From assembly GCA_003116975.1 (NCBI GenBank), contig BGKB01000039.1, positions 1-64,000 on the forward strand: 64,000 bases of DNA, written 5' to 3'. The position numbers and the translations under genes are program-made. This DNA is from Aurantiochytrium sp. KH105 (Eukaryota > Sar > Bigyra > Thraustochytrida > Thraustochytriidae). The notes under the pieces are model-generated. The model had not been told where the DNA came from. It saw only the letters and a program-made list of their open reading frames with translations, and made no database searches. Positions 1 through 64,000 of this stretch are shown in pieces; the stretch's first letter is position 1, and every line of letters begins with the position of its first letter.

Positions 1-1763
1 TCGGGTCGTCTTTCGTTTTCGCTTCTAGTTGTAAGAGAAGTTCGTTACTCCTCGCAAATACTATGTAGTAGCTGCACGTTGGGGTCTCTCTTGCGAGCCG
101 AGAATCCTCGTTGAGAAAGGGTTTACCTCTACAACCGACGACAAAAGTCTGTGGTGCGTGCGTGTGATGAATTCGAATGGTCTGCGCAGCGAGACTTCTG
201 TCCATAAAGTGCAAGGTCCCCTGGCATAGGTTTCCTCGTTCAAGGTTGACTCTGTTCGTGAAACAAGAAAGAAAACAACATGGCTGGCTGCCGTCCAGCC
301 CAGGTCGCAAGACAGCGCAAGTGCAGTGAAATGAAAAAGAGAGATTCCGCGACACACAAGATGCTGAAAGAGCTCAACTCGTGCAAAATCTAATCTTTTG
401 CAACAAGAAGCAAGTTTAGAAACAGCGTCGCGTGCAAAGCCTTACTAGCGCTGTTTACAATGACCACGAGTCATCTCATTGACCATCTCGCAGACGACAT
501 TTACAGACCGCAAACGATGCCTTTCGATGCCCAATTGTTTGCAAGAGCAGCGCATCGATGTGAGGATTTTTTAAAGACGCCAGCCGTCTTTGTCTGCATT
601 GCACGAACAAGGGTTATTTCGCGTCTTTGTTTCTGATCAATCAAGAGCTTCCAGAAAAAATCGACCCTGCGGCCGGCCGTGCGTTCACAATCGACGGCTT
701 CAACTCTCACAGTCAGTACTCTTCAAGGTCGTCACCTTATAATGAGGTCCAAAGGCTCCCTTTCCTCCCCCTATTTTGCCGCTGCCGCCATCGGCGGTCG
801 GTCTCTTTTTCCTTCCTCCATCGCTTCCATCACCCCATCGAACCACGTTCCATTCCTACGGTGTTCATTCCCTCCTCTGACCTTGCCACTGTGCGTGCAC
901 CCGGCCTGACGCTGACGCGACGCTGTCAGTGTATGTATACCCGTGTCGGTTCGGCGTGCATATTTTTTCATGCAGTCATTCATTCCTTCTCACCGCTCCT
1001 CCTCAGGTAAGCATCAGCTTGGCGCATGCGGCGCGAGTCACCATGGCCAGCGCCTCCCACCTGGCAGAGGCTGCTTCTTTGCCTCTTGCGCATTTCCTCC
1101 TCGGACATGCGCCGCACGCACGCAAACAAAGGAAGCGCCATCGCTAATGTAAAAAGCCAGTGTTAGTCGGCAGTGGCGGTATACACCGACCTTCCCCGGG
1201 CCTTCCTCGCTTCCTCCTCCTCCTCCTCGGCAGAAGCGCAGCCTCCGACTCTGGCCTCTCCCCTCTTGATCCCCTTCAACCTGCCGCCCATTGACGCGAA
1301 TGAAATGCATGCGGCTGCGGCTGGTGATGCCGCTCTCGCGGTCGCTCGAGCCCGCGCTCTCGACCGCCTCACGGTCTCCCTCCTCAATCGAGTCTGTGTT
1401 TTCCTCGTCCACGTCGATCTCGCGCCTCCTGACGACAGCCATGGCAGATAACTCCGTCTTCGCCGCGCCAAGCGTCGCCGGTCTTCGCGGCGCGCGCGCG
1501 TCGCCCGCAGACTTGCTTGCTAACGTCCGCGCTGCGCGCCGCGGCGCGAGCGGTCGCGGGCGGGCTTTAGCCGGGCGCGCCGCGGCTTCATGGAGGTCCC
1601 CGACATTCATCCATCCACCCAGGGCTCCATCCATCCTGCCCCAGGAGAGGCGGGGCGGAGGCAGCCGGGCGTCCAGCCGGGCACCCAGTCGGGCGTCCAG
1701 CCCCGCGGCCGCCTCTGCCCGCCGCGGCGCGTCCCGTCGCGCGTCGCACGCCATTCTGTGCCG

Positions 1764-1856
1764 TGCCATGTCGCGCCATGCCATGCCATGCCATGCCATG
1801 CGATGCCGCGCCATGCCGTGCCGTGCCGTGCGACGCCGTGCCGCGCCGTGCCGTGC
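1764..1856. repeat. Degenerate CCATG/CCGTG pentanucleotide array
   Basis: About 18 consecutive 5-bp units of the form CCATG, CCGTG or CGATG run through this segment. The unit is not a multiple of three, so all frames across it repeat Met/Pro/Cys/His patterns; this explains the artificial open frames on both strands. Confidence 0.8.
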
Positions 1857-2008
1857 GGCGCCGCGCTGCTTCCGGGCGCGGCGGCGGCTGCGGCGCGCCC
1901 GACAGCCGCCCGCTCTGCGCCGGGTTTGTGGCGGCCGCGTCGCCGCAGAGCCGAGCCGAGCCGGCATTCTCGTTCACTCTTCCCTTCCTTTTCGTTTCTT
2001 CTGTTCTT

Positions 2009-2037
2009 CTTTCTTTCTTTCTTTCTTTCTTTCTTTC
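2009..2037. repeat. (TTTC)n microsatellite
   Basis: Seven or so TTTC units in a pyrimidine-rich tract. The same unit recurs at 12934-13008 and 16131-16154. Confidence 0.85.
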
Positions 2038-2315
2038 CTTCCTCCTTCTTCCTTTCTTCCCTTCCTGCGTTCTTTCTCTCGTTCTTTCAGGCAGAAGACG
2101 CGACCAACGCGAGGGAAGAGACCAGGAGCCGTAGGCGGCAAGCGCCCGACAGAGCCGCGACCAAACCCGCAACCTGGTGCACGCGCAGCGCTCGCACCGC
2201 ACCCACGCTCGCGCCGCACGCACGCTCGCACCGCACGCACGCACGCACGCCGAGCAGAGCCGAATCGAGCGGGGAGAACAGCAAGCACAGCAGAGCACTG
2301 CAGAGCACGGGAGAG

Positions 2316-2681
2316 ATGGGCTTCATGGAGAGGCTGCGCAAGACCCCGTCGCTCAAGAGCAAGAAGTCGCACGCGTCGGCCTCGAGTGCGACGGCGATGG
2401 AGAAGAGTGGCAGCAGCAGCAAGGCGACCACGAAGGCACGCGGGTGGAGCATCAGCAGCGGCGCCAGCAGTCACGCCGGGAGCGGCAAGAAGGTGAGGCT
2501 GCTGACCTGCAAACACCGGTCGTTTACAAAGAGGTATCCATCTGGCACGGAAGGCTCGAGCTCGAGCCTAATCGGAGCGTAGTCGCGAGGCGAGGTGCTG
2601 GAGGCGCGCGACTATGGACAAGAGGATACCAAGCAGGTGATCGATCCTCTGTTGACGCGACTTCACATCGCACCCAGATAG
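2316..2681 (+). CDS. Possible small spliced gene, Ser/Lys-rich, unknown function
   Basis: The ATG at 2316 opens a 59-codon Ser/Lys/Ala-rich exon beginning MGFMERLRKT. It ends at AAG|GTGAGG (donor at 2493). A phase-0 acceptor AG at 2593-2594 leads into VLEARDYGQEDTKQ and a stop at 2679-2681, giving about 87 residues. Alternatively, a second very short intron (2637-2677, 41 nt) would join to a frame reading IEIEQIHAMLAHGDERMR and ending near 2824. The first splice is plausible; the second is shorter than other introns here (62-424 nt). No family was recognised. The Gly2 context could allow N-myristoylation, but that is speculative. Confidence 0.3.
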
Positions 2682-3323
2682 AGATAGAACAAATTCACGC
2701 CATGCTCGCGCACGGAGACGAGCGCATGCGTGGAAATGCTGACTACCTTCTCCGTGCCCTTCTCCCCCTTTCATTTATTCACATCAAGGACACCTGTAGT
2801 CAGCAATTGTCTAGTCGCTCTTGATGCGCGGTCTAGACAGTTTTTGCCATTGTATATAAACAACCCGATCAATTTTGACCTCTTCTGCACCCATCCATCC
2901 ATGCATTTTTCATTCACTCATACATTCATGCATTCGTTCGTCCATGTTTCCAGTGCCTAGGTCGGAAAATGCTATCCTTGTTTTGCCTGATCTGAAACGA
3001 TTCAGCGCGTCTAAACGCGAAAAATGAAATAAAAGAATGACGACATTCGTCCGACGGGAATAGCCCAAGACCTTGGTGGGTGAGTATGTGCTAGTGTCTT
3101 GGCAAAAGTCAATGGTCAACACAGAATGTGTCAACAAAAGTCCTCGACGCGTATGCTCGTGCACACTCGGAGATGAGGAAAAAACAAAAACAAGAAATCT
3201 CCAAGACGGCGCACCGCCATCTGTCTACACAGTACGAAACATGATGTTCACTCTTCAAGACACAGCGTCATTTAAAATCAGGAACTAAGCCCTGCTATGG
3301 GGCCCAGGCGGTGCACAGAATGC
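2682..3323. other. Intergenic, no gene seen
   Basis: This is AT-richer sequence with short non-homologous frames on both strands. It probably holds 3' UTRs, including that of the converging phosphatase gene that ends at 3324. Confidence 0.5.
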
Positions 3324-4580
3324 TCAGTCCGTGGCAATGTCAGTGGTGCTAGTCGCAGCCTCCACGATCACGTCTTCGTCCTTGACGTCAACATCATCTT
3401 CCGCAGCATCACCCGTGGAAGACATCCCATCCTCGTTTGATGGTACAACGCGCGGCAACGATCCTTCAGTCACAGCAGTCTCATCGTCATCGTCGTCGTC
3501 GTCGTCATTGACACAATCGCCGTCGCCGATGTCGTCATGCTCTTTGGTGATACTTGTGGCCCCTGCTGAAGAAGCCATTGCCGACGTGGCAACAGCATCT
3601 TCGCTACCGTCAGATATGGATGCCTTGCCAGACTTCTCGGACACGAGATCTACCACAATGATCGCGGTGTTATCGCCTCCATATCGGCGATTGACGCATT
3701 CGTCGAGCATGATTTCGCAAAAGAGGTCGAGATCGATACCATCTTCAACAATAAACTTGAGCACATAGTTGGACATTTCCTCAGACTCCATGCAGTCCCA
3801 CACACCATCGCTGGCAATGACGACAAACTGATCTTCGGGAGAGCGAGGAAAAAAAGTTACATCGGGTCGGGCCGTCACGGCCTGCATCTCGGCAGGGACG
3901 TCGGGACACTGCTTGAAGCGAGAATCGCCCATTGCGCGCGCGACTGCCAAGATGCCATCGACGCGTCCGCCTTGCACGCGAAGACCTGCCGCCTCGATGC
4001 GAGTCACTTCAAGAGGCTCATATGGGGTGTGGTCCAGCGTTGCGAAAAAGATCTCGTCTTCCCGCATCAACAGAGCACGGGAGTCGCCAGCATTTGCGAA
4101 AATTAGCTGTTCAGGAGTCACAAACAGCACGCACGCCGTGCTCCCAACAAAGTCGACAGCGCGCAAGACCTCTTGCGGGCTTCCGCACGGACAACCCGAT
4201 GATTCCATGCTGAGCATCGGCGGAAGCTTGGCGATTCGAGCGTCGACATCCATGAAGGAATCAATAATCATATCTGTGAGCTCCTCATTGCCAATATCGC
4301 GCATATGCTGCGAGTCGGCCACGCGCTCCACGAGCGTGTCAAAGAGATGGCTCGTGCAGAACTCTGCGACGCGGCTGCCACCATGGCCGTCAAAGACGCC
4401 AAAATAGGCCAGCTCGGGCTCTCCGCACGCGAGTCTGGCAAAGCCTGCACCCACGCGGTCCTCCATGTATGGCCTCCGACCTTGAGCGGCGGCCGACCCG
4501 AAGCGAACGTGTGTGTTCCCAATGTCGCCGCCCTCGCGCGTGCCTTGCGGGATCTTGTACTTGGTCGAGCACAGCCCCAT
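3324..4580 (-). CDS. PP2C-family serine/threonine phosphatase
   Basis: A 418-residue PPM/PP2C metal-dependent phosphatase that would dephosphorylate phospho-Ser/Thr. Hallmarks in order are RPYMED (36-41), FDGHGG (63-68), a GDSRALL segment, ARAMGDSRFK (family LxxTRxxGD motif), VVIASDGVWDCM and GGDNTAIIVV near the end of the domain. These supply the Asp residues that bind the metal pair. The C-terminal tail is acidic, with a run of Asp followed by Thr/Ser-rich sequence. The frame stays open upstream to 5375, but that part is low-complexity and the conserved protein begins at MGLCSTKYK. Gly2 and Cys4 make an N-myristoylation/palmitoylation signal likely, as in other membrane-attached PP2Cs. The family call is secure; the substrate is unknown. 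Confidence 0.93.
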   Translation of the reverse strand: MGLCSTKYKIPQGTREGGDIGNTHVRFGSAAAQGRRPYMEDRVGAGFARLACGEPELAYFGVFDGHGGSRVAEFCTSHLFDTLVERVADSQHMRDIGNEELTDMIIDSFMDVDARIAKLPPMLSMESSGCPCGSPQEVLRAVDFVGSTACVLFVTPEQLIFANAGDSRALLMREDEIFFATLDHTPYEPLEVTRIEAAGLRVQGGRVDGILAVARAMGDSRFKQCPDVPAEMQAVTARPDVTFFPRSPEDQFVVIASDGVWDCMESEEMSNYVLKFIVEDGIDLDLFCEIMLDECVNRRYGGDNTAIIVVDLVSEKSGKASISDGSEDAVATSAMASSAGATSITKEHDDIGDGDCVNDDDDDDDDETAVTEGSLPRVVPSNEDGMSSTGDAAEDDVDVKDEDVIVEAATSTTDIATD

Positions 4581-4695
4581 CGTGGCCTCGCACGCCTCCG
4601 CCCGACTCTCGCGCTGCTCCGCTCCGCTCTGCTCTCCTGCCCCGCGCGCGGAGCACGCGCGTGGTTTCGGCCGGCCAGGTCTCAAGGGTACGAAC

Positions 4696-4738
4696 TGCAG
4701 CAGCAGCAGCAGCAGCTGCAGCAGCAGCAGCAGCAGCG
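4696..4738. repeat. CAG/CTG triplet repeat in the PP2C upstream region
   Basis: Two near-perfect (CAG)n blocks are interrupted by a single CTG. They lie about 115 bp upstream of the phosphatase start codon, on its template side, so they are probably untranslated. Confidence 0.85.
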
Positions 4739-5262
4739 AGAACGACGGCAGCCGGAGGACACGGGGCGCGCGGGCGAGAGGAAGGAAGAGAGGGAGGGAG
4801 GAAGGCGCGCGCACCAGCAGCGCCGCGCGCTCCGCGCCGCCGGCCGAGTCTCCGCCCGCGCCCGCGCGCGAAGCGTTTCCCGCGCGCTCTCGTTTTGCCC
4901 AAGCTGAAGGTGAACCTTGCGAGCGTGCACCCTGCTGGCACCTTTGGAACCTCGCCGCGTGGAAGTATTTCTTTTTCTTTCGCCTTGTACTACGCAGGCA
5001 AGAAAGAGTCTGCAGGTCGGGGCCAGGACACATGGCAGGGCAGACCCCGGGGACCTTTGTCGTCGGGGAAGCGAGCTCGTTGAGGTCAACGTCAGGGCCA
5101 TCAAGGGCAATGCCAGCCAGCTCGTATCTCGGTTGCAGCTGCAGGCAGGGTGCATGTTGCATTGGAGATGAGGGACACGGAGCAAGTACCCGGGCTCTTT
5201 GTCCCACTCCAAAGAGGACAACCCGCGGTGACCCGCCCTGAAGAGGGGGTAAAGGAATAGAA

Positions 5263-5278
5263 GGGGGGGGGGGGGGGG
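5263..5278. repeat. G16 homopolymer
   Basis: Sixteen consecutive G on the plus strand. Its length is likely uncertain in the assembly. It lies outside any supported gene. Confidence 0.85.
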
Positions 5279-5655
5279 TCACGTGGATAGTGTGATCATG
5301 CAAACAGTGCGCAGTGAGAGGCGGCAAGAAAACTGTACAGGCCAAGGCCAGAACAAAAGCATTTCTTAAGCGCACGCGAAACTTTTCGCCTTTGATGAAT
5401 GCAGAATGTTCGACGAAAGTAGATGAAGATAATAAGCTTGCTTGGCATCGTCGTGCTGAGCAAGCCGCTCCTGGTCTCTACTGAAAAGATTATTTTTATC
5501 GATCGCACTGTCGTGAAAAAAGCTCACGAAAACAGAAAAAAGAGAATCTCGAATGGCCTTCGCGCTCGAATTCCCACGTCATGATTGATGCACCTTCACA
5601 GCTGCGATCCTAGCAGGTATTTGAGCTGATGGGGACAGCAAAGAGATGTGACCCT

Positions 5656-6063
5656 CTATTTCATCTCCCCACTTTCATCGAGGGTCACGTCGAAAGGACA
5701 GATCGTTTGTTCACTTTCGAAACACATCTCGCCACAAGAAGTACTCAAAGTATCCCGTGAAATTATCTTCCTGTGCGAGATATTAATCGTCAACAAGACT
5801 GCTGTCGACATCCAGAACCTAAACATTCCAATCATCAAGGGAGGTTTGGGTCTTGGAGGAACAGGAGCCGGTCGGGAGATTGCCAAAGCAGCTATCGAAT
5901 TTATCAATACTAGTACACCCTCAGAGTTCGCGGCCATGTCGCCCAGCTTGCTGCGCATTGTTTCTCTGTCACTGTCCTCGATCGAATCATCCAGTACGTA
6001 GCTCACATTGATGCCAAAACCATCGGTCTGTCGTCGTTTCCAGTCAAGATCAACAGCAACTGA
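5656..6063 (-). CDS. Possible 3' exon of an unrecognised gene
   Basis: A minus-strand segment of about 136 codons has normal-looking composition (SVAVDLDWKRRQTDG onward, ending LDESGEMK). It is preceded by a good acceptor, a T-rich tract ending in TTTCAG at 6064-6069, entering in phase 2. A partly hydrophobic stretch (MFRFWMSTAVLLTINI) lies mid-way. Upstream sequence on the same strand is low-complexity (TTGTC/CTTGC repeats) and holds no convincing first exon or ATG, so the start is unknown. Function cannot be assigned. Confidence 0.3.
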   Translation of the reverse strand, partial: SVAVDLDWKRRQTDGFGINVSYVLDDSIEDSDRETMRSKLGDMAANSEGVLVLINSIAALAISRPAPVPPRPKPPLMIGMFRFWMSTAVLLTINISHRKIISRDTLSTSCGEMCFESEQTICPFDVTLDESGEMK

Positions 6064-6406
6064 TCTGAAATAAAAAGAGACTGTGCGCAACGCAAAAGTA
6101 GTCTTAATACCGTGCACGCTATAAGCGCTTGCAACCGCCGAGAAGAAAAATGAGACCCAAACAGGAACGAAGGGTCTGGTCCGCGGCGATTGCTGCGCGA
6201 AACAAGACACGGCAAAGCAAGAAAAGGCAAGACGAGACAAGACAAGACAAGACCAGCCCAGCTTGTTCGAGGCGCGAGGGCCAGGGACCGCGACTCGAAG
6301 CGTCTCGTCGTGCCGGCTCGTGCTTGCCACGCGCCAGACGTACCGGGTCTTGTGCGCAAGACGTTACGCCGCGAGAGGAGACCCTCGAGATCAAGAGCGT
6401 CCTTGC

Positions 6407-6447
<41 letters not shown>
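6407..6447. repeat. (TTGC)n microsatellite
   Basis: About ten TTGC units directly upstream of the coiled-coil gene at 6497, most likely in its leader. The same unit recurs near 32390-32410 and 45611-45656. Confidence 0.85.
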
Positions 6448-6450
<3 letters not shown>

Positions 6451-6496
6451 GTGCGTGCTTGCGTAGTGCGACGTCAACGTAGCAACGACAAAGAAG

Positions 6497-8473
6497 ATGA
6501 CGCCTGCAGACGAGGAAAGCGTGGATGACAACGGAGTGCTCATGGACTTTACGTCATCTTTCAAAAACACCGCTGCAGAATCAAGCCGAGCGCCTGGCGC
6601 AGCAGCAGGCAAACCTTGGCTCCGACGCAAAAAACGCACAGGATCCGCGGCAACAGCATCTTCTGGCGAAGGCTCACACGATGCAGAGACGTTTGACGTG
6701 GCTGCCACGAAAAACAGCCGTCCAGCTGCAGCACAAAGAGCCAAAGGATGGTTCAGATCGGCATCGAATTCCATGTCCTCGACCCCGAGTCCAACGAGAA
6801 CCCGCAAACCGGCAAGTGCTCGAGCAAACACCCCAAGTGCGGGCAAGGAGAACCTCGAGGAAGAAAGCAGTGACGTGCCTGGCCTCATTGATTCCCCAAT
6901 GCCCCCTTTGGGCAATCGGCAAGTCGCAGCAGCTCCAAGCACTGCCCACGAGGATTCCGATGTCATGGGCGGCCTCAACGCCAAGCTCGACGCGCTTGGA
7001 TTTCCACAACTTCAGGTCTCCGACCCTTCCAGCATTGTCCAAGTCGTTCAAACAATTCTTGAAGAACTGCGGCACGCGTCCGACATGACGCAGTCTTACG
7101 AATCAACCTCGCACGAGGCGCAAATTGACTGCTCGCGCTTGCAAAATGAAAAGGAGGCTCTCAAGCTCCAGGTGCTTTGCGCGCGTCAGGACCTTGCCGC
7201 CCTTGAGAACCGTGCGCGCATTGCCGCAGACCAGCATGCCAAAGAAAAGCAACGTAGTGACGCTTGGAACAAAGAACTCCAAGTCACCATTGCCAAAATG
7301 GAGGGACAGCAAAAAGGCTGGCAAGCTGCGCTCAACCGCAAAGAAGCAGAGTACGACCGTCTGCAGACACGCATGCAAATGCTTCAGACACATCGCGATC
7401 GAGCTGTCAAACGAGCCCTCGAGATGGACACTCCGCCCGTCAAGGGAGGCACACGCCCCATGCTCGGCTCGCCCGAGTCCTGGGAGGCCACAACAAGCTC
7501 CTCTGCAGGAAGCAGCGCCAACACCAACACTGAAGAGGCATCCCAGGCCGAGATTGAAGCCGCGGCAGCGCAATCACTCGCCGTTCTCGAGGAGGCCGCC
7601 GAAACCTCGCGTGGGCGTCGTGTCGCTTACTTGGTCAACGAGAACCAAAAGCTTCGCGCTTCATTGCACTCGATGCAGAATCTCATTGTCACAAAGCTCC
7701 AAGCGGCCGCCTCGATTCAGCTTGGCCGCAAAGCCGCCAAAACGCCTCGTGCAGATGCTGGATCCAAGGATGCGGCGCTCTCGACAGCGAATCCTGCTCT
7801 CGTCGAGATTGATACGCTGCGTCTTGCAGACAGCAGCTTCGATCTTCCTGCCGAGCAGCTCGAGCGCCGCCTTACAGACGTCCAGAACCAGACTTTGGCC
7901 TTTTTGGAAGCCCAAGAAGCCCAAGCTCAAGCCAACGATGCCAGCGGTGATGACCATCCTCCCACGGAGGCAGAGCTCAAGGAGCGTTTGGATCAAGCGA
8001 AGACCCTGATCCATGACCTCGACGCCTGCCTTCGCGCCACGCTGCTTTTCCAAACCGAAGACAGCGACCCTGAGATGCAACATCACCGTGGAGCACGCGT
8101 GGGCGCCGGCGCAGCAGCAGATGGCCTCGATGATGAGGTAGCGGCTCTGCGAGCCAAACAGTATTTCGAGCAGGAAGAGGCGGATCTTCGTCGTGCTCGA
8201 GAACGGCTCGAGCAGGATCGCGCTATGCTGCACGAGGAAGCGCGCAAGATCGACGAAGAGCGCTCCAAGCTCGATCGCAAGCTGTTTGCTCAGAACGCCG
8301 GCATCGCACAAACACCCAATGCCACAAAATCAATGCACACGCCCAGTCTTGTGGAACGCCTGTCCACGCCAGATCCTCATGCCGACGCCTCAGCTCGCAA
8401 AACGCTGCGCTTTGCGGAACTTGGTGTCGCACCTACGCCCGCGACCCGTCGACTTCTCGATGAGATTCTCTAA
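6497..8473 (+). CDS. Coiled-coil protein, function unknown
   Basis: A single-exon 658-residue protein starting MTPADEESVD. The first ~210 residues are Ser/Ala/Pro-rich and probably disordered. Residues ~210-320 (SRLQNEKEALKLQVLCAR onward), ~360-400 and ~555-600 (ARERLEQDRAMLHEEARK) show heptad-like Leu/Ala/Glu/Lys patterns typical of coiled coils. Several TP dipeptides in the C-terminal tail (TPSLVERLSTP, APTPATRR) resemble proline-directed kinase sites. Centrosomal, kinetochore or cytoskeletal roles are compatible, but nothing in the sequence decides between them. The ATG follows a (TTGC)n leader and no in-frame upstream ATG was seen. Confidence 0.75.
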   Translation: MTPADEESVDDNGVLMDFTSSFKNTAAESSRAPGAAAGKPWLRRKKRTGSAATASSGEGSHDAETFDVAATKNSRPAAAQRAKGWFRSASNSMSSTPSPTRTRKPASARANTPSAGKENLEEESSDVPGLIDSPMPPLGNRQVAAAPSTAHEDSDVMGGLNAKLDALGFPQLQVSDPSSIVQVVQTILEELRHASDMTQSYESTSHEAQIDCSRLQNEKEALKLQVLCARQDLAALENRARIAADQHAKEKQRSDAWNKELQVTIAKMEGQQKGWQAALNRKEAEYDRLQTRMQMLQTHRDRAVKRALEMDTPPVKGGTRPMLGSPESWEATTSSSAGSSANTNTEEASQAEIEAAAAQSLAVLEEAAETSRGRRVAYLVNENQKLRASLHSMQNLIVTKLQAAASIQLGRKAAKTPRADAGSKDAALSTANPALVEIDTLRLADSSFDLPAEQLERRLTDVQNQTLAFLEAQEAQAQANDASGDDHPPTEAELKERLDQAKTLIHDLDACLRATLLFQTEDSDPEMQHHRGARVGAGAAADGLDDEVAALRAKQYFEQEEADLRRARERLEQDRAMLHEEARKIDEERSKLDRKLFAQNAGIAQTPNATKSMHTPSLVERLSTPDPHADASARKTLRFAELGVAPTPATRRLLDEIL

Positions 8474-8593
8474 CTGCTCCTGACGCGAAAAGACCACACA
8501 CACTCTCACAAAATTCCCTATCTTTTAACGAATTCCAAAGTACAATCCTTGTTGCTTGACATATAGAGTGGCTGGGTGACCTTGTATCAATGC

Positions 8594-9198
8594 TCAGGCC
8601 TTCCAAAGCAGATACGCCAGCAAGAGGCCAACCACGACGTACTGAAGCACCCCCATGAGCAGGCTGAAAAAGGCAATTTCTTGACGCAAGAACTTGGACC
8701 TCCACTTTCCGTCCGGGCACCGGACCAACTCGTGAATGTACCAGCCGCCAACGGTGATGAACCTTGTGAGTGGGAGACCTCGCAGCGTCAGAGGATTGTA
8801 AAACATTGCGCGCACGTGAGCGGCGTCACTCCCATCCCATTCAATGTCAATGTTGGAGATCAAATGCTGTGTTTTTCCAAAGTTCTGCTTGAAATTTGTC
8901 GAAATCCAGGTTACTGCTTTCTTCCGGTTCCCGCACACAGCATCCGACCAGTTTACACCTGCAAGCATCATGCCCGAGGCATAGTCGAGCACGGCGTCCT
9001 CCGTGAAGAGCGACTCGTACAGACTGTATACGATGATGTCCGTATCCCTCCAAGAGAAACGTCAGATTGAGCGTTATCACAAAGATTTCTCACCCCGACC
9101 AAAACTTACGCCCAGTCCCTCGTATCAACCGCGCGCGCGTAGAGCACAAAGAACTTCTGCACCGCGAGGGTGTCCTGCACGCGCTCCACGAACGCCAT
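8594..9198 (-). CDS. SnoaL/NTF2-like domain protein with C-terminal membrane anchor
   Basis: Two exons, 9110-9198 and 8594-9047, are separated by a 62-nt intron (donor GTAAGT, acceptor GGAG|GGATACG). They splice in phase 2 to give 180 residues. The join restores DTRDWADTDII, matching the start of SnoaL-like domains (YARAVDTRDW then SLFTEDAVLDYASG). Such cone-shaped domains are found in hydroxylating, dehydrating and isomerising enzymes and in non-enzymatic binders; no specific reaction can be named. Unusually, residues ~150-178 form a hydrophobic helix (LLMGVLQYVVVGLLLAYLL) next to the C-terminus, suggesting a tail-anchored protein. The start MAFVERV is the nearest ATG. The gene is head-to-head with the Cwc21-like gene, 465 bp away. 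Confidence 0.8.
9048..9109 (-). other. 62-nt spliceosomal intron
   Basis: GTAAGT donor at 9109 and AG acceptor at 9048-9049 on the minus strand. Removing it joins two frames that together read as one SnoaL-like domain, and the upstream frame otherwise meets a stop immediately. Confidence 0.8.
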
Positions 9199-9663
9199 CT
9201 CTTCTTCTTCTTCGACTTCTGATGTTTCGTTATCGTCGTCGAAAGCGCTGCCGTCCCGAGCGGGAGGAAGAGAACAAAATCGGGAGCGAGAGTCCGCGCA
9301 GGCCGTCGCAGGTCCCCGAGGACGGCGGGTCTCGAGCCCTGGACGGAAATGGCGATACGTATCTGCAAGCTTTGTCAGGACGAGACAAGAAAAGGGTGCA
9401 ACCCTTGCAAGGTCCAAACCAAAGCTGTTCGACCGAGCAGCAAACCCCGAAGCGTCTCGCTCGCGGGATTCTCGCGCGCGCGAGCGAACGAGCAAGCGGG
9501 CGGGCGAAGGCAGGCGCGCCTGGCCCTGCGTCTCGGGGCGCGCGGACGCAGCAGCTAGTCGGCGGGGAGAGCGAGCGAGCGCGAGAAAGCCGCCAAGGAA
9601 AGGAGGCGAGAGGCCTTTTTTCTGGCTTGCGAGAGGGACTCGCGCGGGCCGCGGCTGGGCGCC
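9199..9663. promoter_or_regulatory. Shared upstream region of a divergent gene pair
   Basis: This 465-bp, CG/GA-rich interval separates the start codons of the minus-strand SnoaL-like gene and the plus-strand Cwc21-like gene. It must contain both promoters and leaders. No TATA box was recognised. Confidence 0.5.
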
Positions 9664-11109
9664 ATGTACAACGGCGTCGGCCTGCGCACGGCGCGCGGGT
9701 CCGCGACGAGCGGGTTTGTCCAGGCCAATGCGAGCTACGTGCGCAGCGACCGCGTTCGCAAAGACCGCGAGCGAAACGCGAGGACCGGCAGCGAGAAGAC
9801 CGGCCGAGGCCACGGCTGGTCCAGCAACGCTCGCGGCAGCGGCAAGGTCGACAAGGAACTCGCGGAACACGAGCAGAGGCGCAAGGTTGAGCTCGAGGTC
9901 CTCGAATTGCGCGAAAGCCTCGAGGCCGAGGGGAAGTCTCTTGAAGATGTGAATCAAGCTTGTGAAAATCTTCGCAAGAAACGCCTCGATGAGCTTGCCG
10001 AGGAGAAAAAGGCGCGCAAGGAAGCCAAAAAAGCACTCAAGAAGAAGAAACGCAAGCAGGACACTACTGCCACTACTGATCCTGCTGCAACTGCTGCTGG
10101 TGCTGCTGCATCAGCTTCAGATTCGCTTGCAGCTGGGTCCGGTGTTGAAGCTAAAAAGTCAACAGGTGGGAGCCCTGCGGCAAAGCCCAATCAAGCCAAA
10201 CCAAAGCTCCGGTCATGGGAGGACCGCGCTGCAGTGTCGTCTTCACGACGAGGAGAGACCTCGACAGAGCTCAAAGATAACCAAGACGCGCGTCTTCGTG
10301 CTGCCTTTGGTATTGCGTCAGACCATCAGTCTGGCGACGGCTTTGACCGAGAGAAACAGCTCGCGAAGCGCGAAGCACGTCGTCTCGAGCGCGAACAACG
10401 CGAAAAGTTAGAAAAGGAAGCTAGAGCATCCGCGGATGCCTCGAAGGATCCGAAAGAAGACCGTGATCGACAAACTGACAAAGAAGGCGATCGTGATCGT
10501 AACCGTGATCGTGGCCGTGACCGGAGTCGTGGCCGGAGTCGTGGCCGTGGTCGCACGCGCTCGGCTCCAAGCTCCTCAAAGAAACGCCGGAGAAGTCCTA
10601 GCGCCTCCTCTGTATCGTCGTCGTCGTCGTCCGGATCATCATCGTCGTCGTCATCATCATCATCATCCTCATCGTCTTCTTCTTCTTCGTCATCTTCATC
10701 GTCGTCGTCGTCGTCGTCGTCCGGATCATCATCCTCGTCGGGATCGACTTCGTCAAGAGCATCATCGCGCTCACGCCGGTCGCGCGCCCGGTCCGTGTCA
10801 TCGAGCGACACCGACGGTGGCACCGCAAAGAGAAGAGTGCATGAGCGCCTCCGCGAGATTAAGCGACGCAAACTCGAAAACGAAAAGGCAAATCCAAAGG
10901 AAAATGATGATCATGTCTCGGCAAGGCAACCGAGCAAGCCAAGCGAGATGAAAGAGCGGAAAAGCGAGAATTCAGAAAAGAGCCAAAAGTCGAAGCGCAA
11001 AAACCGTCCACGGAGCAAGTCCTCGGCTTCAGAAGCCTCTGCATCATCAACAGGGTCGTCGTCCTCGTCCTCATCATCCGGATCCTCCTCAGGATCGTCA
11101 TCACGCTAG
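9664..11109 (+). CDS. Cwc21/SRRM2-type SR-rich splicing factor
   Basis: A 481-residue protein whose N-terminus, MYNGVGLRTARGSATSGFVQ, matches the start of Cwc21 and SRRM2/SRm300, proteins that bind Prp8 and Snu114 in the catalytic spliceosome. A cwf21-type helical segment (KDRERNARTG; LEVLELRESLEAEGKSLEDV) follows within the first ~110 residues. Next come Lys/Ala-rich linkers, an Arg-rich RD/RS segment (~275-300), a serine run (~318-365) and RS/KRK-rich sequence to the end. Basic and RS regions point to nuclear speckles. It is intronless and shorter than human SRRM2, closer to a minimal metazoan/fungal intermediate. The identification rests mainly on the diagnostic N-terminus. Confidence 0.85.
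   Translation: MYNGVGLRTARGSATSGFVQANASYVRSDRVRKDRERNARTGSEKTGRGHGWSSNARGSGKVDKELAEHEQRRKVELEVLELRESLEAEGKSLEDVNQACENLRKKRLDELAEEKKARKEAKKALKKKKRKQDTTATTDPAATAAGAAASASDSLAAGSGVEAKKSTGGSPAAKPNQAKPKLRSWEDRAAVSSSRRGETSTELKDNQDARLRAAFGIASDHQSGDGFDREKQLAKREARRLEREQREKLEKEARASADASKDPKEDRDRQTDKEGDRDRNRDRGRDRSRGRSRGRGRTRSAPSSSKKRRRSPSASSVSSSSSSGSSSSSSSSSSSSSSSSSSSSSSSSSSSSSGSSSSSGSTSSRASSRSRRSRARSVSSSDTDGGTAKRRVHERLREIKRRKLENEKANPKENDDHVSARQPSKPSEMKERKSENSEKSQKSKRKNRPRSKSSASEASASSTGSSSSSSSSGSSSGSSSR
10615..10760. repeat. Serine-codon tract (TCN)n
   Basis: A run of mixed TCG, TCA, TCC and TCT codons encodes about 45 serines, interrupted only by Gly. The codon mixing argues for selection on the protein rather than recent triplet slippage. 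Its complement produces a spurious poly-Asp frame. Confidence 0.8.
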
Positions 11110-11218
11110 ACAGACAGACAAATGTGCGCAAGGGGACACACAGAGCGACCGGTCAGCGGAAGAAAAGAAAAAGGAAAGTGTACTCTACGCTAGATGCGTC
11201 GATGCGTAAAAAAGAAAA

Positions 11219-12552
11219 TCATTTGCGAAAGTTTGACTCAAAAAGTATGAGCTGCGATGCGTGCCTGAGATCGACAATATCGGCGAGGACTGGATGCAGC
11301 GCAGGGTCGCAAAACATGGCAATCGACTGACAATGCATGTCAACGCCAAGTCGCGTCCAGTAGCGCACATGGGCCAGCGCTTCAGCTTTACAGGCTTCCT
11401 TGTTTCGATCCACGTCGGAGGCATCGCAGTAGATGGTGAATGTACAGAGCGACCCAAGGGGCTCGTCACGGTCGATGAGCTCGCCGACACTGCATGTGAG
11501 GTCGGCACACTGCATGACGCAGTTGCGCACATGCATCGTCCGCGGGAGATCCTCTGGGCCGAACATGTCCTCGTCAGATCCCGCATTGGGTGAGAACCGC
11601 AAGGACCTCGGCGATGAGGGCGAGGAAGATGACGATGAGGAGGCGGCAGAGCCAAAGCTCGCGCGCGGCGCGAGGCCAGCAGGCCCGGGGACTCGGGAGG
11701 GAGGCGTATACCTTTCGTTTCCTTCTTCTTCCTCCTCTTCCTCCTCCACGTCATCCTCGTCATAGTCGTCATCATGGCCATCGACGGCGGCCGCGACAGA
11801 GGGATCTGCGCTCGCGGCTTCTCTGTGTCGAGGGCTGTTCGCCAAGACCCCAGAAAAGAGCGAGACGAGAACCTGACGGCGCACGTCGTAAATGTCCCAA
11901 TACTGCAAGAGCAGGCCGCATTGCGTCGTGCGCCGCAGCATGTCCAGCATTATCGAGACGCGTGAGACCTGGTGCAAGGGAGGAAGCGAATTGGCGCAGG
12001 CGCTGTCCACGCGGGCGACCAGCGCGGCAGCCTTGGATGGCGCGTCTGCGACGTGATATGACCAGCGCGCGATCTCTTCCATGCCAGTGGTCTCGCAGAT
12101 CCTGATGGCGCGCGCGTTCCACGCAAAGACGAGCTGCCGCACCGTCGAGACGGTGGCAGCTCCCCTCAGCTCGGGTGGGGGATTGCGCACAACGTCGAGC
12201 GTCTTGAAGCGCAAGAGGTTCTCGAGACCGTATCCCCAGAATTGCCGCGCGAGCTTGACCTCCTCCAGGTAGCCCGTCTGGCCGCCTTCCATGTTGACCG
12301 TGTCGATGCCGACGACGTCGCCGTCGACCTGTATCCCCACGAGCAGATCTCGCGAGAACGGGCTCAGCAGGCTGTCGATCTCGGATCCTTCTTCGTCCTG
12401 GTCTTCGCTCTGCACGAGCTCGCGAATGCCCTCGATCTCGCTCGTGTTGAGCAGCTTGAAGGAGACCCGGTGCCGGTGTCGCCACGAGCGCACGCGGAGC
12501 GCCCCGAGCGTGAACCCGGCATACGCCACCGCCACGGCCAGCTGCACGAGCA
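11219..12552 (-). CDS. GNAT-like acetyltransferase resembling the NAT16/histidine acetyltransferase group (5' end lost in gap)
   Basis: About 444 residues remain; the 5' end lies in the 381-base gap. At the gap edge a hydrophobic segment (LVQLAVAVAYAGFTLGALRV) could be a membrane anchor. A GNAT core follows: LLVGIQVDGDVVGIDTV (strands 2-3), then EEVKLARQFWGYGLENLL, which occupies the place of the acetyl-CoA loop (V..xxRGxGxG/A in canonical members). RQLVFAWNARAIRICETTGM resembles the strand4-helix segment, and CGLLLQYWDIYDV recalls the GILLVRF segment of NAT16-type enzymes. A ~110-residue acidic/Ser-rich insertion interrupts the domain before a conserved-looking C-terminal half. The acceptor amine is unknown. 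The GNAT call is moderate and the NAT16 link weak. Confidence 0.5.
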
Positions 12553-12933
12553 NNNNNNNNNNNNNNNNNNNNNNNNNNNNNNNNNNNNNNNNNNNNNNNN
12601 NNNNNNNNNNNNNNNNNNNNNNNNNNNNNNNNNNNNNNNNNNNNNNNNNNNNNNNNNNNNNNNNNNNNNNNNNNNNNNNNNNNNNNNNNNNNNNNNNNNN
12701 NNNNNNNNNNNNNNNNNNNNNNNNNNNNNNNNNNNNNNNNNNNNNNNNNNNNNNNNNNNNNNNNNNNNNNNNNNNNNNNNNNNNNNNNNNNNNNNNNNNN
12801 NNNNNNNNNNNNNNNNNNNNNNNNNNNNNNNNNNNNNNNNNNNNNNNNNNNNNNNNNNNNNNNNNNNNNNNNNNNNNNNNNNNNNNNNNNNNNNNNNNNN
12901 NNNNNNNNNNNNNNNNNNNNNNNNNNNNNNNNN
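12553..12933. other. Assembly gap (381 N)
   Basis: A run of N immediately adjoining a (CTTT)n microsatellite, which probably caused the assembly break. It removes the start of the acetyltransferase gene. Confidence 1.
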
Positions 12934-13004
<71 letters not shown>

Positions 13005-13008
13005 TCCG
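12934..13008. repeat. (CTTT)n microsatellite
   Basis: About 18 perfect CTTT units directly abut the gap. The true length is probably greater than shown. Confidence 0.9.
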
Positions 13009-13020
13009 CCCGCGCCTTTC

Positions 13021-13084
13021 CCGCCGCATTCTGCACTTGCGCCGCCGCATTCTGCATTTGCGCCGCCGCATTCTGCACTTGCGC
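13021..13084. repeat. 21-bp tandem repeat, three copies
   Basis: Three nearly identical 21-bp copies with core CGCCGCATTCTGCACTTG sit next to the microsatellite. The related words CGCAAGTG and CGCCCGCA recur in the 16190-16380 stretch, suggesting a shared repeat family. Confidence 0.8.
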
Positions 13085-13702
13085 CTGCGCCCCAGAAGTC
13101 GGGAATGAAAGAAAGAAAGGAAGGAAGGAAGGGTGCGGGCAAGTGGGGAATGCCCAGCTCGCAGCAGTGCGGAGCGAGAGGGCCCTAGCGTGGCGTGGCG
13201 TGTACACCGTGTCGATGCGCCTCGGGGCGGAGCAAAGAGGTCGGCACGGCACAGCACGGCTGGCGCAGCGTCTTGGCCTCGGGGGCCCGCCTGCTACGGA
13301 AGAGGGAGGTGGTGGTAGACCCGCGGGAAGGGCGGAAAAGGACGGCGGAGAGATTTCTTGGATCCTTCTTCGCGGATTCTGGCGATCGTCGGCGCTGTTG
13401 TGAAAATAGAGAATAGAGAAAGAAATAGTCTTACCGTGGGCGGGCATGTGAGATCACGCATCAAATTTCGCCTGGAATCGAATCTTTCGAGTTTATTGTA
13501 TCGATGAACACGACCGCTGCAGAACGCCAAGGGTCAAGAAGGTCACGATCATACATACACAGCCACCGAGGCAGCGAGCAACAAGACAAGTGAAAAAGAT
13601 GGAAGAAAGAGCGTCTCCATACGCAGGTTAACATGAGCATTTGTGGATGTGAATTTGTGAGAGGGCAAAACAGCTGCCGAGGCAGAGCCGACGTCAGGGG
13701 AT
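13085..13702. other. Intergenic between the gap and the purH 3' end
   Basis: No supported gene. The acetyltransferase frame extends on paper through the gap to 13447, but the sequence here is low-complexity and continuity across an N run is not evidence. The first ~250 bases may hold the 5' leader of that gene. Confidence 0.4.
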
Positions 13703-15667
13703 TTAGTGGTGGAAGAGACGGTCGCCGGTAAAGGCCATGGCAATGCCGTACTGATCGCAAGCCTCGACGATCTCGTCGTCCTTGACGGAGCCACCCGGCT
13801 GAGCAATGTACTGCACACCGTAGCGGCTGAGCACATCAATGTTGTCGCGGAAGGGGTAAAAGGCGTCCGAGCTGTTGGCTGCGTATTGAAACAAGCAAAG
13901 CAATCGACATTAAAATCAAGAAAACCTGTCAGCTCACGCACGCGACTTTTTCGCAACATTCCAGAAGCTCTCAAGAAGTGAAACTTACCGACACCAGAGA
14001 GCGAAGCCATGAACTCGTCCTTGTCCTCCTGCGTGAGCGGGGCGGGAACCTCGTCGAAGAGGGTCTCCCAGTGCTTGCGCTCGAGGTCCGTAAAGTCGCC
14101 CTCGATGTAGCGCACGCGGGCGTTGATGCGATCCTGGCGCTTGACGCCCTCCTTGAAGTTGAGGGCAAGGACCTTGGGGTGCTGGCGCAGGTACCAGATC
14201 TGGACCTTGCGGCCCGCCAGCTTGACGCAGTCGACACGGGACTGCTGGCCAGCACCGACGCCGATCATCTGGCCGTTCTTGGCGTAGCCAACCGAGTTGG
14301 ACTGCGTGTACTTGAGGGCAATGGACGCGATCGTAAGATCACGCTGGGCATCAGCGGGAATCGAGGTGGCCTTGGTGGTGACAACCTTCTCCAGCGACTT
14401 GGGCGAGATCTGGACGTCGTTGCGACGCTGCATGAAACCTTGGCCAAAGACCTCGCGGTACTCGTTCGGGGGCGGCTCAAAGTACGGGTTCGCCTTGAGG
14501 ACGATGAAGCCGCCCTTCTTCTTGGCCTTGAGGATCTCAAGAGCCTCCTCAGAGTAGCCCGGGGCGACAATGCCATCGCTGACCTCCGTCTTGAGGACAA
14601 GCGCAGTGTCCTTGTCGACAACGTCGGAGAGAGCGGCAAAGTCGCCAAACGAAGACATGGGGTCGGCCTGGCGCGCGCGCAGGTAGGCGAGGGCCGAGTT
14701 GGTCAGGTTGAGCTTGCGGTTCTCCATCTCATACGCCTTGAACTCGACGTCGGTCAGGGGCACGGCCACGGCAGCACCAGCGGGGCTCACGTGCTTGAAG
14801 GAGGCGGCGGCCGGCTTATTGAGGGCAGTGCGGAGCTCGCGTACAAGCTGCCAAGCGTTCGAGGCATCGAGCAGGTTAATGTAGCCCGGGTTGCCGTTGA
14901 GGACCTCAAAGGGCATCTCGGTGCCCTTGATTTGGCAGAGCGCGGCGGGGATCTGGTTCGGGTTGCAGCCGTACTTGAGCGGGCGCTCGATAGCGTAAGT
15001 GCGAGTCACATCGGGGGTCTTGGTCTTGACCTCCTTGGCAAAGTACGAGGCGATGGCGCCATCGTACGCGGCCGTGAGCGCAAAGGCGGCCGCCGCAAGG
15101 GACTTGCGCAGCGCCATCGTGGTGCAGCCTCCGTTATCCACAAGATCTTGGAGGAGGTGCTCGTACTGCGAAGGGTCAGTCACGATAGCCACAGAGCTGT
15201 GGTTCTTGGCGGCGGCGCGAAGCATGGCCGGTCCACCAATATCGACGTTCTCCACGCAGGTGGCAAAATCGAAGCCGTTGGCGACAGTCTTCTCAAACGG
15301 GTAGAGGTTCAGCACGACCAAGTCGATAGCGCCGATGCCGTTGTCCTCCATGTCCTTGGCGTGCTTCTCGTTTCCGCGGACGGCGAGAATACCGCCGTGG
15401 ATCTTGGGGTGCAGGGTCTTGACGCGGCCGTCGAGCATCTCCGGCGAACCGGTGACCTCGGCGACATCCTTGACCTCGAGACCTGCGTCGCGGAGCGCCT
15501 TGGCGGTGCCTCCGGTCGACAGGAGCTCGACGCCCATCGTCGCGAGCAGCTTGCCCAGTTCCACGAGATCAGTCTTGTCGCTCACGCTCAGCAGCGCGCG
15601 CTTCAACTTGATCTTGTCCTCCGTGCTGCCCTTAATGGCCATATGGCTCGAGGCGCCCGACATCTTG

Positions 15668-15698
<31 letters not shown>

Positions 15699-15795
15699 CG
15701 CCGCTGCCGCTGCTCTTCTGTTCGCTGCTCGTGCGCTGCCGCTGCTGCTGCCGCTGCTCCGCGCTCTCGCGATTCCGCTTTTGGCCGCTCTGCAT
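13703..15795 (-). CDS. purH: Bifunctional AICAR transformylase/IMP cyclohydrolase (ATIC, PurH)
   Basis: Catalyses the last two steps of de novo purine synthesis (AICAR to FAICAR to IMP), normally as a cytosolic homodimer. Two exons, 13989-15795 and 13703-13878, flank a 110-nt intron (GTAAGT donor, ACGCAG acceptor); splicing gives ...[18 protein letters not shown]... and a 660-residue protein ending DRLFHH, the classic ATIC terminus. The N-terminal MGS-like cyclohydrolase domain reads [18 protein letters not shown], with STGGTAKAL and [13 protein letters not shown]. The transformylase domain carries the catalytic Lys-His in [13 protein letters not shown]. The N-terminal extension (to about residue 60) is Gln- and Ser-rich. 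Alternative starts are the ATGs at 15663 (616 residues) and 15643 or so; conserved sequence begins after both. Confidence 0.95.
13879..13988 (-). other. 110-nt intron of purH
   Basis: GTAAGT donor at 13988 and CAG acceptor at 13879-13881 on the minus strand. Splicing in phase 1 fuses the two parts of the transformylase domain exactly where the uninterrupted family sequence requires. Confidence 0.9.
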
Positions 15796-16189
15796 CGCGG
15801 TATCGTCCCCCTCCAACCAACGATTCTCGCGCCTGGATCCATCCTGCTCCTCCCCCTCTCCTCAGCCACTGTCTCTCTCCGAAAAGTCCAGTGTATAGTG
15901 TTAGTAAAAACGACGTTACTGCCGCTGCACTGCGCTGCACTGCGCTGCACCGCGCTGCACCGCGAAAAGCGACCAACCAACCTCGCAAAGCGAAGAAAAC
16001 CAACCAGAGAAAAACGACCAGCAAACGCAAGGCAAAGCAAAGGCAGCAAAGCCAAGCGAAGTGACTCGGCGAAGTGAAGCGAAGTGAAGAATAATAACCA
16101 AAGGCACGCGAGAAAGCAATGTGCACAACATTCTTTCTTTCTTTCTTTCTTTCCCAGAATACCTTTTACACACTTTGCGCCGCCAAGGC

Positions 16190-16380
16190 CTCCGCAAGTG
16201 AGTTATCCGCGCCCGCATCTGCGCTATCCGCGCCCGCAACTGCGCTATCACGGCCTGCCGCCATCCACCCCTTTCCCGGCCCTCTTTAACCCACTTGCGC
16301 TCCTGCGCCACAAGTGCACTATTCGCCCTCCACAAGTGCGTTATCGCCCTTCGCAAGTGCTGCTCCCGCCCGCCCTGCGG
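16190..16380. repeat. Degenerate short repeats with CGCAAGTG and CGCCCGCA words
   Basis: The words CCGCAAGTG/CACAAGTG and CGCGCCCGCA(A/T)CTGCGCTATC recur at irregular ~20-30 bp spacing. They resemble the 21-bp unit at 13021-13084. Function is unknown; they could be promoter binding sites or a decayed minisatellite. Confidence 0.5.
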
Positions 16381-16533
16381 ACCTCAGCCAGGTGCAGCAG
16401 CAGCTACTATGAGCAACGCGCTGAGAACGGCGCGCCTGCGACCGTCTGCGATACTACTCCATCCCTGCTGCCCTGCTTGCCGAGGGCGATTTCTTCTTCG
16501 CGGCGACTTCGCAGCCTGGCCAGGAAAGGCGCG

Positions 16534-16573
16534 AGCTAAGCCGAGCTAAGCCGAGCTAAGCTAGCTCGCAGCT
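16534..16573. repeat. CGAGCTAAGC x3 with palindromic ends
   Basis: Three tandem 10-bp units (CGAGCTAAGC) are bounded by GCGAGCTA on the left and TAGCTCGC on the right, so the array can fold as a hairpin. Confidence 0.7.
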
Positions 16574-16820
16574 ACCACGAGGTTTTTACAGTGCCAGGCA
16601 GCGTCATAATAACCAAAGGGGTGGAAGAGCAGGGCTTTGTTGCACCGCACAAGCACAAGCACAAGCACAAGCACAAGCACAACGAGCACGGGCACAAGCA
16701 CAAGCACGAGAGCAGCGCGGAGGCGCGAGTAGAGCTCGAGCGGCAGGCAGGCCGCGAGGGAGCCGCCGGGGCAGCAGCAGCAGCCGCGGAGGAGAGAGCA
16801 GCAGAGAAGCGCGGGGCAGG

Positions 16821-17693
16821 ATGCTTGCGCGCGGCGTCATGGCGGCGACCCTCGCCAGGAGGGCGGCGACGGCGCGCGGGGCGGCGCAGCCGGCGCTCGT
16901 GGCGCGCGCGGCGATGAGCAGCGCGGCGTCCGCGGGCGGCGACGGCAGCGGGTCCTCGAAGCTGCAGCGCCTCGACAGCTTCGTCGGCGTCTCGCGCGGA
17001 AGCAAGGGCGGCAAGCGCACCGCGGAGGACGCCGTGAACAACATCCTGTACAACACGCCCGCGGTCAAGGAGAAGGTCAAGAAACACATCATGAGCGTCC
17101 TCGTCGACGACTCCCCCGGTGTGCTGTCCAAGATCTCGGGCCTCATGAGCGCTCGCGGATTCAACATTGACTCCCTCACCGTCAGCTCCACAGACGTCCA
17201 GGAGCTCAGCCGCGTCACCATCGCCGTCAAGGGCCCCGATACCCAGATCGAGCAGGCTGTCCGCCAGCTCGAGGACCTCGTCGACGTCTGGGCCGTCCTC
17301 GATTACCGCAACCAGAATATTATCGAACGCGAGCTCGCCATCGTCAAGGTCTCTTGCGTCCCGCCCCCAGCCTCCGATGAAGGCCGCTTCCCTGCCTCTG
17401 CCGCAGCCAACTACGACGAGATGATGGCCTCCCACTTCCACCGCCAGGCCATTCTCGATATTGCCAAAATGTTCGAGGGCAAGATCATCGACATTGGCTC
17501 CGAGTGCGTCATCGTCGAGGTCGTCTCCTGGAGCCGCCGCGTTGATGCCCTCTTCCGCATGCTCGAGCCATATGGAATCATTGAGGGTGCGCGCAGTGGC
17601 ATTATCGCCATGTCTCGCTCCACCGTCGCTGGCGAGGAGGACGCTGACGACACTCGCTCCGTCGTCGACCTTGCGGACCTGCCCCCGAGTTAG
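16821..17693 (+). CDS. Acetolactate synthase, regulatory (small) subunit
   Basis: A 290-residue regulatory subunit of acetohydroxyacid synthase (IlvH/IlvN/Ilv6 type). It stimulates the catalytic subunit in branched-chain amino-acid synthesis and mediates valine feedback. The first ~50 residues (MLARGVMAATLARRAATARG onward) are Arg/Ala-rich without acidic residues, like a mitochondrial or plastid-type transit peptide. An ACT domain runs from ~89 (HIMSVLVDDSPGVLSKISGL; ARGFNIDSLTVSSTD) to ~165. The C-terminal family domain includes RQAILDIAKMFEGKIIDI and RMLEPYGIIEGARSGIIAMSR. Length suits one ACT repeat, as in fungi and bacteria, rather than the two repeats of plants. It is intronless; the ATG is the first in frame. 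Confidence 0.93.
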   Translation: MLARGVMAATLARRAATARGAAQPALVARAAMSSAASAGGDGSGSSKLQRLDSFVGVSRGSKGGKRTAEDAVNNILYNTPAVKEKVKKHIMSVLVDDSPGVLSKISGLMSARGFNIDSLTVSSTDVQELSRVTIAVKGPDTQIEQAVRQLEDLVDVWAVLDYRNQNIIERELAIVKVSCVPPPASDEGRFPASAAANYDEMMASHFHRQAILDIAKMFEGKIIDIGSECVIVEVVSWSRRVDALFRMLEPYGIIEGARSGIIAMSRSTVAGEEDADDTRSVVDLADLPPS

Positions 17694-18449
17694 AGAGAGG
17701 CTCGCCATGCAGCAAGCCCCTTTGCCATGCTTTTGCCGCGCCCGTGCTGGTGGTCCTCTGACACCCTTCCATCTCTGCCTGCCGCCTTTCCTTAATCTTT
17801 GGATCGCTTGCTGGGAATTTATTTTGCTCGCTTCATTTGTTGTTGCTTTCCTTGTCTCTTACTTCTTGTTTTATCAAAACGCGCTACTTCCTTCGTTCGC
17901 AGAGTGGTGAAAGGAAACGCAATGTACGGCGTGAAAGCACAAAGGGAAAGTGCACGCCAAGCTCGAGATTATCGTAAAGAAGAAAGCCCAACTGATGGGG
18001 CATTCTTTTCTTCTTTCGTACAGTTTGCGCTTATTAAGGTCGCTGCGCAGGCTCCTCTTTCATTTCGCTCTGGTACCGACCCTTCTTCTTTCGCTGAGCT
18101 CAAGCAGCTTCTTTCGTTTCGCTCTCTCTCAGCAATTGACCAATCTTTTTTCTGTAGAGGGTGGCCCAGAACCCCCACCCTTCTGGCCTAATAGGAGCGT
18201 GGGTGAGGGTGGATAGCACGATGAGGCGGTTGCCAATCGGTCAATCATTCAATCAAAAATCAATTGATCAGCATCATCAACGCGCGCCGGCTTCGCTGCA
18301 GGCCGGTGGGAAACCCAAGTCGTGCGCGAGGGCGCGCGCACATCGCTCCCGTAGCGAGCGCAAGCCGTCAAGCTCCGAGACAAGCACGCAGAGAGGCTCG
18401 CAGCGATCGTCGCTGTGATAACAACGGGCTTTGAACGGTGAGAGGCATC
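17694..18449. other. Intergenic, no gene seen
   Basis: Pyrimidine-rich stretches with repeated CTTTCG/TTTCGCT words lie around 18005-18130. This is probably the 3' UTR of the upstream gene and the promoter of the glycosyltransferase. A short frame between 17950 and 18216 has no family resemblance. Confidence 0.5.
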
Positions 18450-20282
18450 ATGCTCTACCAACCCTCAAGCGACGACGTTGGCGATGGCACCTCGTCTTCG
18501 TCGCACTTTCTGCGACCCAAGCTCGGCAGCAAGACGTACAAACGAGGCGAACTTGCATCGGTGCAAGGTTCACGCAAACGCAAAACACTCGGCATCACTT
18601 TGGCAGTCATCCTCCTCCTCGGAGGCTACTTTTTCTTATATCAAGTACAGCTCGTGGGCACACCTCCTCCAGGCCAGCTGGCGGCCACCTCGACAGACGA
18701 CAGTAAGCTCGTTCTTGATGTCATTACACGCTCCAAGCTGACGAGGCTTGAAACCTCACTGCGGCACTTGCACGACGAAAATGAGGCGCTCAAGACACAA
18801 TTGCAGACCCTCAGTGCCGAGTCCTCCGCTACCAACTCCGCAAAAGTAAAGTCGAGCTCTAATACCGAGTCTATAGAGCATCGCGATTCGCTGCACCAAG
18901 CCCCTCTGTCTGAAATGAAAGCAAAGATGGAATCCTTTCGATTCTACTGCATGGTCCCCACCATTTTCGCGCGGCATCGCATGGACAAGATTCGCGCCGT
19001 TATCTCGACCTGGGGCAGGCGCTGCGATATCATCAAGCTTTTCATAGACCCTGCACCCGAAGGAGAAAGCTTTCCCAAGTATTTCCCGAGCGACGACCCC
19101 GAAGTCCAAGTGGAAATGGTTCAGCTTCCGCTCGTGCGCAAAAATGACGAAATGCAACGGGACAAAAAGTACACCAGTAAGTTGCGAGGAACCCTCACGC
19201 TCGTGCAAAGATCCTGAACACGCCATGTGCGCTCTGAAACCTCGTTCCCGACTCACACGATCCCTCATATCTCGCTCATGCAGACGCGTCTTGCACACAG
19301 TTCGGTAACAAAGTGCCTTGTCGGCACATTTGGGAAAAGGTTTGGCGCGCTTGGGACTACATTTATGACAACGACCTCGACAAAGCAGACTTTTTTGCAA
19401 AAATTGACGACGACACTTACTTCTTCGTCGAGTTTGCCAAATTACACTTTGCTCTCAACGACTGGGATCCCGAAGAGCCGCGCTACTTTGGTCACGTGTC
19501 TCATCAGGCCCCGAAACCATTCGTTAACGGTGCCTGGGTCGGTGTTAGCCGCGGCGCGCTGAAAAAAGTTGTTCCTGTCTACAAGAAGATGCCACGAGAG
19601 TATGGTTCGCGCGAAAATTTTGATCGTAATCGCTGTGTCGATCGAGATGGCGCCTCGCAGGAGCTTGTGGAGGCCATTTGCATGGACCAAGTGGGCATTC
19701 CGGCTACTTCAATCACCGATCAGTACGGCTTCGAAAAGGTCAACATCTTTCGCGTTTCCGATGCGCTCTTTCTTCGCAAGCGTCCGGGCACGACGTCTTG
19801 GTATTGGTGTAAGTTCACCAATCTTCGCCTTCTCTCTGGGTGTCATGCAGTTTATCTGACCCGCCCAAACCATCATCGCCTGCTTTCTTTTGCACACAGA
19901 CAAAAAGCCAGAAACCTCCGTCTGCTGTACGTTTTTTTTTTTCACGCGCTTCCGAACCTTCACTTCTGGTTCAGCATTCTAACTCGCCGATTGCATGCGC
20001 TTCTTCGTAAACCTCACAGGCAGCGAAACACCCATTGCCTTTCATTGGTACAAGGACCCAAGCGATCTCGAGAGATTCGAAAAGTATCTCTACGACCCAA
20101 AAGACACCTATCTCTCCTCCAAGTTTTTCTCGCGCGAGATCGCTGATAAGCTCAAGAAGAATCCTGATGAGCATGTCGCTGCCGTCATCTCGCGCAAGTC
20201 GCGCATCCCCATTTACGTATTTTGGGACGAGATTCACTATCTCTGGATGGTCAGAGAAAACCTCCGCGCGCTCCGTCCCTGA
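18450..20282 (+). CDS. GT31 glycosyltransferase, core-1 beta-1,3-galactosyltransferase (C1GALT1)-like
   Basis: A type II Golgi membrane protein of 513 residues from four exons: 18450-19176, 19284-19808, 19900-19926 and 20020-20282. All junctions are GT-AG and the total is in frame. A membrane helix (TLGITLAVILLLGGYFFLYQ, ~50-67) follows a short cytosolic tail, then a short coiled-coil stem. The catalytic part has AWDYIYDNDLDKADFFAKIDDDTYFF; the DDD (284-286) is the GT31 metal-binding motif. DPEEPRYFG and a C-terminal CCSETPIAFHWYKDP resemble the C1GALT1 CCSD...FHY segment. The family transfers galactose from UDP-Gal to GalNAc-Ser/Thr, but donor and acceptor here are inferred only. Start: first ATG in frame; an upstream GTG was not used. 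Confidence 0.88.
19177..19283 (+). other. Intron 1 of the GT31 gene (107 nt)
   Basis: Donor A|GTAAGT at 19177; acceptor TCATGCAG ending at 19283. The phase-1 join reads YTNASCTQFGNK, continuing the family alignment into WEKVWRAWDYIY. Confidence 0.85.
19809..19899 (+). other. Intron 2 of the GT31 gene (91 nt)
   Basis: Donor GTAAGT at 19809; acceptor TGCACACAG ending at 19899. It precedes a 27-nt exon. Confidence 0.8.
19927..20019 (+). other. Intron 3 of the GT31 gene (93 nt)
   Basis: Donor GTACGT followed by a T-run; acceptor ACCTCACAG ending at 20019. The phase-1 join creates the Cys-Cys-Ser motif seen in core-1 synthases. Confidence 0.8.
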
Positions 20283-20979
20283 TTGCTGTCCAAAGAGCTG
20301 ATATCACGTTTGGTCCGCGTATGTATCTTTCGCTCGCAAACAAATCATGCAACATATTTTCTTTCACCGTGACGATTATACACGATAAAGTTGCCAAGAT
20401 GCAATGTGATCATTTTGGGGGTTGGGGTTGTTCTGACGCGCGAGCTCTGGTATCTTACCGCAAATGAAAGGAACTCTTGCCCAAAAAAAACTATCTTGCA
20501 CAACTTGACCAAAGTCGCTACCTCTTACAAGCCACGTCCGTGATTCTCTGAACGCCAAACCAAGACCTCTGAGTCGCCGCCGCCGCCGCCGCCGCCCCCC
20601 GACGATGTCTCGGAAGAGCGCTTCTCATATATTTAAGGCGATCAATGCTGTTCCTTCCTGTACTGAGACCCCCATACTATGTAGGAACATGCGGCGCGCG
20701 ATGACGTCCTTCACTAATCAAAGGCCACCTTCTTAAGGTGGCAGCCACTCGTTGGTTGATTAAGGGCTAATGCGCGGCGTGCGTGCCGTGCGTCCACTCC
20801 GATTTCACTAACACCTAATTGACTCACTCGCTCACTCCGCCGCGCAAAACGATCTCGCAGGTCGCCGCAGAGGTCGTGTACGTGCTGCTGCTGTTGCTGC
20901 CGCCGCTCCGCGTCCCTCCTTCCTGCTCTCTCGAAGGTACCGTGTCGTAGGCTTGCCTCGTGCACTTCACGCGGAGAAG
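20283..20979. promoter_or_regulatory. Upstream region of the tryptophan synthase alpha gene
   Basis: About 700 bp containing the GT31 3' UTR and the trpA-like promoter. It holds a (CCG)n tract (20577-20597), a TGACGTC palindrome near 20702, the nested inverted repeat at 20715-20762 and a TGACTCA word at 20820. No gene was seen. Confidence 0.5.
20715..20762. repeat. Nested inverted repeat upstream of trpA
   Basis: Outer arms TAATCAA (20715-20721) and TTGATTA (20756-20762) enclose a perfect 8-bp hairpin, GCCACCTT-CTT-AAGGTGGC (20724-20742). It may be a regulatory hairpin or operator-like site; no known element was recognised. Confidence 0.7.
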
Positions 20980-21783
20980 ATGACGATCGCCGACCTGGAG
21001 AAGACTTTTGCCAAGACGGCCGAGGAGAAGCGCGCAGCCTTCATCCCGTATGTGACCGCGGGCTACCCGGAGAAGGCGGCCACCGTGCCCATCATGCTCG
21101 CCATGCAGGAGGGTGGCGCTGATGTGATCGAGCTCGGCATGCCATTCTCTGATCCTCTTGCCGACGGCCCCGTCGTCCAGGAGTCTAGCTTTGTCGCGCT
21201 TCAGCACGGTGTCACGGTCGCCGATTGCCTCGCCATGGTCAAGGAGGCGCGAGGAAAGGGTCTCACTGTGCCAGTTATTCTCATGGGCTACTGGAACCCC
21301 TTTGCTCAGTACGGCGAGGAGAAGCTCGTTGAGGACTGCAGGGAAGCGACCATTAGCGGCTTCATCGCGGTCGACCTGTCTGGCCCCGAGGCCGAGCGCT
21401 TCGCCAAGACCTGCGCTGCTGGCGAACTTGCCTACGTTCCACTCGTTGCTCCCACCTCCACGGACAAGCGCCTTGGCGAGGTCGCACAGTTCGGATCCGG
21501 ATATGTGTACTGCGTGTCTGTCACCGGCATCACCGGCGCTCGCGACAAGCTCCCCGAGGACCTCAAGGAGTTCACGGATCGCGTCAAGTCTCACTTTAAG
21601 ATTCCTCTGGCTGTTGGCTTTGGTCTCAACACCCGCCAACATGTGGTCGAGGTGAACAACTACGCCGACGGCGCCGTCATGGGCAGTGTTGTCATCAAGA
21701 CCATCAAGAACGCTGGTGAGAGCATCGATGCCCAGTGCGATGCCGTTCGGTCCTTTGTCAAGAGTGTCACCAGCGACGAGTAG
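20980..21783 (+). CDS. trpA: Tryptophan synthase alpha subunit (stand-alone)
   Basis: A 267-residue TIM-barrel enzyme that cleaves indole-3-glycerol phosphate to indole and glyceraldehyde 3-phosphate. The two catalytic acids, Glu51 and Asp62, lie in VIELGMPFSDPLADGP. Other family signatures are FIPYVTAGYP, ILMGYWNPF, the phosphate-binding PLAVGFGLNT and YADGAVMGSVV. Length equals bacterial TrpA (268). No transit peptide is visible, so a cytosolic location is likely. There is no beta domain downstream, unlike the fused fungal Trp5 enzyme, so TrpB must be encoded elsewhere. The open frame begins at a TTG 27 nt upstream, but the first ATG (20980) gives the normal N-terminus MTIADLEKTF. No introns. 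Confidence 0.95.
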   Translation: MTIADLEKTFAKTAEEKRAAFIPYVTAGYPEKAATVPIMLAMQEGGADVIELGMPFSDPLADGPVVQESSFVALQHGVTVADCLAMVKEARGKGLTVPVILMGYWNPFAQYGEEKLVEDCREATISGFIAVDLSGPEAERFAKTCAAGELAYVPLVAPTSTDKRLGEVAQFGSGYVYCVSVTGITGARDKLPEDLKEFTDRVKSHFKIPLAVGFGLNTRQHVVEVNNYADGAVMGSVVIKTIKNAGESIDAQCDAVRSFVKSVTSDE

Positions 21784-22244
21784 ATAGAACATTACCCTTT
21801 CTCGACTATATTTTTCTTTCTTTGTGATGTATATGCAAGTGCCCGCTCTGATTCTCCCTCAGATTTTCGCGACGAAAAAATAAATAAGACTACTTTATTG
21901 AAGGAACTGACAGAGTGTCACTTTTTTTTCGGAAGCATCTTTCTCATGTGGAGAAAAGTGAAACAGGCAAGCAAGTATGCTTGGACCCTGCAAATCTTGC
22001 TGCCGACCACCTACGCGATCGTGTGCGCGTAATCCATGGATAGCTTGCCGAAAAGTCTATCGCACGGCTTACGAGCAGGGCGCCTTGCTGTTGCTTATGC
22101 ATTGTTGTTTCATCCCGCTTCGCCTTCTTCTTTTTCGCCCAAAGATGCTCAAGCATCATAGCTCCTTTTTAATTCGGTGTGCCATGCCCCATAGATGATA
22201 CATACACATCGCTGCTCCTTTCTGCTTCAGTGCACGCCAATAAC
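21784..22244. other. Intergenic between convergent genes
   Basis: Convergent 3' UTRs. AATAAATAA at about 21879-21887 could serve as the poly(A) signal for the trpA transcript. No gene was seen. Confidence 0.5.
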
Positions 22245-23132
22245 TCATGAAGATGCTTCTTTGCTTGGTACCAAAATAGCTCTCCCTTCATCGTTCGTCT
22301 CAATGGCATTCATGTGCGTCCAGACGACGCTCGGTCCCGAATCGGCGTCTTTGGGGCTGGTTTCGATCGCAACGGCTACGCAATGCTCGAGGTCTAGCTC
22401 TGACAGACGAAAGGTAAACTTAGTATCCCGCACGCCATCGAGATCGAGCTTGGCTAATCCAGATGTCTCATCAAGAAAAAAAGAAGCGCGCTGTAAACCG
22501 AAGCCGATGCCAATGCCGATCGCCTTCAAGTAGGCCTCTTTCAAGCTCCAGTACTTGTAAAAGCGTTGCAAGTGTGCAGACCCAAGAGCGTCATCTTTAT
22601 TCCCGAGCCGAATGCGCTCCCATTCGCCAGGCGTGAACGAGCTTCGCATGGTTGTGAAAAAGTCTTCAATACTACGCGAACCCTTTGGATCCTCGTACTT
22701 CATAATGTCCACACCCACGCATCTTGATGGGTGCGCCATGAGGACAACCCAGTCGCCATGATGCGAAAGATTAAAGCTAAAGGACCCCGGATCGGGCTGC
22801 GCCACAAAAGGCTTGCCCATCTCTGTCCTCTGCAGCACAATCATCCCCGGCGCCACGCTCAGCATTTTGGCCGCCATTTCCCGCGTCATCACGCGGCCCG
22901 CAAGAGCCCTGTTGCGGTCCACCTCGAACCTGAACTTGCGCACGCGCTCCTTCTCCTCGGGCTGCAGGCCCTCCTCGAGCTTGGCCCGGACCGCATCTTC
23001 CGGCGCCCATCTCGCCACGCTCAGCGCCCACGCCTGGACTGGAGCCTCTGCGGCAGCCGCTCCGCCATCCTCGACCTTTTGCTGCTGCTGCTGCGGCTGC
23101 TGCTGCTGCTGCTGCTGCTGCTCCGTGCTCAT
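22245..23132 (-). CDS. 4'-phosphopantetheinyl transferase, Sfp/AASDHPPT type
   Basis: A 295-residue enzyme that moves the phosphopantetheine arm from CoA to a conserved Ser of acyl carrier domains in fatty-acid/polyketide synthases or aminoadipate reductase. Signatures: RKFRFEVDRNRALAGRVMTR (AASDHPPT-like N-half), FNLSHHGDWV, GVDI (140-143; Mg2+-binding Asp) and WSLKEAYLKAIG (WxxKEA, 195-200). The Sfp two-domain length fits. The N-terminus is a polyglutamine tract encoded by CAG/CAA. The frame also allows an earlier start at 23168; the ATG at 23132 is preferred only for compactness. In PUFA-producing protists such an enzyme could activate multi-ACP PUFA synthases; that is inference, since no synthase is in the window. 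Confidence 0.92.
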   Translation of the reverse strand: MSTEQQQQQQQQPQQQQQKVEDGGAAAAEAPVQAWALSVARWAPEDAVRAKLEEGLQPEEKERVRKFRFEVDRNRALAGRVMTREMAAKMLSVAPGMIVLQRTEMGKPFVAQPDPGSFSFNLSHHGDWVVLMAHPSRCVGVDIMKYEDPKGSRSIEDFFTTMRSSFTPGEWERIRLGNKDDALGSAHLQRFYKYWSLKEAYLKAIGIGIGFGLQRASFFLDETSGLAKLDLDGVRDTKFTFRLSELDLEHCVAVAIETSPKDADSGPSVVWTHMNAIETNDEGRAILVPSKEASS

Positions 23133-23558
23133 GGTCGCGAAGCCGCCTCGATCTCGAGTTTGCAACAAGAAACTCGTGCGAGTCGAAGGACCCGTTACGC
23201 GAACGTTGGGAAACGGCGCGCGCAGCGGTTTCGGCGGCGGTTAGCGCGCGATCGGCGGGATCTCGCGCGCAAAACTCGAAGGCCGCCGCGCCCAGCCCGC
23301 GCGCAACCGCCTCCCGGCGACTCCCTTCGCCTCTCTTTCTCGCTCGCGAGCGCCAAGCGCACGCCGCTGGACTGGGGAACTCCGCGCGGCTAGCGCGTGC
23401 GAGGCGAGGCGAGGCGAGCTGCGTCTTCAGATTTTCCCTCTTCCGGGCTCTCCTGGTCTTGCTTGGTGCGGTCCCGAGCTCCAGGACGAGTATAAGGACG
23501 AGGTTGAGGCGTGCAAGGAGAGCAACACGGTGTAGAGAAGAAGAAGAAGAAGAAGAAG
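23133..23558. promoter_or_regulatory. Shared upstream region of the PPTase and condensin H2 genes
   Basis: 426 bp between divergent start codons, GC-rich with GGCGA repeats at 23400-23417 and a GAA repeat just before the plus-strand start. It probably houses both promoters. Confidence 0.5.
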
Positions 23559-26054
23559 ATGGGCAGGCGACGCAACACCCAGCACGAGGACAATGTACAT
23601 GAGGACATGGAGGAGGATGATCTTGCACCGCAAATGAAAAAGCGTCAACAGGAGGAGGTCGGCGACGAGGACGAGACGGGCGACGAGACCAAGAAATTCG
23701 CGCATCTGCTAAAACCAATTCGCGACATGGCCGAAAACTGGAATATTGACATTGCCACAGAACTCACGAGCTACCTCGAAGAGCTCGATGCGCTGCGCAT
23801 CAACATCGAGGGAGGCGATCTTGGACTCAACTTTGCAGAGGCCGCACTCGTGGTCCAGAATTCCACTCTTGTGTACAGCAAAAAGGTCGAGTTTCTCTAT
23901 TCGCTCGTGTTCCAGACGCTCGACTTGCTGTGCGACGCCCGCGAGGAGGACGCAGTGGCGCCTGCCGACGGAAAGAAGAGACGCAAAGCGCGCAAGAGTC
24001 TCGCCGATGTCGGCCTCGAAGAGCGCGAGCTCTTTCTCCTGCTCGACGACGTCATTCCCATTGCGCAAAACACGCTCCTCAAGCCAGATGAAAGTCGTGG
24101 GGATCGCTCACAAGGCCTGCGCGAGAGGGTTCCTCTTGCACTTCTTGCCGGCCGCGCGGGTCAGGGCGACAGCAGCGCAGGATTTAACATGATGAACTGC
24201 GGAATTGATGCGTCGGGTGCCTTCATTCTCGAAAAGGGACGGCCCAGCATCCACGATCGTCGAGCGGCTGACACAAACGACAACGACAGCGACGTTGGTA
24301 ACATGCATGATGCGGACTCGCAAGGCGCCGAGGAGGCCCCCTTTTTCTTCGCTGACACGGGGGACGTTGGCGGCGATGATGGCATGGATTTTGAGGGCAA
24401 CGACGGCGCCGACGGATACCAGTCTCCAAGCGAGCAAGAGACATCACTGGGACTACGCCAGGGTGCGATGGTTCCGCCAAGCACAGACCTTCAGCGCAAG
24501 CGAACCGAAATGCGACGAGAGATGGGAGATTATGAAGATGGAGACGGTGACTTTGTGCAAGGTGACGACTACGACGAGGACGACGACGACAGCGAAGCAA
24601 CTGATCCCTGGGCGCGTCTTGATCCACACGAGGAAGGTCGCACTCGCGACCAGCGACCGCTCAAGCCGGGTAAAACCTGGAAGGTGCCTGCAAGTTTACG
24701 AAAAGACGCTGCGACAGGGACGGGCGTTTCTGCACCACTGCGCCGCGCATACCAGGATCTGCTCTTTTCCGTGGCTGCAAACCCGCGACTAGTGACGAAA
24801 CTACCGCTGCGACCCGATATGGTTCTCTTCCCTGAGTTCCGCGCCTATGCAACTGAGCGAAGACGCGCTCTTCGGGAATCGCAAAAGTCCAAGCGTTCTG
24901 CGCAGGCTGAACAAGATGATCAGGATGCGGATGCTCAAGGGCAGCGTCTCGATGATGAAGAAGAGGCAGCGGCGATGCACCTTGCCTTTGAAAGTGTGGC
25001 CGACAATGATCTCGAGAGCATGGACGGAGGCGATGCCGACGACGACGACATGTATCAGGGCGGTGGTGACTTGGACTTTGGGGGATATGGGTCTGAGGAC
25101 GATAACCATCACGGCTTCGATGCAAGACCCGGCCTGCATCTCGATGAGGCCGTGCTTGGCTCCACAGCTCCGGACTCGTACGTCGACATGGTCCGCGCAC
25201 ATTTACAACAATACATGGAATCGGCAAACCAGTGGGCTTCCGAGTCCAAGCTGCACGCACGCGTGCGCCAATGGGAAGACCGAATCGAGCCTTTTCTGGA
25301 ATCACAGACCGAGCGACCTCCTTTTGACATTCATGCATATGGCGAGCGCATTCTCACACGCTTTCGCGAGGCGTCCATGGCCATCGGCTCGTCTCCTTCA
25401 ACCGACGGAAATGATGGAGAGGTCACTTTTGCTGAACTCAGCGCACGCCTCGGAGCGCTCTCCACGGATTCTCCCTCCTCATCTTCAGATAGAATGAAGA
25501 AGAAGAAGAACGACCCTGTTACAACTGGAGAAGAGGAGGAGGAGGAGGATGCCAACGAGGAAGAGCCGAGAATCGTCGAACAGTTTGAGGTGTGTCGTGC
25601 TTTCTTGGCCTCCTTGCAGCTCGCCAACAACGGAAACGTTGAGCTCGTGCATGAGACCAATAACTCAGCGCTCCGCGTCAAAGTTCTCGATAATGTATTG
25701 GCCAATAAAAAGCTCGAAACTTACCGGGCTCCGTCTATTCGAAACGATGATCAGGACGACAGCATCCAGGTGGACTATGAGGATGATGACGAAGAAGACG
25801 ACAACGACGAGAAAGATGAGCAAGATGATGACGAGGAAGAGGAGGTATCTGCCGCAAGTGACAATGTTTCGGACCGAGAAGGCCAAAATGAGGACGACTT
25901 TGAGGCGGCCTCTGACGACGAGGAAAGACCTGAGGCGGAAAAGCCCAAGGCAATGGGTGTCGACGATCTTGGTCCGCGTCGCGCGGCGAAAAAGGCCAAG
26001 ATTGCGTCGTCACCGGCACCGCGCCGCAACCAGCGTCGCAACCAGCGAATCTGA
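23559..26054 (+). CDS. NCAPH2: Condensin-II complex subunit H2 (kleisin-beta)
   Basis: An 831-residue kleisin linking the SMC2/SMC4 heads in condensin II, which compacts mitotic chromosomes. The N-terminal family domain is clear: FAHLLKPIRDMAENWNIDIATELTSYLEEL and LNFAEAALVVQNSTLVYSKKVEFLYSLVFQTLDLL (~45-140 from MGRRRNTQ). A C-terminal kleisin winged-helix-like segment is FEVCRAFLASLQLANNGNVELVHE and VLDNVLANKKLETYRAPS, followed by a long acidic tail and a basic end. Central parts are Asp/Glu-rich and likely disordered. Length is above human CAPH2 (~605), through acidic insertions. The open frame begins at a GTG at 23511; the first ATG is at 23559. Divergent from the PPTase gene. Confidence 0.9.
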   Translation: MGRRRNTQHEDNVHEDMEEDDLAPQMKKRQQEEVGDEDETGDETKKFAHLLKPIRDMAENWNIDIATELTSYLEELDALRINIEGGDLGLNFAEAALVVQNSTLVYSKKVEFLYSLVFQTLDLLCDAREEDAVAPADGKKRRKARKSLADVGLEERELFLLLDDVIPIAQNTLLKPDESRGDRSQGLRERVPLALLAGRAGQGDSSAGFNMMNCGIDASGAFILEKGRPSIHDRRAADTNDNDSDVGNMHDADSQGAEEAPFFFADTGDVGGDDGMDFEGNDGADGYQSPSEQETSLGLRQGAMVPPSTDLQRKRTEMRREMGDYEDGDGDFVQGDDYDEDDDDSEATDPWARLDPHEEGRTRDQRPLKPGKTWKVPASLRKDAATGTGVSAPLRRAYQDLLFSVAANPRLVTKLPLRPDMVLFPEFRAYATERRRALRESQKSKRSAQAEQDDQDADAQGQRLDDEEEAAAMHLAFESVADNDLESMDGGDADDDDMYQGGGDLDFGGYGSEDDNHHGFDARPGLHLDEAVLGSTAPDSYVDMVRAHLQQYMESANQWASESKLHARVRQWEDRIEPFLESQTERPPFDIHAYGERILTRFREASMAIGSSPSTDGNDGEVTFAELSARLGALSTDSPSSSSDRMKKKKNDPVTTGEEEEEEDANEEEPRIVEQFEVCRAFLASLQLANNGNVELVHETNNSALRVKVLDNVLANKKLETYRAPSIRNDDQDDSIQVDYEDDDEEDDNDEKDEQDDDEEEEVSAASDNVSDREGQNEDDFEAASDDEERPEAEKPKAMGVDDLGPRRAAKKAKIASSPAPRRNQRRNQRI

Positions 26055-26260
26055 AAGGCAACATCAAAATCTGAAGTACAAAGGAAAAAAGAAGATTATA
26101 AAATAAATGTGACACACTGTTTGTCTTTTTCCTGTATACATCAGCCAGCAGTCATTTTACATGACGCTGCGTTCGCGCAAAGCATCAAGTTCTTTGCTCC
26201 CTTGGCTGTTCCCATTCCCTAAAGTCCTCAAACTTGCCAATCAAACTCATGGTGGGTCCA
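26055..26260. other. Short convergent 3' intergenic region
   Basis: About 200 bp between the ends of condensin H2 and the ubiquitin protease; AAATAAATG near 26101 could be a polyadenylation signal. Confidence 0.4.
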
Positions 26261-28327
26261 TCAGGCTGTAGCTCGAGCAAAAAGCATAACGTACGCGCTA
26301 CGCTGATCCATGGTCTCTGCTTTCAATGCTCGGACACTGGAATCGTCATAATGAAACCATTGATCGCTGCGAGGCTCGAAACAATCTGCAGTGTAGTGGC
26401 CATGCGTACCAGAGGCACCATAGTGATTCACCACGCCAATGAGATTGTACAGCAGCGGCTCTTGATAGCCATAAGTGTCCTCGTGCGCGCCTTGGGCACA
26501 AAAAGGTCGCAAGTCAAAGTCGCTCAATGGAAAATTGACCACCGTTGCGAGTTTTGAGAACCCACTGCCTCGTGTGCTGCGCGTTCGCTGCAGAGAAGCG
26601 CCACGCGTTTGAAAACGTTTCAGATGAACGACAATTACATCCGGGCAACGGGAAAGCGTCATTTGCTTCATGCAGTCCGTGTGCGTACGGCACCGACCAC
26701 AAAAGAAGCGATTCTCTCCCGATAAATGCTCGGGAGCGATGAACGCGTGCATGCAGGATGCCAGTGAGCACGAGGCTTCGTCTGGAACGGGAATGCTAAG
26801 GCTCCAAAAGGGGTCAAACACCATGCTCACGTGACCGCAACGGCTACATGTGACCCGAGAGCACAACTGGCCGACAAAAATATCCTTGACGACGCTTTGG
26901 TTCAAAGATTCGTAATGTGCCCACCACGCGCGCGCGCGCTCAGCGCCCTGAGCGTTTTCGTCGTCTTGGATCTCCTTGTACGCCTTGTCCTTGACCTCGT
27001 TAAGCTCTTCGTGGAGCGCATCTAAAAAGAAGACAAGGAATTCCTGCGCATCCTGCTGCTCGAAGCCAGCGAATTGAGGCGCCGAGCGGGCCATGACCGA
27101 TTTTATTAATTGCGGCCGAAAAGCAAGTTCATGAGATGAGCGCCAATGCTCGACAAGAGCCTCGGTGAAAGCACGAGTCAAGGGTTGTGGCTTGGTGCCT
27201 ACGGGAAGCCCTGTCGAGCCTTCGCTTCCCAACATTACCTCTGCAAGCATACCGCAATGCATGAGACACTGCAAGACAGCATTCATATAGCATGTATTGC
27301 CCATATTGGCGAGTCCCCGTGTCCCACCAGTCAATTGGGTCACGTAACTTCGACGCCAGCCCCGATTACGAAGCTGATACCAGTCGTCCGAGGTGCTGGC
27401 GGGCTGTGGGACCGACGAGCTCGGCCCCTCATACCATCCCTGCGAGACAGCCTCGCGGTACCAGGTCTGTTCCATGTATGGATCACCCGGTGCCAAACTA
27501 TTTGTGGATGTGGGATCACCCGGTGCCAAACTATTTGTGGATGTGATTTGTGAGAGAGCGCGCACATCCTCGCGCCTAGCAATGTTTCGCGTCGTGGCGT
27601 GAAGGGACTCGTCGGCAAGTTGTGGTACAGGTCGTATCTGCCGTCGAGACTCGAGGGTCTGGGCCTCTCCTACTGATGGCTCAATCCCTTCATAAACGAC
27701 TCCATTGAGCTGCACAGGAGCCTGGCGGTGCGCTGATCGCACGCGGCACGCTGCTCCGTGAGCGAGTTCCACTTTTTCAAGCTTTTCGCCTGGATGGCCT
27801 TGCCGAAAGCTTACGGTCAGCTCTTCGCGAGCAGGGTCAATGCTCTCAACAACACCTTGCACCCACCGACCGCCTTGCCGACACACCTCGACCAAACTTC
27901 CGCCTTCGAGTTCCAGCGGTGCAGGAGGGTTGATTCGCGTAGCTTCGTGGATCGCTCTGACGCATCGTCGTTGTTGGGGATCGCGCATATCGAGCGCAAC
28001 TTGTGCGCCGTCGCCGGATCGCCGAAAGACAACCGTTGAGTCCTGCACATATTCTACCAAGGCACCACGCCAGGCTTGACAGGAATCGTCCTCGGCGAGG
28101 AGCCACGGAGACGCAATCGTGTACTTTCCCCGCACGCTCGATGGCGTAATTGCTTCCGCAGCCGACAGGGGCGCCATCGTTGTTGGTGTCGTTGTAGCCG
28201 TCGGCGTCCTTGTCGCTGCCGATGCTGCGCTCTTGAGCGCCGCCGCCGGCTCTGACTGCGGCGCCTCCTCTGCGGGTCCGTCTTTGCTCGACGGCGCTTG
28301 CAGGTCTTCCCTCGCGAGCGCCGTCAT
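26261..28327 (-). CDS. Ubiquitin carboxyl-terminal hydrolase (USP family)
   Basis: A 688-residue cysteine protease that removes ubiquitin. The USP domain runs from ~335 to the C-terminus: Cys box GLANMGNTCYMNAVLQCL (Cys346), QQDAQEFLVFFLDALHEEL, a Cys4 zinc ribbon (TCSRCGH and FFCGRC) and the His box HYGASGTHGHYTADC. It most resembles compact USPs such as USP2/USP21/USP8. Residues ~140-195 (GGSLVEVCRQGGRWVQGVVESI then LTVSF) look like a Tudor/Agenet-type fold, a reader that could target the enzyme to chromatin. An exact 11-residue duplication (TSTNSLAPGDP) lies at ~262-283. The frame opens at 28528; MTALAREDLQ is chosen because upstream residues are Arg-rich low complexity. Confidence 0.9.
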   Translation of the reverse strand: MTALAREDLQAPSSKDGPAEEAPQSEPAAALKSAASAATRTPTATTTPTTMAPLSAAEAITPSSVRGKYTIASPWLLAEDDSCQAWRGALVEYVQDSTVVFRRSGDGAQVALDMRDPQQRRCVRAIHEATRINPPAPLELEGGSLVEVCRQGGRWVQGVVESIDPAREELTVSFRQGHPGEKLEKVELAHGAACRVRSAHRQAPVQLNGVVYEGIEPSVGEAQTLESRRQIRPVPQLADESLHATTRNIARREDVRALSQITSTNSLAPGDPTSTNSLAPGDPYMEQTWYREAVSQGWYEGPSSSVPQPASTSDDWYQLRNRGWRRSYVTQLTGGTRGLANMGNTCYMNAVLQCLMHCGMLAEVMLGSEGSTGLPVGTKPQPLTRAFTEALVEHWRSSHELAFRPQLIKSVMARSAPQFAGFEQQDAQEFLVFFLDALHEELNEVKDKAYKEIQDDENAQGAERARAWWAHYESLNQSVVKDIFVGQLCSRVTCSRCGHVSMVFDPFWSLSIPVPDEASCSLASCMHAFIAPEHLSGENRFFCGRCRTHTDCMKQMTLSRCPDVIVVHLKRFQTRGASLQRTRSTRGSGFSKLATVVNFPLSDFDLRPFCAQGAHEDTYGYQEPLLYNLIGVVNHYGASGTHGHYTADCFEPRSDQWFHYDDSSVRALKAETMDQRSAYVMLFARATA
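27481..27546. repeat. 33-bp tandem duplication inside the USP gene
   Basis: Two copies of a 33-bp unit (27481-27513, 27514-27546) differ at one base. Being a multiple of three, it duplicates 11 residues in the linker ahead of the catalytic domain and keeps the frame. Confidence 0.95.
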
Positions 28328-29373
28328 GCTGGCCACGGCCCCGCCGCCCAGCAGCCTGCCCCGCGTGCAGGCGCAGTGCGCTCGGCCTGCGCAGGTCGCG
28401 GCAGCGCATCCAGGCCTGGTCCGCATCGCGGGGCGCCCCGAGCCGTGCTCTGCTCGCAGCTCAGAACCCCGCCCTCCTACCGGCTCGCCTCGCCGGCTCG
28501 CCCGCCTGACGCGGGACTGGGCCTGCAACCGGTGCAGGGCCGCGCCCCTGCCCGCGCACGTCGAGGTTGGGCGCGTTGACGTCCTGGATGAAAGAAAAGG
28601 GGAATGAAGGAAGGAAGGAAGGAAGGAAGGCGTAGACGTAGGCCTGGGTGTGGCAGGTAGGCAAATGGACGAGCACGAGCGCGTTTTTCTTCCTCGTCCA
28701 TGGACTTGTCTTCTTCTTCATCTTCTTCATCGTGATCAAAACTTGGGTGGACGCAAGAAATGAGAAAAAGAAATGAAGGAGCGAGTGTATGAACGAAACG
28801 AATAAGCAAATGGGGTTGATCGCAATCCGAAAAGCAGCTCAACGTTGCAGCGGGTTATTTTCTTTGCAACCTGCTGCTTTTGTTCTTGCAACCTGCTTTC
28901 ATTCTTGCAGCCTGCTTTCATTCGTGCATCTTGGTATTTTCATATTGCTTTTAGTTTTTGGTTTGGTTTTCACATTGTACAGCTCCTTGTGATCTTCCGA
29001 AATGGTGCGGCATTTTGCGAATGAAAACATTGTAACCCAATCGACGCTGGTTCAATCTATTTCCACCCCTCTGACTTGTCTCGGACTTGCACAAACGACA
29101 AACACGCACAAAATGATGCCAAAGAACTTCCATCCTCATCCTCATGGCCCGTAGCGACACCCGAGCGAGCCTTTTGCGCTCGGTGACACCCAGGAATCCA
29201 TATGACGCGAAGAACAACAGACTCGCGACGCCACGGCGTCGCGAGCTGCGAGCTGCGAGCTGCGCGCGCGGGCGGGCGCAGCGCTGCGCTTGGCCTCGCA
29301 ATCGCTGCGCGCGGGGTGGTAGCTTCTTGCGCGGGTCTGCCCGCGCTTAGCCTCGCCCCTTACGAGCTGCAAG
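28328..29373. promoter_or_regulatory. Upstream region of the divergent USP and APP1-like genes
   Basis: About 1 kb. It holds a GGAA/AGGA tract (28606-28629), a CTGC/TTGCAA-rich repeat patch with CAACCTGCTTT copies (28865-28925), and GAGCTGC repeats near 29241-29262. No supported gene. Confidence 0.5.
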
Positions 29374-31233
29374 ATGCTCGATTCGCGCGTGGACGTGGAC
29401 GACGCCGTCGCCGAGGAGCAAGCGAACGAGCTGTACGCCGCCAAAACATGTGTGAACAAGGTGATCATAGTGGTCGCCGGCATCGTACTTGTCGCGAGCG
29501 TGACCGCGTGGATCACCATCAGCGGCTCTAATGTGGGCGTGCAGCCCGGGTCCAGCACCAAGGCAAAGCTAGCGCCGGCGCTTGCGCTGATCTCGGGATG
29601 TGCGCTTCTCGCGGCGCTCATGGCACACAGGCAGTGCGTGAGGCCTACCGCCGCCAAAGCGTACTCGCTGCTGCCGCTTCGGGGCGTGCGCCGCCGAGAA
29701 TCGGCGGGAATATGGCTCACCGAGATAACGCCCGGCAGACGCGACTCGGAATTGAATTTTTTTGGAAGTGCTTTTGACGACAAGCTCGCTTTTGTCCTCA
29801 AGGCCGTCCAGACGGGCGACATTAGAGACGGTAACTGCGCAGAGGCTGTGGTAAGCGTCTTTCTCTCCTTTGAGGCTGCGCAGGACCTTGGTGAGTTCAA
29901 GCTTGCTCTCGATAACGAGCTGCGCGAACTCGGAAGTTCCCTTTATTCCCTCGTCTTTGAACTACTTGGTCTCGAATCGCGAACTGCGCTCTTGGCGCAC
30001 ATTAGCCAGGTGCAACCCGTTGCAGAATCGGGCGTGGCCGCCGGGCCGTCGTCGACGCCGCGCATCATTGTGCTGAGTGACATGGACGACACGCTTGTGT
30101 CGACCTTTAAGGACCAGCGCTTCCCTTTCAACACCATGTACCCTGGCGTGCGGCAATTCTATCACGAGCTGATCCGCTCAGGGGGCGCGCAAGACATGCC
30201 GGCGGATTGGAACAAAGCAAAGGACCAGGTCATTTTTGTGACGGCGCGCCCGAGTTGGCTCAATCCCTGGACACGGAACGAAATGCGTCGGCACGGTTTT
30301 GCCCGGTCCGTTGCACTCACGGGATCATCGGTGAGCTTCATCACACCGGCGCAAATGCTCTATCGCAAAACAACGCAGTGCTCCCAAGTACGTGCTCTCT
30401 TTCCAGAGTGTGCATTCTATCTTGTGGGCGACAATGGCCAGCGAGACATTGATCTTGGAAAAGAATTGCTACGACTCAATCTCGTCCGTGCTGTCTTCAT
30501 TCACGACATTTTCGAGCCCCTCTCGTACGGACAGCCCCGGGTCAACGATCCTGACTCGGTGGGACGGCGCGTACCATCTGAATCGGACAATAGAGCGGCA
30601 GCGGACGCCACGGTTTCGGGCGTCCCGACATTGCCACCAGAGCCGACAACGGCAGTCTTGCCAAGGGATGGTACCACGTGGGTGGATCGACCAGTGGGAG
30701 AGCTCGCTGCAGAGGCCAGTGACAACGTACGCGGTCTCGATCTGGAGGCCCCGTGTATCGTCGACTTGGAGTCGCACGCTGAAGGCGCGGGAACGCAGCC
30801 TGCTGCGGCGGGAGCGTCGTTGGTCCGTCAACGATCAACGGGCGAGCTAGACCGCGATTTGTTTGTTTCGCAAAGTGTTCCGGATGGATATCGCAACGAG
30901 GAATGCAACGAGGCAGGTATTGTACTTTTTCAAAGCTATGCAGGCGCCGCTGTGGCAGCCCATGAAATGGGCATCTTTTCCACGCAGGCGTTAATGAACG
31001 TGGCTACCGAGAGCGCCAAGGACTTTTCGGGGATCCAATTCTCTCGAGGTTGGCAGCGCATCCGTCAGAGAGAAGTTTATCTTCGCGATATTGCCCGCGT
31101 CTCGCACAACCTCCACGACCATGAAGATACCTTGAACTTTCTCAAGACCGTGCACGACAATATCGATGTGGACCCTGGATCACAGCCGCTGCCGCCTCTG
31201 CACACTGCAGCGCCCCTGAGTACAGCATCATGA
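29374..31233 (+). CDS. APP1/DUF2183-type phosphatidate phosphatase-like membrane protein
   Basis: A 619-residue protein. Two membrane helices (~29-49 IIVVAGIVLVASVTAWITI and ~67-84 APALALISGCALLAALM) precede a HAD-type domain. The catalytic DxDxT is DMDDT (236-240, in IIVLSDMDDTLVST), followed by FNTMYPGVRQFYHEL and VIFVTARPSWLNPWTRNEM; GDNGQRDIDLGKELLRL supplies the late acidic motif. This is the APP1 (DUF2183) pattern; yeast App1 is a soluble Mg2+-dependent phosphatidate phosphatase acting on actin patches, so the membrane segments are unusual. The tail after ~390 is Pro/Glu/Ala-rich and then helical. A role in lipid turnover is inferred. Single exon, ATG at 29374. Confidence 0.85.
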   Translation: MLDSRVDVDDAVAEEQANELYAAKTCVNKVIIVVAGIVLVASVTAWITISGSNVGVQPGSSTKAKLAPALALISGCALLAALMAHRQCVRPTAAKAYSLLPLRGVRRRESAGIWLTEITPGRRDSELNFFGSAFDDKLAFVLKAVQTGDIRDGNCAEAVVSVFLSFEAAQDLGEFKLALDNELRELGSSLYSLVFELLGLESRTALLAHISQVQPVAESGVAAGPSSTPRIIVLSDMDDTLVSTFKDQRFPFNTMYPGVRQFYHELIRSGGAQDMPADWNKAKDQVIFVTARPSWLNPWTRNEMRRHGFARSVALTGSSVSFITPAQMLYRKTTQCSQVRALFPECAFYLVGDNGQRDIDLGKELLRLNLVRAVFIHDIFEPLSYGQPRVNDPDSVGRRVPSESDNRAAADATVSGVPTLPPEPTTAVLPRDGTTWVDRPVGELAAEASDNVRGLDLEAPCIVDLESHAEGAGTQPAAAGASLVRQRSTGELDRDLFVSQSVPDGYRNEECNEAGIVLFQSYAGAAVAAHEMGIFSTQALMNVATESAKDFSGIQFSRGWQRIRQREVYLRDIARVSHNLHDHEDTLNFLKTVHDNIDVDPGSQPLPPLHTAAPLSTAS

Positions 31234-31376
31234 GGAGGGCACACGAGGTGTTTTGTTTGTATGTTTCTCGAGCTGTCTTGTGATAGAAATACAAAGGGTG
31301 AACGATTTATGAAAAAGAACATTGGTCCCTGTATGATGGGAGCGAGACAAGGTCTCCTCTGCTCGCGCTGCATAAT
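31234..31376. other. Short convergent 3' intergenic region
   Basis: 143 bp between the end of the APP1-like gene and the end of the B9D1 gene; presumably overlapping or abutting 3' UTRs. Confidence 0.4.
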
Positions 31377-32015
31377 TCAGCTGTAGCCGAGTGCGGTATG
31401 ACCTTGAACTCGGACCATGAAGACAAGCTTGACCACTCCGGCCGAGACTACGCGCACAGATTCTCGCCCGGGACATGCCGTTGAGAACTTGGCGTCATAG
31501 AATTCTGCTGGCTCCGAGGTTAGAGAAGCGATTGCATCTCCAAGAATCGTGCTCGTGAGCGGCGTAAAGAGCTTGCAATAGCGCACAACTTGACCCGGTT
31601 GCGTCGGAACGCGAGCAGCGGCGTAGCCAATAATGTTCCGATTTCCATCGCGCAAGCACAACGCGACGCGTGGCCAGCCCGCTGCGTTCGTCGTCTGGAA
31701 GCTGGCTTCAATCGGGAAATTCCACGTTACTGATGGGGAGTCCTCGTTGACTACCTGGTTTCGTGCAGCCTGCGTCTCAGAAGTTTCCTCGCCGCCAAGG
31801 GATTGCCAGTCTGCTCCGACGACAAACTCATATGCGCAGCTCACTTCGTCAACGTTTGTGAGCTGTCCGCTCTCAATGCGTCCAAATACATGCACCTGAA
31901 AGCCCCGTTGCTCTTGTGGCTGTGTCTGCGTTGCCCCGAGTGCGCCAGGCACGTCGCGCAGTACTCCATGTGAGCTCGTTGATCGAGCGGACCCTGCGGC
32001 CGAGACACCCGCCAT
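31377..32015 (-). CDS. B9D1: B9 domain-containing protein 1 (ciliary transition zone)
   Basis: A 212-residue B9-type C2-like protein (human B9D1 is 204). It belongs to the MKS/B9 transition-zone complex that gates membrane-protein entry into cilia. Family signatures: FGRIESGQLTNVDEVSCAYEFVVGADWQ (human GQVESAEF..DDLYCKYCFVYGQDW), SVTWNFPIEASFQTTNAAGWPRVAL (human [25 protein letters not shown]), IIGYAAARVPTQPGQ, and a terminal GVVKLVFMVRV...LGYS. It shows that the organism builds flagella, consistent with zoospores. Single exon; the ATG lies 15 residues before conserved sequence. It lies head-to-head with the GH43 gene, 581 bp apart. Confidence 0.92.
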   Translation of the reverse strand: MAGVSAAGSARSTSSHGVLRDVPGALGATQTQPQEQRGFQVHVFGRIESGQLTNVDEVSCAYEFVVGADWQSLGGEETSETQAARNQVVNEDSPSVTWNFPIEASFQTTNAAGWPRVALCLRDGNRNIIGYAAARVPTQPGQVVRYCKLFTPLTSTILGDAIASLTSEPAEFYDAKFSTACPGRESVRVVSAGVVKLVFMVRVQGHTALGYS

Positions 32016-32596
32016 GTTTAGTAGCTTTTTACACCGCGCGAGCTCTCGCGCGTGCTTGATGCGACAGCCAACCTAGCTTTGTCGAGACCCGACAAGCTTT
32101 TGCTTTGACTGTCCCAATGACGCTGCTGCCGCTCTGCACTGGCGGCGACCCCGGCATTTGACTTTGCTTTTACAGCTCAACGGTCTTATTGGGACACCCA
32201 GGTCCATTTACGTCACAATACAAAATGACGCACAAGAAGAATGGCGCTTTGCTCGAGGAGCGTAGTCTGCGTCTGCAGAGCACTCGCCTGCTCGCTTCGG
32301 GGCGTGGACCGTGAGGTTGGCACAGACCTAGTTGTCAAGCGAATGTGTTACAAAGAAGGAGTGTGTCCTTACCACGTTGCTCGCTCGCTCACTCGCTTGC
32401 TTGCTTGCTTTGGAGCGGCAGCGTTGCACAACGCACAGAACTAGACGCAAGCTGAGCAAAGCTGAGCTTGGCGTAAACGCGCAAGAAGAGGTGGGCTTGT
32501 AGAAGTGAAGCAGAGCACGCGCTTGCGGACGCTGCTCTTTCTTTGTGGCTCGTGCAACTGAGCGCAAGAGAACCTTGGTCCAGGAAAGAAAGGAAG
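32016..32596. promoter_or_regulatory. Shared upstream region of the B9D1 and GH43 genes
   Basis: 581 bp between divergent start codons. It contains CTCGCTTGC-type repeats around 32384-32412, but no gene or recognised control element. Confidence 0.5.
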
Positions 32597-33805
32597 ATGA
32601 GCAGCTTGGCATGTGGCAACGGTATCTGCCGACTGATACTGGCAACAACTGCAGCGACGATCTTGACGCTGAGTGCTCTCCCGAGCGTCGTTGAGGGTCG
32701 CGGCGTGCTGCATGATGAAACAGCCGACTTTAGGCCTCATGCGCTTGCCAACGAGTATAGTAATCCGGTGATTGCGGATCATATCCTAGCAGACCCCGTG
32801 GTCCTGCGCATGAATGGCACCTTCTACCTGTACTCGACGGGCGATGTGCCTCGCGAAGACACACCTCAGCCAGGCATGCCGGACGGTATGGAATCGATCA
32901 TGTTTTCCTCGGCCGAGGCTCGACGCGCGTACGCCTCGTCGTCGCCTGTCAACGGAGGTCGGACGGATTGTGGATATAGGGTTTTCGTGTCTGAAGATCT
33001 CATCAATTGGCGACGAGGGCCCGTCGTCTTTGCGCCGCCGGATCATTTGTGTGGAAATTGGGCTCCACATGTCTGGCATGACAAGTCGTCGGGATTTATT
33101 TACATGTACTACACTCATCGCGAGAGCGTGGGCGTTGCTCGCGCCACCTCTCCCATGGGTCCCTTCGAGAACGCCAAAATGCTTGTAGATCGTGCCATTG
33201 ACCCGTTCCTACTCGTAGATGACGACCTCGGACTTTACCTCTACGTGGTAAACATTCCGCAGTCGCATATCTCTGTGCAAAAGATGGTTTCTCCAACCGA
33301 ACTTGATCCTAATTCAACCGCCAAGGTTGTGCTGGAGCACGAAGACATTCCGTGGGAATGTCACGGAGGCCAGATTAACGAAGCGCCGTGGGTCTTTCGT
33401 CACAATGAGACGTTTTACATGCTGTATTCGGGTTCCTTCTTCAACGTAGACTTCTATGCTGTCGGCTACGCGACGGCTTCGCGCCCGGACGAACCATTTG
33501 CACGTAACTACGAGCTCAACCCAATCATGCATCGTACCGACACAGTTCATGGACCGGGTCACGTGGCCGTTGTTCACGACGACGCGAATGAGCCCTGGCT
33601 AGTGTATCATCAAAAGATGGAAGCTGTAAAGATGGGTCAAGATCGCCGCATTTGCATCGATCGTCTTGTTATCGAGCCTGACGGGCGTCTGGCCGTCAAT
33701 GTGACTCGTGGCGAGAATGTTGTGGGGCCTCTGATCAACTCCAGTCGCATTTTCCCGGGTCCCGAGATGTTTCTGGAGCTCGAAGCGCAGCTCGCGGCGC
33801 TCTGA
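32597..33805 (+). CDS. Secreted GH43-family glycoside hydrolase
   Basis: A 402-residue five-bladed beta-propeller glycosidase of family 43 (arabinanase, arabinofuranosidase, xylosidase or galactanase). The N-terminus has a signal peptide (hydrophobic LILATTAATILTLSALPS, cleavage near 34), so it is secreted. The three acidic residues of the family are visible: general base Asp66 in ADPVV, the pKa-modulating Asp202 in AIDPFLL and general acid Glu262 in INEAPWV. WAPHV also fits. Several NxT/NxS sites suggest N-glycosylation. The substrate is not predictable, but plant or algal polysaccharide side chains are typical. The open frame begins at a TTG, so the ATG at 32597 is used. Single exon. Confidence 0.9.
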   Translation: MSSLACGNGICRLILATTAATILTLSALPSVVEGRGVLHDETADFRPHALANEYSNPVIADHILADPVVLRMNGTFYLYSTGDVPREDTPQPGMPDGMESIMFSSAEARRAYASSSPVNGGRTDCGYRVFVSEDLINWRRGPVVFAPPDHLCGNWAPHVWHDKSSGFIYMYYTHRESVGVARATSPMGPFENAKMLVDRAIDPFLLVDDDLGLYLYVVNIPQSHISVQKMVSPTELDPNSTAKVVLEHEDIPWECHGGQINEAPWVFRHNETFYMLYSGSFFNVDFYAVGYATASRPDEPFARNYELNPIMHRTDTVHGPGHVAVVHDDANEPWLVYHQKMEAVKMGQDRRICIDRLVIEPDGRLAVNVTRGENVVGPLINSSRIFPGPEMFLELEAQLAAL

Positions 33806-33867
33806 TTTTAAAGTGAGATTCTAATTTATTAAGACCGTCTTTTTATAAGAGCAGGAGCAAATTATTA

Positions 33868-34403
33868 CGGAGATTTGTCAGACCCGAAAATCCGCACTTG
33901 CGTTTCGCAGACCGCGGCGAGGACGCCTGGCTTCGGCTCGGCCTGGAGAGCACGAATCTGGTCTTTTCGAGCCACGAAATTTCGTAGACGAAAAGTTATC
34001 GCGTTTNNNNNNNNNNNNNNNNNNNNNNNNNNNNNNNNNNNNNNNNNNNNNNNNNNNNNNNNNNNNNNNNNNNNNNNNNNNNNNNNNNNNNNNNNNNNNN
34101 NNNNNNNNNNNNNNNNNNNNNNNNNNNNNNNNNNNNNNNNNNNNNNNNNNNNNNNNNNNNNNNNNNNNNNNNNAACACGGTCGCAAAGCCCGCGCAAAGT
34201 CGCCCTTTCGCGCAGTTCTGCGCTGGTCCATCGTCGATGATTAGACGCATGAGGTGAAAAAAGGGGGGTGACACAACTTTATAACGAAGGCTTGCACGGC
34301 CGTGCCGCCGGGTGTTCTGGGCAGCCAGGCGGCGGCGGAGCGAGCCTGCGCGCCGGCGAGGCGATTGGCTGAAGTGCGGAATATCGCGAGTGCCAAATCT
34401 CCG
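33868..34403. mobile_element. Candidate mariner-type MITE with 35-bp imperfect terminal inverted repeats
   Basis: The ends read TTACGGAGATTTG (33865-33877) and CAAATCTCCGTAA (34394-34406), perfect complements over 13 bp. Nine further matching positions (TCCGCACTT at 33891-33899 against AAGTGCGGA at 34372-34380) fall at the same symmetric offset. Over 35 bp, 29 positions match. If the terminus is CGGAG, a TA flanks both sides, as produced by Tc1/mariner integration. The ~536-bp interior contains the N gap and shows no transposase frame, as expected of a non-autonomous copy. Confidence 0.6.
34007..34173. other. Assembly gap (167 N)
   Basis: A run of N inside the inverted-repeat element; a multi-copy element would explain why assembly failed here. 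Confidence 1.
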
Positions 34404-34641
34404 TAACCCAATATGGGAAATCGTCTCCTGGTCTTACGTGGAGACGGTCATAAGAAAAGAAAAAAGAACGAACGAACGAACGAACGAATGAACGAGCATC
34501 TTAAAGGGAGTTTCCGATGCCTTTTTGCGCTGCGCTTTCCGCGAATTTTGCTTTCTGGCTTGCCTCCGCTTTTTTCGGCACGCAGTCTTGCTCGGCTTGT
34601 CGTGTCTTGCCTTGCCTTGAGAGCAATTCCTCAATAAGGCA

Positions 34642-35418
34642 ATGATGAACGAGATCTCGAGCCCCAAGACCGGCGGTAGCAGCGGTAGCGGTGGCAGCGG
34701 CGGCAGTGGCGGCAGCGGTGGCAGGGGCAACGGGGAAAGGCCTAGCAACCCCAGCGAGTTCACGCTTTCCGCAGAGGAACTGGCGCTTCTGGAGGAGGTG
34801 GAGTCGAGCCTTGGCGGGACCTCGTTGACCTCGTTCCACGATGCCGACCTCGTCAGTGGCGTGCCCGAGGACCTGCGCGCCGAGCTTGCGGCGCTAGACA
34901 GACTTGTCGAGAGCTACGTCCCGACACAAGCCGCCGGCGCGCCTCGTAGGCCAAGCGTAGACACAGAAGACGCAGCAGAAGACGTTAGTATTCGTGCCTC
35001 ACACAAGAATAGGCGCGGCGTTGACGAAGATACCGTCGACGATATGGTCGCTCGCGAGCAGGACGCGGACAACAGCGAAAGGACTACGACAGCGAGAGGA
35101 ACGCACGAAGAGAGCGACGACGGCGACAGCGTCGCGGGGACCTTTCTTGCAGACCAACTGTACAACATGCTTTCACCGCGAGACCTTGAGCCCATCGCAA
35201 TGCTCCAGGCGGAGTCTCTGACTTCGGTCGCAAGCTCGACGGAGAAGCTTCGCGCTTTCAATGCGATGTCGCACGAATTCTTCGATAGTGGTGCTGGGGC
35301 CAGACTTGATGCGCAGATTCATGAGGTGACCTCATTACTATCGCGCATGTCCTCGATATCCCGACGCGTTAGCAATCTTCAACGGCGGCTCGACGCTGCG
35401 CAGCAACCCTCTCGGTAG
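34642..35418 (+). CDS. Divergent KxDL (BORC/BLOC-type) family candidate
   Basis: A 258-residue protein. The N-terminus is a Gly/Ser repeat (GGSGGSGGSGG), then an acidic, disordered middle. The C-terminal ~70 residues (MLQAESLTSVASSTEKLRAF, NAMSHEFFDSGAGARLD, then a helix to RRVSNLQRRL) align by eye with the KxDL helical domain of KXD1, a subunit of BORC that positions lysosomes; family pattern: ...E..LLNFN.LS......F..H...L..MK.DLD.IFR.IR.L. The name-giving Lys-x-Asp-Leu itself is not kept (SRMSS here). The assignment is therefore tentative, though the double-helix pattern and C-terminal location fit. Single exon; two adjacent ATGs. Confidence 0.5.
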   Translation: MMNEISSPKTGGSSGSGGSGGSGGSGGRGNGERPSNPSEFTLSAEELALLEEVESSLGGTSLTSFHDADLVSGVPEDLRAELAALDRLVESYVPTQAAGAPRRPSVDTEDAAEDVSIRASHKNRRGVDEDTVDDMVAREQDADNSERTTTARGTHEESDDGDSVAGTFLADQLYNMLSPRDLEPIAMLQAESLTSVASSTEKLRAFNAMSHEFFDSGAGARLDAQIHEVTSLLSRMSSISRRVSNLQRRLDAAQQPSR

Positions 35419-35959
35419 GCTCAGCTTGATAGCGGCAGCAGTCTTTGTAGTTATAATGATGATTTATTCTTCTATCTTGCCCAAGCGGCAAGCTGCAGAG
35501 AGGGGATAAAACCAACATTCCTGCGCATTCATGTCTTCCTGTCTGGCTTGCTGTGAGGCCTCTACTAGGCTTACAACCTTTTTCCCGTCCCCGCGACAAT
35601 GCCGGTCCAAAGTTTGTTGCAGTGACAACAAACACAACACGAGGCAGCCTGGACTTCCAGCAGATTCACAGTCACCACCCAACAACGGCAACAACTTTCA
35701 CAACAACAAACAAACTTTCCTATCTGCCCCTCCCTGGCCTTCCTCCAAGCGCTCCATCACGCTTCGCTACACGCCGCGACTTCCTGCTCTTCCCCATCGC
35801 CAGTGCGCGCGCAGATTTCCGGACCAGCCCCGGCCCCAACACAGCGAGAGCCATCCCGTTCATCCCATTACACCCCCTGCCGCCGCCCCCGCTCCTTGAA
35901 AACGCACCAAGCTGACACCGCCTTAGCTTGCTTTCCCGCCGTTTTCAACGTCCTGCCGC

Positions 35960-35993
<34 letters not shown>

Positions 35994-37187
35994 TGCAGCT
36001 TCGCGGTCCCGTCGCTCGCCTCCGCCCGCCCTCGTCACGCGCCCTGTTATCGGTGGCGGCAGCGTCGCTCAAGACCGCCCGCCCTCCGCAACGACAGGCG
36101 AGCAAGCAAGGCTTGCTCGCCGTCGCCAAAACCTGTTCACGGCTCTCTCCGCCGAAACCTCGCTGCAGCCTTCATCTTCGGGGCACGTGCTGCGGCTAGC
36201 TGCAGCTGCAGCTGCTGCACTGCTCGCAGTCGCCCTCGCCGGCGTTGTCGTCGCTGCCGCCGCCGTTGTTGCTCTTGTTCAGCAGCAGCGCCAGCGCGCG
36301 TTGCTTAGGCCCGGGCCTACTGTCTTCACTATAGTGCTTAACATTTATTTTTCCCACTACTAACAGTAAAGGCGCGTGTGTACCGCCCCTTGGCTCCGAA
36401 GCGGCGCCTGCCTCGCGCGCGCACGCCCCAGGCGCGCGCCGCGGCAGCCCCGACTCGCGCCCGGCAGACAGAGCAGCATCGCAGCGCATCGCATCGCAGA
36501 CCTGCATCGACGCCCGCCCAGCAGCAGCAGCGGCAGCGGCAGCAGCGGCAGCAGCGGCAGCAGCAGCTGCAGGCGAGGGAGCGCGCGAGGGTCCCGATCG
36601 CAGCCGCGGCGAGTCCCACGCCGGCGAGGGCTCGCGGCCGCCGTCCCGCGGGGGCTCTGCGCGGCGCCCGGAGGCCGTGCGGCGGCCTCTGCGCGGTCCC
36701 GGCGGCCAGCAGCCTGCCTGGCAGCCGCCTCCGCCAGCTAGCCAGCTAGCTCGCAAGCGCTCGCGGCCTCGGGCTGCTGCAGCAGCATCGCCCGAGTCCA
36801 TCTCCCGGACGCTATACCACACGCTAGCCAACTCCATCCATCTCGCGAGCCCATCGTCCATCTCCGGCCGCCGAGCAAGTCCGCAACTCCGCGCGAGCCG
36901 AGCCGCACCGACGTCGTCCTCCGCACCGGCGAGCGGCGACAGCGCGGTGGCCGCAGCCGATCGTCTGACAGAGTGCTTGCCCGGGTCGGCGGCCTCCTTG
37001 AGAGCGGGGCGCAAGTTCGTCTCTTCTCCTGAACGCCGGCTCTAGTCTCGTCGGGTCTCTCGTGGTCTTCAGCCCAGCTCTTCAACGCCGAGCCGACTTG
37101 CAGAAGCAAGGCGAGGCGAGGCGAGGCGAGGCGAGGCAAAGCAAACCCTATCGAAACTCGCTCGCGAGCTCGCTCGTGCACGCCACC
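35419..37187. other. CAG/GCA-rich stretch without a confident gene
   Basis: 1.77 kb dominated by GCA/GCG triplet repeats (about 35963-35998 and 36519-36572) and GGCGA repeats (37108-37137). Frames on both strands (for example, a 272-codon minus frame over 36196-37014) are Ala/Ser/Arg-rich with no family resemblance. It is probably regulatory/leader sequence for the small frame at 37188. Confidence 0.45.
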
Positions 37188-37562
37188 ATGCTGCTGGAGA
37201 ACGCCCGCGACTTTGGCAGGGGCCAGCCGCATGGAGAGTCGCCGCGGTGCCAGCCGCTGCCGCCCACCATGGCCACGCTGCTCGAGGTGCGCAAGAACCT
37301 GCTGTACCTGGTCAGCCTCGAGTTCGCTCTCGGCAACCTCGACGCGCTGCAGGCGGCCTCCGAGGGCCACGAGGAGGACCAGCACTGCCAGCGGGACGCA
37401 GCGGCCAGCACCTCCTCGACGCACGCAAGCGCAGTGACGCCTGCGCCTGCGAACGTGGCCAAAAACGCCACGCCGCCACGAGAGGCAGCTTGGGCGCAGT
37501 CAAAGGCAAGCTCAGGAGCACCCAAAGTGCCGCGTCCAAGACTGCACAGCAAGACGGACTAA
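37188..37562 (+). CDS. Doubtful small protein, unknown function
   Basis: A 124-codon frame starting in a good context (CGCCACCATG). It begins MLLENARDFGRGQPHGESPR and holds one helix-like segment (TMATLLEVRKNLLYLVSLEFALGNLDAL), then Ala/Ser/Thr/Pro-rich low complexity. A second ATG in a CACCATGGCC context opens the helical segment. No family was recognised. Long low-complexity sequence in front and (ATCG)n right after the stop suggest caution; it could also be a non-coding or split gene. Confidence 0.35.
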   Translation: MLLENARDFGRGQPHGESPRCQPLPPTMATLLEVRKNLLYLVSLEFALGNLDALQAASEGHEEDQHCQRDAAASTSSTHASAVTPAPANVAKNATPPREAAWAQSKASSGAPKVPRPRLHSKTD

Positions 37563-37565
37563 GCA

Positions 37566-37645
37566 ATCGATCGATCGATCGATCGATCGATCGATCGACT
37601 GCTTGCTTGCCTGCCTGCCTGCCTGCCTGCCTGCTGCCTGACCGA
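37566..37645. repeat. (ATCG)n followed by (CTGC)n microsatellites
   Basis: About eight ATCG units, then six CTGC units and short TGAC/CTGA repeats, immediately after the small frame ends. Confidence 0.9.
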
Positions 37646-37856
37646 CTGACTGTGAAGTCCAGTGAGTGCTTGTTGGAATTCTGTCTGATCGCGAGCTGCC
37701 CCCGCGCGCTTGTGATCTCCGTAACCTATATATCACCCCACCAAAAAATCTCAAATTCGTCTGTATAAACCTACCTATGATCGCCGCGCGTCAACTTCAG
37801 TCCCGCGGGCCACGTCTTGTCAATTTTCTTTTCTTTACAGAAATATGTGACGGTCA

Positions 37857-40800
37857 TCAGTGTTCACTGCCGCTGACAGAGTGGGACGAGTCCGCTTTTT
37901 GCTGCGCCGCAATGCGCCCCTCCAGCGCAGAAACCTGCTCCGAAAGCCTCACAACCAAACCTGTAAGGTGCTCGATGGCGGCCTCGTTGCGGAGATTCAT
38001 CGTGTCGTCCATCACACTCGCCTGGCCCGGGACAACGCCGTGCAAAGCCATGGCATCGTTCATGTCGTCCACCTCTTGCTGAATCTGGCCCTCCAGAGTC
38101 GAAGTGTGCCGCTTGAATGACTTGGCCCGACGCCGGACCCCCGCAGCCGCCGAGGAAGAGTATCGCGTGCTCTCGCCAACCGAATTGCCGTCCGCAAAGG
38201 CGTGCTCTCCTGGGCCACCAAGTCCGGAAACGCCTCCCACCGCCGATCCTGGAGCCGGGGGCGAAGCTTCAAATTCATGCTCGTCCTCCTGCAAATCCTG
38301 ACGCGACGAAACACTCGAAAGATCCGCAGCCGCGTACGGTGGCGGTGGCGCAGCTCGCTGGAGGTGAATTGCGCTCTGCATGACGCGGTCCGCTGCAATT
38401 CGCTTCGGGTTCCGTTGAAAGTAACCAATACGCACCAGCTCTTCTTCGACGCCGGTGCGCATTGCCGAAGTCTCGGAACTCGCACGACGTTTCATATTGT
38501 TTGCAACCGAGCTTTCTGCCGAAACGTACGAGCTCGCAGAGACAGAGGCGGCCTTGGGAGCCAGTCTCTTATGACGAGGTTCGCTTTCAAAGGTGCCCCA
38601 ACCTCGCTGCTGCGAGCTCTGCCCGTGCAACAGCCCAGCGCTTTCCTCTCGTTGTACTGCATTCCCGGGATACACGCCATTGAACGCGGCCAAGTCCTCG
38701 CTCTCGACGCTGTCCTCTCCATCGTCAAGGCCCTCAGTGTCAGACTCTGCTTCACTCTTGCTAATCGAAGTGCTGCGCCGATGCAGCGCCTCGTTGTTGA
38801 GCGCCTGCTGTGCAATGCGCTGTTCGTCAGCCTCGACTTCTTGAAAAAAGGATTGAGTCTCTTTAAGTTCAGGCCAAAGGAATGATGGCGAGCGCCGCAG
38901 CTTCTTCCAGCGACGAAAGAGCGTGTACCGAATCGAGTTGTATGTCGGGGCCTTGCGCCGGATGAGATTGACCGCGTGCAGCCACTCTGCTGGAACCTGG
39001 ACGTCGACCTGGCCATTGCCCTTTTCGATGACAATGTTTTTGCGCGTTAGCTCCGGCAAATAGTCCCCCACGTCGTAGTTATCGCTCGTTCGCCCGCAAC
39101 AACGGCGATATCGCAAACACAGCATTTTATACATTTTGTTGAGACTCTTCTCGCGCAGATCATACGTAAGGATGATGCGCGCGCGTTGAAGCAACCACTG
39201 CTCCTTGGCATTCTGCTGAATCTCGTCAAAGGTGTTGGTCATGATAGCGATGATGAGATTGAGAATGACGAGCGCCACAACAACCATGTAAATGCCCACG
39301 AAAAAGTATCCCGAGTACTTGCGAAACACCTTTTCCTCATCGTTCAGAGCGCCAACGTCCAGATTAAAGACAAAAAAGTAAAGAGTGATCCAGCTGTTGT
39401 ACATGGTACCGTACAGCTGCGAGCCCGAGCCACGAAAAATGAGCGTAATGGCATGACTGAACCCAGTCACATAAATGAGTAGCACCACCAGATAAATGGC
39501 GATATCGGCGAGCATGCGACGAATCGTGCACATGGTGATGCCGATCACCTCAAAGCCCTCCGCAAAGCTCAAGAGGCGAATCCACAAAAGCACGGCGCCC
39601 ACCGCCGACACCAAATTGGAAGCGTCGCGAAAAAGGGTCACGTCAATGTGTGTACTCACGGTCAATCGTAGCAACTGCTCGAGGAGGACACAAATATGTG
39701 GAAGCACATCTGTGAAAGGGTCGGAGTACACGTTAACGCCCCGACCACGGCGGAGACCTAGCTCGATGAAAAATCGAACAAGATGCCGTACGTTGAGCGC
39801 AAAGACGACCAACTCGAGGGCAGCCTGCGTCGCGTGTACGCCGCGCCGTTCTCCCGCGCCGAGGGTCAGAAACGCCTGTGCTTGCACAAAGCAATGCCAA
39901 AGATCCTCCTCCCCGTATAGCGTGGTGGCAAAGAAGAAGGCAACAAAGATACAGTGGACAGCGAACTCAAAGAGAAGGGCCTCGCGAGTAAAGAGGATCC
40001 ATCGAATATTGAAGATCCACTGCACCACCTCGTGGGAAATGAGCTCGTGGCGCTCATCCTGCACCATTTTGTCGAGAATTTCATTACTCGTCACGGGTCC
40101 GCCCGTGAGCAAAGTGTCATAAGAGTATATTTTGTCGTTTCCTCGCGCGTACAAAAAGGTACGCTGCCGATCGAGCATGCGCAGCGCAAGCTTGGGCCGG
40201 TCACGGACCATTACTTCGAAGAATCGAAAGTAGAATTCATCCGTGCGCGCCTGCACCAGGTTCGTGACACCGTCGTCGCTCCACGAGCTCGCCATGCTGG
40301 CACTGCGCGCATGCTGAGCCACCTCGGAAGCGAATCGCAACCGCTTGGGGCCTCGCATCATCTCACCGAGTCCACCGGCCCCACTATTTGGTCGGTTTTC
40401 GCGTAGGTCACCTTTAAGTACGCGCTGACGCACAAGCCGCCAGCGCTCGCGCGCGTCGACCCTCTTGAGCGTAGAGTTGATACGCTCTTTCGTGTCTTGT
40501 CGCTCCAAAATTGGTGGAAGCGGGTCGATATGCCCAAGAAGCGGCGCGGGCATCCCGGACTCTACATCAGTGCGGGTGTCGATGCCGAGCTCGACTTCGC
40601 GCTCCCGTCTCTCCTGAAGCTGACGCTCGAGTTGGTGCTGCTTGAGAGAACTGCTTGCCACAGGCGCGGCAACGTCGCTCGCCGGATTGTTCGATCCCAT
40701 GTCAATACTATCTTGACGCTGTAGAATCGGGTCCAGTGATCCGTAAATGTCAAATTCGGGGCGAAAAATGTTGAAGCTGCTCGATGCTCGCAGGCTTGCG

Positions 40801-41498
40801 CTGTGCGAGACATCGAGCAAATAAGAGGCAACTTGCAGGTGGAGATCATCGTCCGGTTTTGAGGCCGCGGCCTCGAGGGGAATTTGGCCGTCGCAGTTGA
40901 CAAGGTCGAGACGAGCGCCCGAACTTACAAGCAAGCGAGCCACATCGAGCGAGCACACCATGTGGAGCGCGGCGTTGCCGCTGTCATTTTGGTGATCAAT
41001 CTTGGCGCCCGCGCGCAGCAAAATCTGCACGGTCTCGGCGCAGTCTTGTACGACGGCCCAATGCAAGGGCGTCGAGTGGTCTACAGTTTGCGCGTTAACG
41101 CGCGCTCCGCATTTCAAAAGGTAGCGCACCACATGTGGCGCACTGACGAGTGTGTGCAGAGGGGTCTGTCCCACGGCGCCCTGGAGGTCCACGTTAACGC
41201 CGTGGTCGACGAGCGCCTTGGCGACCTCGACGCTTGCGGCACGGTGCAGCGGCGACTCGCCAAAGGTTGGTTGGCTTCTCCGAAAGTCGAGACGGCTCGC
41301 TGCGCCAGCGTCCATGATCTTGAGTAGACTCTTGACGCGTCCAAGGTTTCCCTCGACTGCCGCGTCCAAGAGGTCCACGAAGACCTCGGTCTCGTTGCTG
41401 TTCATGAGGCTCTCATTCTCGGTCGGGGGCATCGAGGCCGAAGGTCCGAGGCCTGCCGACAGCCCGGCGGTCAGGCTCGCTGCCGCGGCCTCCATCAT
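37857..41498 (-). CDS. Ankyrin-repeat TRP-type cation channel
   Basis: An intronless 1213-residue membrane channel. Residues ~40-230 hold ankyrin repeats (GESPLHRAASVEVAKALVDHG; GQTPLHTLVSAPHVVRYLLK; HSTPLHWAVVQDCAETVQILL). Six membrane helices lie at ~500-760: IFNIRWILFTREALLFEFAV to the last, VGIYMVVVALVILNLIIAIMTNTFDEI, whose ending matches the S6 and TRP-box approach of TRPV/TRPA-like channels. A pore-region segment is around YNSWITLYFFVFNLDVGA. The ~450-residue C-terminal tail is Ser/Glu-rich with a short coiled coil (LTGLVVRLSEQVSALEGRI). It would pass cations at the plasma membrane or cilium in response to chemical, thermal or mechanical cues; selectivity is not predictable. Confidence 0.9.
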   Translation of the reverse strand: MMEAAAASLTAGLSAGLGPSASMPPTENESLMNSNETEVFVDLLDAAVEGNLGRVKSLLKIMDAGAASRLDFRRSQPTFGESPLHRAASVEVAKALVDHGVNVDLQGAVGQTPLHTLVSAPHVVRYLLKCGARVNAQTVDHSTPLHWAVVQDCAETVQILLRAGAKIDHQNDSGNAALHMVCSLDVARLLVSSGARLDLVNCDGQIPLEAAASKPDDDLHLQVASYLLDVSHSASLRASSSFNIFRPEFDIYGSLDPILQRQDSIDMGSNNPASDVAAPVASSSLKQHQLERQLQERREREVELGIDTRTDVESGMPAPLLGHIDPLPPILERQDTKERINSTLKRVDARERWRLVRQRVLKGDLRENRPNSGAGGLGEMMRGPKRLRFASEVAQHARSASMASSWSDDGVTNLVQARTDEFYFRFFEVMVRDRPKLALRMLDRQRTFLYARGNDKIYSYDTLLTGGPVTSNEILDKMVQDERHELISHEVVQWIFNIRWILFTREALLFEFAVHCIFVAFFFATTLYGEEDLWHCFVQAQAFLTLGAGERRGVHATQAALELVVFALNVRHLVRFFIELGLRRGRGVNVYSDPFTDVLPHICVLLEQLLRLTVSTHIDVTLFRDASNLVSAVGAVLLWIRLLSFAEGFEVIGITMCTIRRMLADIAIYLVVLLIYVTGFSHAITLIFRGSGSQLYGTMYNSWITLYFFVFNLDVGALNDEEKVFRKYSGYFFVGIYMVVVALVILNLIIAIMTNTFDEIQQNAKEQWLLQRARIILTYDLREKSLNKMYKMLCLRYRRCCGRTSDNYDVGDYLPELTRKNIVIEKGNGQVDVQVPAEWLHAVNLIRRKAPTYNSIRYTLFRRWKKLRRSPSFLWPELKETQSFFQEVEADEQRIAQQALNNEALHRRSTSISKSEAESDTEGLDDGEDSVESEDLAAFNGVYPGNAVQREESAGLLHGQSSQQRGWGTFESEPRHKRLAPKAASVSASSYVSAESSVANNMKRRASSETSAMRTGVEEELVRIGYFQRNPKRIAADRVMQSAIHLQRAAPPPPYAAADLSSVSSRQDLQEDEHEFEASPPAPGSAVGGVSGLGGPGEHAFADGNSVGESTRYSSSAAAGVRRRAKSFKRHTSTLEGQIQQEVDDMNDAMALHGVVPGQASVMDDTMNLRNEAAIEHLTGLVVRLSEQVSALEGRIAAQQKADSSHSVSGSEH

Positions 41499-42923
41499 CT
41501 CTCGCCCCTCGGGCTCGGCCCCCGCCGCAGCCGAGACCGCGACGTCCTATGTTTGGCCGACTGCGAGTCCTTCAAAAAGATCATAGCCTAACTGTTAGTC
41601 CGCAACACCACCATAATCTTTATCCTCATCCATCGAACGGCAAGGCTTTCTATTTAGACTTGGGCCTGAAAACTCAGATAACTGGAGACAGGAGTTGCGT
41701 GGGCTGAGCTCGGTCGTGGACGATGCTCGAACTCGACGAAGACCTCACAGACAAGCCAAGCCGCTCCTCCTGTGTGTCAGCATCTTTTTTGTTTTTTTTG
41801 CCTTTGTAGGCCTGGCGGACCTTAAGGAGTTCGTAACTCACATCCACCGGGCAAGTTAGTGGCCAGCGTGGTGATACAGTGGTGAAGCGTGTTGCCAAAT
41901 CATAATTTTATCCAAGACAACGAAGAAGTTGCAGCTATGATCTTGAGATTGTTCATTCACTGCCCGAATCAGACGAATTGGAGTCATCGAGGCATCGTCA
42001 TGATTCTGTTTTTCGCCACTTCGACAGGTCGCCACTTTGTCTGGCTATCATACGGTGTCTGCACACAACAGGTGATAACCCCCACGACCCTTTTCGGGGC
42101 GGGCCAGGCCAGTTCATTATACTGTTGTGCAAATTTTGGTCTTTTGGGCGCCTCGGTTGCATGTATCCAATCTTGTCATCGTCCTAATCCTCTACTCCTG
42201 CTGTATCTGTTGGTGTGGCCGCGCTACTGCCGCCGCCTTTCGCGCCACCTCATCGTTTCGGGTGTCAGGAGTACTGTTATAATCTGGAGGCTGCCGTGTG
42301 CGTGTGTGCTGGGACGAAAAACTTCACCTCCACATTTCTCATCAGCGACGACTGCCGTGATTTTTACTGTTCGCCAAGGCAACGTCACCTGGCTGTCACT
42401 TCTTGCACCTCATCCTCCACTCGCAGCATTCATCAGCGGCAGCCCGCTAACGAACCTCGACGCACGTCCAACACTTTGCGATGGTCCTCGACAGCTGCCG
42501 CAACAGCGCGCAAGGCCAGTCAGGCACCCACCTCTCCATCTCTCGAAAACGGAAAAAAGACATCGCCTCAACGCCGAACCCGCTGTGCTGCACCGGCCAG
42601 TCAGGGTCCCCGGGGGCCCCAATCCCGTTTGGGGCCCGCGGCGCCCCTGAATCCGGACGCTTCCCGGCGCGCGGAAAAGGCGCTGCAGATGCACTTCGCG
42701 CGGCACGAGCGTCCCGGCCGGAGTCCGCGCCCAGGCCCCGTCCCTGCCCGCGCCCGCCGCCGTCCGCGCCGCCGCCGCCGCCGGGCAGAGCGCGAACGGC
42801 CCGTGCAGACAGCCCCGGCAGCCGCGCGCAGCAGAGCGCCCGAGCGCAGCGCGACGGAGTTGGCGGCGGGAAGGGCGACGGCGACGCGCAGGCGAGCGTG
42901 CCCACCCACGACGCCTCCGACCG

Positions 42924-42963
<40 letters not shown>

Positions 42964-42964
42964 C
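41499..42964. promoter_or_regulatory. Divergent upstream region between the TRP-like channel and acidic-protein genes
   Basis: 1.47 kb without a supported gene. A 74-codon minus frame at 41674-41898 begins at TTG, not ATG. Triplet tracts occur at 42765-42786 ((GCC)n) and a (GACGAG)n tract at 42927-42963 directly abuts the plus-strand start. Confidence 0.45.
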
Positions 42965-43765
42965 ATGGGCGGCAGCGAGGAGAACAGCGGCGGCGGCGAA
43001 GCCCTCGCGGTCTCGCAGCAGGAGCTCGTGGCGAGCTTCGGCTTCGCAGGAGCAGTCGCGGCCCGCGAGGACCTCATGGCGAGGTGCCTCTTGCTGGCGG
43101 CGCCGGAGGAGGAGAACGACGAGGAGGAGGACCCCGTCCGCGGCGAGGCTACCGCCGCCCGAAATAGCGAGGTCTTTGTCTTTTCCGACATGGACCTGGA
43201 CCTGAGCGAGGACGAAGAGGACCAGCAGATCGACCAGCAGCCTATTGATGCGGAGGTGACTCCGGAAACGGAGAATCACGACGACAAGGAAGCCGTCGAG
43301 GCATTTGGAGACGATGAAACACTCGTGAGCGAGGAGGAGGACAATGAGGATGACGAAGCGACCGTTGAGGGCAAGCTGTCGTTGGAGGAAGAGGCCAAGC
43401 TTTTGATGGAGGAGGATGTCAAGGATGAAGAGCCCGAGACTGCCATGGCCATTTCTCTTGAAGTCGAGGACGCCAAGGATGCCGACGTGGCTGAGCGTGA
43501 GCTGGCCAAGCGTGCGGCAATGAAGAGCGCCTCGGAAGGCAAGCTGCCCGTGTTGACCCCGAAAACCGACGCCAAGCTCGGCAAGAGCGCCTCGGACGGA
43601 AAGCTCAAGGCCGCCTCGCGGTCACCTTCTCTTTCTCCCGCGCGTCTGCGGAAGCAGGTGTCGCACATGCTGGAACGTGCCTTTAGCAAGCACAGCATCC
43701 ACCCCAAGCGACTGCACATGCCTCGTTTCCACGTAAACCACAGCAGCCACGAGGCCTCTCCATGA
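42965..43765 (+). CDS. Acidic low-complexity protein, unknown function
   Basis: A 266-residue protein starting MGGSEENSGGGEALAV in a strong context (GGACCATGG). Residues ~15-50 have a short helical segment (SQQELVASFGFAGAVAAREDLMARCLLL). A long Glu/Asp-rich middle follows, with EEEAKLLMEED, then Lys/Ser-rich repeats (KSASEGKLP..., KSASDGKLK) and a basic C-terminus with SP motifs (SPSLSPARLRKQVSHML) ending in a His/Lys-rich tail. The two KSAS(E/D)GKL copies are a short internal repeat. The acidic-then-basic layout resembles histone-chaperone-like or nuclear shuttling proteins, but no family was recognised. The frame is open further upstream, but those residues are repeat-derived. Confidence 0.6.
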   Translation: MGGSEENSGGGEALAVSQQELVASFGFAGAVAAREDLMARCLLLAAPEEENDEEEDPVRGEATAARNSEVFVFSDMDLDLSEDEEDQQIDQQPIDAEVTPETENHDDKEAVEAFGDDETLVSEEEDNEDDEATVEGKLSLEEEAKLLMEEDVKDEEPETAMAISLEVEDAKDADVAERELAKRAAMKSASEGKLPVLTPKTDAKLGKSASDGKLKAASRSPSLSPARLRKQVSHMLERAFSKHSIHPKRLHMPRFHVNHSSHEASP

Positions 43766-44218
43766 GTCGCATCAGCCCTGTGACCCAATTACGCTTGACT
43801 CATCCAGGATGGTTGACAGAGTTGACGCATGCATGTGAATGAAAGATGAAAAGATGATTCCAAAGCTTGGAACGCTCGTAACGCGTTCTGATAACCAGCC
43901 CAAAATTTGCACGAGGAACCTCGCCATCTCGGTGCAAGCAGCAACCAACATGACTGAATTCATCGTGGCAGCAGGCCATGCTGCTTCGCGCGTCGGCTCT
44001 CTTGTTTCGTCACCAGTGAGGCAGACGCGAATATTCCTCACGACGAGGCTCCTCTTCTCCAGTGTATAACCCATGAAAAGAATACTACCCTACACTTTGT
44101 TATACGAGATGCTTCTGGCTACGGGTTGTTGTTGTTGTTTTGGTTGTAAAATTCATCAAGCTCCTCGAGCGCAGTTTCTCGAACTTTCCCCTCGCATGCG
44201 GAACAATCGCAGGTTCTG

Positions 44219-44253
<35 letters not shown>

Positions 44254-44876
44254 CCATCATTACAGTTTCCTCACCCGGCCAGCTACTGCTGCTGCTGCTG
44301 GATCCCACCAATCACATGTATGTCAACCTTGTGAGCTCAAGCTCGAGCTCGAGTTGGTCTGGAAGTGGCCTAACAACCGCCGCAAATCTCAGCCACAGGA
44401 TCACTCGCTTTCGGCGGTGGCAGCCCCGAGGAGCAAAAGTCGAATCCAAGGTACGTGTCACGCGCCGTCCGCCGCGCCCCCCAAGCGCAGGACGGGAGGC
44501 CCGCTCGGGCGCCGCGCCACGCCGGTCCCTCGCGCGCTTTCCGTGCGCGCCGCCGCGCGCCGGTCCGCGGGCCCCGCGGCGGAAGCGAGCCGGAGTCGGA
44601 GATGATGAGTGGCCAGCAGCCAGCCAGCCAGCTGGCGAGCCAAGAAAGCTCCCTCCATGCTTACCGGGCGAGCAGACTGGCAGGCAGGCCATATCGAAGA
44701 CGGGCCCGCGCGAAGCGAAACCCCAGCGGAGTCCTGGAGGATTAACCAAAAGTTGTCGACCGATTGACTGACCGACTGACGCCTTTGATTAACCTCTTTT
44801 GTTCATTTTATTGTCGTTGTGCGCGCAGCCTTGCACAAAGCCCCTTATCTTCACCCAAAAAACAAGCTCAAACAAA
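43766..44876. other. Intergenic and leader of eEF1B-beta, with a possible 5' UTR intron
   Basis: No gene was seen. It contains an (ATC)n tract (44220-44260) and, near the eEF1B gene, AAG|GTACGT (44451) and a pyrimidine-rich acceptor ending GCGCGCAG at 44828, which could remove a 378-nt leader intron. Confidence 0.45.
44220..44260. repeat. (ATC)n microsatellite
   Basis: About 13 ATC/CAT triplets with one CAC interruption, intergenic. Confidence 0.9.
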
Positions 44877-45536
44877 ATGGCCGCCATGCCTGACCTCAGC
44901 TCTCTTAACACGCCCGCGGGCATGGGCAAGCTCAACGGCTTCATGAGCTCGCGCTCGTACGTGTCCGGCTTCGAGCCCTCGCAGGAGGACGTCAAGCTCG
45001 TCAAGGCCCTTGAGGGTGTCGAGGTTGACCAGAAGAAGGCCGCCCACGTCGCGCGCTTCCTCAAGCACATGAACGAATTTTCCGAGTCGGAGCGCTCCGC
45101 CTGGCCCGAGGCCGGTGCCGCCGCCGCTGGTGGTGCCGCCGAGGAGGAGGACGACGATGACTTCGACCTCTTTGGTGATGACGACGAGGAGGCCGAGAAG
45201 GCCCTCGCCGAGAAGATGGCCGCCGAGAAGGCCGCCCGCAAGGCCGGCAAGGGCAAGGGTGAGCGCTCGCTCATCGTGCTCGAGGTCAAGCCGTACGACG
45301 CCGAGACCGACCTCGAGGTCCTCGCCAAGGGCATCAAGAAGTTCGAGCACGAGGGTATCCAGAACTGGGGCAAGGAGCACAAGCTTCTTCCCGTTGCCTT
45401 TGGCATCAAGAAGCTCGCCATCTCCGCCGTCGTCTACGACGACCTCATGGGTGTTGACGGTCTCAGCGACCTCATCGAGGAGAAGTACGGCGACCTCATC
45501 CAGTCCATCGACGTCCAGGCCATGAGCAAGGTCTAA
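44877..45536 (+). CDS. Translation elongation factor 1-beta (eEF1B alpha/beta, GDP exchange factor)
   Basis: A 219-residue guanine-nucleotide exchange factor that recycles eEF1A-GDP to GTP. An N-terminal segment (FEPSQEDVKLVKALEGVEVDQ) matches the helical domain that binds the gamma subunit. A Glu/Asp stretch with FDLFG (EEEDDDDFDLFGDDDEEAEK) follows, the characteristic EF1B acidic region. The C-terminal GEF domain (RSLIVLEVKPYDAETDLEVLAKGIKKFEHEGI, WGKEHKLLPVAFGIKKL) ends in LIQSIDVQAMSKV; family members typically end SVDIVAFNKI-like. GC-rich, codon-biased sequence suits a highly expressed gene. The ATG at 44877 is the first that gives the normal length; the frame extends upstream to 44799 without conservation. 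Confidence 0.95.
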   Translation: MAAMPDLSSLNTPAGMGKLNGFMSSRSYVSGFEPSQEDVKLVKALEGVEVDQKKAAHVARFLKHMNEFSESERSAWPEAGAAAAGGAAEEEDDDDFDLFGDDDEEAEKALAEKMAAEKAARKAGKGKGERSLIVLEVKPYDAETDLEVLAKGIKKFEHEGIQNWGKEHKLLPVAFGIKKLAISAVVYDDLMGVDGLSDLIEEKYGDLIQSIDVQAMSKV

Positions 45537-45975
45537 GCGCCCGAGCAACTGGTTTCACGAAAACAACAACAAAACAGATTACTAAAAAATACAAGAGGCA
45601 CTGTGCCTTCCTTGCTTGCTTGCTCGCTTGCTCGCTTGCTCGCTTGCTTGCTTTCTTTGTTCGCGGTCTTCCTTTGTTTTTCTTTTCCAGTTTGCCCCAT
45701 TATGAAATGAGCTTGCGAAGATGACGTCAAGAGAGAGAGAGAGAGGGAGCCAGCCGGCAAGGACGTTCATCCCATCATTTCAAAATAAAAACCAACCTTC
45801 CCCCTCTCCCGACCCTCTCCCTAGAAAAAGTCTTTTTTGCATGCTCTCTCCACTCAGCAATACGAGACATCAAAGAATCTAAACATGCTTAGGCTACAAT
45901 GGATGGGCACATAGCGCGACAGTCGCCCCAAGACAGTTGCGTCTGGGCTCTTGACTATCTCTCACGCGCATAATT
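45537..45975. other. Convergent 3' region with TTGC/TCGC repeats
   Basis: 439 bp, with (TTGCT[C]GC)n at about 45611-45656 and a GA run at 45732-45748. No gene was seen. Confidence 0.5.
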
Positions 45976-46386
45976 TTACTTGTTGCTAAGCGCAAAGGCT
46001 TCTTCGAAGTCGCCAACCACGTTCGGGTCAGCGCTCGCGGGCAAGTGAAGCTTCACAAGCTTCCAGGAGTCCTTGTTGCCGCGAAGCATGCCCCAGTTCG
46101 AGTACTCGCGGCCGTCAACTTCTTTGCGCACCATGATGCGGATGCCTCGATGGCGTACGTCCTTGCCAATGATCTCCATCAAGTCGTCAAGAACGTCATC
46201 TTCGCCTTCCAACACCTGAATCAGCTCATCGGTGTTGACGTTGTGCAAAAGGACGCCAGAAACCTCACGCTTCCTGTTGTTGATGACAGACACCGACCGA
46301 ATTTTCTCCACGAACTCCTCCTCGTAGCCACGAAAGTCTGGCGGGATCACCAGCTTGGAGTGGTACACAATGCGCGTGAGAACCAT
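45976..46386 (-). CDS. Stand-alone BLUF-domain blue-light photoreceptor
   Basis: A 136-residue protein that is almost entirely one BLUF domain, which binds FAD and shifts its hydrogen-bond network on blue-light absorption. Key residues are present: Tyr8 (in RIVYHS, the flavin-side Tyr), Asn37 in INNRKREVSGVLL, Gln57 in LIQVLEGED, and the WxM pair Trp98 and Met100 in YSNWGML. Family markers RHRG and VLEGE also fit. The length is near that of PixD/BlrB-like short BLUF proteins, and the beta2-beta3 hairpin has two extra residues (NVNTDE). No effector domain such as adenylyl cyclase follows, so output must pass through a partner protein. A T-rich acceptor-like sequence (CTTTCTAG) directly precedes the ATG. 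Single coding exon. Confidence 0.9.
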   Translation of the reverse strand: MVLTRIVYHSKLVIPPDFRGYEEEFVEKIRSVSVINNRKREVSGVLLHNVNTDELIQVLEGEDDVLDDLMEIIGKDVRHRGIRIMVRKEVDGREYSNWGMLRGNKDSWKLVKLHLPASADPNVVGDFEEAFALSNK

Positions 46387-47804
46387 TGTTCTAGAAAGAG
46401 GAACGCGGTCTCCGGCTTGCTCAGGGGCTACTCGTCTCGCGTCTTGTGCCTCGTGTATTGTGTTAACCTTGCAGGTCTTTGGGGATTTGCTTGCGATTTG
46501 ACATGCGCTTCGACCTCATCGCGGAATTCTTCCCGAGTCCTGTACAGCAGAGAAAAGAAGAAAAAGGAAATAGGAAATTGAAAGGGGAAAAGAAGAAAAA
46601 TTGGACAATTGATCCTTGCCGGTCTCCGCGTGTCGCATAACGCATTAAGAGGGTGTAGGGGAGTCCTTGCCCCGTGCAGCAACTGGCCTGTGAGGCACCA
46701 GCACCTGATCTGGACTCACACAGTCAGGTGGACATCCAGGGAAATGGAAGGAGTTCGGTCAAAGTACTACTTTTTTGTCCGTTTTCGGCCTCTTTATAAT
46801 AGTGATCTAGCACAAGCGCGAACTCTCGTCGAAGCGTGACTCCAGGATGATCAATGATCCACAGTGAGTCGAATTTTGCGGCGCTGCAGCGAATCAGGAC
46901 TGGCTTACGATGGCTGGAGCGCGAGTCCTTAGTCCTTTTTTCTTGGCGGTGCGATCAATGTTGGGTCACTGTGACACCGCAATAAAAATGGATTCTCCGC
47001 TTTGCTGGTCGACACACCGGCGGGACAAGAATACGCATTGCGCGCAGATACTCGCTGTTAGTAGAACGGGGGGAGCACTCGGTGAAGGCGCTGCGTCGCC
47101 AAGTCGACCATCAGTCCATTCAACCCATCCAGGCCAGCCAACCAGCCAGCTAGCGAGCCTAGACTCATGATATGGCAAGGCATGCACGCGTGCCTAGACT
47201 CAAAGGCTAGGCTGGACTAAGCTTTGAGACTAAGCTTTGAGCCTAAGCTAGCTAGGTTAGCTACGTCTAGCCAAAAGGGCTAGCGCCTTCGCAAACTGGG
47301 CTAACCTATACGGCGTTTTCTGCTTTTTTGGTGAAGAACTTGCAAAGAACGAATGCGTTAAAGAACCGGAACGCGGGAGTGTGTCCCGGACAACAGCACA
47401 GCTTGCAAAACATTTTGCTTGAATGAGCAATCGGTGAGCCATGTAAATATCACCACGCACGCGGATTGCTTTTCCGGAAAAGATTGTCTCGCCTTCTCAG
47501 CAGACAGAACCAATCGCAGCAACCCCCCCTCGGCTTTTTTCTGCGCGCTTGTAAAATGGTTACGAGTTCAAGTTGTATCTTTTGCACGCCAGGTCGGAAG
47601 GGATAATTATCATGTCGCTCCATTCATCTATTTGAATGTGATCAAGTGCTTCCTTCTCTTTTCCTTCAAGCAAAGACAGGTCCAGCCGCTTGCTCGTCAT
47701 TGTATCTCAGAACGTACTGAGCTCTTCAAATCAACGGAAAATCTGTAATTTCAAGATGTGCCGTGCAGATAGTTCTTTGCGATGGTGGCAACATCGAATG
47801 ATGA
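46387..47804. other. 1.4-kb intergenic region without a supported gene
   Basis: Short frames on both strands lack family resemblance. It includes GAAAAAGAAG-type purine tracts (46551-46602) and the CTAG-rich palindromic patch (47166-47285). It likely contains the BLUF gene promoter, perhaps a leader intron. Confidence 0.5.
47166..47285. repeat. Palindrome-rich CTAGGC/AAGCTTTGAG patch
   Basis: Overlapping words CTAGACTCAAAGGCTAGGC, GACTAAGCTTTGAG (twice) and CTAAGCTAGCTAGGTTAGC form direct and inverted repeats over ~120 bp. The patch can fold on itself in several ways. No gene or known element was recognised; similar short palindromes (CTAGGCCTAGG) occur at about 59562-59572. Confidence 0.6.
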
Positions 47805-48513
47805 CTAATTGTCGGTAGTCGGCTCGCTTGACGCGCGCAGACTCTCAAGAGCACGCTGCGCATCTTGCTGTTCATCGGGAACTTTATAAAGTAAATGGGC
47901 GGCTTTTTCGAGATCGCGCTTTGCTTGGGAGAACGAGCTCTTCTTGGCTCGAGCTCGGCCCTTGCATTCGAGCGACAGGGCGTGCAATGTTCCGCGATGG
48001 AGCAGCGTCCTTCCTAATGCAATGTCCATATCACCGGGACTCTCATCACTGATTGCAGCAGCCTTCTTGTAGTGATCATTATCTTGTCGTAGACTCGTTA
48101 GTTCCTCCAAGTTTTGGACGGCCTGATCGCACGCCGAGATGGCTTCTGCCAAGACCTTCGCATGTTCTGCTTCTCTTGCATAAGGCCAAAAAGAGGTTCC
48201 CCCGCCAATAATTGTTGAGGTGGGTCGTCGCCCCAAGGCCGGCGCCGATTCTGCTCCAGGAGCCAGAGATACGACGGAGGACCGCATGCTTTTGCTCTCG
48301 CGCAGCAAGGAAAGACGCAACAGCTGTTCCTGGTGAGTCTTACATATGAATTCGTCGAATCTCCGCTGCAAGCTGTCGTTGATACCACCCAGCCGCGTCA
48401 AGTATGTTGAAACAATCAGCAACAGCAAGCCTTTTTTTTTTTTTTTTTTCGTTCAACTCAGCTTGGGTAAGCGACTGCGCCTCTGCCAGAGTAGTAGTAC
48501 CTACAACGGACAT
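47805..48513 (-). CDS. Helical protein of unknown function with apparent homopolymer frameshift
   Basis: The minus frame to 48428 (about 207 codons) has no ATG at its 5' end, but the region just above it does: an ATG at 48513 opens MSVVGTTTLAEAQSLTQAELNE, then a run of 18 A (48432-48449) leads into GLLLLIVSTYLTRLGG. With 18 A the two frames are off by one; with 17 they join smoothly into ~235 residues. A homopolymer error or a real frameshift is likely. The rest is helical: LTRLGGINDSLQRRFDEFI, AKVLAEAISACDQAVQNLEEL and QAKRDLEKAAHLLYKVPDEQQDAQRALESL, a TPR-like pattern. No family was assigned. The start lies only 53 bp from the divergent plus-strand gene. Confidence 0.55.
48432..48449. repeat. 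T18 homopolymer (A18 in the minus-strand gene)
   Basis: Eighteen T on the plus strand. It sits in the coding path of the minus-strand gene; length errors here would change its frame. Confidence 0.9.
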
Positions 48514-48566
48514 TTATTTGCAGAGGAGTCCAAGTCGGTCGAAGGTGCTCGCATCCCGAACAGCAC

Positions 48567-49652
48567 ATGACGCAGAGTGGCATTCGCGCGAGTGGGGCGC
48601 GCGCTGCAGCAAGGCGGCAAGGAGGAGAGACTTTGTTGACCTTGTCGGTCTCTACACATATTCACGCCATGCCGGGGGCCTTTTGGGGTCAGAGCTCCGA
48701 GACGCTCTTGGCACGGCAGCGACAACTTGTTTCTGCCAAATTAGGCACAAACGAAAGATCCTTCTTGGGTACAACTCCACGCCGAGGCGAAGGCGCTGAG
48801 GCGACCAGTCATGACTACATGCAAAGGTCGCGTCGGGAAGGTCGACACTCTGGTGGCAAAAATAACAATGAAGACAGCGATGATGACAACGGCGAAACCA
48901 CTGGCACGGCTCGAGATAAAAAGAACTCGCCTCTTGTTTTAGCGCCTAGTCTTCGAAACAGTGCGTCCCTCGATGACTTTCTTGCCAGTTCAGGGCCCAA
49001 GATGGAGACGGCTGCGTGGGAGGCTTCTATTGGGATGGACAAGCTTCGTGCCCAGCAACGACATATTCGAGACATTCAAAGTGGCATCGCCACAAGTCAA
49101 GCGCTGTGCAATCCTCAACAGGAAGCGAGATCACGACAAACAGGAAAGATTGACGCTAAATTACTCGAGGAGGCTTTCAACTACGGGCAAACCACGCCTG
49201 ATATCAGCATCAACACCAAATCATACAACGTAGAATACTCCACACCAGCACAAGGCCGCGGAAAGCCCTTCGCGCATGCTGCGCAACACCTGATCCTTGC
49301 GGAACCTCCTCGACATGAGCCCACGTCGGCAATGTCGCAGACCTTTCCTGCCTTACGCGCGGCAAAGAAGCGTTCGAAAAAGAAGAAAGCTGCGCACATC
49401 AAGCGAAAGCCGTCAAAGTCCAGCCACATTTCTCGTACGCCATTTTCCACGAGCCCTCGGCGCCCAGACAAGGACGCTGCTGCAGCACGAGCCTCCAGGA
49501 CGCAGGCCGATCTTGATGCCATGATTGCGGATTTGTCATCTGGCTCCGTGGTGCAAAGTCTTCGCCGTCAACTCGAGGCCTCCCGACGAAGTCTCGATGA
49601 GAGCAACACTTTTATTGAAACTGCCACGCACGAGTGGTTTCGCCGAGGGTGA
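48567..49652 (+). CDS. Basic, partly coiled-coil protein of unknown function
   Basis: A 361-residue intronless protein; the ATG is at 48567, with an alternative at 48669 (MPGAFWGQSSETLLARQRQLV). Segments: an N-terminal Arg/Ala stretch, an acidic/Asn-rich patch (NNNEDSDDDNGE), a helical section (MDKLRAQQRHIRDIQSGIATSQ), a Lys-rich nuclear-type stretch (AAKKRSKKKKAAHIKRKPSK) and a C-terminal helical segment (QADLDAMIADLSSGSVVQSLRRQLEASRRSLDESNTF). T-rich sequence ending TTTATTTGCAG lies 40 bp upstream of the ATG and could be a 3' splice site of a leader exon. Unknown family; the shared region with the minus gene makes co-regulation possible. Confidence 0.65.
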   Translation: MTQSGIRASGARAAARRQGGETLLTLSVSTHIHAMPGAFWGQSSETLLARQRQLVSAKLGTNERSFLGTTPRRGEGAEATSHDYMQRSRREGRHSGGKNNNEDSDDDNGETTGTARDKKNSPLVLAPSLRNSASLDDFLASSGPKMETAAWEASIGMDKLRAQQRHIRDIQSGIATSQALCNPQQEARSRQTGKIDAKLLEEAFNYGQTTPDISINTKSYNVEYSTPAQGRGKPFAHAAQHLILAEPPRHEPTSAMSQTFPALRAAKKRSKKKKAAHIKRKPSKSSHISRTPFSTSPRRPDKDAAAARASRTQADLDAMIADLSSGSVVQSLRRQLEASRRSLDESNTFIETATHEWFRRG

Positions 49653-50384
49653 TGGCTCCCATTCTGGAGTTCGCCCCATCGCTTTGTTTTGCCTCCCGTA
49701 TTTTCCGTCTGTTTGCTATAAACGTTGAAGCTCGAGTTCAAGTTTTGCACCACCTCAAACGCAGGTATATATTTGTCTCTTGGCCTCAGCTAACCCCTGC
49801 GACAGTGCCCTTTTTTCACGGAGCGCCATGCTTACGTACAATTGTCCTCGTCGCGATCGCCATCGCTTTCTCCCACTCGCTGTCGTCGTGGTCCACGCCG
49901 CTCTCCCTCTCTCCCCGCCTCGCTCTCCTCCATCTCGCTGCCGCTCGCGCTGCCTTATCTCGCCTGCCTCGACCCGACCCGGCCCGCCCTGAATGGAAAA
50001 ACGAGATGGACGCGACGCCCAGATCCGAAACGAGGCCCGCCCAGACCAGCCAGCCCGGACCAGACCGGACACGAGTCGCAGGCGGCACGGGCGAGCGAGG
50101 CAGGGCGCGGCGCGGCGCGGCGGCGCTGCAGCCGTTCGCTCGTCGGGCGGTCGCAGCCAGCGGGCGAGGCGAGGCGCGGCGCGGCGAGGCGAGGCAGCTT
50201 CGCTTGCCTGCAGGAGCTCGGCATCGTCGTCGGCTCGCTCTGCTCTGCTCTGCTCTGCATGCGAGCGCACGTGCAGCGCAGCTCCAGAGGAGAAGGAGGC
50301 GCGGACACGGGAAGCAACAGGGTAACAGCAGCAGCGACGACGCCCGTCCACGCGGGCACCGCCACCGGCGCGTCGAACCCCACC
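49653..50384. other. Upstream region of the transporter gene
   Basis: GC-rich with GGCGAGGCGAGGCG and GGCGCGGCGCGG repeats (50100-50190) and CTCTG repeats. The transporter frame extends upstream through it, but that part has no conserved sequence. No separate gene was seen. Confidence 0.5.
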
Positions 50385-51941
50385 ATGGACATGCTCTTCA
50401 GAGCGTTTCCGCGCAACTTCCTGGGCGGCAAGGCCAAGGCCCACGATGACGCCCCGTCGCCAGGCAGCGCACCAGGGACCCCATCAGGCGGGGGACCGAA
50501 CAGCGCCGGAGGCAGCGGCAGCATCAACAGCAGCAGCAACGAAATCCCCGACGAAGGCCTCTGGCCCAAAGGAAATAAGGCCAAGGGCAACAGGCCGCGG
50601 AAATTCAGCTACGGCGATATGCTCTCGACGCAGCAGGCGTTTTGGCACTGCATGACCCTCGTTTTGGGTCTCGGCACGCTCACCATTCCTTACGTGCTGA
50701 AAGAGCTCGGCTGGTTTGGTCTCGTACTCCTAGCACTTTTGGCCTGGCTCAGCGCGTACACGGCCAAGCTGCTGTGCATTTGCATCGATTACGTTCCAGA
50801 GGCAACCGCCGGCCGGGACGTGGTCAAGGTGCTGAACACGTATCCGGACATTGGTGAGGCTGCCTTTGGGGCGCGCGGCCGCACCTTTGTCAACTACATT
50901 CTCTATATCGACCTCGTGGCCAGTAGTGCGCTCTTCTTGGTCTTCATCGCCACCAACATGGCAGAAATGCTCCCGGGACTCTTTACACCTTCTGTTTGGA
51001 TTATTGTCACGGGAATCTCGCTGCTGCCAACGGTTTTGCTCAAATTGCAGAAACTCACCTTTCTCAGCGCCATCGGATCATACATCATGCTTGCTCTCGT
51101 GGTGGCTGTCTTGTACGCAGCCATCTCGACGGCGCCCGAGTCGCTCGAGAAAAACGAGTACCATATGGCACGTTTCCAGGTGCAAGCCGCAGGAAACATG
51201 ATCTTTGCCTTTGCCATGCATGGCACCCTGCTCACCATCTACAGGGACATGCGATCGCCCAATGAAGCAGGCGCTCTTTTCGACAAAGTCTACGCCACCG
51301 GCTATCTGCTCAAGTTCCTCGTCGGTGCCACTGGTTACTATTTGTTTGCGCAAAACACGAGCGACCAGGTCACGCTCAACTTGCCCATTCCATGGCTGAA
51401 AACGGTCATCACCTTGGCGGTTACCTTGAAAAAGTGGCTCACCTACGCACTTCCTCTCGAACCGGTCGCTGTGGAGCTTGAACAGCGATCCAATGGCCGC
51501 TCCGCCCTGATTCGCGTCGGCCTTGTCGTTCTCACCGTTATCATGGCCATCTTTCTCCCCTACTTTGGGCTTTTTCAGTCGCTCATTGGCTCACTCTGCG
51601 CAGGTTTCCTCGTGCTCATCTTCCCGCTTGCATTTTACCTCAAGCTCTACGGGAAGACGAACCTTTCCGCTCGATCCCGCTTTTTCCACTGGGCTTTGCT
51701 CATTCTCAGCGTGATTCTCGTCGTCTTGGCCTCGTACCGGTCGCTTGAGGAGGCTTTCATGCTCTGGTGGGACACTGATGCTGTAGTGATTCCTTCCGAC
51801 TCTGTTCTCGGCACGGGTGCGAGTGTTGTTCCCCAAGATGTCAAAGACGCAGCACAACAAGGGATTGCTTCGCTTGCTCAAGCCGCCGACTCGGCTGCTG
51901 CAGTGGCTGCAGCTGCAACATTTGACGAAAATTCTGCATGA
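50385..51941 (+). CDS. AAAP-family amino acid transporter
   Basis: A 518-residue integral membrane protein of the amino acid/auxin permease superfamily (SLC32/36/38-like), moving amino acids with H+ or Na+. The core opens with FWHCMTLVLGLGTLTIPYVLKELGWFGLVLL (TM1 with the unwound GxGxxxxP-like segment), then LLAWLSAYTAKLLCICIDY (TM2), and continues with about 9 further helices, e.g. YILYIDLVASSALFLVFIA, GNMIFAFAMHGTLLTIY, VLTVIMAIFLPYFGLFQSLIGSLCAGFLVLIFPLAFYL. The N-terminal ~75 residues (Gly/Ser/Pro) and C-terminal ~40 (Ala/Val-rich) are cytosolic-type tails. Substrate and membrane are unknown. The start MDMLFRAF (50385) follows CACC; the frame is open upstream but not conserved. Confidence 0.9.
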   Translation: MDMLFRAFPRNFLGGKAKAHDDAPSPGSAPGTPSGGGPNSAGGSGSINSSSNEIPDEGLWPKGNKAKGNRPRKFSYGDMLSTQQAFWHCMTLVLGLGTLTIPYVLKELGWFGLVLLALLAWLSAYTAKLLCICIDYVPEATAGRDVVKVLNTYPDIGEAAFGARGRTFVNYILYIDLVASSALFLVFIATNMAEMLPGLFTPSVWIIVTGISLLPTVLLKLQKLTFLSAIGSYIMLALVVAVLYAAISTAPESLEKNEYHMARFQVQAAGNMIFAFAMHGTLLTIYRDMRSPNEAGALFDKVYATGYLLKFLVGATGYYLFAQNTSDQVTLNLPIPWLKTVITLAVTLKKWLTYALPLEPVAVELEQRSNGRSALIRVGLVVLTVIMAIFLPYFGLFQSLIGSLCAGFLVLIFPLAFYLKLYGKTNLSARSRFFHWALLILSVILVVLASYRSLEEAFMLWWDTDAVVIPSDSVLGTGASVVPQDVKDAAQQGIASLAQAADSAAAVAAAATFDENSA

Positions 51942-52137
51942 ATCCTGCTCGTTTCCTTCCATCACTGATTCTAAAAACACCAGCTTTCCCCCCCCCCCCC
52001 GCGCGCGCATCAAAAAGAAGAGAAAAAAGCAAACAAACAAGATAGACACATTTAACTGGCTGACTCTTTTTCTTCAACGCTCTCACTTTCTCTTCTCCTT
52101 CCCTTTTCCGTTTCCTTCCTCTTCACTTCGCTTTACC

Positions 52138-54030
52138 TTACTTCAAGGTGGCCATGGATGGTTGCGCGAGGCCCAAAAGTCGGAAAGCGCGATCATTTTC
52201 GACGCGAATGGCTCCACGGTCGGTAACGTTCTCAAAGTCGCGGACATACTCAGACGCCGAGGCTGAGACAGAGGCAGCTGCTTGCACGTCCTTGCTCACG
52301 CTGCGCGGCGAACCGTTGAATGGAGGCGGCAATTTACTGGTCTGAATGCTGTTTGTCTCTGCTGCGACGCGGTCCCGAGGTTTGCGCGTCGGTGAGTTCA
52401 TGAGCACTGGCTGATGGGCGGCTCCTCCTCCGCGCGTATCTATCCGGCTCACATTTGGAAGCGCGGCAGGCACAAAGTCTTTCGGGTTCCTGTTTTGGCC
52501 CCACGTGGGCTGATTTGTGAGCTCCAAATTCGGGTCCTCGAGCAGACTGTCCATCTCTTCCTCGTCCTTTTGACCCGCAGTAGCACCTCTGTTCTTGCTC
52601 ACACTGACTTTCGCTCCATGACTAGCCTCGGCGAGGGCGGCGTTCGTAGCCTCTGCAGACGAACCTGCTCCGTTGCCTGCTTTGGTGACGTCTTTCCCGG
52701 TCAATGCAGCAGCAGCGTTCGTTTCGGGCCGCTCGGGCGCCGCATCTTGTTGTCCAAGGTTAAGAAGTGACTTGGCCGACGAAGAAGCTGGGAGCGGCGG
52801 CGCAGCAAAGCTAATGTCTCCATCGACATCCGTGCCGACTTGCGACTCGAGCATGGACTGGTGCTGTAAAAAGGCACTTCGTGACATTTGGTTGTCGCTA
52901 CCCTCCCACGCAGGCCCACTGACTCCGCTGCCGTCCTCGCGGATGGTGACGCCTGCTTTCACACGGAGTGCTGGATTTTTCAGGATGCACTGCTGAAAGC
53001 TTGCCGAGCTTCGATAGAACTTGCCATTGGCCGACGACTTGCTAGCCTCGGCGTCAGCCGCAGCCGCCTTGGCTGCGGCCTTGGTCAAAGCCTCGGTGTG
53101 CGCCGTCTCTCTTCGCAAGTCTTCAACAACAGCCTGTTTCTGTAGCTCTTCGAGCTGATCCGACGACACGCTGTGGGACATGGTGTAGTTCGTTCGGGGC
53201 AGCTTGTCCCCTGCGACCTGATTCACAACAATAATTTTGCCATCGTTGTCAAGAACGAATTGCTTGTCACGCAAGTCTTTGGCAAGTTGCGCAGCGCGCT
53301 CATTCTCCGCCTGCTCCTCTTCGTGGCGCCGTTTTCTGTCGGCTTCGGCGGCAGCCTTTTTCGCTTCCATCTCCTGCACAATAGCCGATTCGGTCGTGGC
53401 GGAAGCAAGACTAGAGCGTCGACGGTGACTCTGCCGGCGAGCTTCGCGATCGTTCGACCCTGTGCTGCCGGAATCATCTGCATCGAGTCTAATGAGATAC
53501 TCTGGCAATTCCCCGCGCTTTTTTCGTGATTTGCCTTCACTCGACAGGCTTTCGCGCTGTCGACGCGCCTTGCTGGCGATGGACCGAGAACGCGAGCGCG
53601 CCGTCTCGCTCGGTGCCACTGAACCAGCGTACTGGGATGCTCCTGCACTGTCTCGAGATCGGGTTACACGGTCGCGCCTCTTTTTCGGAATGGCGCCACG
53701 TGCCCAGGTATCAATCTGCGCAGGTCGTGGCGGTGCTTCTGCCCCAAGATACCATGTTCCGCGGTCCAAGTCACCTTCGCCTGCGTCTGGTCTTCGAAAC
53801 GCCACCTCGAGCACACCAGCTAGCTCGCGCAGTGCAGCTTCCACTGTATAGGGCACCTCTTTGCTGTCGAGGTACTCTTCGTACAGCTCCTCGTCCGCTG
53901 CACGGAGAGCTTTGTCCACAAGCTCCGAGGCATGGAGCTGAAGCGTCTCGGCTTCGACCTGCGCAATAAGCTCCGCTTCGTCAATCTCTGGCTCCGCTGG
54001 AGCGGCAGGCTCCGCTTTCTTCTTCGCCAT
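52138..54030 (-). CDS. C2orf81-like (DUF4639-type) protein
   Basis: A 630-residue soluble protein starting MAKKKAEPAAP. Residues ~20-110 (LVDKALRAADEELYEEYLDSKEVPYTVEAALRELAGVLEVAF, then YLGAEAPPRPAQIDTWARGAIP) resemble by eye the conserved part of human C2orf81, which has VPFT-like and DSWAQGSVP motifs in the same order. The rest is Arg/Ser-rich, then a helical segment (VQEMEAKKAAAEADRKRRHEEEQAENERAAQLAKDLRDKQFVLDNDGKIIVVNQ). C2orf81 relatives follow the presence of cilia/flagella; that association is inferred here, not shown. Single exon; the ATG at 54030 begins the frame. The alignment is from memory, so confidence is moderate. Confidence 0.55.
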   Translation of the reverse strand: MAKKKAEPAAPAEPEIDEAELIAQVEAETLQLHASELVDKALRAADEELYEEYLDSKEVPYTVEAALRELAGVLEVAFRRPDAGEGDLDRGTWYLGAEAPPRPAQIDTWARGAIPKKRRDRVTRSRDSAGASQYAGSVAPSETARSRSRSIASKARRQRESLSSEGKSRKKRGELPEYLIRLDADDSGSTGSNDREARRQSHRRRSSLASATTESAIVQEMEAKKAAAEADRKRRHEEEQAENERAAQLAKDLRDKQFVLDNDGKIIVVNQVAGDKLPRTNYTMSHSVSSDQLEELQKQAVVEDLRRETAHTEALTKAAAKAAAADAEASKSSANGKFYRSSASFQQCILKNPALRVKAGVTIREDGSGVSGPAWEGSDNQMSRSAFLQHQSMLESQVGTDVDGDISFAAPPLPASSSAKSLLNLGQQDAAPERPETNAAAALTGKDVTKAGNGAGSSAEATNAALAEASHGAKVSVSKNRGATAGQKDEEEMDSLLEDPNLELTNQPTWGQNRNPKDFVPAALPNVSRIDTRGGGAAHQPVLMNSPTRKPRDRVAAETNSIQTSKLPPPFNGSPRSVSKDVQAAASVSASASEYVRDFENVTDRGAIRVENDRAFRLLGLAQPSMATLK

Positions 54031-55223
54031 GACGGTGCGTGTGTATGTGGCCGAGACGGGTTCTTTCGCGCAAGATGCTGCCTCCCTTCTCGCGCGCGCG
54101 TGCCTTCAAATGTGCGTGCTTGCGAGCGAGCAACGGAGTGAGCGCTCTCGACCCCGGACCCACGTGAACCGGCTGACCCCAAAGGGCGCGACGAGCGCAG
54201 CGCTCGCCCGTCTGCCCCAAGTTTGGTTGTCGATCTTCTTGTGCTTGCCTGGTAAGGAGTGCTGATCGACCGAGGCGAGCGGGGCAATCAATGTCGTCTT
54301 CGTCGAGCACAGAAGCCGTCGAGAGAAAGAAAGGACTCGCGTAGTAGTAAACCCCATGTTCGACTGACTCGGAGTCCGCGCCACTACAAGCCAAAGAAAC
54401 GATCCGTTGGGTTCACCGTCGACGCAGCCCCTGTGACTCTCTGGGATAGCGACTCCTGCCGCGCGGGGTCCACCCATGCGGCGCACGGCCGGCGGAGCAA
54501 GCAGACAAGCAAGCAGACCATGGATGATGACGGTAGCACGGCGAGTGTGTGCAGAGGGAGGGGATGTACACGCTAGCAACTCGCGCAATGTAGTGTGTAC
54601 GTGTGTCTGCGCGAGGACGGTGACCAAGCGTTCCCGGCGATGGGCGCGTGCAAAAGTGCGAGGCCAAACCGAAAGAAAGAGCGCGACGCCACGGGTGCTC
54701 CTAGCTTGAGATCGGCCTCGCGAGGAGCGCCGCGCGGCCATCGCCCGCCATTTGCACGCTCGTGGGCAGACTGCGCGCAAGACGAGGTGTTGTCCGCTTT
54801 GCGCGATGTGCCGCGTTGCACAATGCATAAGATGGGGCAAGTCTCGTCGCCAGGAGTTCAGAAATGAGACAGGTTAGTCAAATAGATTGATGGCGGCGCC
54901 CTGTGGACACTTTCCATCTTGCGGCGGACCCCGTGTCGCCAGCTAGCTTCTGCAAACCCATATCGCTGCCGAGGCATGCAAACCTTTATTGCTGACGAGG
55001 CATTACGTCCGCGGTACAAACTCTCCTTCCCCATCCAGGACGCATCTCGCTTGCCACCGGACAAGGCGAGGCCTAACGCGTGAATCTGATTCGGCACGGG
55101 GACGGACGAGGGCAAGGGTACGGCTCCTTCGTGCTCGAGCAGAGCCTTCGAGAGTCAGGAGTCTGATCTGAGCTGCATCAGTTTGTAATTAAAATTAACA
55201 CTCGTACTTCGGCTTGAGAGCAC
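54031..55223. other. Upstream region between divergent genes
   Basis: About 1.2 kb. The largest frame (54106-54840, minus) is Arg/Ala/Ser-rich with no family resemblance. No supported gene. Confidence 0.5.
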
Positions 55224-55841
55224 ATGAGTAATGATTTACAAGCAGCTATCGCGGGCTCGCCTCCACGAGGTGCCTATCAGGATGCCAAAACACGACGATA
55301 TCCCTTGAAGAAGCTGGCATTGCTTCTTCTTGGGGTCTGCGTCATTGTAGCATCCGTTGTGGCCGCTACGAGCTCACTTCGGCAAACTGAGCCGCTGACG
55401 ACGGATAATTCACCCATCCCTGTCACGGACACGGACGCTCCATCGGCAGCACCAAGTCCCGCAAGCTCTCCGATCGTGAATACCGTAGAGCCAACACCAA
55501 GCGAATATGTGAGTACACCCCAGCCTACGCTGGGGCCAATGACGGTCGTTTCAACGTCTTCCCCTACTCAGAGTCCAGACTTGGTGCCAACGCAAGAGCC
55601 AGTGTCAGAGCCTACACGATGGCCTCGATCTACGCCAGAGCCCACGCCAGAGCCAACACGCTGGCCTCGATCTACGCCGCAGCCAACACCAGAACCAACT
55701 CCAGATCCAACTCCGGAACCAACACCGGCACCAACACCGGCACCAACACCGGAGCCAACACCGGAACCGACACCGGAGCCAACGCTAGAGCCAACACCGG
55801 AACCAACGTGCTGGACGAGGCGATGTCGGCGCGCAGGCTAG
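55224..55841 (+). CDS. Small type II membrane protein with Pro-Glu-Pro-Thr repeats
   Basis: A 205-residue protein. A short basic cytosolic head ([16 protein letters not shown]) precedes one membrane helix ([21 protein letters not shown], ~31-51), then a Ser/Thr/Pro-rich extracellular or lumenal stem and a tandem ([12 protein letters not shown])n array at ~150-195 with an earlier [24 protein letters not shown] duplication. It ends WTRRCRRAG at a TAG. Such Pro/Thr arrays are typical O-glycosylated, rod-like stalks of surface proteins. The frame may continue past the stop in another frame (the array is slippage-prone), so the C-terminus may be truncated. No enzyme domain was seen. Confidence 0.65.
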
Positions 55842-56075
55842 TTTGTTTTTTAGCTATATGTGCATCGCAAGCATAATTTTTTCCTATTTTCAGTCAATTC
55901 TTGCATGCAGCAAGCGAAAGATCTTGGCGCGCTCATGCTTGTTGTGATGAGCTGTCTCAATAGCATTTTGATGGCGGATCGTGCGTGCATGAAGACAGTT
56001 TTCCCTTCATGAATCTCCCGCTTCATCTCGAGACCCAAATCGACGACTCGAAATTATGAATGAGTGAAGGAAGCC
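55842..56075. other. Short intergenic region
   Basis: 234 bp between the PEPT-repeat gene and the large coiled-coil gene; TGAATGAGTG start-codon-like words precede the latter's ATG. No gene. Confidence 0.4.
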
Positions 56076-59000
56076 ATGCCATCACACAATCAAATACCCA
56101 ACACATCGATCGAGAACTTTTTCGACGACGCTGGCACGATGAGCCTCTTTGGCGGGTTGAACATGCGCGTGACGCGCAAGGCGTCCGCCGAGTCGTCGGC
56201 AAGCACGCCCGCCGCGGCGCCCGGGGCCGCAGGCGGACGCGCGTCAGCTTCGTCATCGACGGCGACAGCAGCGAACGGCGTTGGCGCGGGCGTATCTTCT
56301 TCTTCTTCTTCGACGGGGCAACCCGGTGCGGCCAGCGCTGCGTCGAGCGGGTTTGGCTTTCTCAACGCCGCGCCCGCCCCCGCTGCCGCGCCCGCAGACG
56401 TGGAGGCGGCTGCGCCGGCCGCGGCTCCAGGCGCTCAGCCAAACGGAAACGAGACGGGCTTTAGCTTCCTCGGAGCGCAGCCCACAACCGCTGACGAGGG
56501 CGACCTGGCCCGACACAGAGATGCCGCAGGCGATGCACTGAGCATCGGCGAGGCATCAACGACAGCTGTTGCGCCCTCTGTGGCCTCGTCATTTTCGTTT
56601 TTGCATGCCGATCCTGAGGCTACGACTCCGCCTTCTTCGTCCGCAAGCGTGCCTTCTGTGGAAGGCGGCGCCGACCAAAGCGCGAGTGCACTGGCGGCTT
56701 CAATGGCTGCAGCTGCAGACGAAGATCTCCTCGCGCCAGCTGCATTCATTAGGCCAGCCAACATCAAAAAGAAGCGCGGGTCCCGACGTCCAGGTTTCGC
56801 AAGGCAGGGATCCGAAGCCGCGTCTGAGACGAGCTCGCTTGCACCCAGTGTTCGCGATGGCGGCGAAGATGAAGGCGATGCCGTTGAACACGACCACGAT
56901 GACAACGATAACAACGACGATGGCGACGTCGAAGTTGACGAAGTCGAAGAGGCGACCAATCAAGACCTTTCGCGTCAGCCCAGTCGTGGCTTGCACGACG
57001 ACGAAAAGGGCCAGGAGGAGACTGTCGCGTCGGAGCCTTTGCCAAAGGTCGGTGGTTTCTCGTTTATTAGCCAAAGCACGCCCGACGCAGCGCCTTCAGA
57101 GACACCCGAAATCTCATCGCAGGAGACAAGCACGAAGCCAGTCAATCCAGAGCCAACGTCAACGAGGTCAAGGGCATCAACGTCGACTTCTACCGCGGGC
57201 GCAGCATCGACGGACTCCAAGGCAGAGATGAAAGGAAGCTCTGACGACTCTGACCTCGGTGAACTAGGCGACCTCTTGCGTGCGTTTCGACGAGGCGCCG
57301 ACCAGTTCACCAAAGGCTTGGCGCGTGTCAATGAACGTACGGCAAAGACGCTCGAGGACCTCGACCGCAACGCCGAACAGTCGCAAGGACTTGCGGAACG
57401 CGTAAAATCTCTTGAGCAGGAACAGAATGAGGCGCTCGCGGCCGAAGACTTTGAAAAGGCCGACAGTTTGCAGCGCACGATGGATGCCGTGAGCCGGTCC
57501 GTTGACGAGGTGGACAGCCGCAAACTGTACCTGAACCGGACGCTAAATGAGCTGAGAGCGGAAAAGGCCAAGGTTTTTGCAGACCAGGTGCAGAGTATTG
57601 ACATTATCTCTGAGCTTTTGGGCGACTGCTGCAAGAAAGAGTCCGAAAAGGCAAAAACTCTGGCTGCCGATACGGCCGCGGCGGCGGAGCGCGAAGCCGC
57701 TCAGCTCGACGAACAGGAGGACCTGTTGCGCATCGATCGTGAGGGCATCGAGAGCGATCTTGAAGTTGCGCAGCGTGAGCTCGACCAAATCAACGCGCGT
57801 GTTGACGCCGGTACTGTTGACCTTCGCGAGCAGCGAAGCGGCTGGGAAGAAAAGATCGCTGTTGTCGACGAAGAGATTGAGGAACTCGAGCGACAGCTAG
57901 AGATTAAACGCCAAGAGCGCGCCTCTCTCAGCACGAGCCTCGAGGAAGTCAACAACGGTATCCAAGCGGTGCGGTCAAGATATGAAACACGGCTGAACGA
58001 GCTCGATGAGCGGCACGCCAACGTCATGAGCAAACAGAAAGTGGCCGAATCTCGTGCACGCGCGATCGAAGAGGCGCGCCAGGCGCTCGAGGACCGCAAG
58101 ACGTCCACCGAGGCAAAGGTTGCTTCGCTCGAGCGCTCGGCAGGCGAAATCGAGGCGCAGCTCACGATCTTGGGCAAGATTGCGGGCCGCCTGCGAAAGA
58201 GCCACGCGGAAGAATCCGGCGCTGAAAGCGGTGCAGGGAAAGAGGATGGCAATGAGGACGAAGCAGCAGCAGCCGCGGCCAAGATGCGCAAGATGGAGGA
58301 CGAGGTGCACGTCGCGCGACAGAACATCGACTTCAATGCGCGCAAGGCGCAAGAGATTGAATCTCAGCTTGTAGAGCTTGGTCAGCGTCTCTTCGATATC
58401 GAGAGCAAGCTTCCAGCTCTGAATGAACAAAAGCGCCTCGCGGTGTCGTCGCGTAACTTCAAGGAGGCTGGTCGCCTGAACGGCGTCATCAAGGATATCT
58501 CGGGCGAAAAAGGCGATGTCGAGGCTGAGACTGCCGAGGCACGGGAAAAGCTGGCCGAAATCCGAGAGCAGATGGACGGTAAGGCGGCTCACGTCGAGGA
58601 GCTCGTTGCGGCAATCAAGGACATGCAGGACGGCGTGAACCGTGCTATGCTTGCCTCTTTGAACAATAAGCGCTTGGCGCTGCGCAAGACACAGGCTGAA
58701 GTGCGCGCCTCTGGATCGGTCGAGCCAAATACTTTTGGCGAAACTGTTCTCTCGATCTTGCGTGCCGAGGCAAGTGCTTGCGAGGAGGAAGCCAAGGTTG
58801 TGTCTGTGAAGATTTGCGGCGACGATTCGCTTGCGGAGCTGCCTCCTGAGGTGGAGGAGAAGATGGAGGACGAAGGTGAAGAGGAGGCGGAGGAAGACGC
58901 GGACCAAGATACAGGGCGCGCGAGCGGAGTTGGTTCTGGAAAGGAGGATGCGCAAGCGCAGCATGGAAATAGCGGCGATGCGAGCCAAGATGTGGACGGC

Positions 59001-59357
59001 GACCACGACGGACATGCCGAGGCTGACCCTGATAGCGACGATGCCGAGAATAACGACGATGATGACGACGTTGCACTTCAGGGTGCGTCTGCAGATGGCC
59101 AAGAAGGGGTGGATGAAAGACTCGCTGGCGCCGGCGCCACCGCTGCAGAAGAGCATGATGAAGAAGTGGACCAAGAAGAAGAGGAAGAGGAGGACGACGG
59201 GATGACGATCGAAGAGCTCGAAGAGGCCATCAACAACCTAGAAAGTGACATTGCCGATGCTGTAGAAGCAGAGGACTTTGAGACGGCCGCCGTTCTCGAA
59301 GAAGAGGCCTCTCCTCTTCGCGAGCGACTCGAGCGCGCCAAAGGTGCCCAAGCCTAA
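56076..59357 (+). CDS. Large coiled-coil protein with repeated GFxFL and UVR-like motifs
   Basis: A single-exon 1093-residue protein starting MPSHNQIPNT (a downstream ATG, MSLFGGLNMR, is also possible). The first ~350 residues are disordered and carry repeated short motifs: GFGFLNA, GFSFLGA, SFSFLHA, GFSFISQ. Residues ~385-960 are mostly coiled coil. Three segments resemble UVR-type helical hairpins: NEALAAEDFEKADSLQRTMDAV (~445), RLAVSSRNFKEAGRLNGVIKDI (~790) and DAVEAEDFETAAVLEEEASPL near the C-terminus; UVR motifs mediate protein contacts in UvrB/UvrC and in some eukaryotic scaffold proteins. The tail is Asp/Glu-rich. No known family was assigned; a cytoskeletal or trafficking scaffold is plausible only. 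Confidence 0.75.
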   Translation: MPSHNQIPNTSIENFFDDAGTMSLFGGLNMRVTRKASAESSASTPAAAPGAAGGRASASSSTATAANGVGAGVSSSSSSTGQPGAASAASSGFGFLNAAPAPAAAPADVEAAAPAAAPGAQPNGNETGFSFLGAQPTTADEGDLARHRDAAGDALSIGEASTTAVAPSVASSFSFLHADPEATTPPSSSASVPSVEGGADQSASALAASMAAAADEDLLAPAAFIRPANIKKKRGSRRPGFARQGSEAASETSSLAPSVRDGGEDEGDAVEHDHDDNDNNDDGDVEVDEVEEATNQDLSRQPSRGLHDDEKGQEETVASEPLPKVGGFSFISQSTPDAAPSETPEISSQETSTKPVNPEPTSTRSRASTSTSTAGAASTDSKAEMKGSSDDSDLGELGDLLRAFRRGADQFTKGLARVNERTAKTLEDLDRNAEQSQGLAERVKSLEQEQNEALAAEDFEKADSLQRTMDAVSRSVDEVDSRKLYLNRTLNELRAEKAKVFADQVQSIDIISELLGDCCKKESEKAKTLAADTAAAAEREAAQLDEQEDLLRIDREGIESDLEVAQRELDQINARVDAGTVDLREQRSGWEEKIAVVDEEIEELERQLEIKRQERASLSTSLEEVNNGIQAVRSRYETRLNELDERHANVMSKQKVAESRARAIEEARQALEDRKTSTEAKVASLERSAGEIEAQLTILGKIAGRLRKSHAEESGAESGAGKEDGNEDEAAAAAAKMRKMEDEVHVARQNIDFNARKAQEIESQLVELGQRLFDIESKLPALNEQKRLAVSSRNFKEAGRLNGVIKDISGEKGDVEAETAEAREKLAEIREQMDGKAAHVEELVAAIKDMQDGVNRAMLASLNNKRLALRKTQAEVRASGSVEPNTFGETVLSILRAEASACEEEAKVVSVKICGDDSLAELPPEVEEKMEDEGEEEAEEDADQDTGRASGVGSGKEDAQAQHGNSGDASQDVDGDHDGHAEADPDSDDAENNDDDDDVALQGASADGQEGVDERLAGAGATAAEEHDEEVDQEEEEEEDDGMTIEELEEAINNLESDIADAVEAEDFETAAVLEEEASPLRERLERAKGAQA

Positions 59358-59886
59358 CAGCACGAAGTATTTTAGATCATCATCCATCACCCTTGGACCC
59401 GAATACTCCTCTTCCTTTTACGCCACAGTCCCTGACCTGTCCTCTCCACGGTCAAGGGAGCGCGGCTGGCATGTTCAGCTCCGGGCTTGCCGCCTCCGGG
59501 TTTAGGCTTGGCCCCAAGTCAAGCTTTTTGCTCCTTCTCGTTTACTAGTGCTAGTACTATACTAGGCCTAGGTGGTATTCGGCCAGGCCAGTGCAGCAAC
59601 CTGAAAGCAGAACTCGAAAGGGCCGCGCGCAACGTGCACTCGAGGGCGGAGTCGCGCGACACGGGTTTCGTCGACGTGGCAGAGCGAGCAGGTCGTGTCC
59701 CGAGAAGAAGCGAGGCCGCGGCTGGCCAAAGCAAGCACGCGAGCGAGCAGCGAGCAGCGAGCAAGCGAGGTCCATTTGGCGCGGCAATTGGGTGGGATTC
59801 CTGGTTTTCGATCCAAGGTCTCCAAAGCAAAGCACGAGCAGGAGCAGGAGCAGAGGGCGCGCGAGAGAGCGAGCAAGAGAGAGACC
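59358..59886. other. Upstream region of the thioesterase gene
   Basis: 529 bp with AGCGAGCAAG repeats and an ACTAGTGCTAGTACTATACTAGG palindromic patch near 59546-59573. No gene was seen. Confidence 0.5.
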
Positions 59887-61471
59887 ATGAGCTCGAAGGC
59901 AGGGCTGGAAAGCCTCAAGTACCTACCGAGCGCAGAAAACGTGCAGCGCGACGAGCCCGGGACGTCCAAGTCAAAGGGCGGAGACGAGAGCTTCCGTGAG
60001 TTACATTATCTTGCTTGGCCATGGATGGCGGAATGAGCCATCAACGACGCCAGTCTGCGCAATGCAGAGTGAGAAGCGCGGGGGAGGAAAGACTAGGCCT
60101 CAACGACGTCATTATGGTTGCCAAAATTGTAAAAGAGAGGATACGAGAGGGCGAGAAAGAGAGAAATAGATGACGGTGGAACTCGCTGAGGCGAGCTGCG
60201 CAGTGGACTATGATGTGAAAACATGGGCATCAGTGATTATGGGCAAGAGTGATTCTTGCTTTGCTTTGCTGTGTACTCGATTGCATTGCATGACATTTCT
60301 TTGCATTGAGTCCATCGCATAGCGTTTCACTGCTTGCTTTTGTGATTTGAGAGGGAAATGGATGATGATGAGGAGGAGGATGATGAGGAGGATGATGATC
60401 AAAGCGACTAACTGTGCAGAGACGAACTCTTCTTATTACGATGGCACAGCGCGTGTGGGCGAGCCAAATGAGCCGCCTGCATCATTTTCACCAGTAGTCC
60501 TGGATAAAATCGACGAGTGCTTGTACCGCGGACCAAAGGAGAGACTGTGGCGGCCGACAGGCCAACGAGGCGTGTTCGGCGGCCAGGTGATGGGCCAGAG
60601 CCTGGCGGCGGCGCTCGGCACCGTGCCCAAGGACAAGGAGCTGCACAGCATGCATTCGTACTTTTTGCGCGCGGGCAAAGAAACCTCGGACATTATTTAC
60701 CACGTCCTCGTCTTGCGCGATGGCAGGTCGTTTGCAACGCGTCTGGTGACTGCGCAACAGAATGGGCGGCCCATTTTTGTGCTCATCGCCTCATTCCAGA
60801 AGCCAGTGCTTGCGTCTCTGCTGCATCAAGATGTCATGCCCATGGTGCCGAGCCCCGAAAGCCTCATGACGCAAAAGGAGTACTTGCAGGCCGTGATTGA
60901 TGATCCTCGATGCGCGGAAAAGTATAAGCCGGTACTTCAGACGCGCATGAAGCACGAGGGCCCCGTCGACATTCGCATTGTGCTAGCTCCTGACTTGTTT
61001 GAGGGTAGACCGGCGTCGAAGCAGTACAAAGCTCCCGAGTATCCCAAGTACACGCACGAGCATCGCCAAATCGTGTGGATGCGAACCAAGACCAAGCTCC
61101 CCGATGACATTGACGTGCACCGTAGCGTTCTCGCATATGCAAGCGACATGGGTTTGCTCACGACGGCTCGCGGCTCGACGCCCTTCAACGAGCTTGCCAT
61201 GGTTGCCTCGCTGGATCATAGCATGTGGTTTCATTCATCGTTTCGCATGGATGATTGGATGCTCTACGTGATGGACAGCCCACGCGTGAACAAGGAGCGT
61301 GGTTTGGCCTTTGGAAAGCTGTACCGTCGTGATGGAACGCTCGCGGTGACGGTGAGCCAGGAGGGACTCATTCGTCTCCGCCGGGATGCGCCGAAGCCCA
61401 CGCCAAACCTTGCCACCCTCATTGCCAAGGCCGACAGTGACGAGCAGACCAAGAAGGGGTCTAAATTGTAA
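59887..61471 (+). CDS. Peroxisomal acyl-CoA thioesterase II, ACOT8/TesB type
   Basis: Hydrolyses acyl-CoA to free fatty acid and CoA. Two exons, 59887-59995 and 60420-61471, flank a 424-nt intron (CC|GTGAGT donor; CTAACTGTGCAG acceptor); the phase-1 join makes DESFQTNSSYYDG and a 386-residue protein. The double-hotdog TesB fold is recognisable: CLYRGPKERLWRPTGQRGVFGGQVMGQSLAAAL and ELHSMHSYFLRAGKE in the first half; LAYASDMGLLTTA, VASLDHSMWFHSSFRMDDWMLYVMDSP and TVSQEGLIR in the second, carrying the Asp...Thr/Ser...Gln catalytic set of TesB. The C-terminus ends in SKL, a type 1 peroxisomal targeting signal. The N-terminal ~37 residues are an extra, poorly conserved exon. Confidence 0.92.
59996..60419 (+). 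other. 424-nt intron of the thioesterase gene
   Basis: GTGAGT donor and CAG acceptor. It is the longest intron seen in the window and holds CATT/ATG repeats and a GATGAT(GAGGAG)n run before the acceptor. The ORF would otherwise stop at 60036. Confidence 0.75.
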
Positions 61472-61772
61472 TATTTACCTTTACACCAACATAAGATCGA
61501 AATTCATCCCAGAGTCCCTCCGCCCCCCCCCCCCACAAAAAAGTTATCCTTTGTCCCTCGCGTCATGTACACCTCTTTCTGCTTTGCATACAATCAGCAC
61601 CAATCAACTGACTACACAGCGACCAGCGGGACTGCAATGCACAAGCATGGCAAGTTGCACGACACCAGGTGAGACGGCGTGATAGAGCCTCGTCTCGTCT
61701 CTTGCGCACTTCAAATTTTTCGTACGAGTATACTCCTCCCCCCTCCGGGAAAAGCTCAGCTGGCTGTCGACG
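61472..61772. other. Convergent 3' region
   Basis: 301 bp, with a C-run (61527-61541) and no gene. It holds the 3' UTRs of the thioesterase and the minus-strand coiled-coil gene. Confidence 0.5.
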
Positions 61773-63503
61773 TTAAAACCTCCAGCGCGCTACTTGAAGT
61801 TTATCAAAAGGGTCTTTGCGCTGGTTCTCCATTGGCAACGGTCCATTTTCTTGACGTGTTTTCTTTTTTGTTTTTTTGCTCACTGCAGTGGCCGACGTTG
61901 CAAGGTTTGCCTTTTTCTTCTTCTTTTTCACAATTTTTTTGGTCCGGCTGTTGACAAGGCCTGACGGGGGTGTCAAGGCCGTGCGCGTGGCGGCCGCCGG
62001 CCTGGCCGTTGCTGTGCGTGATGCTTGTTTCTTACTCGTTTTGGCAGTAGCCTTGGAAGATCGTCGCGCCACTGGAACCGAGACAGCGGTAGGGGGGCGG
62101 CGACCTGGAATGCAGTGCATCGTTTTGCCCTCGAAGCCGTCTTCTGACTCATTGAAACGGTGCGTAGAGGTGTCGAGGTCACGCGTTTGGTCAAGGATGC
62201 GTGATATATAGTCGCTGACGAGAGAGTTGTGCGCATCGTTGTTGTCATGATGATGATAATCATCATCATTATCATCAATATCAGACGTTGCAGCGACCGA
62301 GGTACCTCCGGTGTTCCCAGATCGATGACGCCGAGGATTCAGATCAACTGCTTCGGAAATGTAAAAGCTAGATTGATCATTCTCCTGGGCGCGCATTGTG
62401 GCTTTCGATGTAACATCGTGCCGCTTTTGACCGGACAAGGCCTTGTGAATAACGCGGTTGGTGACGTCGACATCACCGTCGGACGAAGTGCGATCATTGC
62501 GGGCGTGGTCCCATTGATGACGATTTTCGAGCGTAGAAAGCTCCTCGGTAAGACGCAGTGTGTGTGCGCGTTGCTCGCGGAGCTGATCTTGAAAGGATGC
62601 AATCTGCTCGGCGCGCAGACGCTCCGTCTGCTTGCACTGCTGCTGCAGACTGTCGACCTGGTGTCGCAAGAGGTCAATTTCCTGAAGGCGCGCATTTTCC
62701 ATGCGAGTGGACTTTTCGCGCTCTGCGTGGACGGCGTCTTGCAAGGCGGTAATTTGTTTTTCACGAGTCTCATTGAGACGGAGCGCCGACTCGAGGCTAG
62801 CCTTTGTGGAGTAAGCGCGCTCACGCTCTGCGAGTAGATCTTCCCGAGCCTTGTTTGCTTCGCCGGAAGCGACAGCAAGTCTGTGGTTTTCTGCGACGAG
62901 GGTGGCGTTTTCGGAGATCTGGCGTTTTGTCTCGGCCTCTTGCTCGAGCTTAGCGCGCGCACTTTCGGCGAGCTGCGCGGAGAGCTGCGCGAGTTTGTCT
63001 CGAAGTTGAGTGATTTGGTCGGCCTGGCTCGCGGTGCGCCGCTCGAGTTCGGTGCGGAGGCGATCCTTTTCTTGAGCGTGCTTGCGGTCTGCCTGCGCGG
63101 CGACAATGCGAGAGTCTAGAGCGGCGGCTTGGGCCATGATGCGACCCTCGCTTTGACGAGCGGCATTGGCAGCGGCCTCTGCATCGGCTGCTCGTTTTTC
63201 GAGCTCAAGTCTCTCTTGCGCCCAGAGCGCGAGCTGGTGTTGCAGCTCTTCGCGAAATGTCTGTACCTGTTGCTCGGCGAGGTCTGCGCGCGCGCGGAGT
63301 TCTTGGCGGTCTTCACAGACGGCGAGAAGGTCCCTGTTTAACCGCTCGACCTCCTCCTGCTGGCTGGTTCTTTGGGCCTCGAGGCGCTGCACGGTGGCGC
63401 TCAGCTCGGACTCGAGCTGCACGATGAGTTTTTCGTGATGCCTTTGTCGCGCTTCGGGCCCTGCGCGTGGCGCCAGCGGAGGCCTGGCCCCTCCTGCCGA
63501 CAT
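61773..63503 (-). CDS. Coiled-coil protein with basic C-terminus, unknown function
   Basis: A 576-residue protein from ATG 63503 (MSAGGARPPLAPRAGPE). The frame runs further up to 63533 but only via a TTG. Residues ~25-340 are a nearly continuous coiled coil (KLIVQLESELSATVQRLEAQRT; ELRARADLAEQQVQTFREELQ; RLRTELERRTASQADQITQLRDKL). Then come a linker, an Asp/His-rich patch (DDNDDDYHHHDNNDAHN), an amphipathic segment (LVSDYISRILDQTRDLDTSTHRF) and a Lys-rich, nuclear-type tail (RTKKIVKKKKKKANLA; KKTKKKTRQEN). This resembles coiled-coil centrosomal or ciliary proteins in general layout only; no family was identified. A missing 5' exon is possible. Confidence 0.7.
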   Translation of the reverse strand: MSAGGARPPLAPRAGPEARQRHHEKLIVQLESELSATVQRLEAQRTSQQEEVERLNRDLLAVCEDRQELRARADLAEQQVQTFREELQHQLALWAQERLELEKRAADAEAAANAARQSEGRIMAQAAALDSRIVAAQADRKHAQEKDRLRTELERRTASQADQITQLRDKLAQLSAQLAESARAKLEQEAETKRQISENATLVAENHRLAVASGEANKAREDLLAERERAYSTKASLESALRLNETREKQITALQDAVHAEREKSTRMENARLQEIDLLRHQVDSLQQQCKQTERLRAEQIASFQDQLREQRAHTLRLTEELSTLENRHQWDHARNDRTSSDGDVDVTNRVIHKALSGQKRHDVTSKATMRAQENDQSSFYISEAVDLNPRRHRSGNTGGTSVAATSDIDDNDDDYHHHDNNDAHNSLVSDYISRILDQTRDLDTSTHRFNESEDGFEGKTMHCIPGRRPPTAVSVPVARRSSKATAKTSKKQASRTATARPAAATRTALTPPSGLVNSRTKKIVKKKKKKANLATSATAVSKKTKKKTRQENGPLPMENQRKDPFDKLQVARWRF

Positions 63504-64000
63504 TGGGCTCTCGTCGGTTTTGGTTTTTACCAAGGCAGCATGTTTATTTTTATTTTCTGTTTTCCCATCATCGGCTTGTCATCATTACACAGCAGTTTGT
63601 AGTACGACGAAGGCGCCTGCCGTAGGACACCAAGTAGATTGTGTGACGCAAAATTGTGAAGCAAGAGAGCAACCTATCATGGTTCGTATGTCGGGGTCAA
63701 AAAGCCCACGTGCGTATCGTTCGAATACTCGCCACCATCAATCTGTTTGCGGAATGTAGAAAAGTGACAAATAGACTCTGCAGTGCGCACACAGACAGGA
63801 CTGTGCCAAAGTCATGGGTTTGATGCGATGATCGTTTTTTTTAGCATTCCAAGCGATTCCAAGAGAAAAAAAATTAATGACACATACACACGTAGGTTTC
63901 ATGGATGATAGACAGACAGAGTCGGGCCGCAAAGGCTGCGGCACCCGAAAAAGCTCTCGTGCGCGAGCGAGCGTCAGAGAGAGACCACCCAAAAGGGGCT
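63504..64000. other. Terminal stretch, no gene seen
   Basis: About 500 bp with short frames only (for example 63738-63992, minus). It may be the promoter of the coiled-coil gene and the edge of a gene beyond the window. Confidence 0.5.

Follow-up and report, generated by a model that had tools for sequence, protein, structure and literature searches.

The question raised by this locus is whether a thraustochytrid possesses a blue-light receptor of the bacterial kind, made of a single BLUF domain, and whether the gene that encodes it is truly its own. The zoospores of thraustochytrids are flagellated. Phototaxis has been reported for Labyrinthula and Ulkenia, which are non-photosynthetic heterokonts, in the available text of PMC2781859. 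A bacteria-type stand-alone BLUF protein is seldom reported in eukaryotes. Our search of the accessible literature for BLUF together with thraustochytrid or Aurantiochytrium found no paper, and a search for BLUF with labyrinthul- found none that names a BLUF protein from this group in its available text. The window, that is, the whole stretch of DNA analyzed here, consists of 64,000 nucleotides of a contig (C39) of Aurantiochytrium sp. KH105. An initial annotation, made from the letters of this DNA, had proposed a stand-alone BLUF photoreceptor in it.

The gene and its domain

Translation of the minus strand gave one frame, which begins with an ATG at 46386, encodes 136 residues, and has a stop codon that ends at 45976. 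The initial annotation had placed the gene at 45976..46386; these limits were right, and we add to them the strand. The plus-strand frame across the same interval is likewise open. The positions of the features are listed in Table 1.

The Pfam profile of the BLUF family (PF04940) covered residues 3-100 of the protein with positions 1-91 of its 92, and the score of 66.2 bits exceeded the cut-off of 25. The E value of this match, 2.9e-18, excludes chance. BLUF homology, for which a profile search had been proposed as the check, is thereby established. When matches with E values of up to 1 were accepted, Pfam gave, beyond BLUF, just a sub-threshold match to MspI, and the NCBIfam search of the protein gave no match. 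Among the structures in the PDB, the sequence matched 5mbj, a bacterial photoactivated adenylyl cyclase, with an E value of 1.1e-6, and the BLUF receptors 2byc and 1x0p with E values of 4.1e-5 and 1e-4, respectively. The protein has 36 residues beyond the BLUF core and no effector domain. The earlier description of a single-domain form of 136 residues agrees with these data, that is, with one frame in which PF04940 alone scored above threshold. The results confirm that the gene in the window is an intact gene for a single-domain BLUF protein.

Table 1. Positions of the BLUF gene, its domain and key codons, its neighbor, and the separate host gene of the MOT7/TEX47 type
Feature	Position	Strand	Basis and remarks
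Stand-alone BLUF gene	45976..46386	-	136 codons and stop; translation, PF04940 (E 2.9e-18), one locus on two contigs
BLUF core domain, residues 3-100	46087..46380	-	PF04940 profile match
Tyr8 codon, expected electron donor to flavin	46363..46365	-	Translation; Tyr in 59/61 other BLUF rows, 2 gaps
Asn37 codon	46276..46278	-	Translation; Asn in 60/61, 1 gap
Gln57 codon, expected hydrogen-bond switch	46216..46218	-	Translation; Gln in 60/61, 1 Gly
Trp98, Gly99 and Met100 codons, last core strand	46087..46095	-	Translation; Trp in 59/61, Met in 58/61
EF-1 guanine nucleotide exchange factor gene, convergent neighbor	44877..45536	+	PF00736 (E 7.6e-23); outside the system
Host MOT7/TEX47-type gene	L011:1276-2007 (C10), L012:1276-2007 (C7)	+	PF24787, PDB match

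Conservation of the photochemical residues

The initial annotation had also stated that the protein keeps Tyr8, Asn37, Gln57, Trp98 and Met100. We compared the protein with 61 other BLUF domains, which came from records of bacterial genomes and plasmids, except for one viral contig; the host copies (L001, L002), the duplicates L026-L028 and two weak partial matches in L034 were left out of this set. All five residues were found at these very positions, and the columns of the 61-domain alignment are nearly invariant. Besides the gaps and the one Gly given in Table 1, the exceptions were one Tyr and one Phe at the column of Trp98, and Phe, Ile and Thr, one each, at that of Met100. In BLUF domains, the Asn belongs to the flavin pocket and the Trp and Met belong to the switch. 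The roles of Tyr and Gln in BLUF photochemistry are described in the available text of PMC9853863.

Evidence for a host gene

We searched the host assembly (76.0 Mb, 367 contigs) with PF04940 in six frames, introns being disregarded. The BLUF gene occurred twice, on C39 and on C29, and this search gave no match beyond these copies; that is, a single locus was found. Four BLAST blocks, with identities of 90.8-95.2%, align C29 collinearly with the window. The matches of other families searched in the assembly were mostly paired as well, and we therefore read the two copies as presumable haplotypes.

Of the 411 coding bases, 6 are different between the two copies, each of them a synonymous change. 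The probability that this occurs by chance is 1.2e-4 to 4.5e-4, when the synonymous share of random changes is taken as 0.22-0.28. For comparison, the copies of the EF-1 gene differ in 3 synonymous and 2 non-synonymous codons, and those of the TEX47 gene described below in 12 and 4, respectively. The substitution pattern of the BLUF gene shows purifying selection.

The EF-1 gene next to the BLUF gene shows that the context is eukaryotic. The codon adaptation value of the BLUF gene was 0.80, the fourth among 14 in-frame genes of the window; this figure is rough, because a misframed PP2C reading with 22 stops was part of the codon reference set and the starts of several genes were approximate. 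From the EF-1 neighbor and the collinear second contig with its six synonymous differences, we conclude that the BLUF gene of the window is a real host gene.

Proposed mode of action

We think that the protein probably functions in the host as a stand-alone BLUF photoreceptor, which signals through a partner. Its BLUF domain would bind FAD, as the domains of this family do. Under blue light, Tyr8 would give an electron and a proton to the flavin, Gln57 would then rearrange, and the hydrogen bonds around the flavin would switch. The change may be relayed to the protein surface via the strand that holds Trp98 and Met100, and the output would be an altered grip on a partner protein. Signalling through a partner is the most likely output, because the protein has no effector domain and extends just 36 residues past the core. 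The bacterial proteins PixD and BlsA signal through a partner. We infer the FAD binding, the photocycle and the partner signalling of the window protein from its family. As to the response served, our guess is that the light behavior of the zoospores is one candidate.

Other explanations of the gene

A BLUF fold may be kept for another job, for example as a scaffold or a flavin-binding regulator, by a protein that is no longer photoactive. The divergence of the window protein would fit this explanation: its branch in the tree described below measures 5.16 changes per column, its first loop is longer, and its C-terminal tail showed no similarity to a profile made from the tails of seven short bacterial BLUF proteins (-2.5 bits; 1496 of the 1556 scored shuffles, out of 2000 made, equalled or beat it). 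The unlike tail also counts against the photoreceptor reading, as do the identity of at most 34% to the relatives and the presence of other light-sensor genes in the host. In addition, the same genome offers a precedent for the loss of light function in its MOT7/TEX47 line. However, the five key residues are all kept, and there are zero amino-acid differences between the two copies. We therefore regard a protein without photoactivity as unlikely.

The gene might also encode the axonemal MOT7/TEX47 of the host, a tether subunit of inner dynein f, and the protein would then be mainly a structural part of the flagellum; this alternative had been overlooked in the initial annotation. The possession of flagella by the zoospores would suit such a role, and MOT7 itself is a precedent for a BLUF-domain protein of eukaryotes that carries no cyclase. 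Chlamydomonas MOT7, which contains a BLUF domain but no cyclase, is a component of the tether complex of inner dynein f and was reported as a blue-light regulator of that inner dynein, the map being too coarse for a flavin to be seen (available text of PMC10266980). TEX47 is the mammalian orthologue of MOT7, sperm-specific and axonemal, according to the accessible part of PMC11779644.

The window protein, however, had no Pfam match to PF24787 (TEX47) at E values of up to 1, and neither the Chlamydomonas chain 8glv_D9 nor TEX47 was among its 24 PDB matches with E values of up to 10. It also lacks the C-terminal part of about 100 residues that MOT7/TEX47 has, since it ends 36 residues after the core. 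Furthermore, when PF24787 was run against the host genome, it scored 35.8 bits (cut-off 25) on a gene distinct from that of the window, present on C10 and C7. The protein of this gene has 242-243 residues with a long C-terminal part, and Pfam gives TEX47 only. Its best PDB match was 8glv_D9, 'Inner-arm dynein f/I1 light chain' (E 9.1e-5, residues 59-234 of 242), and its match to TEX47 itself (9fqr_H0) was weak (E 0.41). At the five key BLUF columns it has Leu, a gap, Leu, Phe and Val, in an alignment that is unsure in places. Since a separate, degenerate MOT7/TEX47 gene is present in the genome and PF24787 gave no match to the window protein at E values of up to 1, we rejected the axonemal identity of the window gene, which we consider very improbable.

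The host genome thus holds one BLUF gene with intact key residues, that of the window, and one degenerate gene that fits an axonemal role. In one alignment, the Chlamydomonas chain 8glv_D9 has His in place of the photochemical Gln of BLUF domains, and canonical BLUF photochemistry in Chlamydomonas MOT7 seems questionable for this reason.

It was further considered that the frame is one exon of a larger gene, such as a photoactivated cyclase split by introns. The six-frame search of the genome disregarded introns, and the C29 copy is open in frame over 129 bases upstream of the ATG; both points leave room for this. But the domain already begins at residue 3, the stop lies 36 residues past the core, and no in-frame ATG occurs within the 129 upstream bases of C29. 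Moreover, the identity of the two copies drops to 91% in the 137-base bin before the ATG and, past the stop, is 96% in the first bin and 87% in the second (some bins farther from the gene show 99-100%), and 0 of the 37 matches of the cyclase family PF00211 in the host genome lie on C39 or C29. One possible splice pair, read by eye in the flank, joins out of frame, and the upstream exon was rejected. An exon of a larger gene is thus extremely improbable.

Bacterial contamination of the assembly might be thought of since short BLUF proteins are mostly bacterial, but its probability is negligible and we rejected it, for the gene lies among eukaryotic genes on two collinear contigs, its codon use is host-like (a rough measure), and the scans described below gave no relative among 77 pattern matches and later ones of about 34% identity over the domain at best.

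Returning to the photoreceptor reading, we may put forward a wider view, tentatively and as a possibility on the doubtful side. In this view, a flagellated protist may sense blue light by means of a flavin receptor of its own, a free BLUF protein of one domain that signals through a partner with no cyclase involved, and a second BLUF-derived gene of its genome (MOT7/TEX47) may have lost its light chemistry and fits a structural role in the flagellum. The intact stand-alone BLUF gene offers a definite target for deletion and its small product one for purification, and the presence of intact and degenerate BLUF-type genes in one genome permits a direct comparison of the step from a light sensor to a flagellar part.

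Relatives and origin

The window protein is far from all relatives found, none of which exceeds 34% identity to it (112 columns). A scan of genome contigs with the single protein gave no relative among 77 pattern matches, and a scan with an alignment of two sequences gave 42 relatives among 279 pattern matches, a sample biased by the two patterns used. No kin of the protein was found in the phage scan. The plasmid scan gave Paracoccus liaowanqingii as the sole close-kin candidate (32-35% identity), and the first and second viral scans for BLUF kin gave 0 of 56 and 1 of 91 matches, respectively.

The window protein fell in no starred group of a 62-row tree, in which 36 of the 59 inner branches were open and the bootstrap was unsettled. 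Two incompatible placements were imposed as constraints, one with 11 mainly plasmid rows (p-AU 0.539) and the other with ten mainly Chromatiaceae rows (0.536), and neither was rejected; these groups were picked after the tree had been viewed, and both constrained trees beat the free one. The tree fails to place the window protein and favors neither bacterial transfer nor old retention.

Other arrangements of BLUF genes were seen in the records. An 11 kb contig of a viral collection, IMGVR_UViG_3300022752_004856, carries a BLUF frame that is cut off by the contig edge (L029:1-336, L110). Its neighbors are a frame of 657 residues and one resembling an ATPase, which we take to be CobT- and CobS-like. 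Adjacent pairs of BLUF genes occur on a plasmid of Spirosoma oryzicola (L020:589-1461) and in an Anaerolineales MAG (L048:1917-2973).

Other light sensors and genes of the host

The host genome gave four matches to cryptochrome/photolyase, apparently two loci in pairs, and six to rhodopsin, apparently three loci in pairs. On C37, two of the rhodopsin loci occupy opposite strands at a distance of 3-4 kb, and this arrangement is mirrored on C105. An exact LOV motif was not found in the host genome, LOV proteins with other letters being possible. The BLUF gene is one of several possible blue-light sensors of the host; where zoospore phototaxis is concerned, the rhodopsins offer a strong alternative. 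The rhodopsin gene on C99 (L076:184-2241, minus strand) had channelrhodopsins as its best PDB matches, and its 686-residue stop-to-stop frame has a match to a MYND zinc finger at the end.

Some further genes were also observed. A frame on C72 matched the PfaA-type omega-3 synthase profile over positions 6-1035 (E 1.4e-278; 930 bits against a curated whole-protein cut-off of 1010), and the same profile matched weakly in 11 of 14 control genomes, in none of them above the cut-off. A second ketosynthase match, in a frame of 2081 residues, is located some 5 kb from it on the opposite strand, and C155 repeats the pair. The layout is that of thraustochytrid orfA and orfB and agrees with a thraustochytrid host, which the initial annotation had called probable. 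In the window, 37857-41498 of the minus strand encodes 1213 residues in a single frame; this large protein has ankyrin repeats along with a polycystin/TRP-type ion-channel domain (PF12796, PF00520, PF08016).

Comparison with known BLUF systems

The initial annotation had held that eukaryotic BLUF proteins are mostly fused to adenylyl cyclases. This view is incomplete, since stand-alone or cyclase-free cases were already known, namely Blf1 (PMC4831468), MOT7 (PMC10266980) and TEX47 (PMC11779644), as far as the available texts of these papers go. Blf1 of Ustilago maydis is a BLUF-domain protein common to its close relatives (available text of PMC4831468). Going by the description in that text, it is, like the window protein, a eukaryotic BLUF-domain protein of narrow distribution. 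In Acrasis kona, the genome is mildly enriched in BLUF domains (PMC11589745, available text).

The photoactivated adenylyl cyclases, such as Euglena PAC, Beggiatoa bPAC and OaPAC, have the BLUF domain in common with the window protein, and bPAC was its best PDB match (the structure with an E value of 1.1e-6 above). Unlike these enzymes, the window protein has no class III cyclase domain by Pfam, and a BLUF-cyclase fusion was found neither in it nor on C39 or C29. For Euglena PAC, transfer from bacteria was inferred in a 2009 review (available part of PMC2781859).

In form, the protein resembles the short bacterial BLUF proteins PixD/Tll0078 and BlrB, which share its key residues and consist of a single domain some 135-160 residues long; at 136 residues, the window protein has the single-domain length of the PixD/BlsA type. 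It differs from the short bacterial proteins in its domain identity of at most about 34% and its longer first loop. With MOT7/TEX47 (PF24787), it shares the character of a eukaryotic BLUF-type protein without a cyclase. However, the MOT7/TEX47 orthologue of the host has a long C-terminal part and has lost the five key residues, and the window protein is the opposite in both respects.
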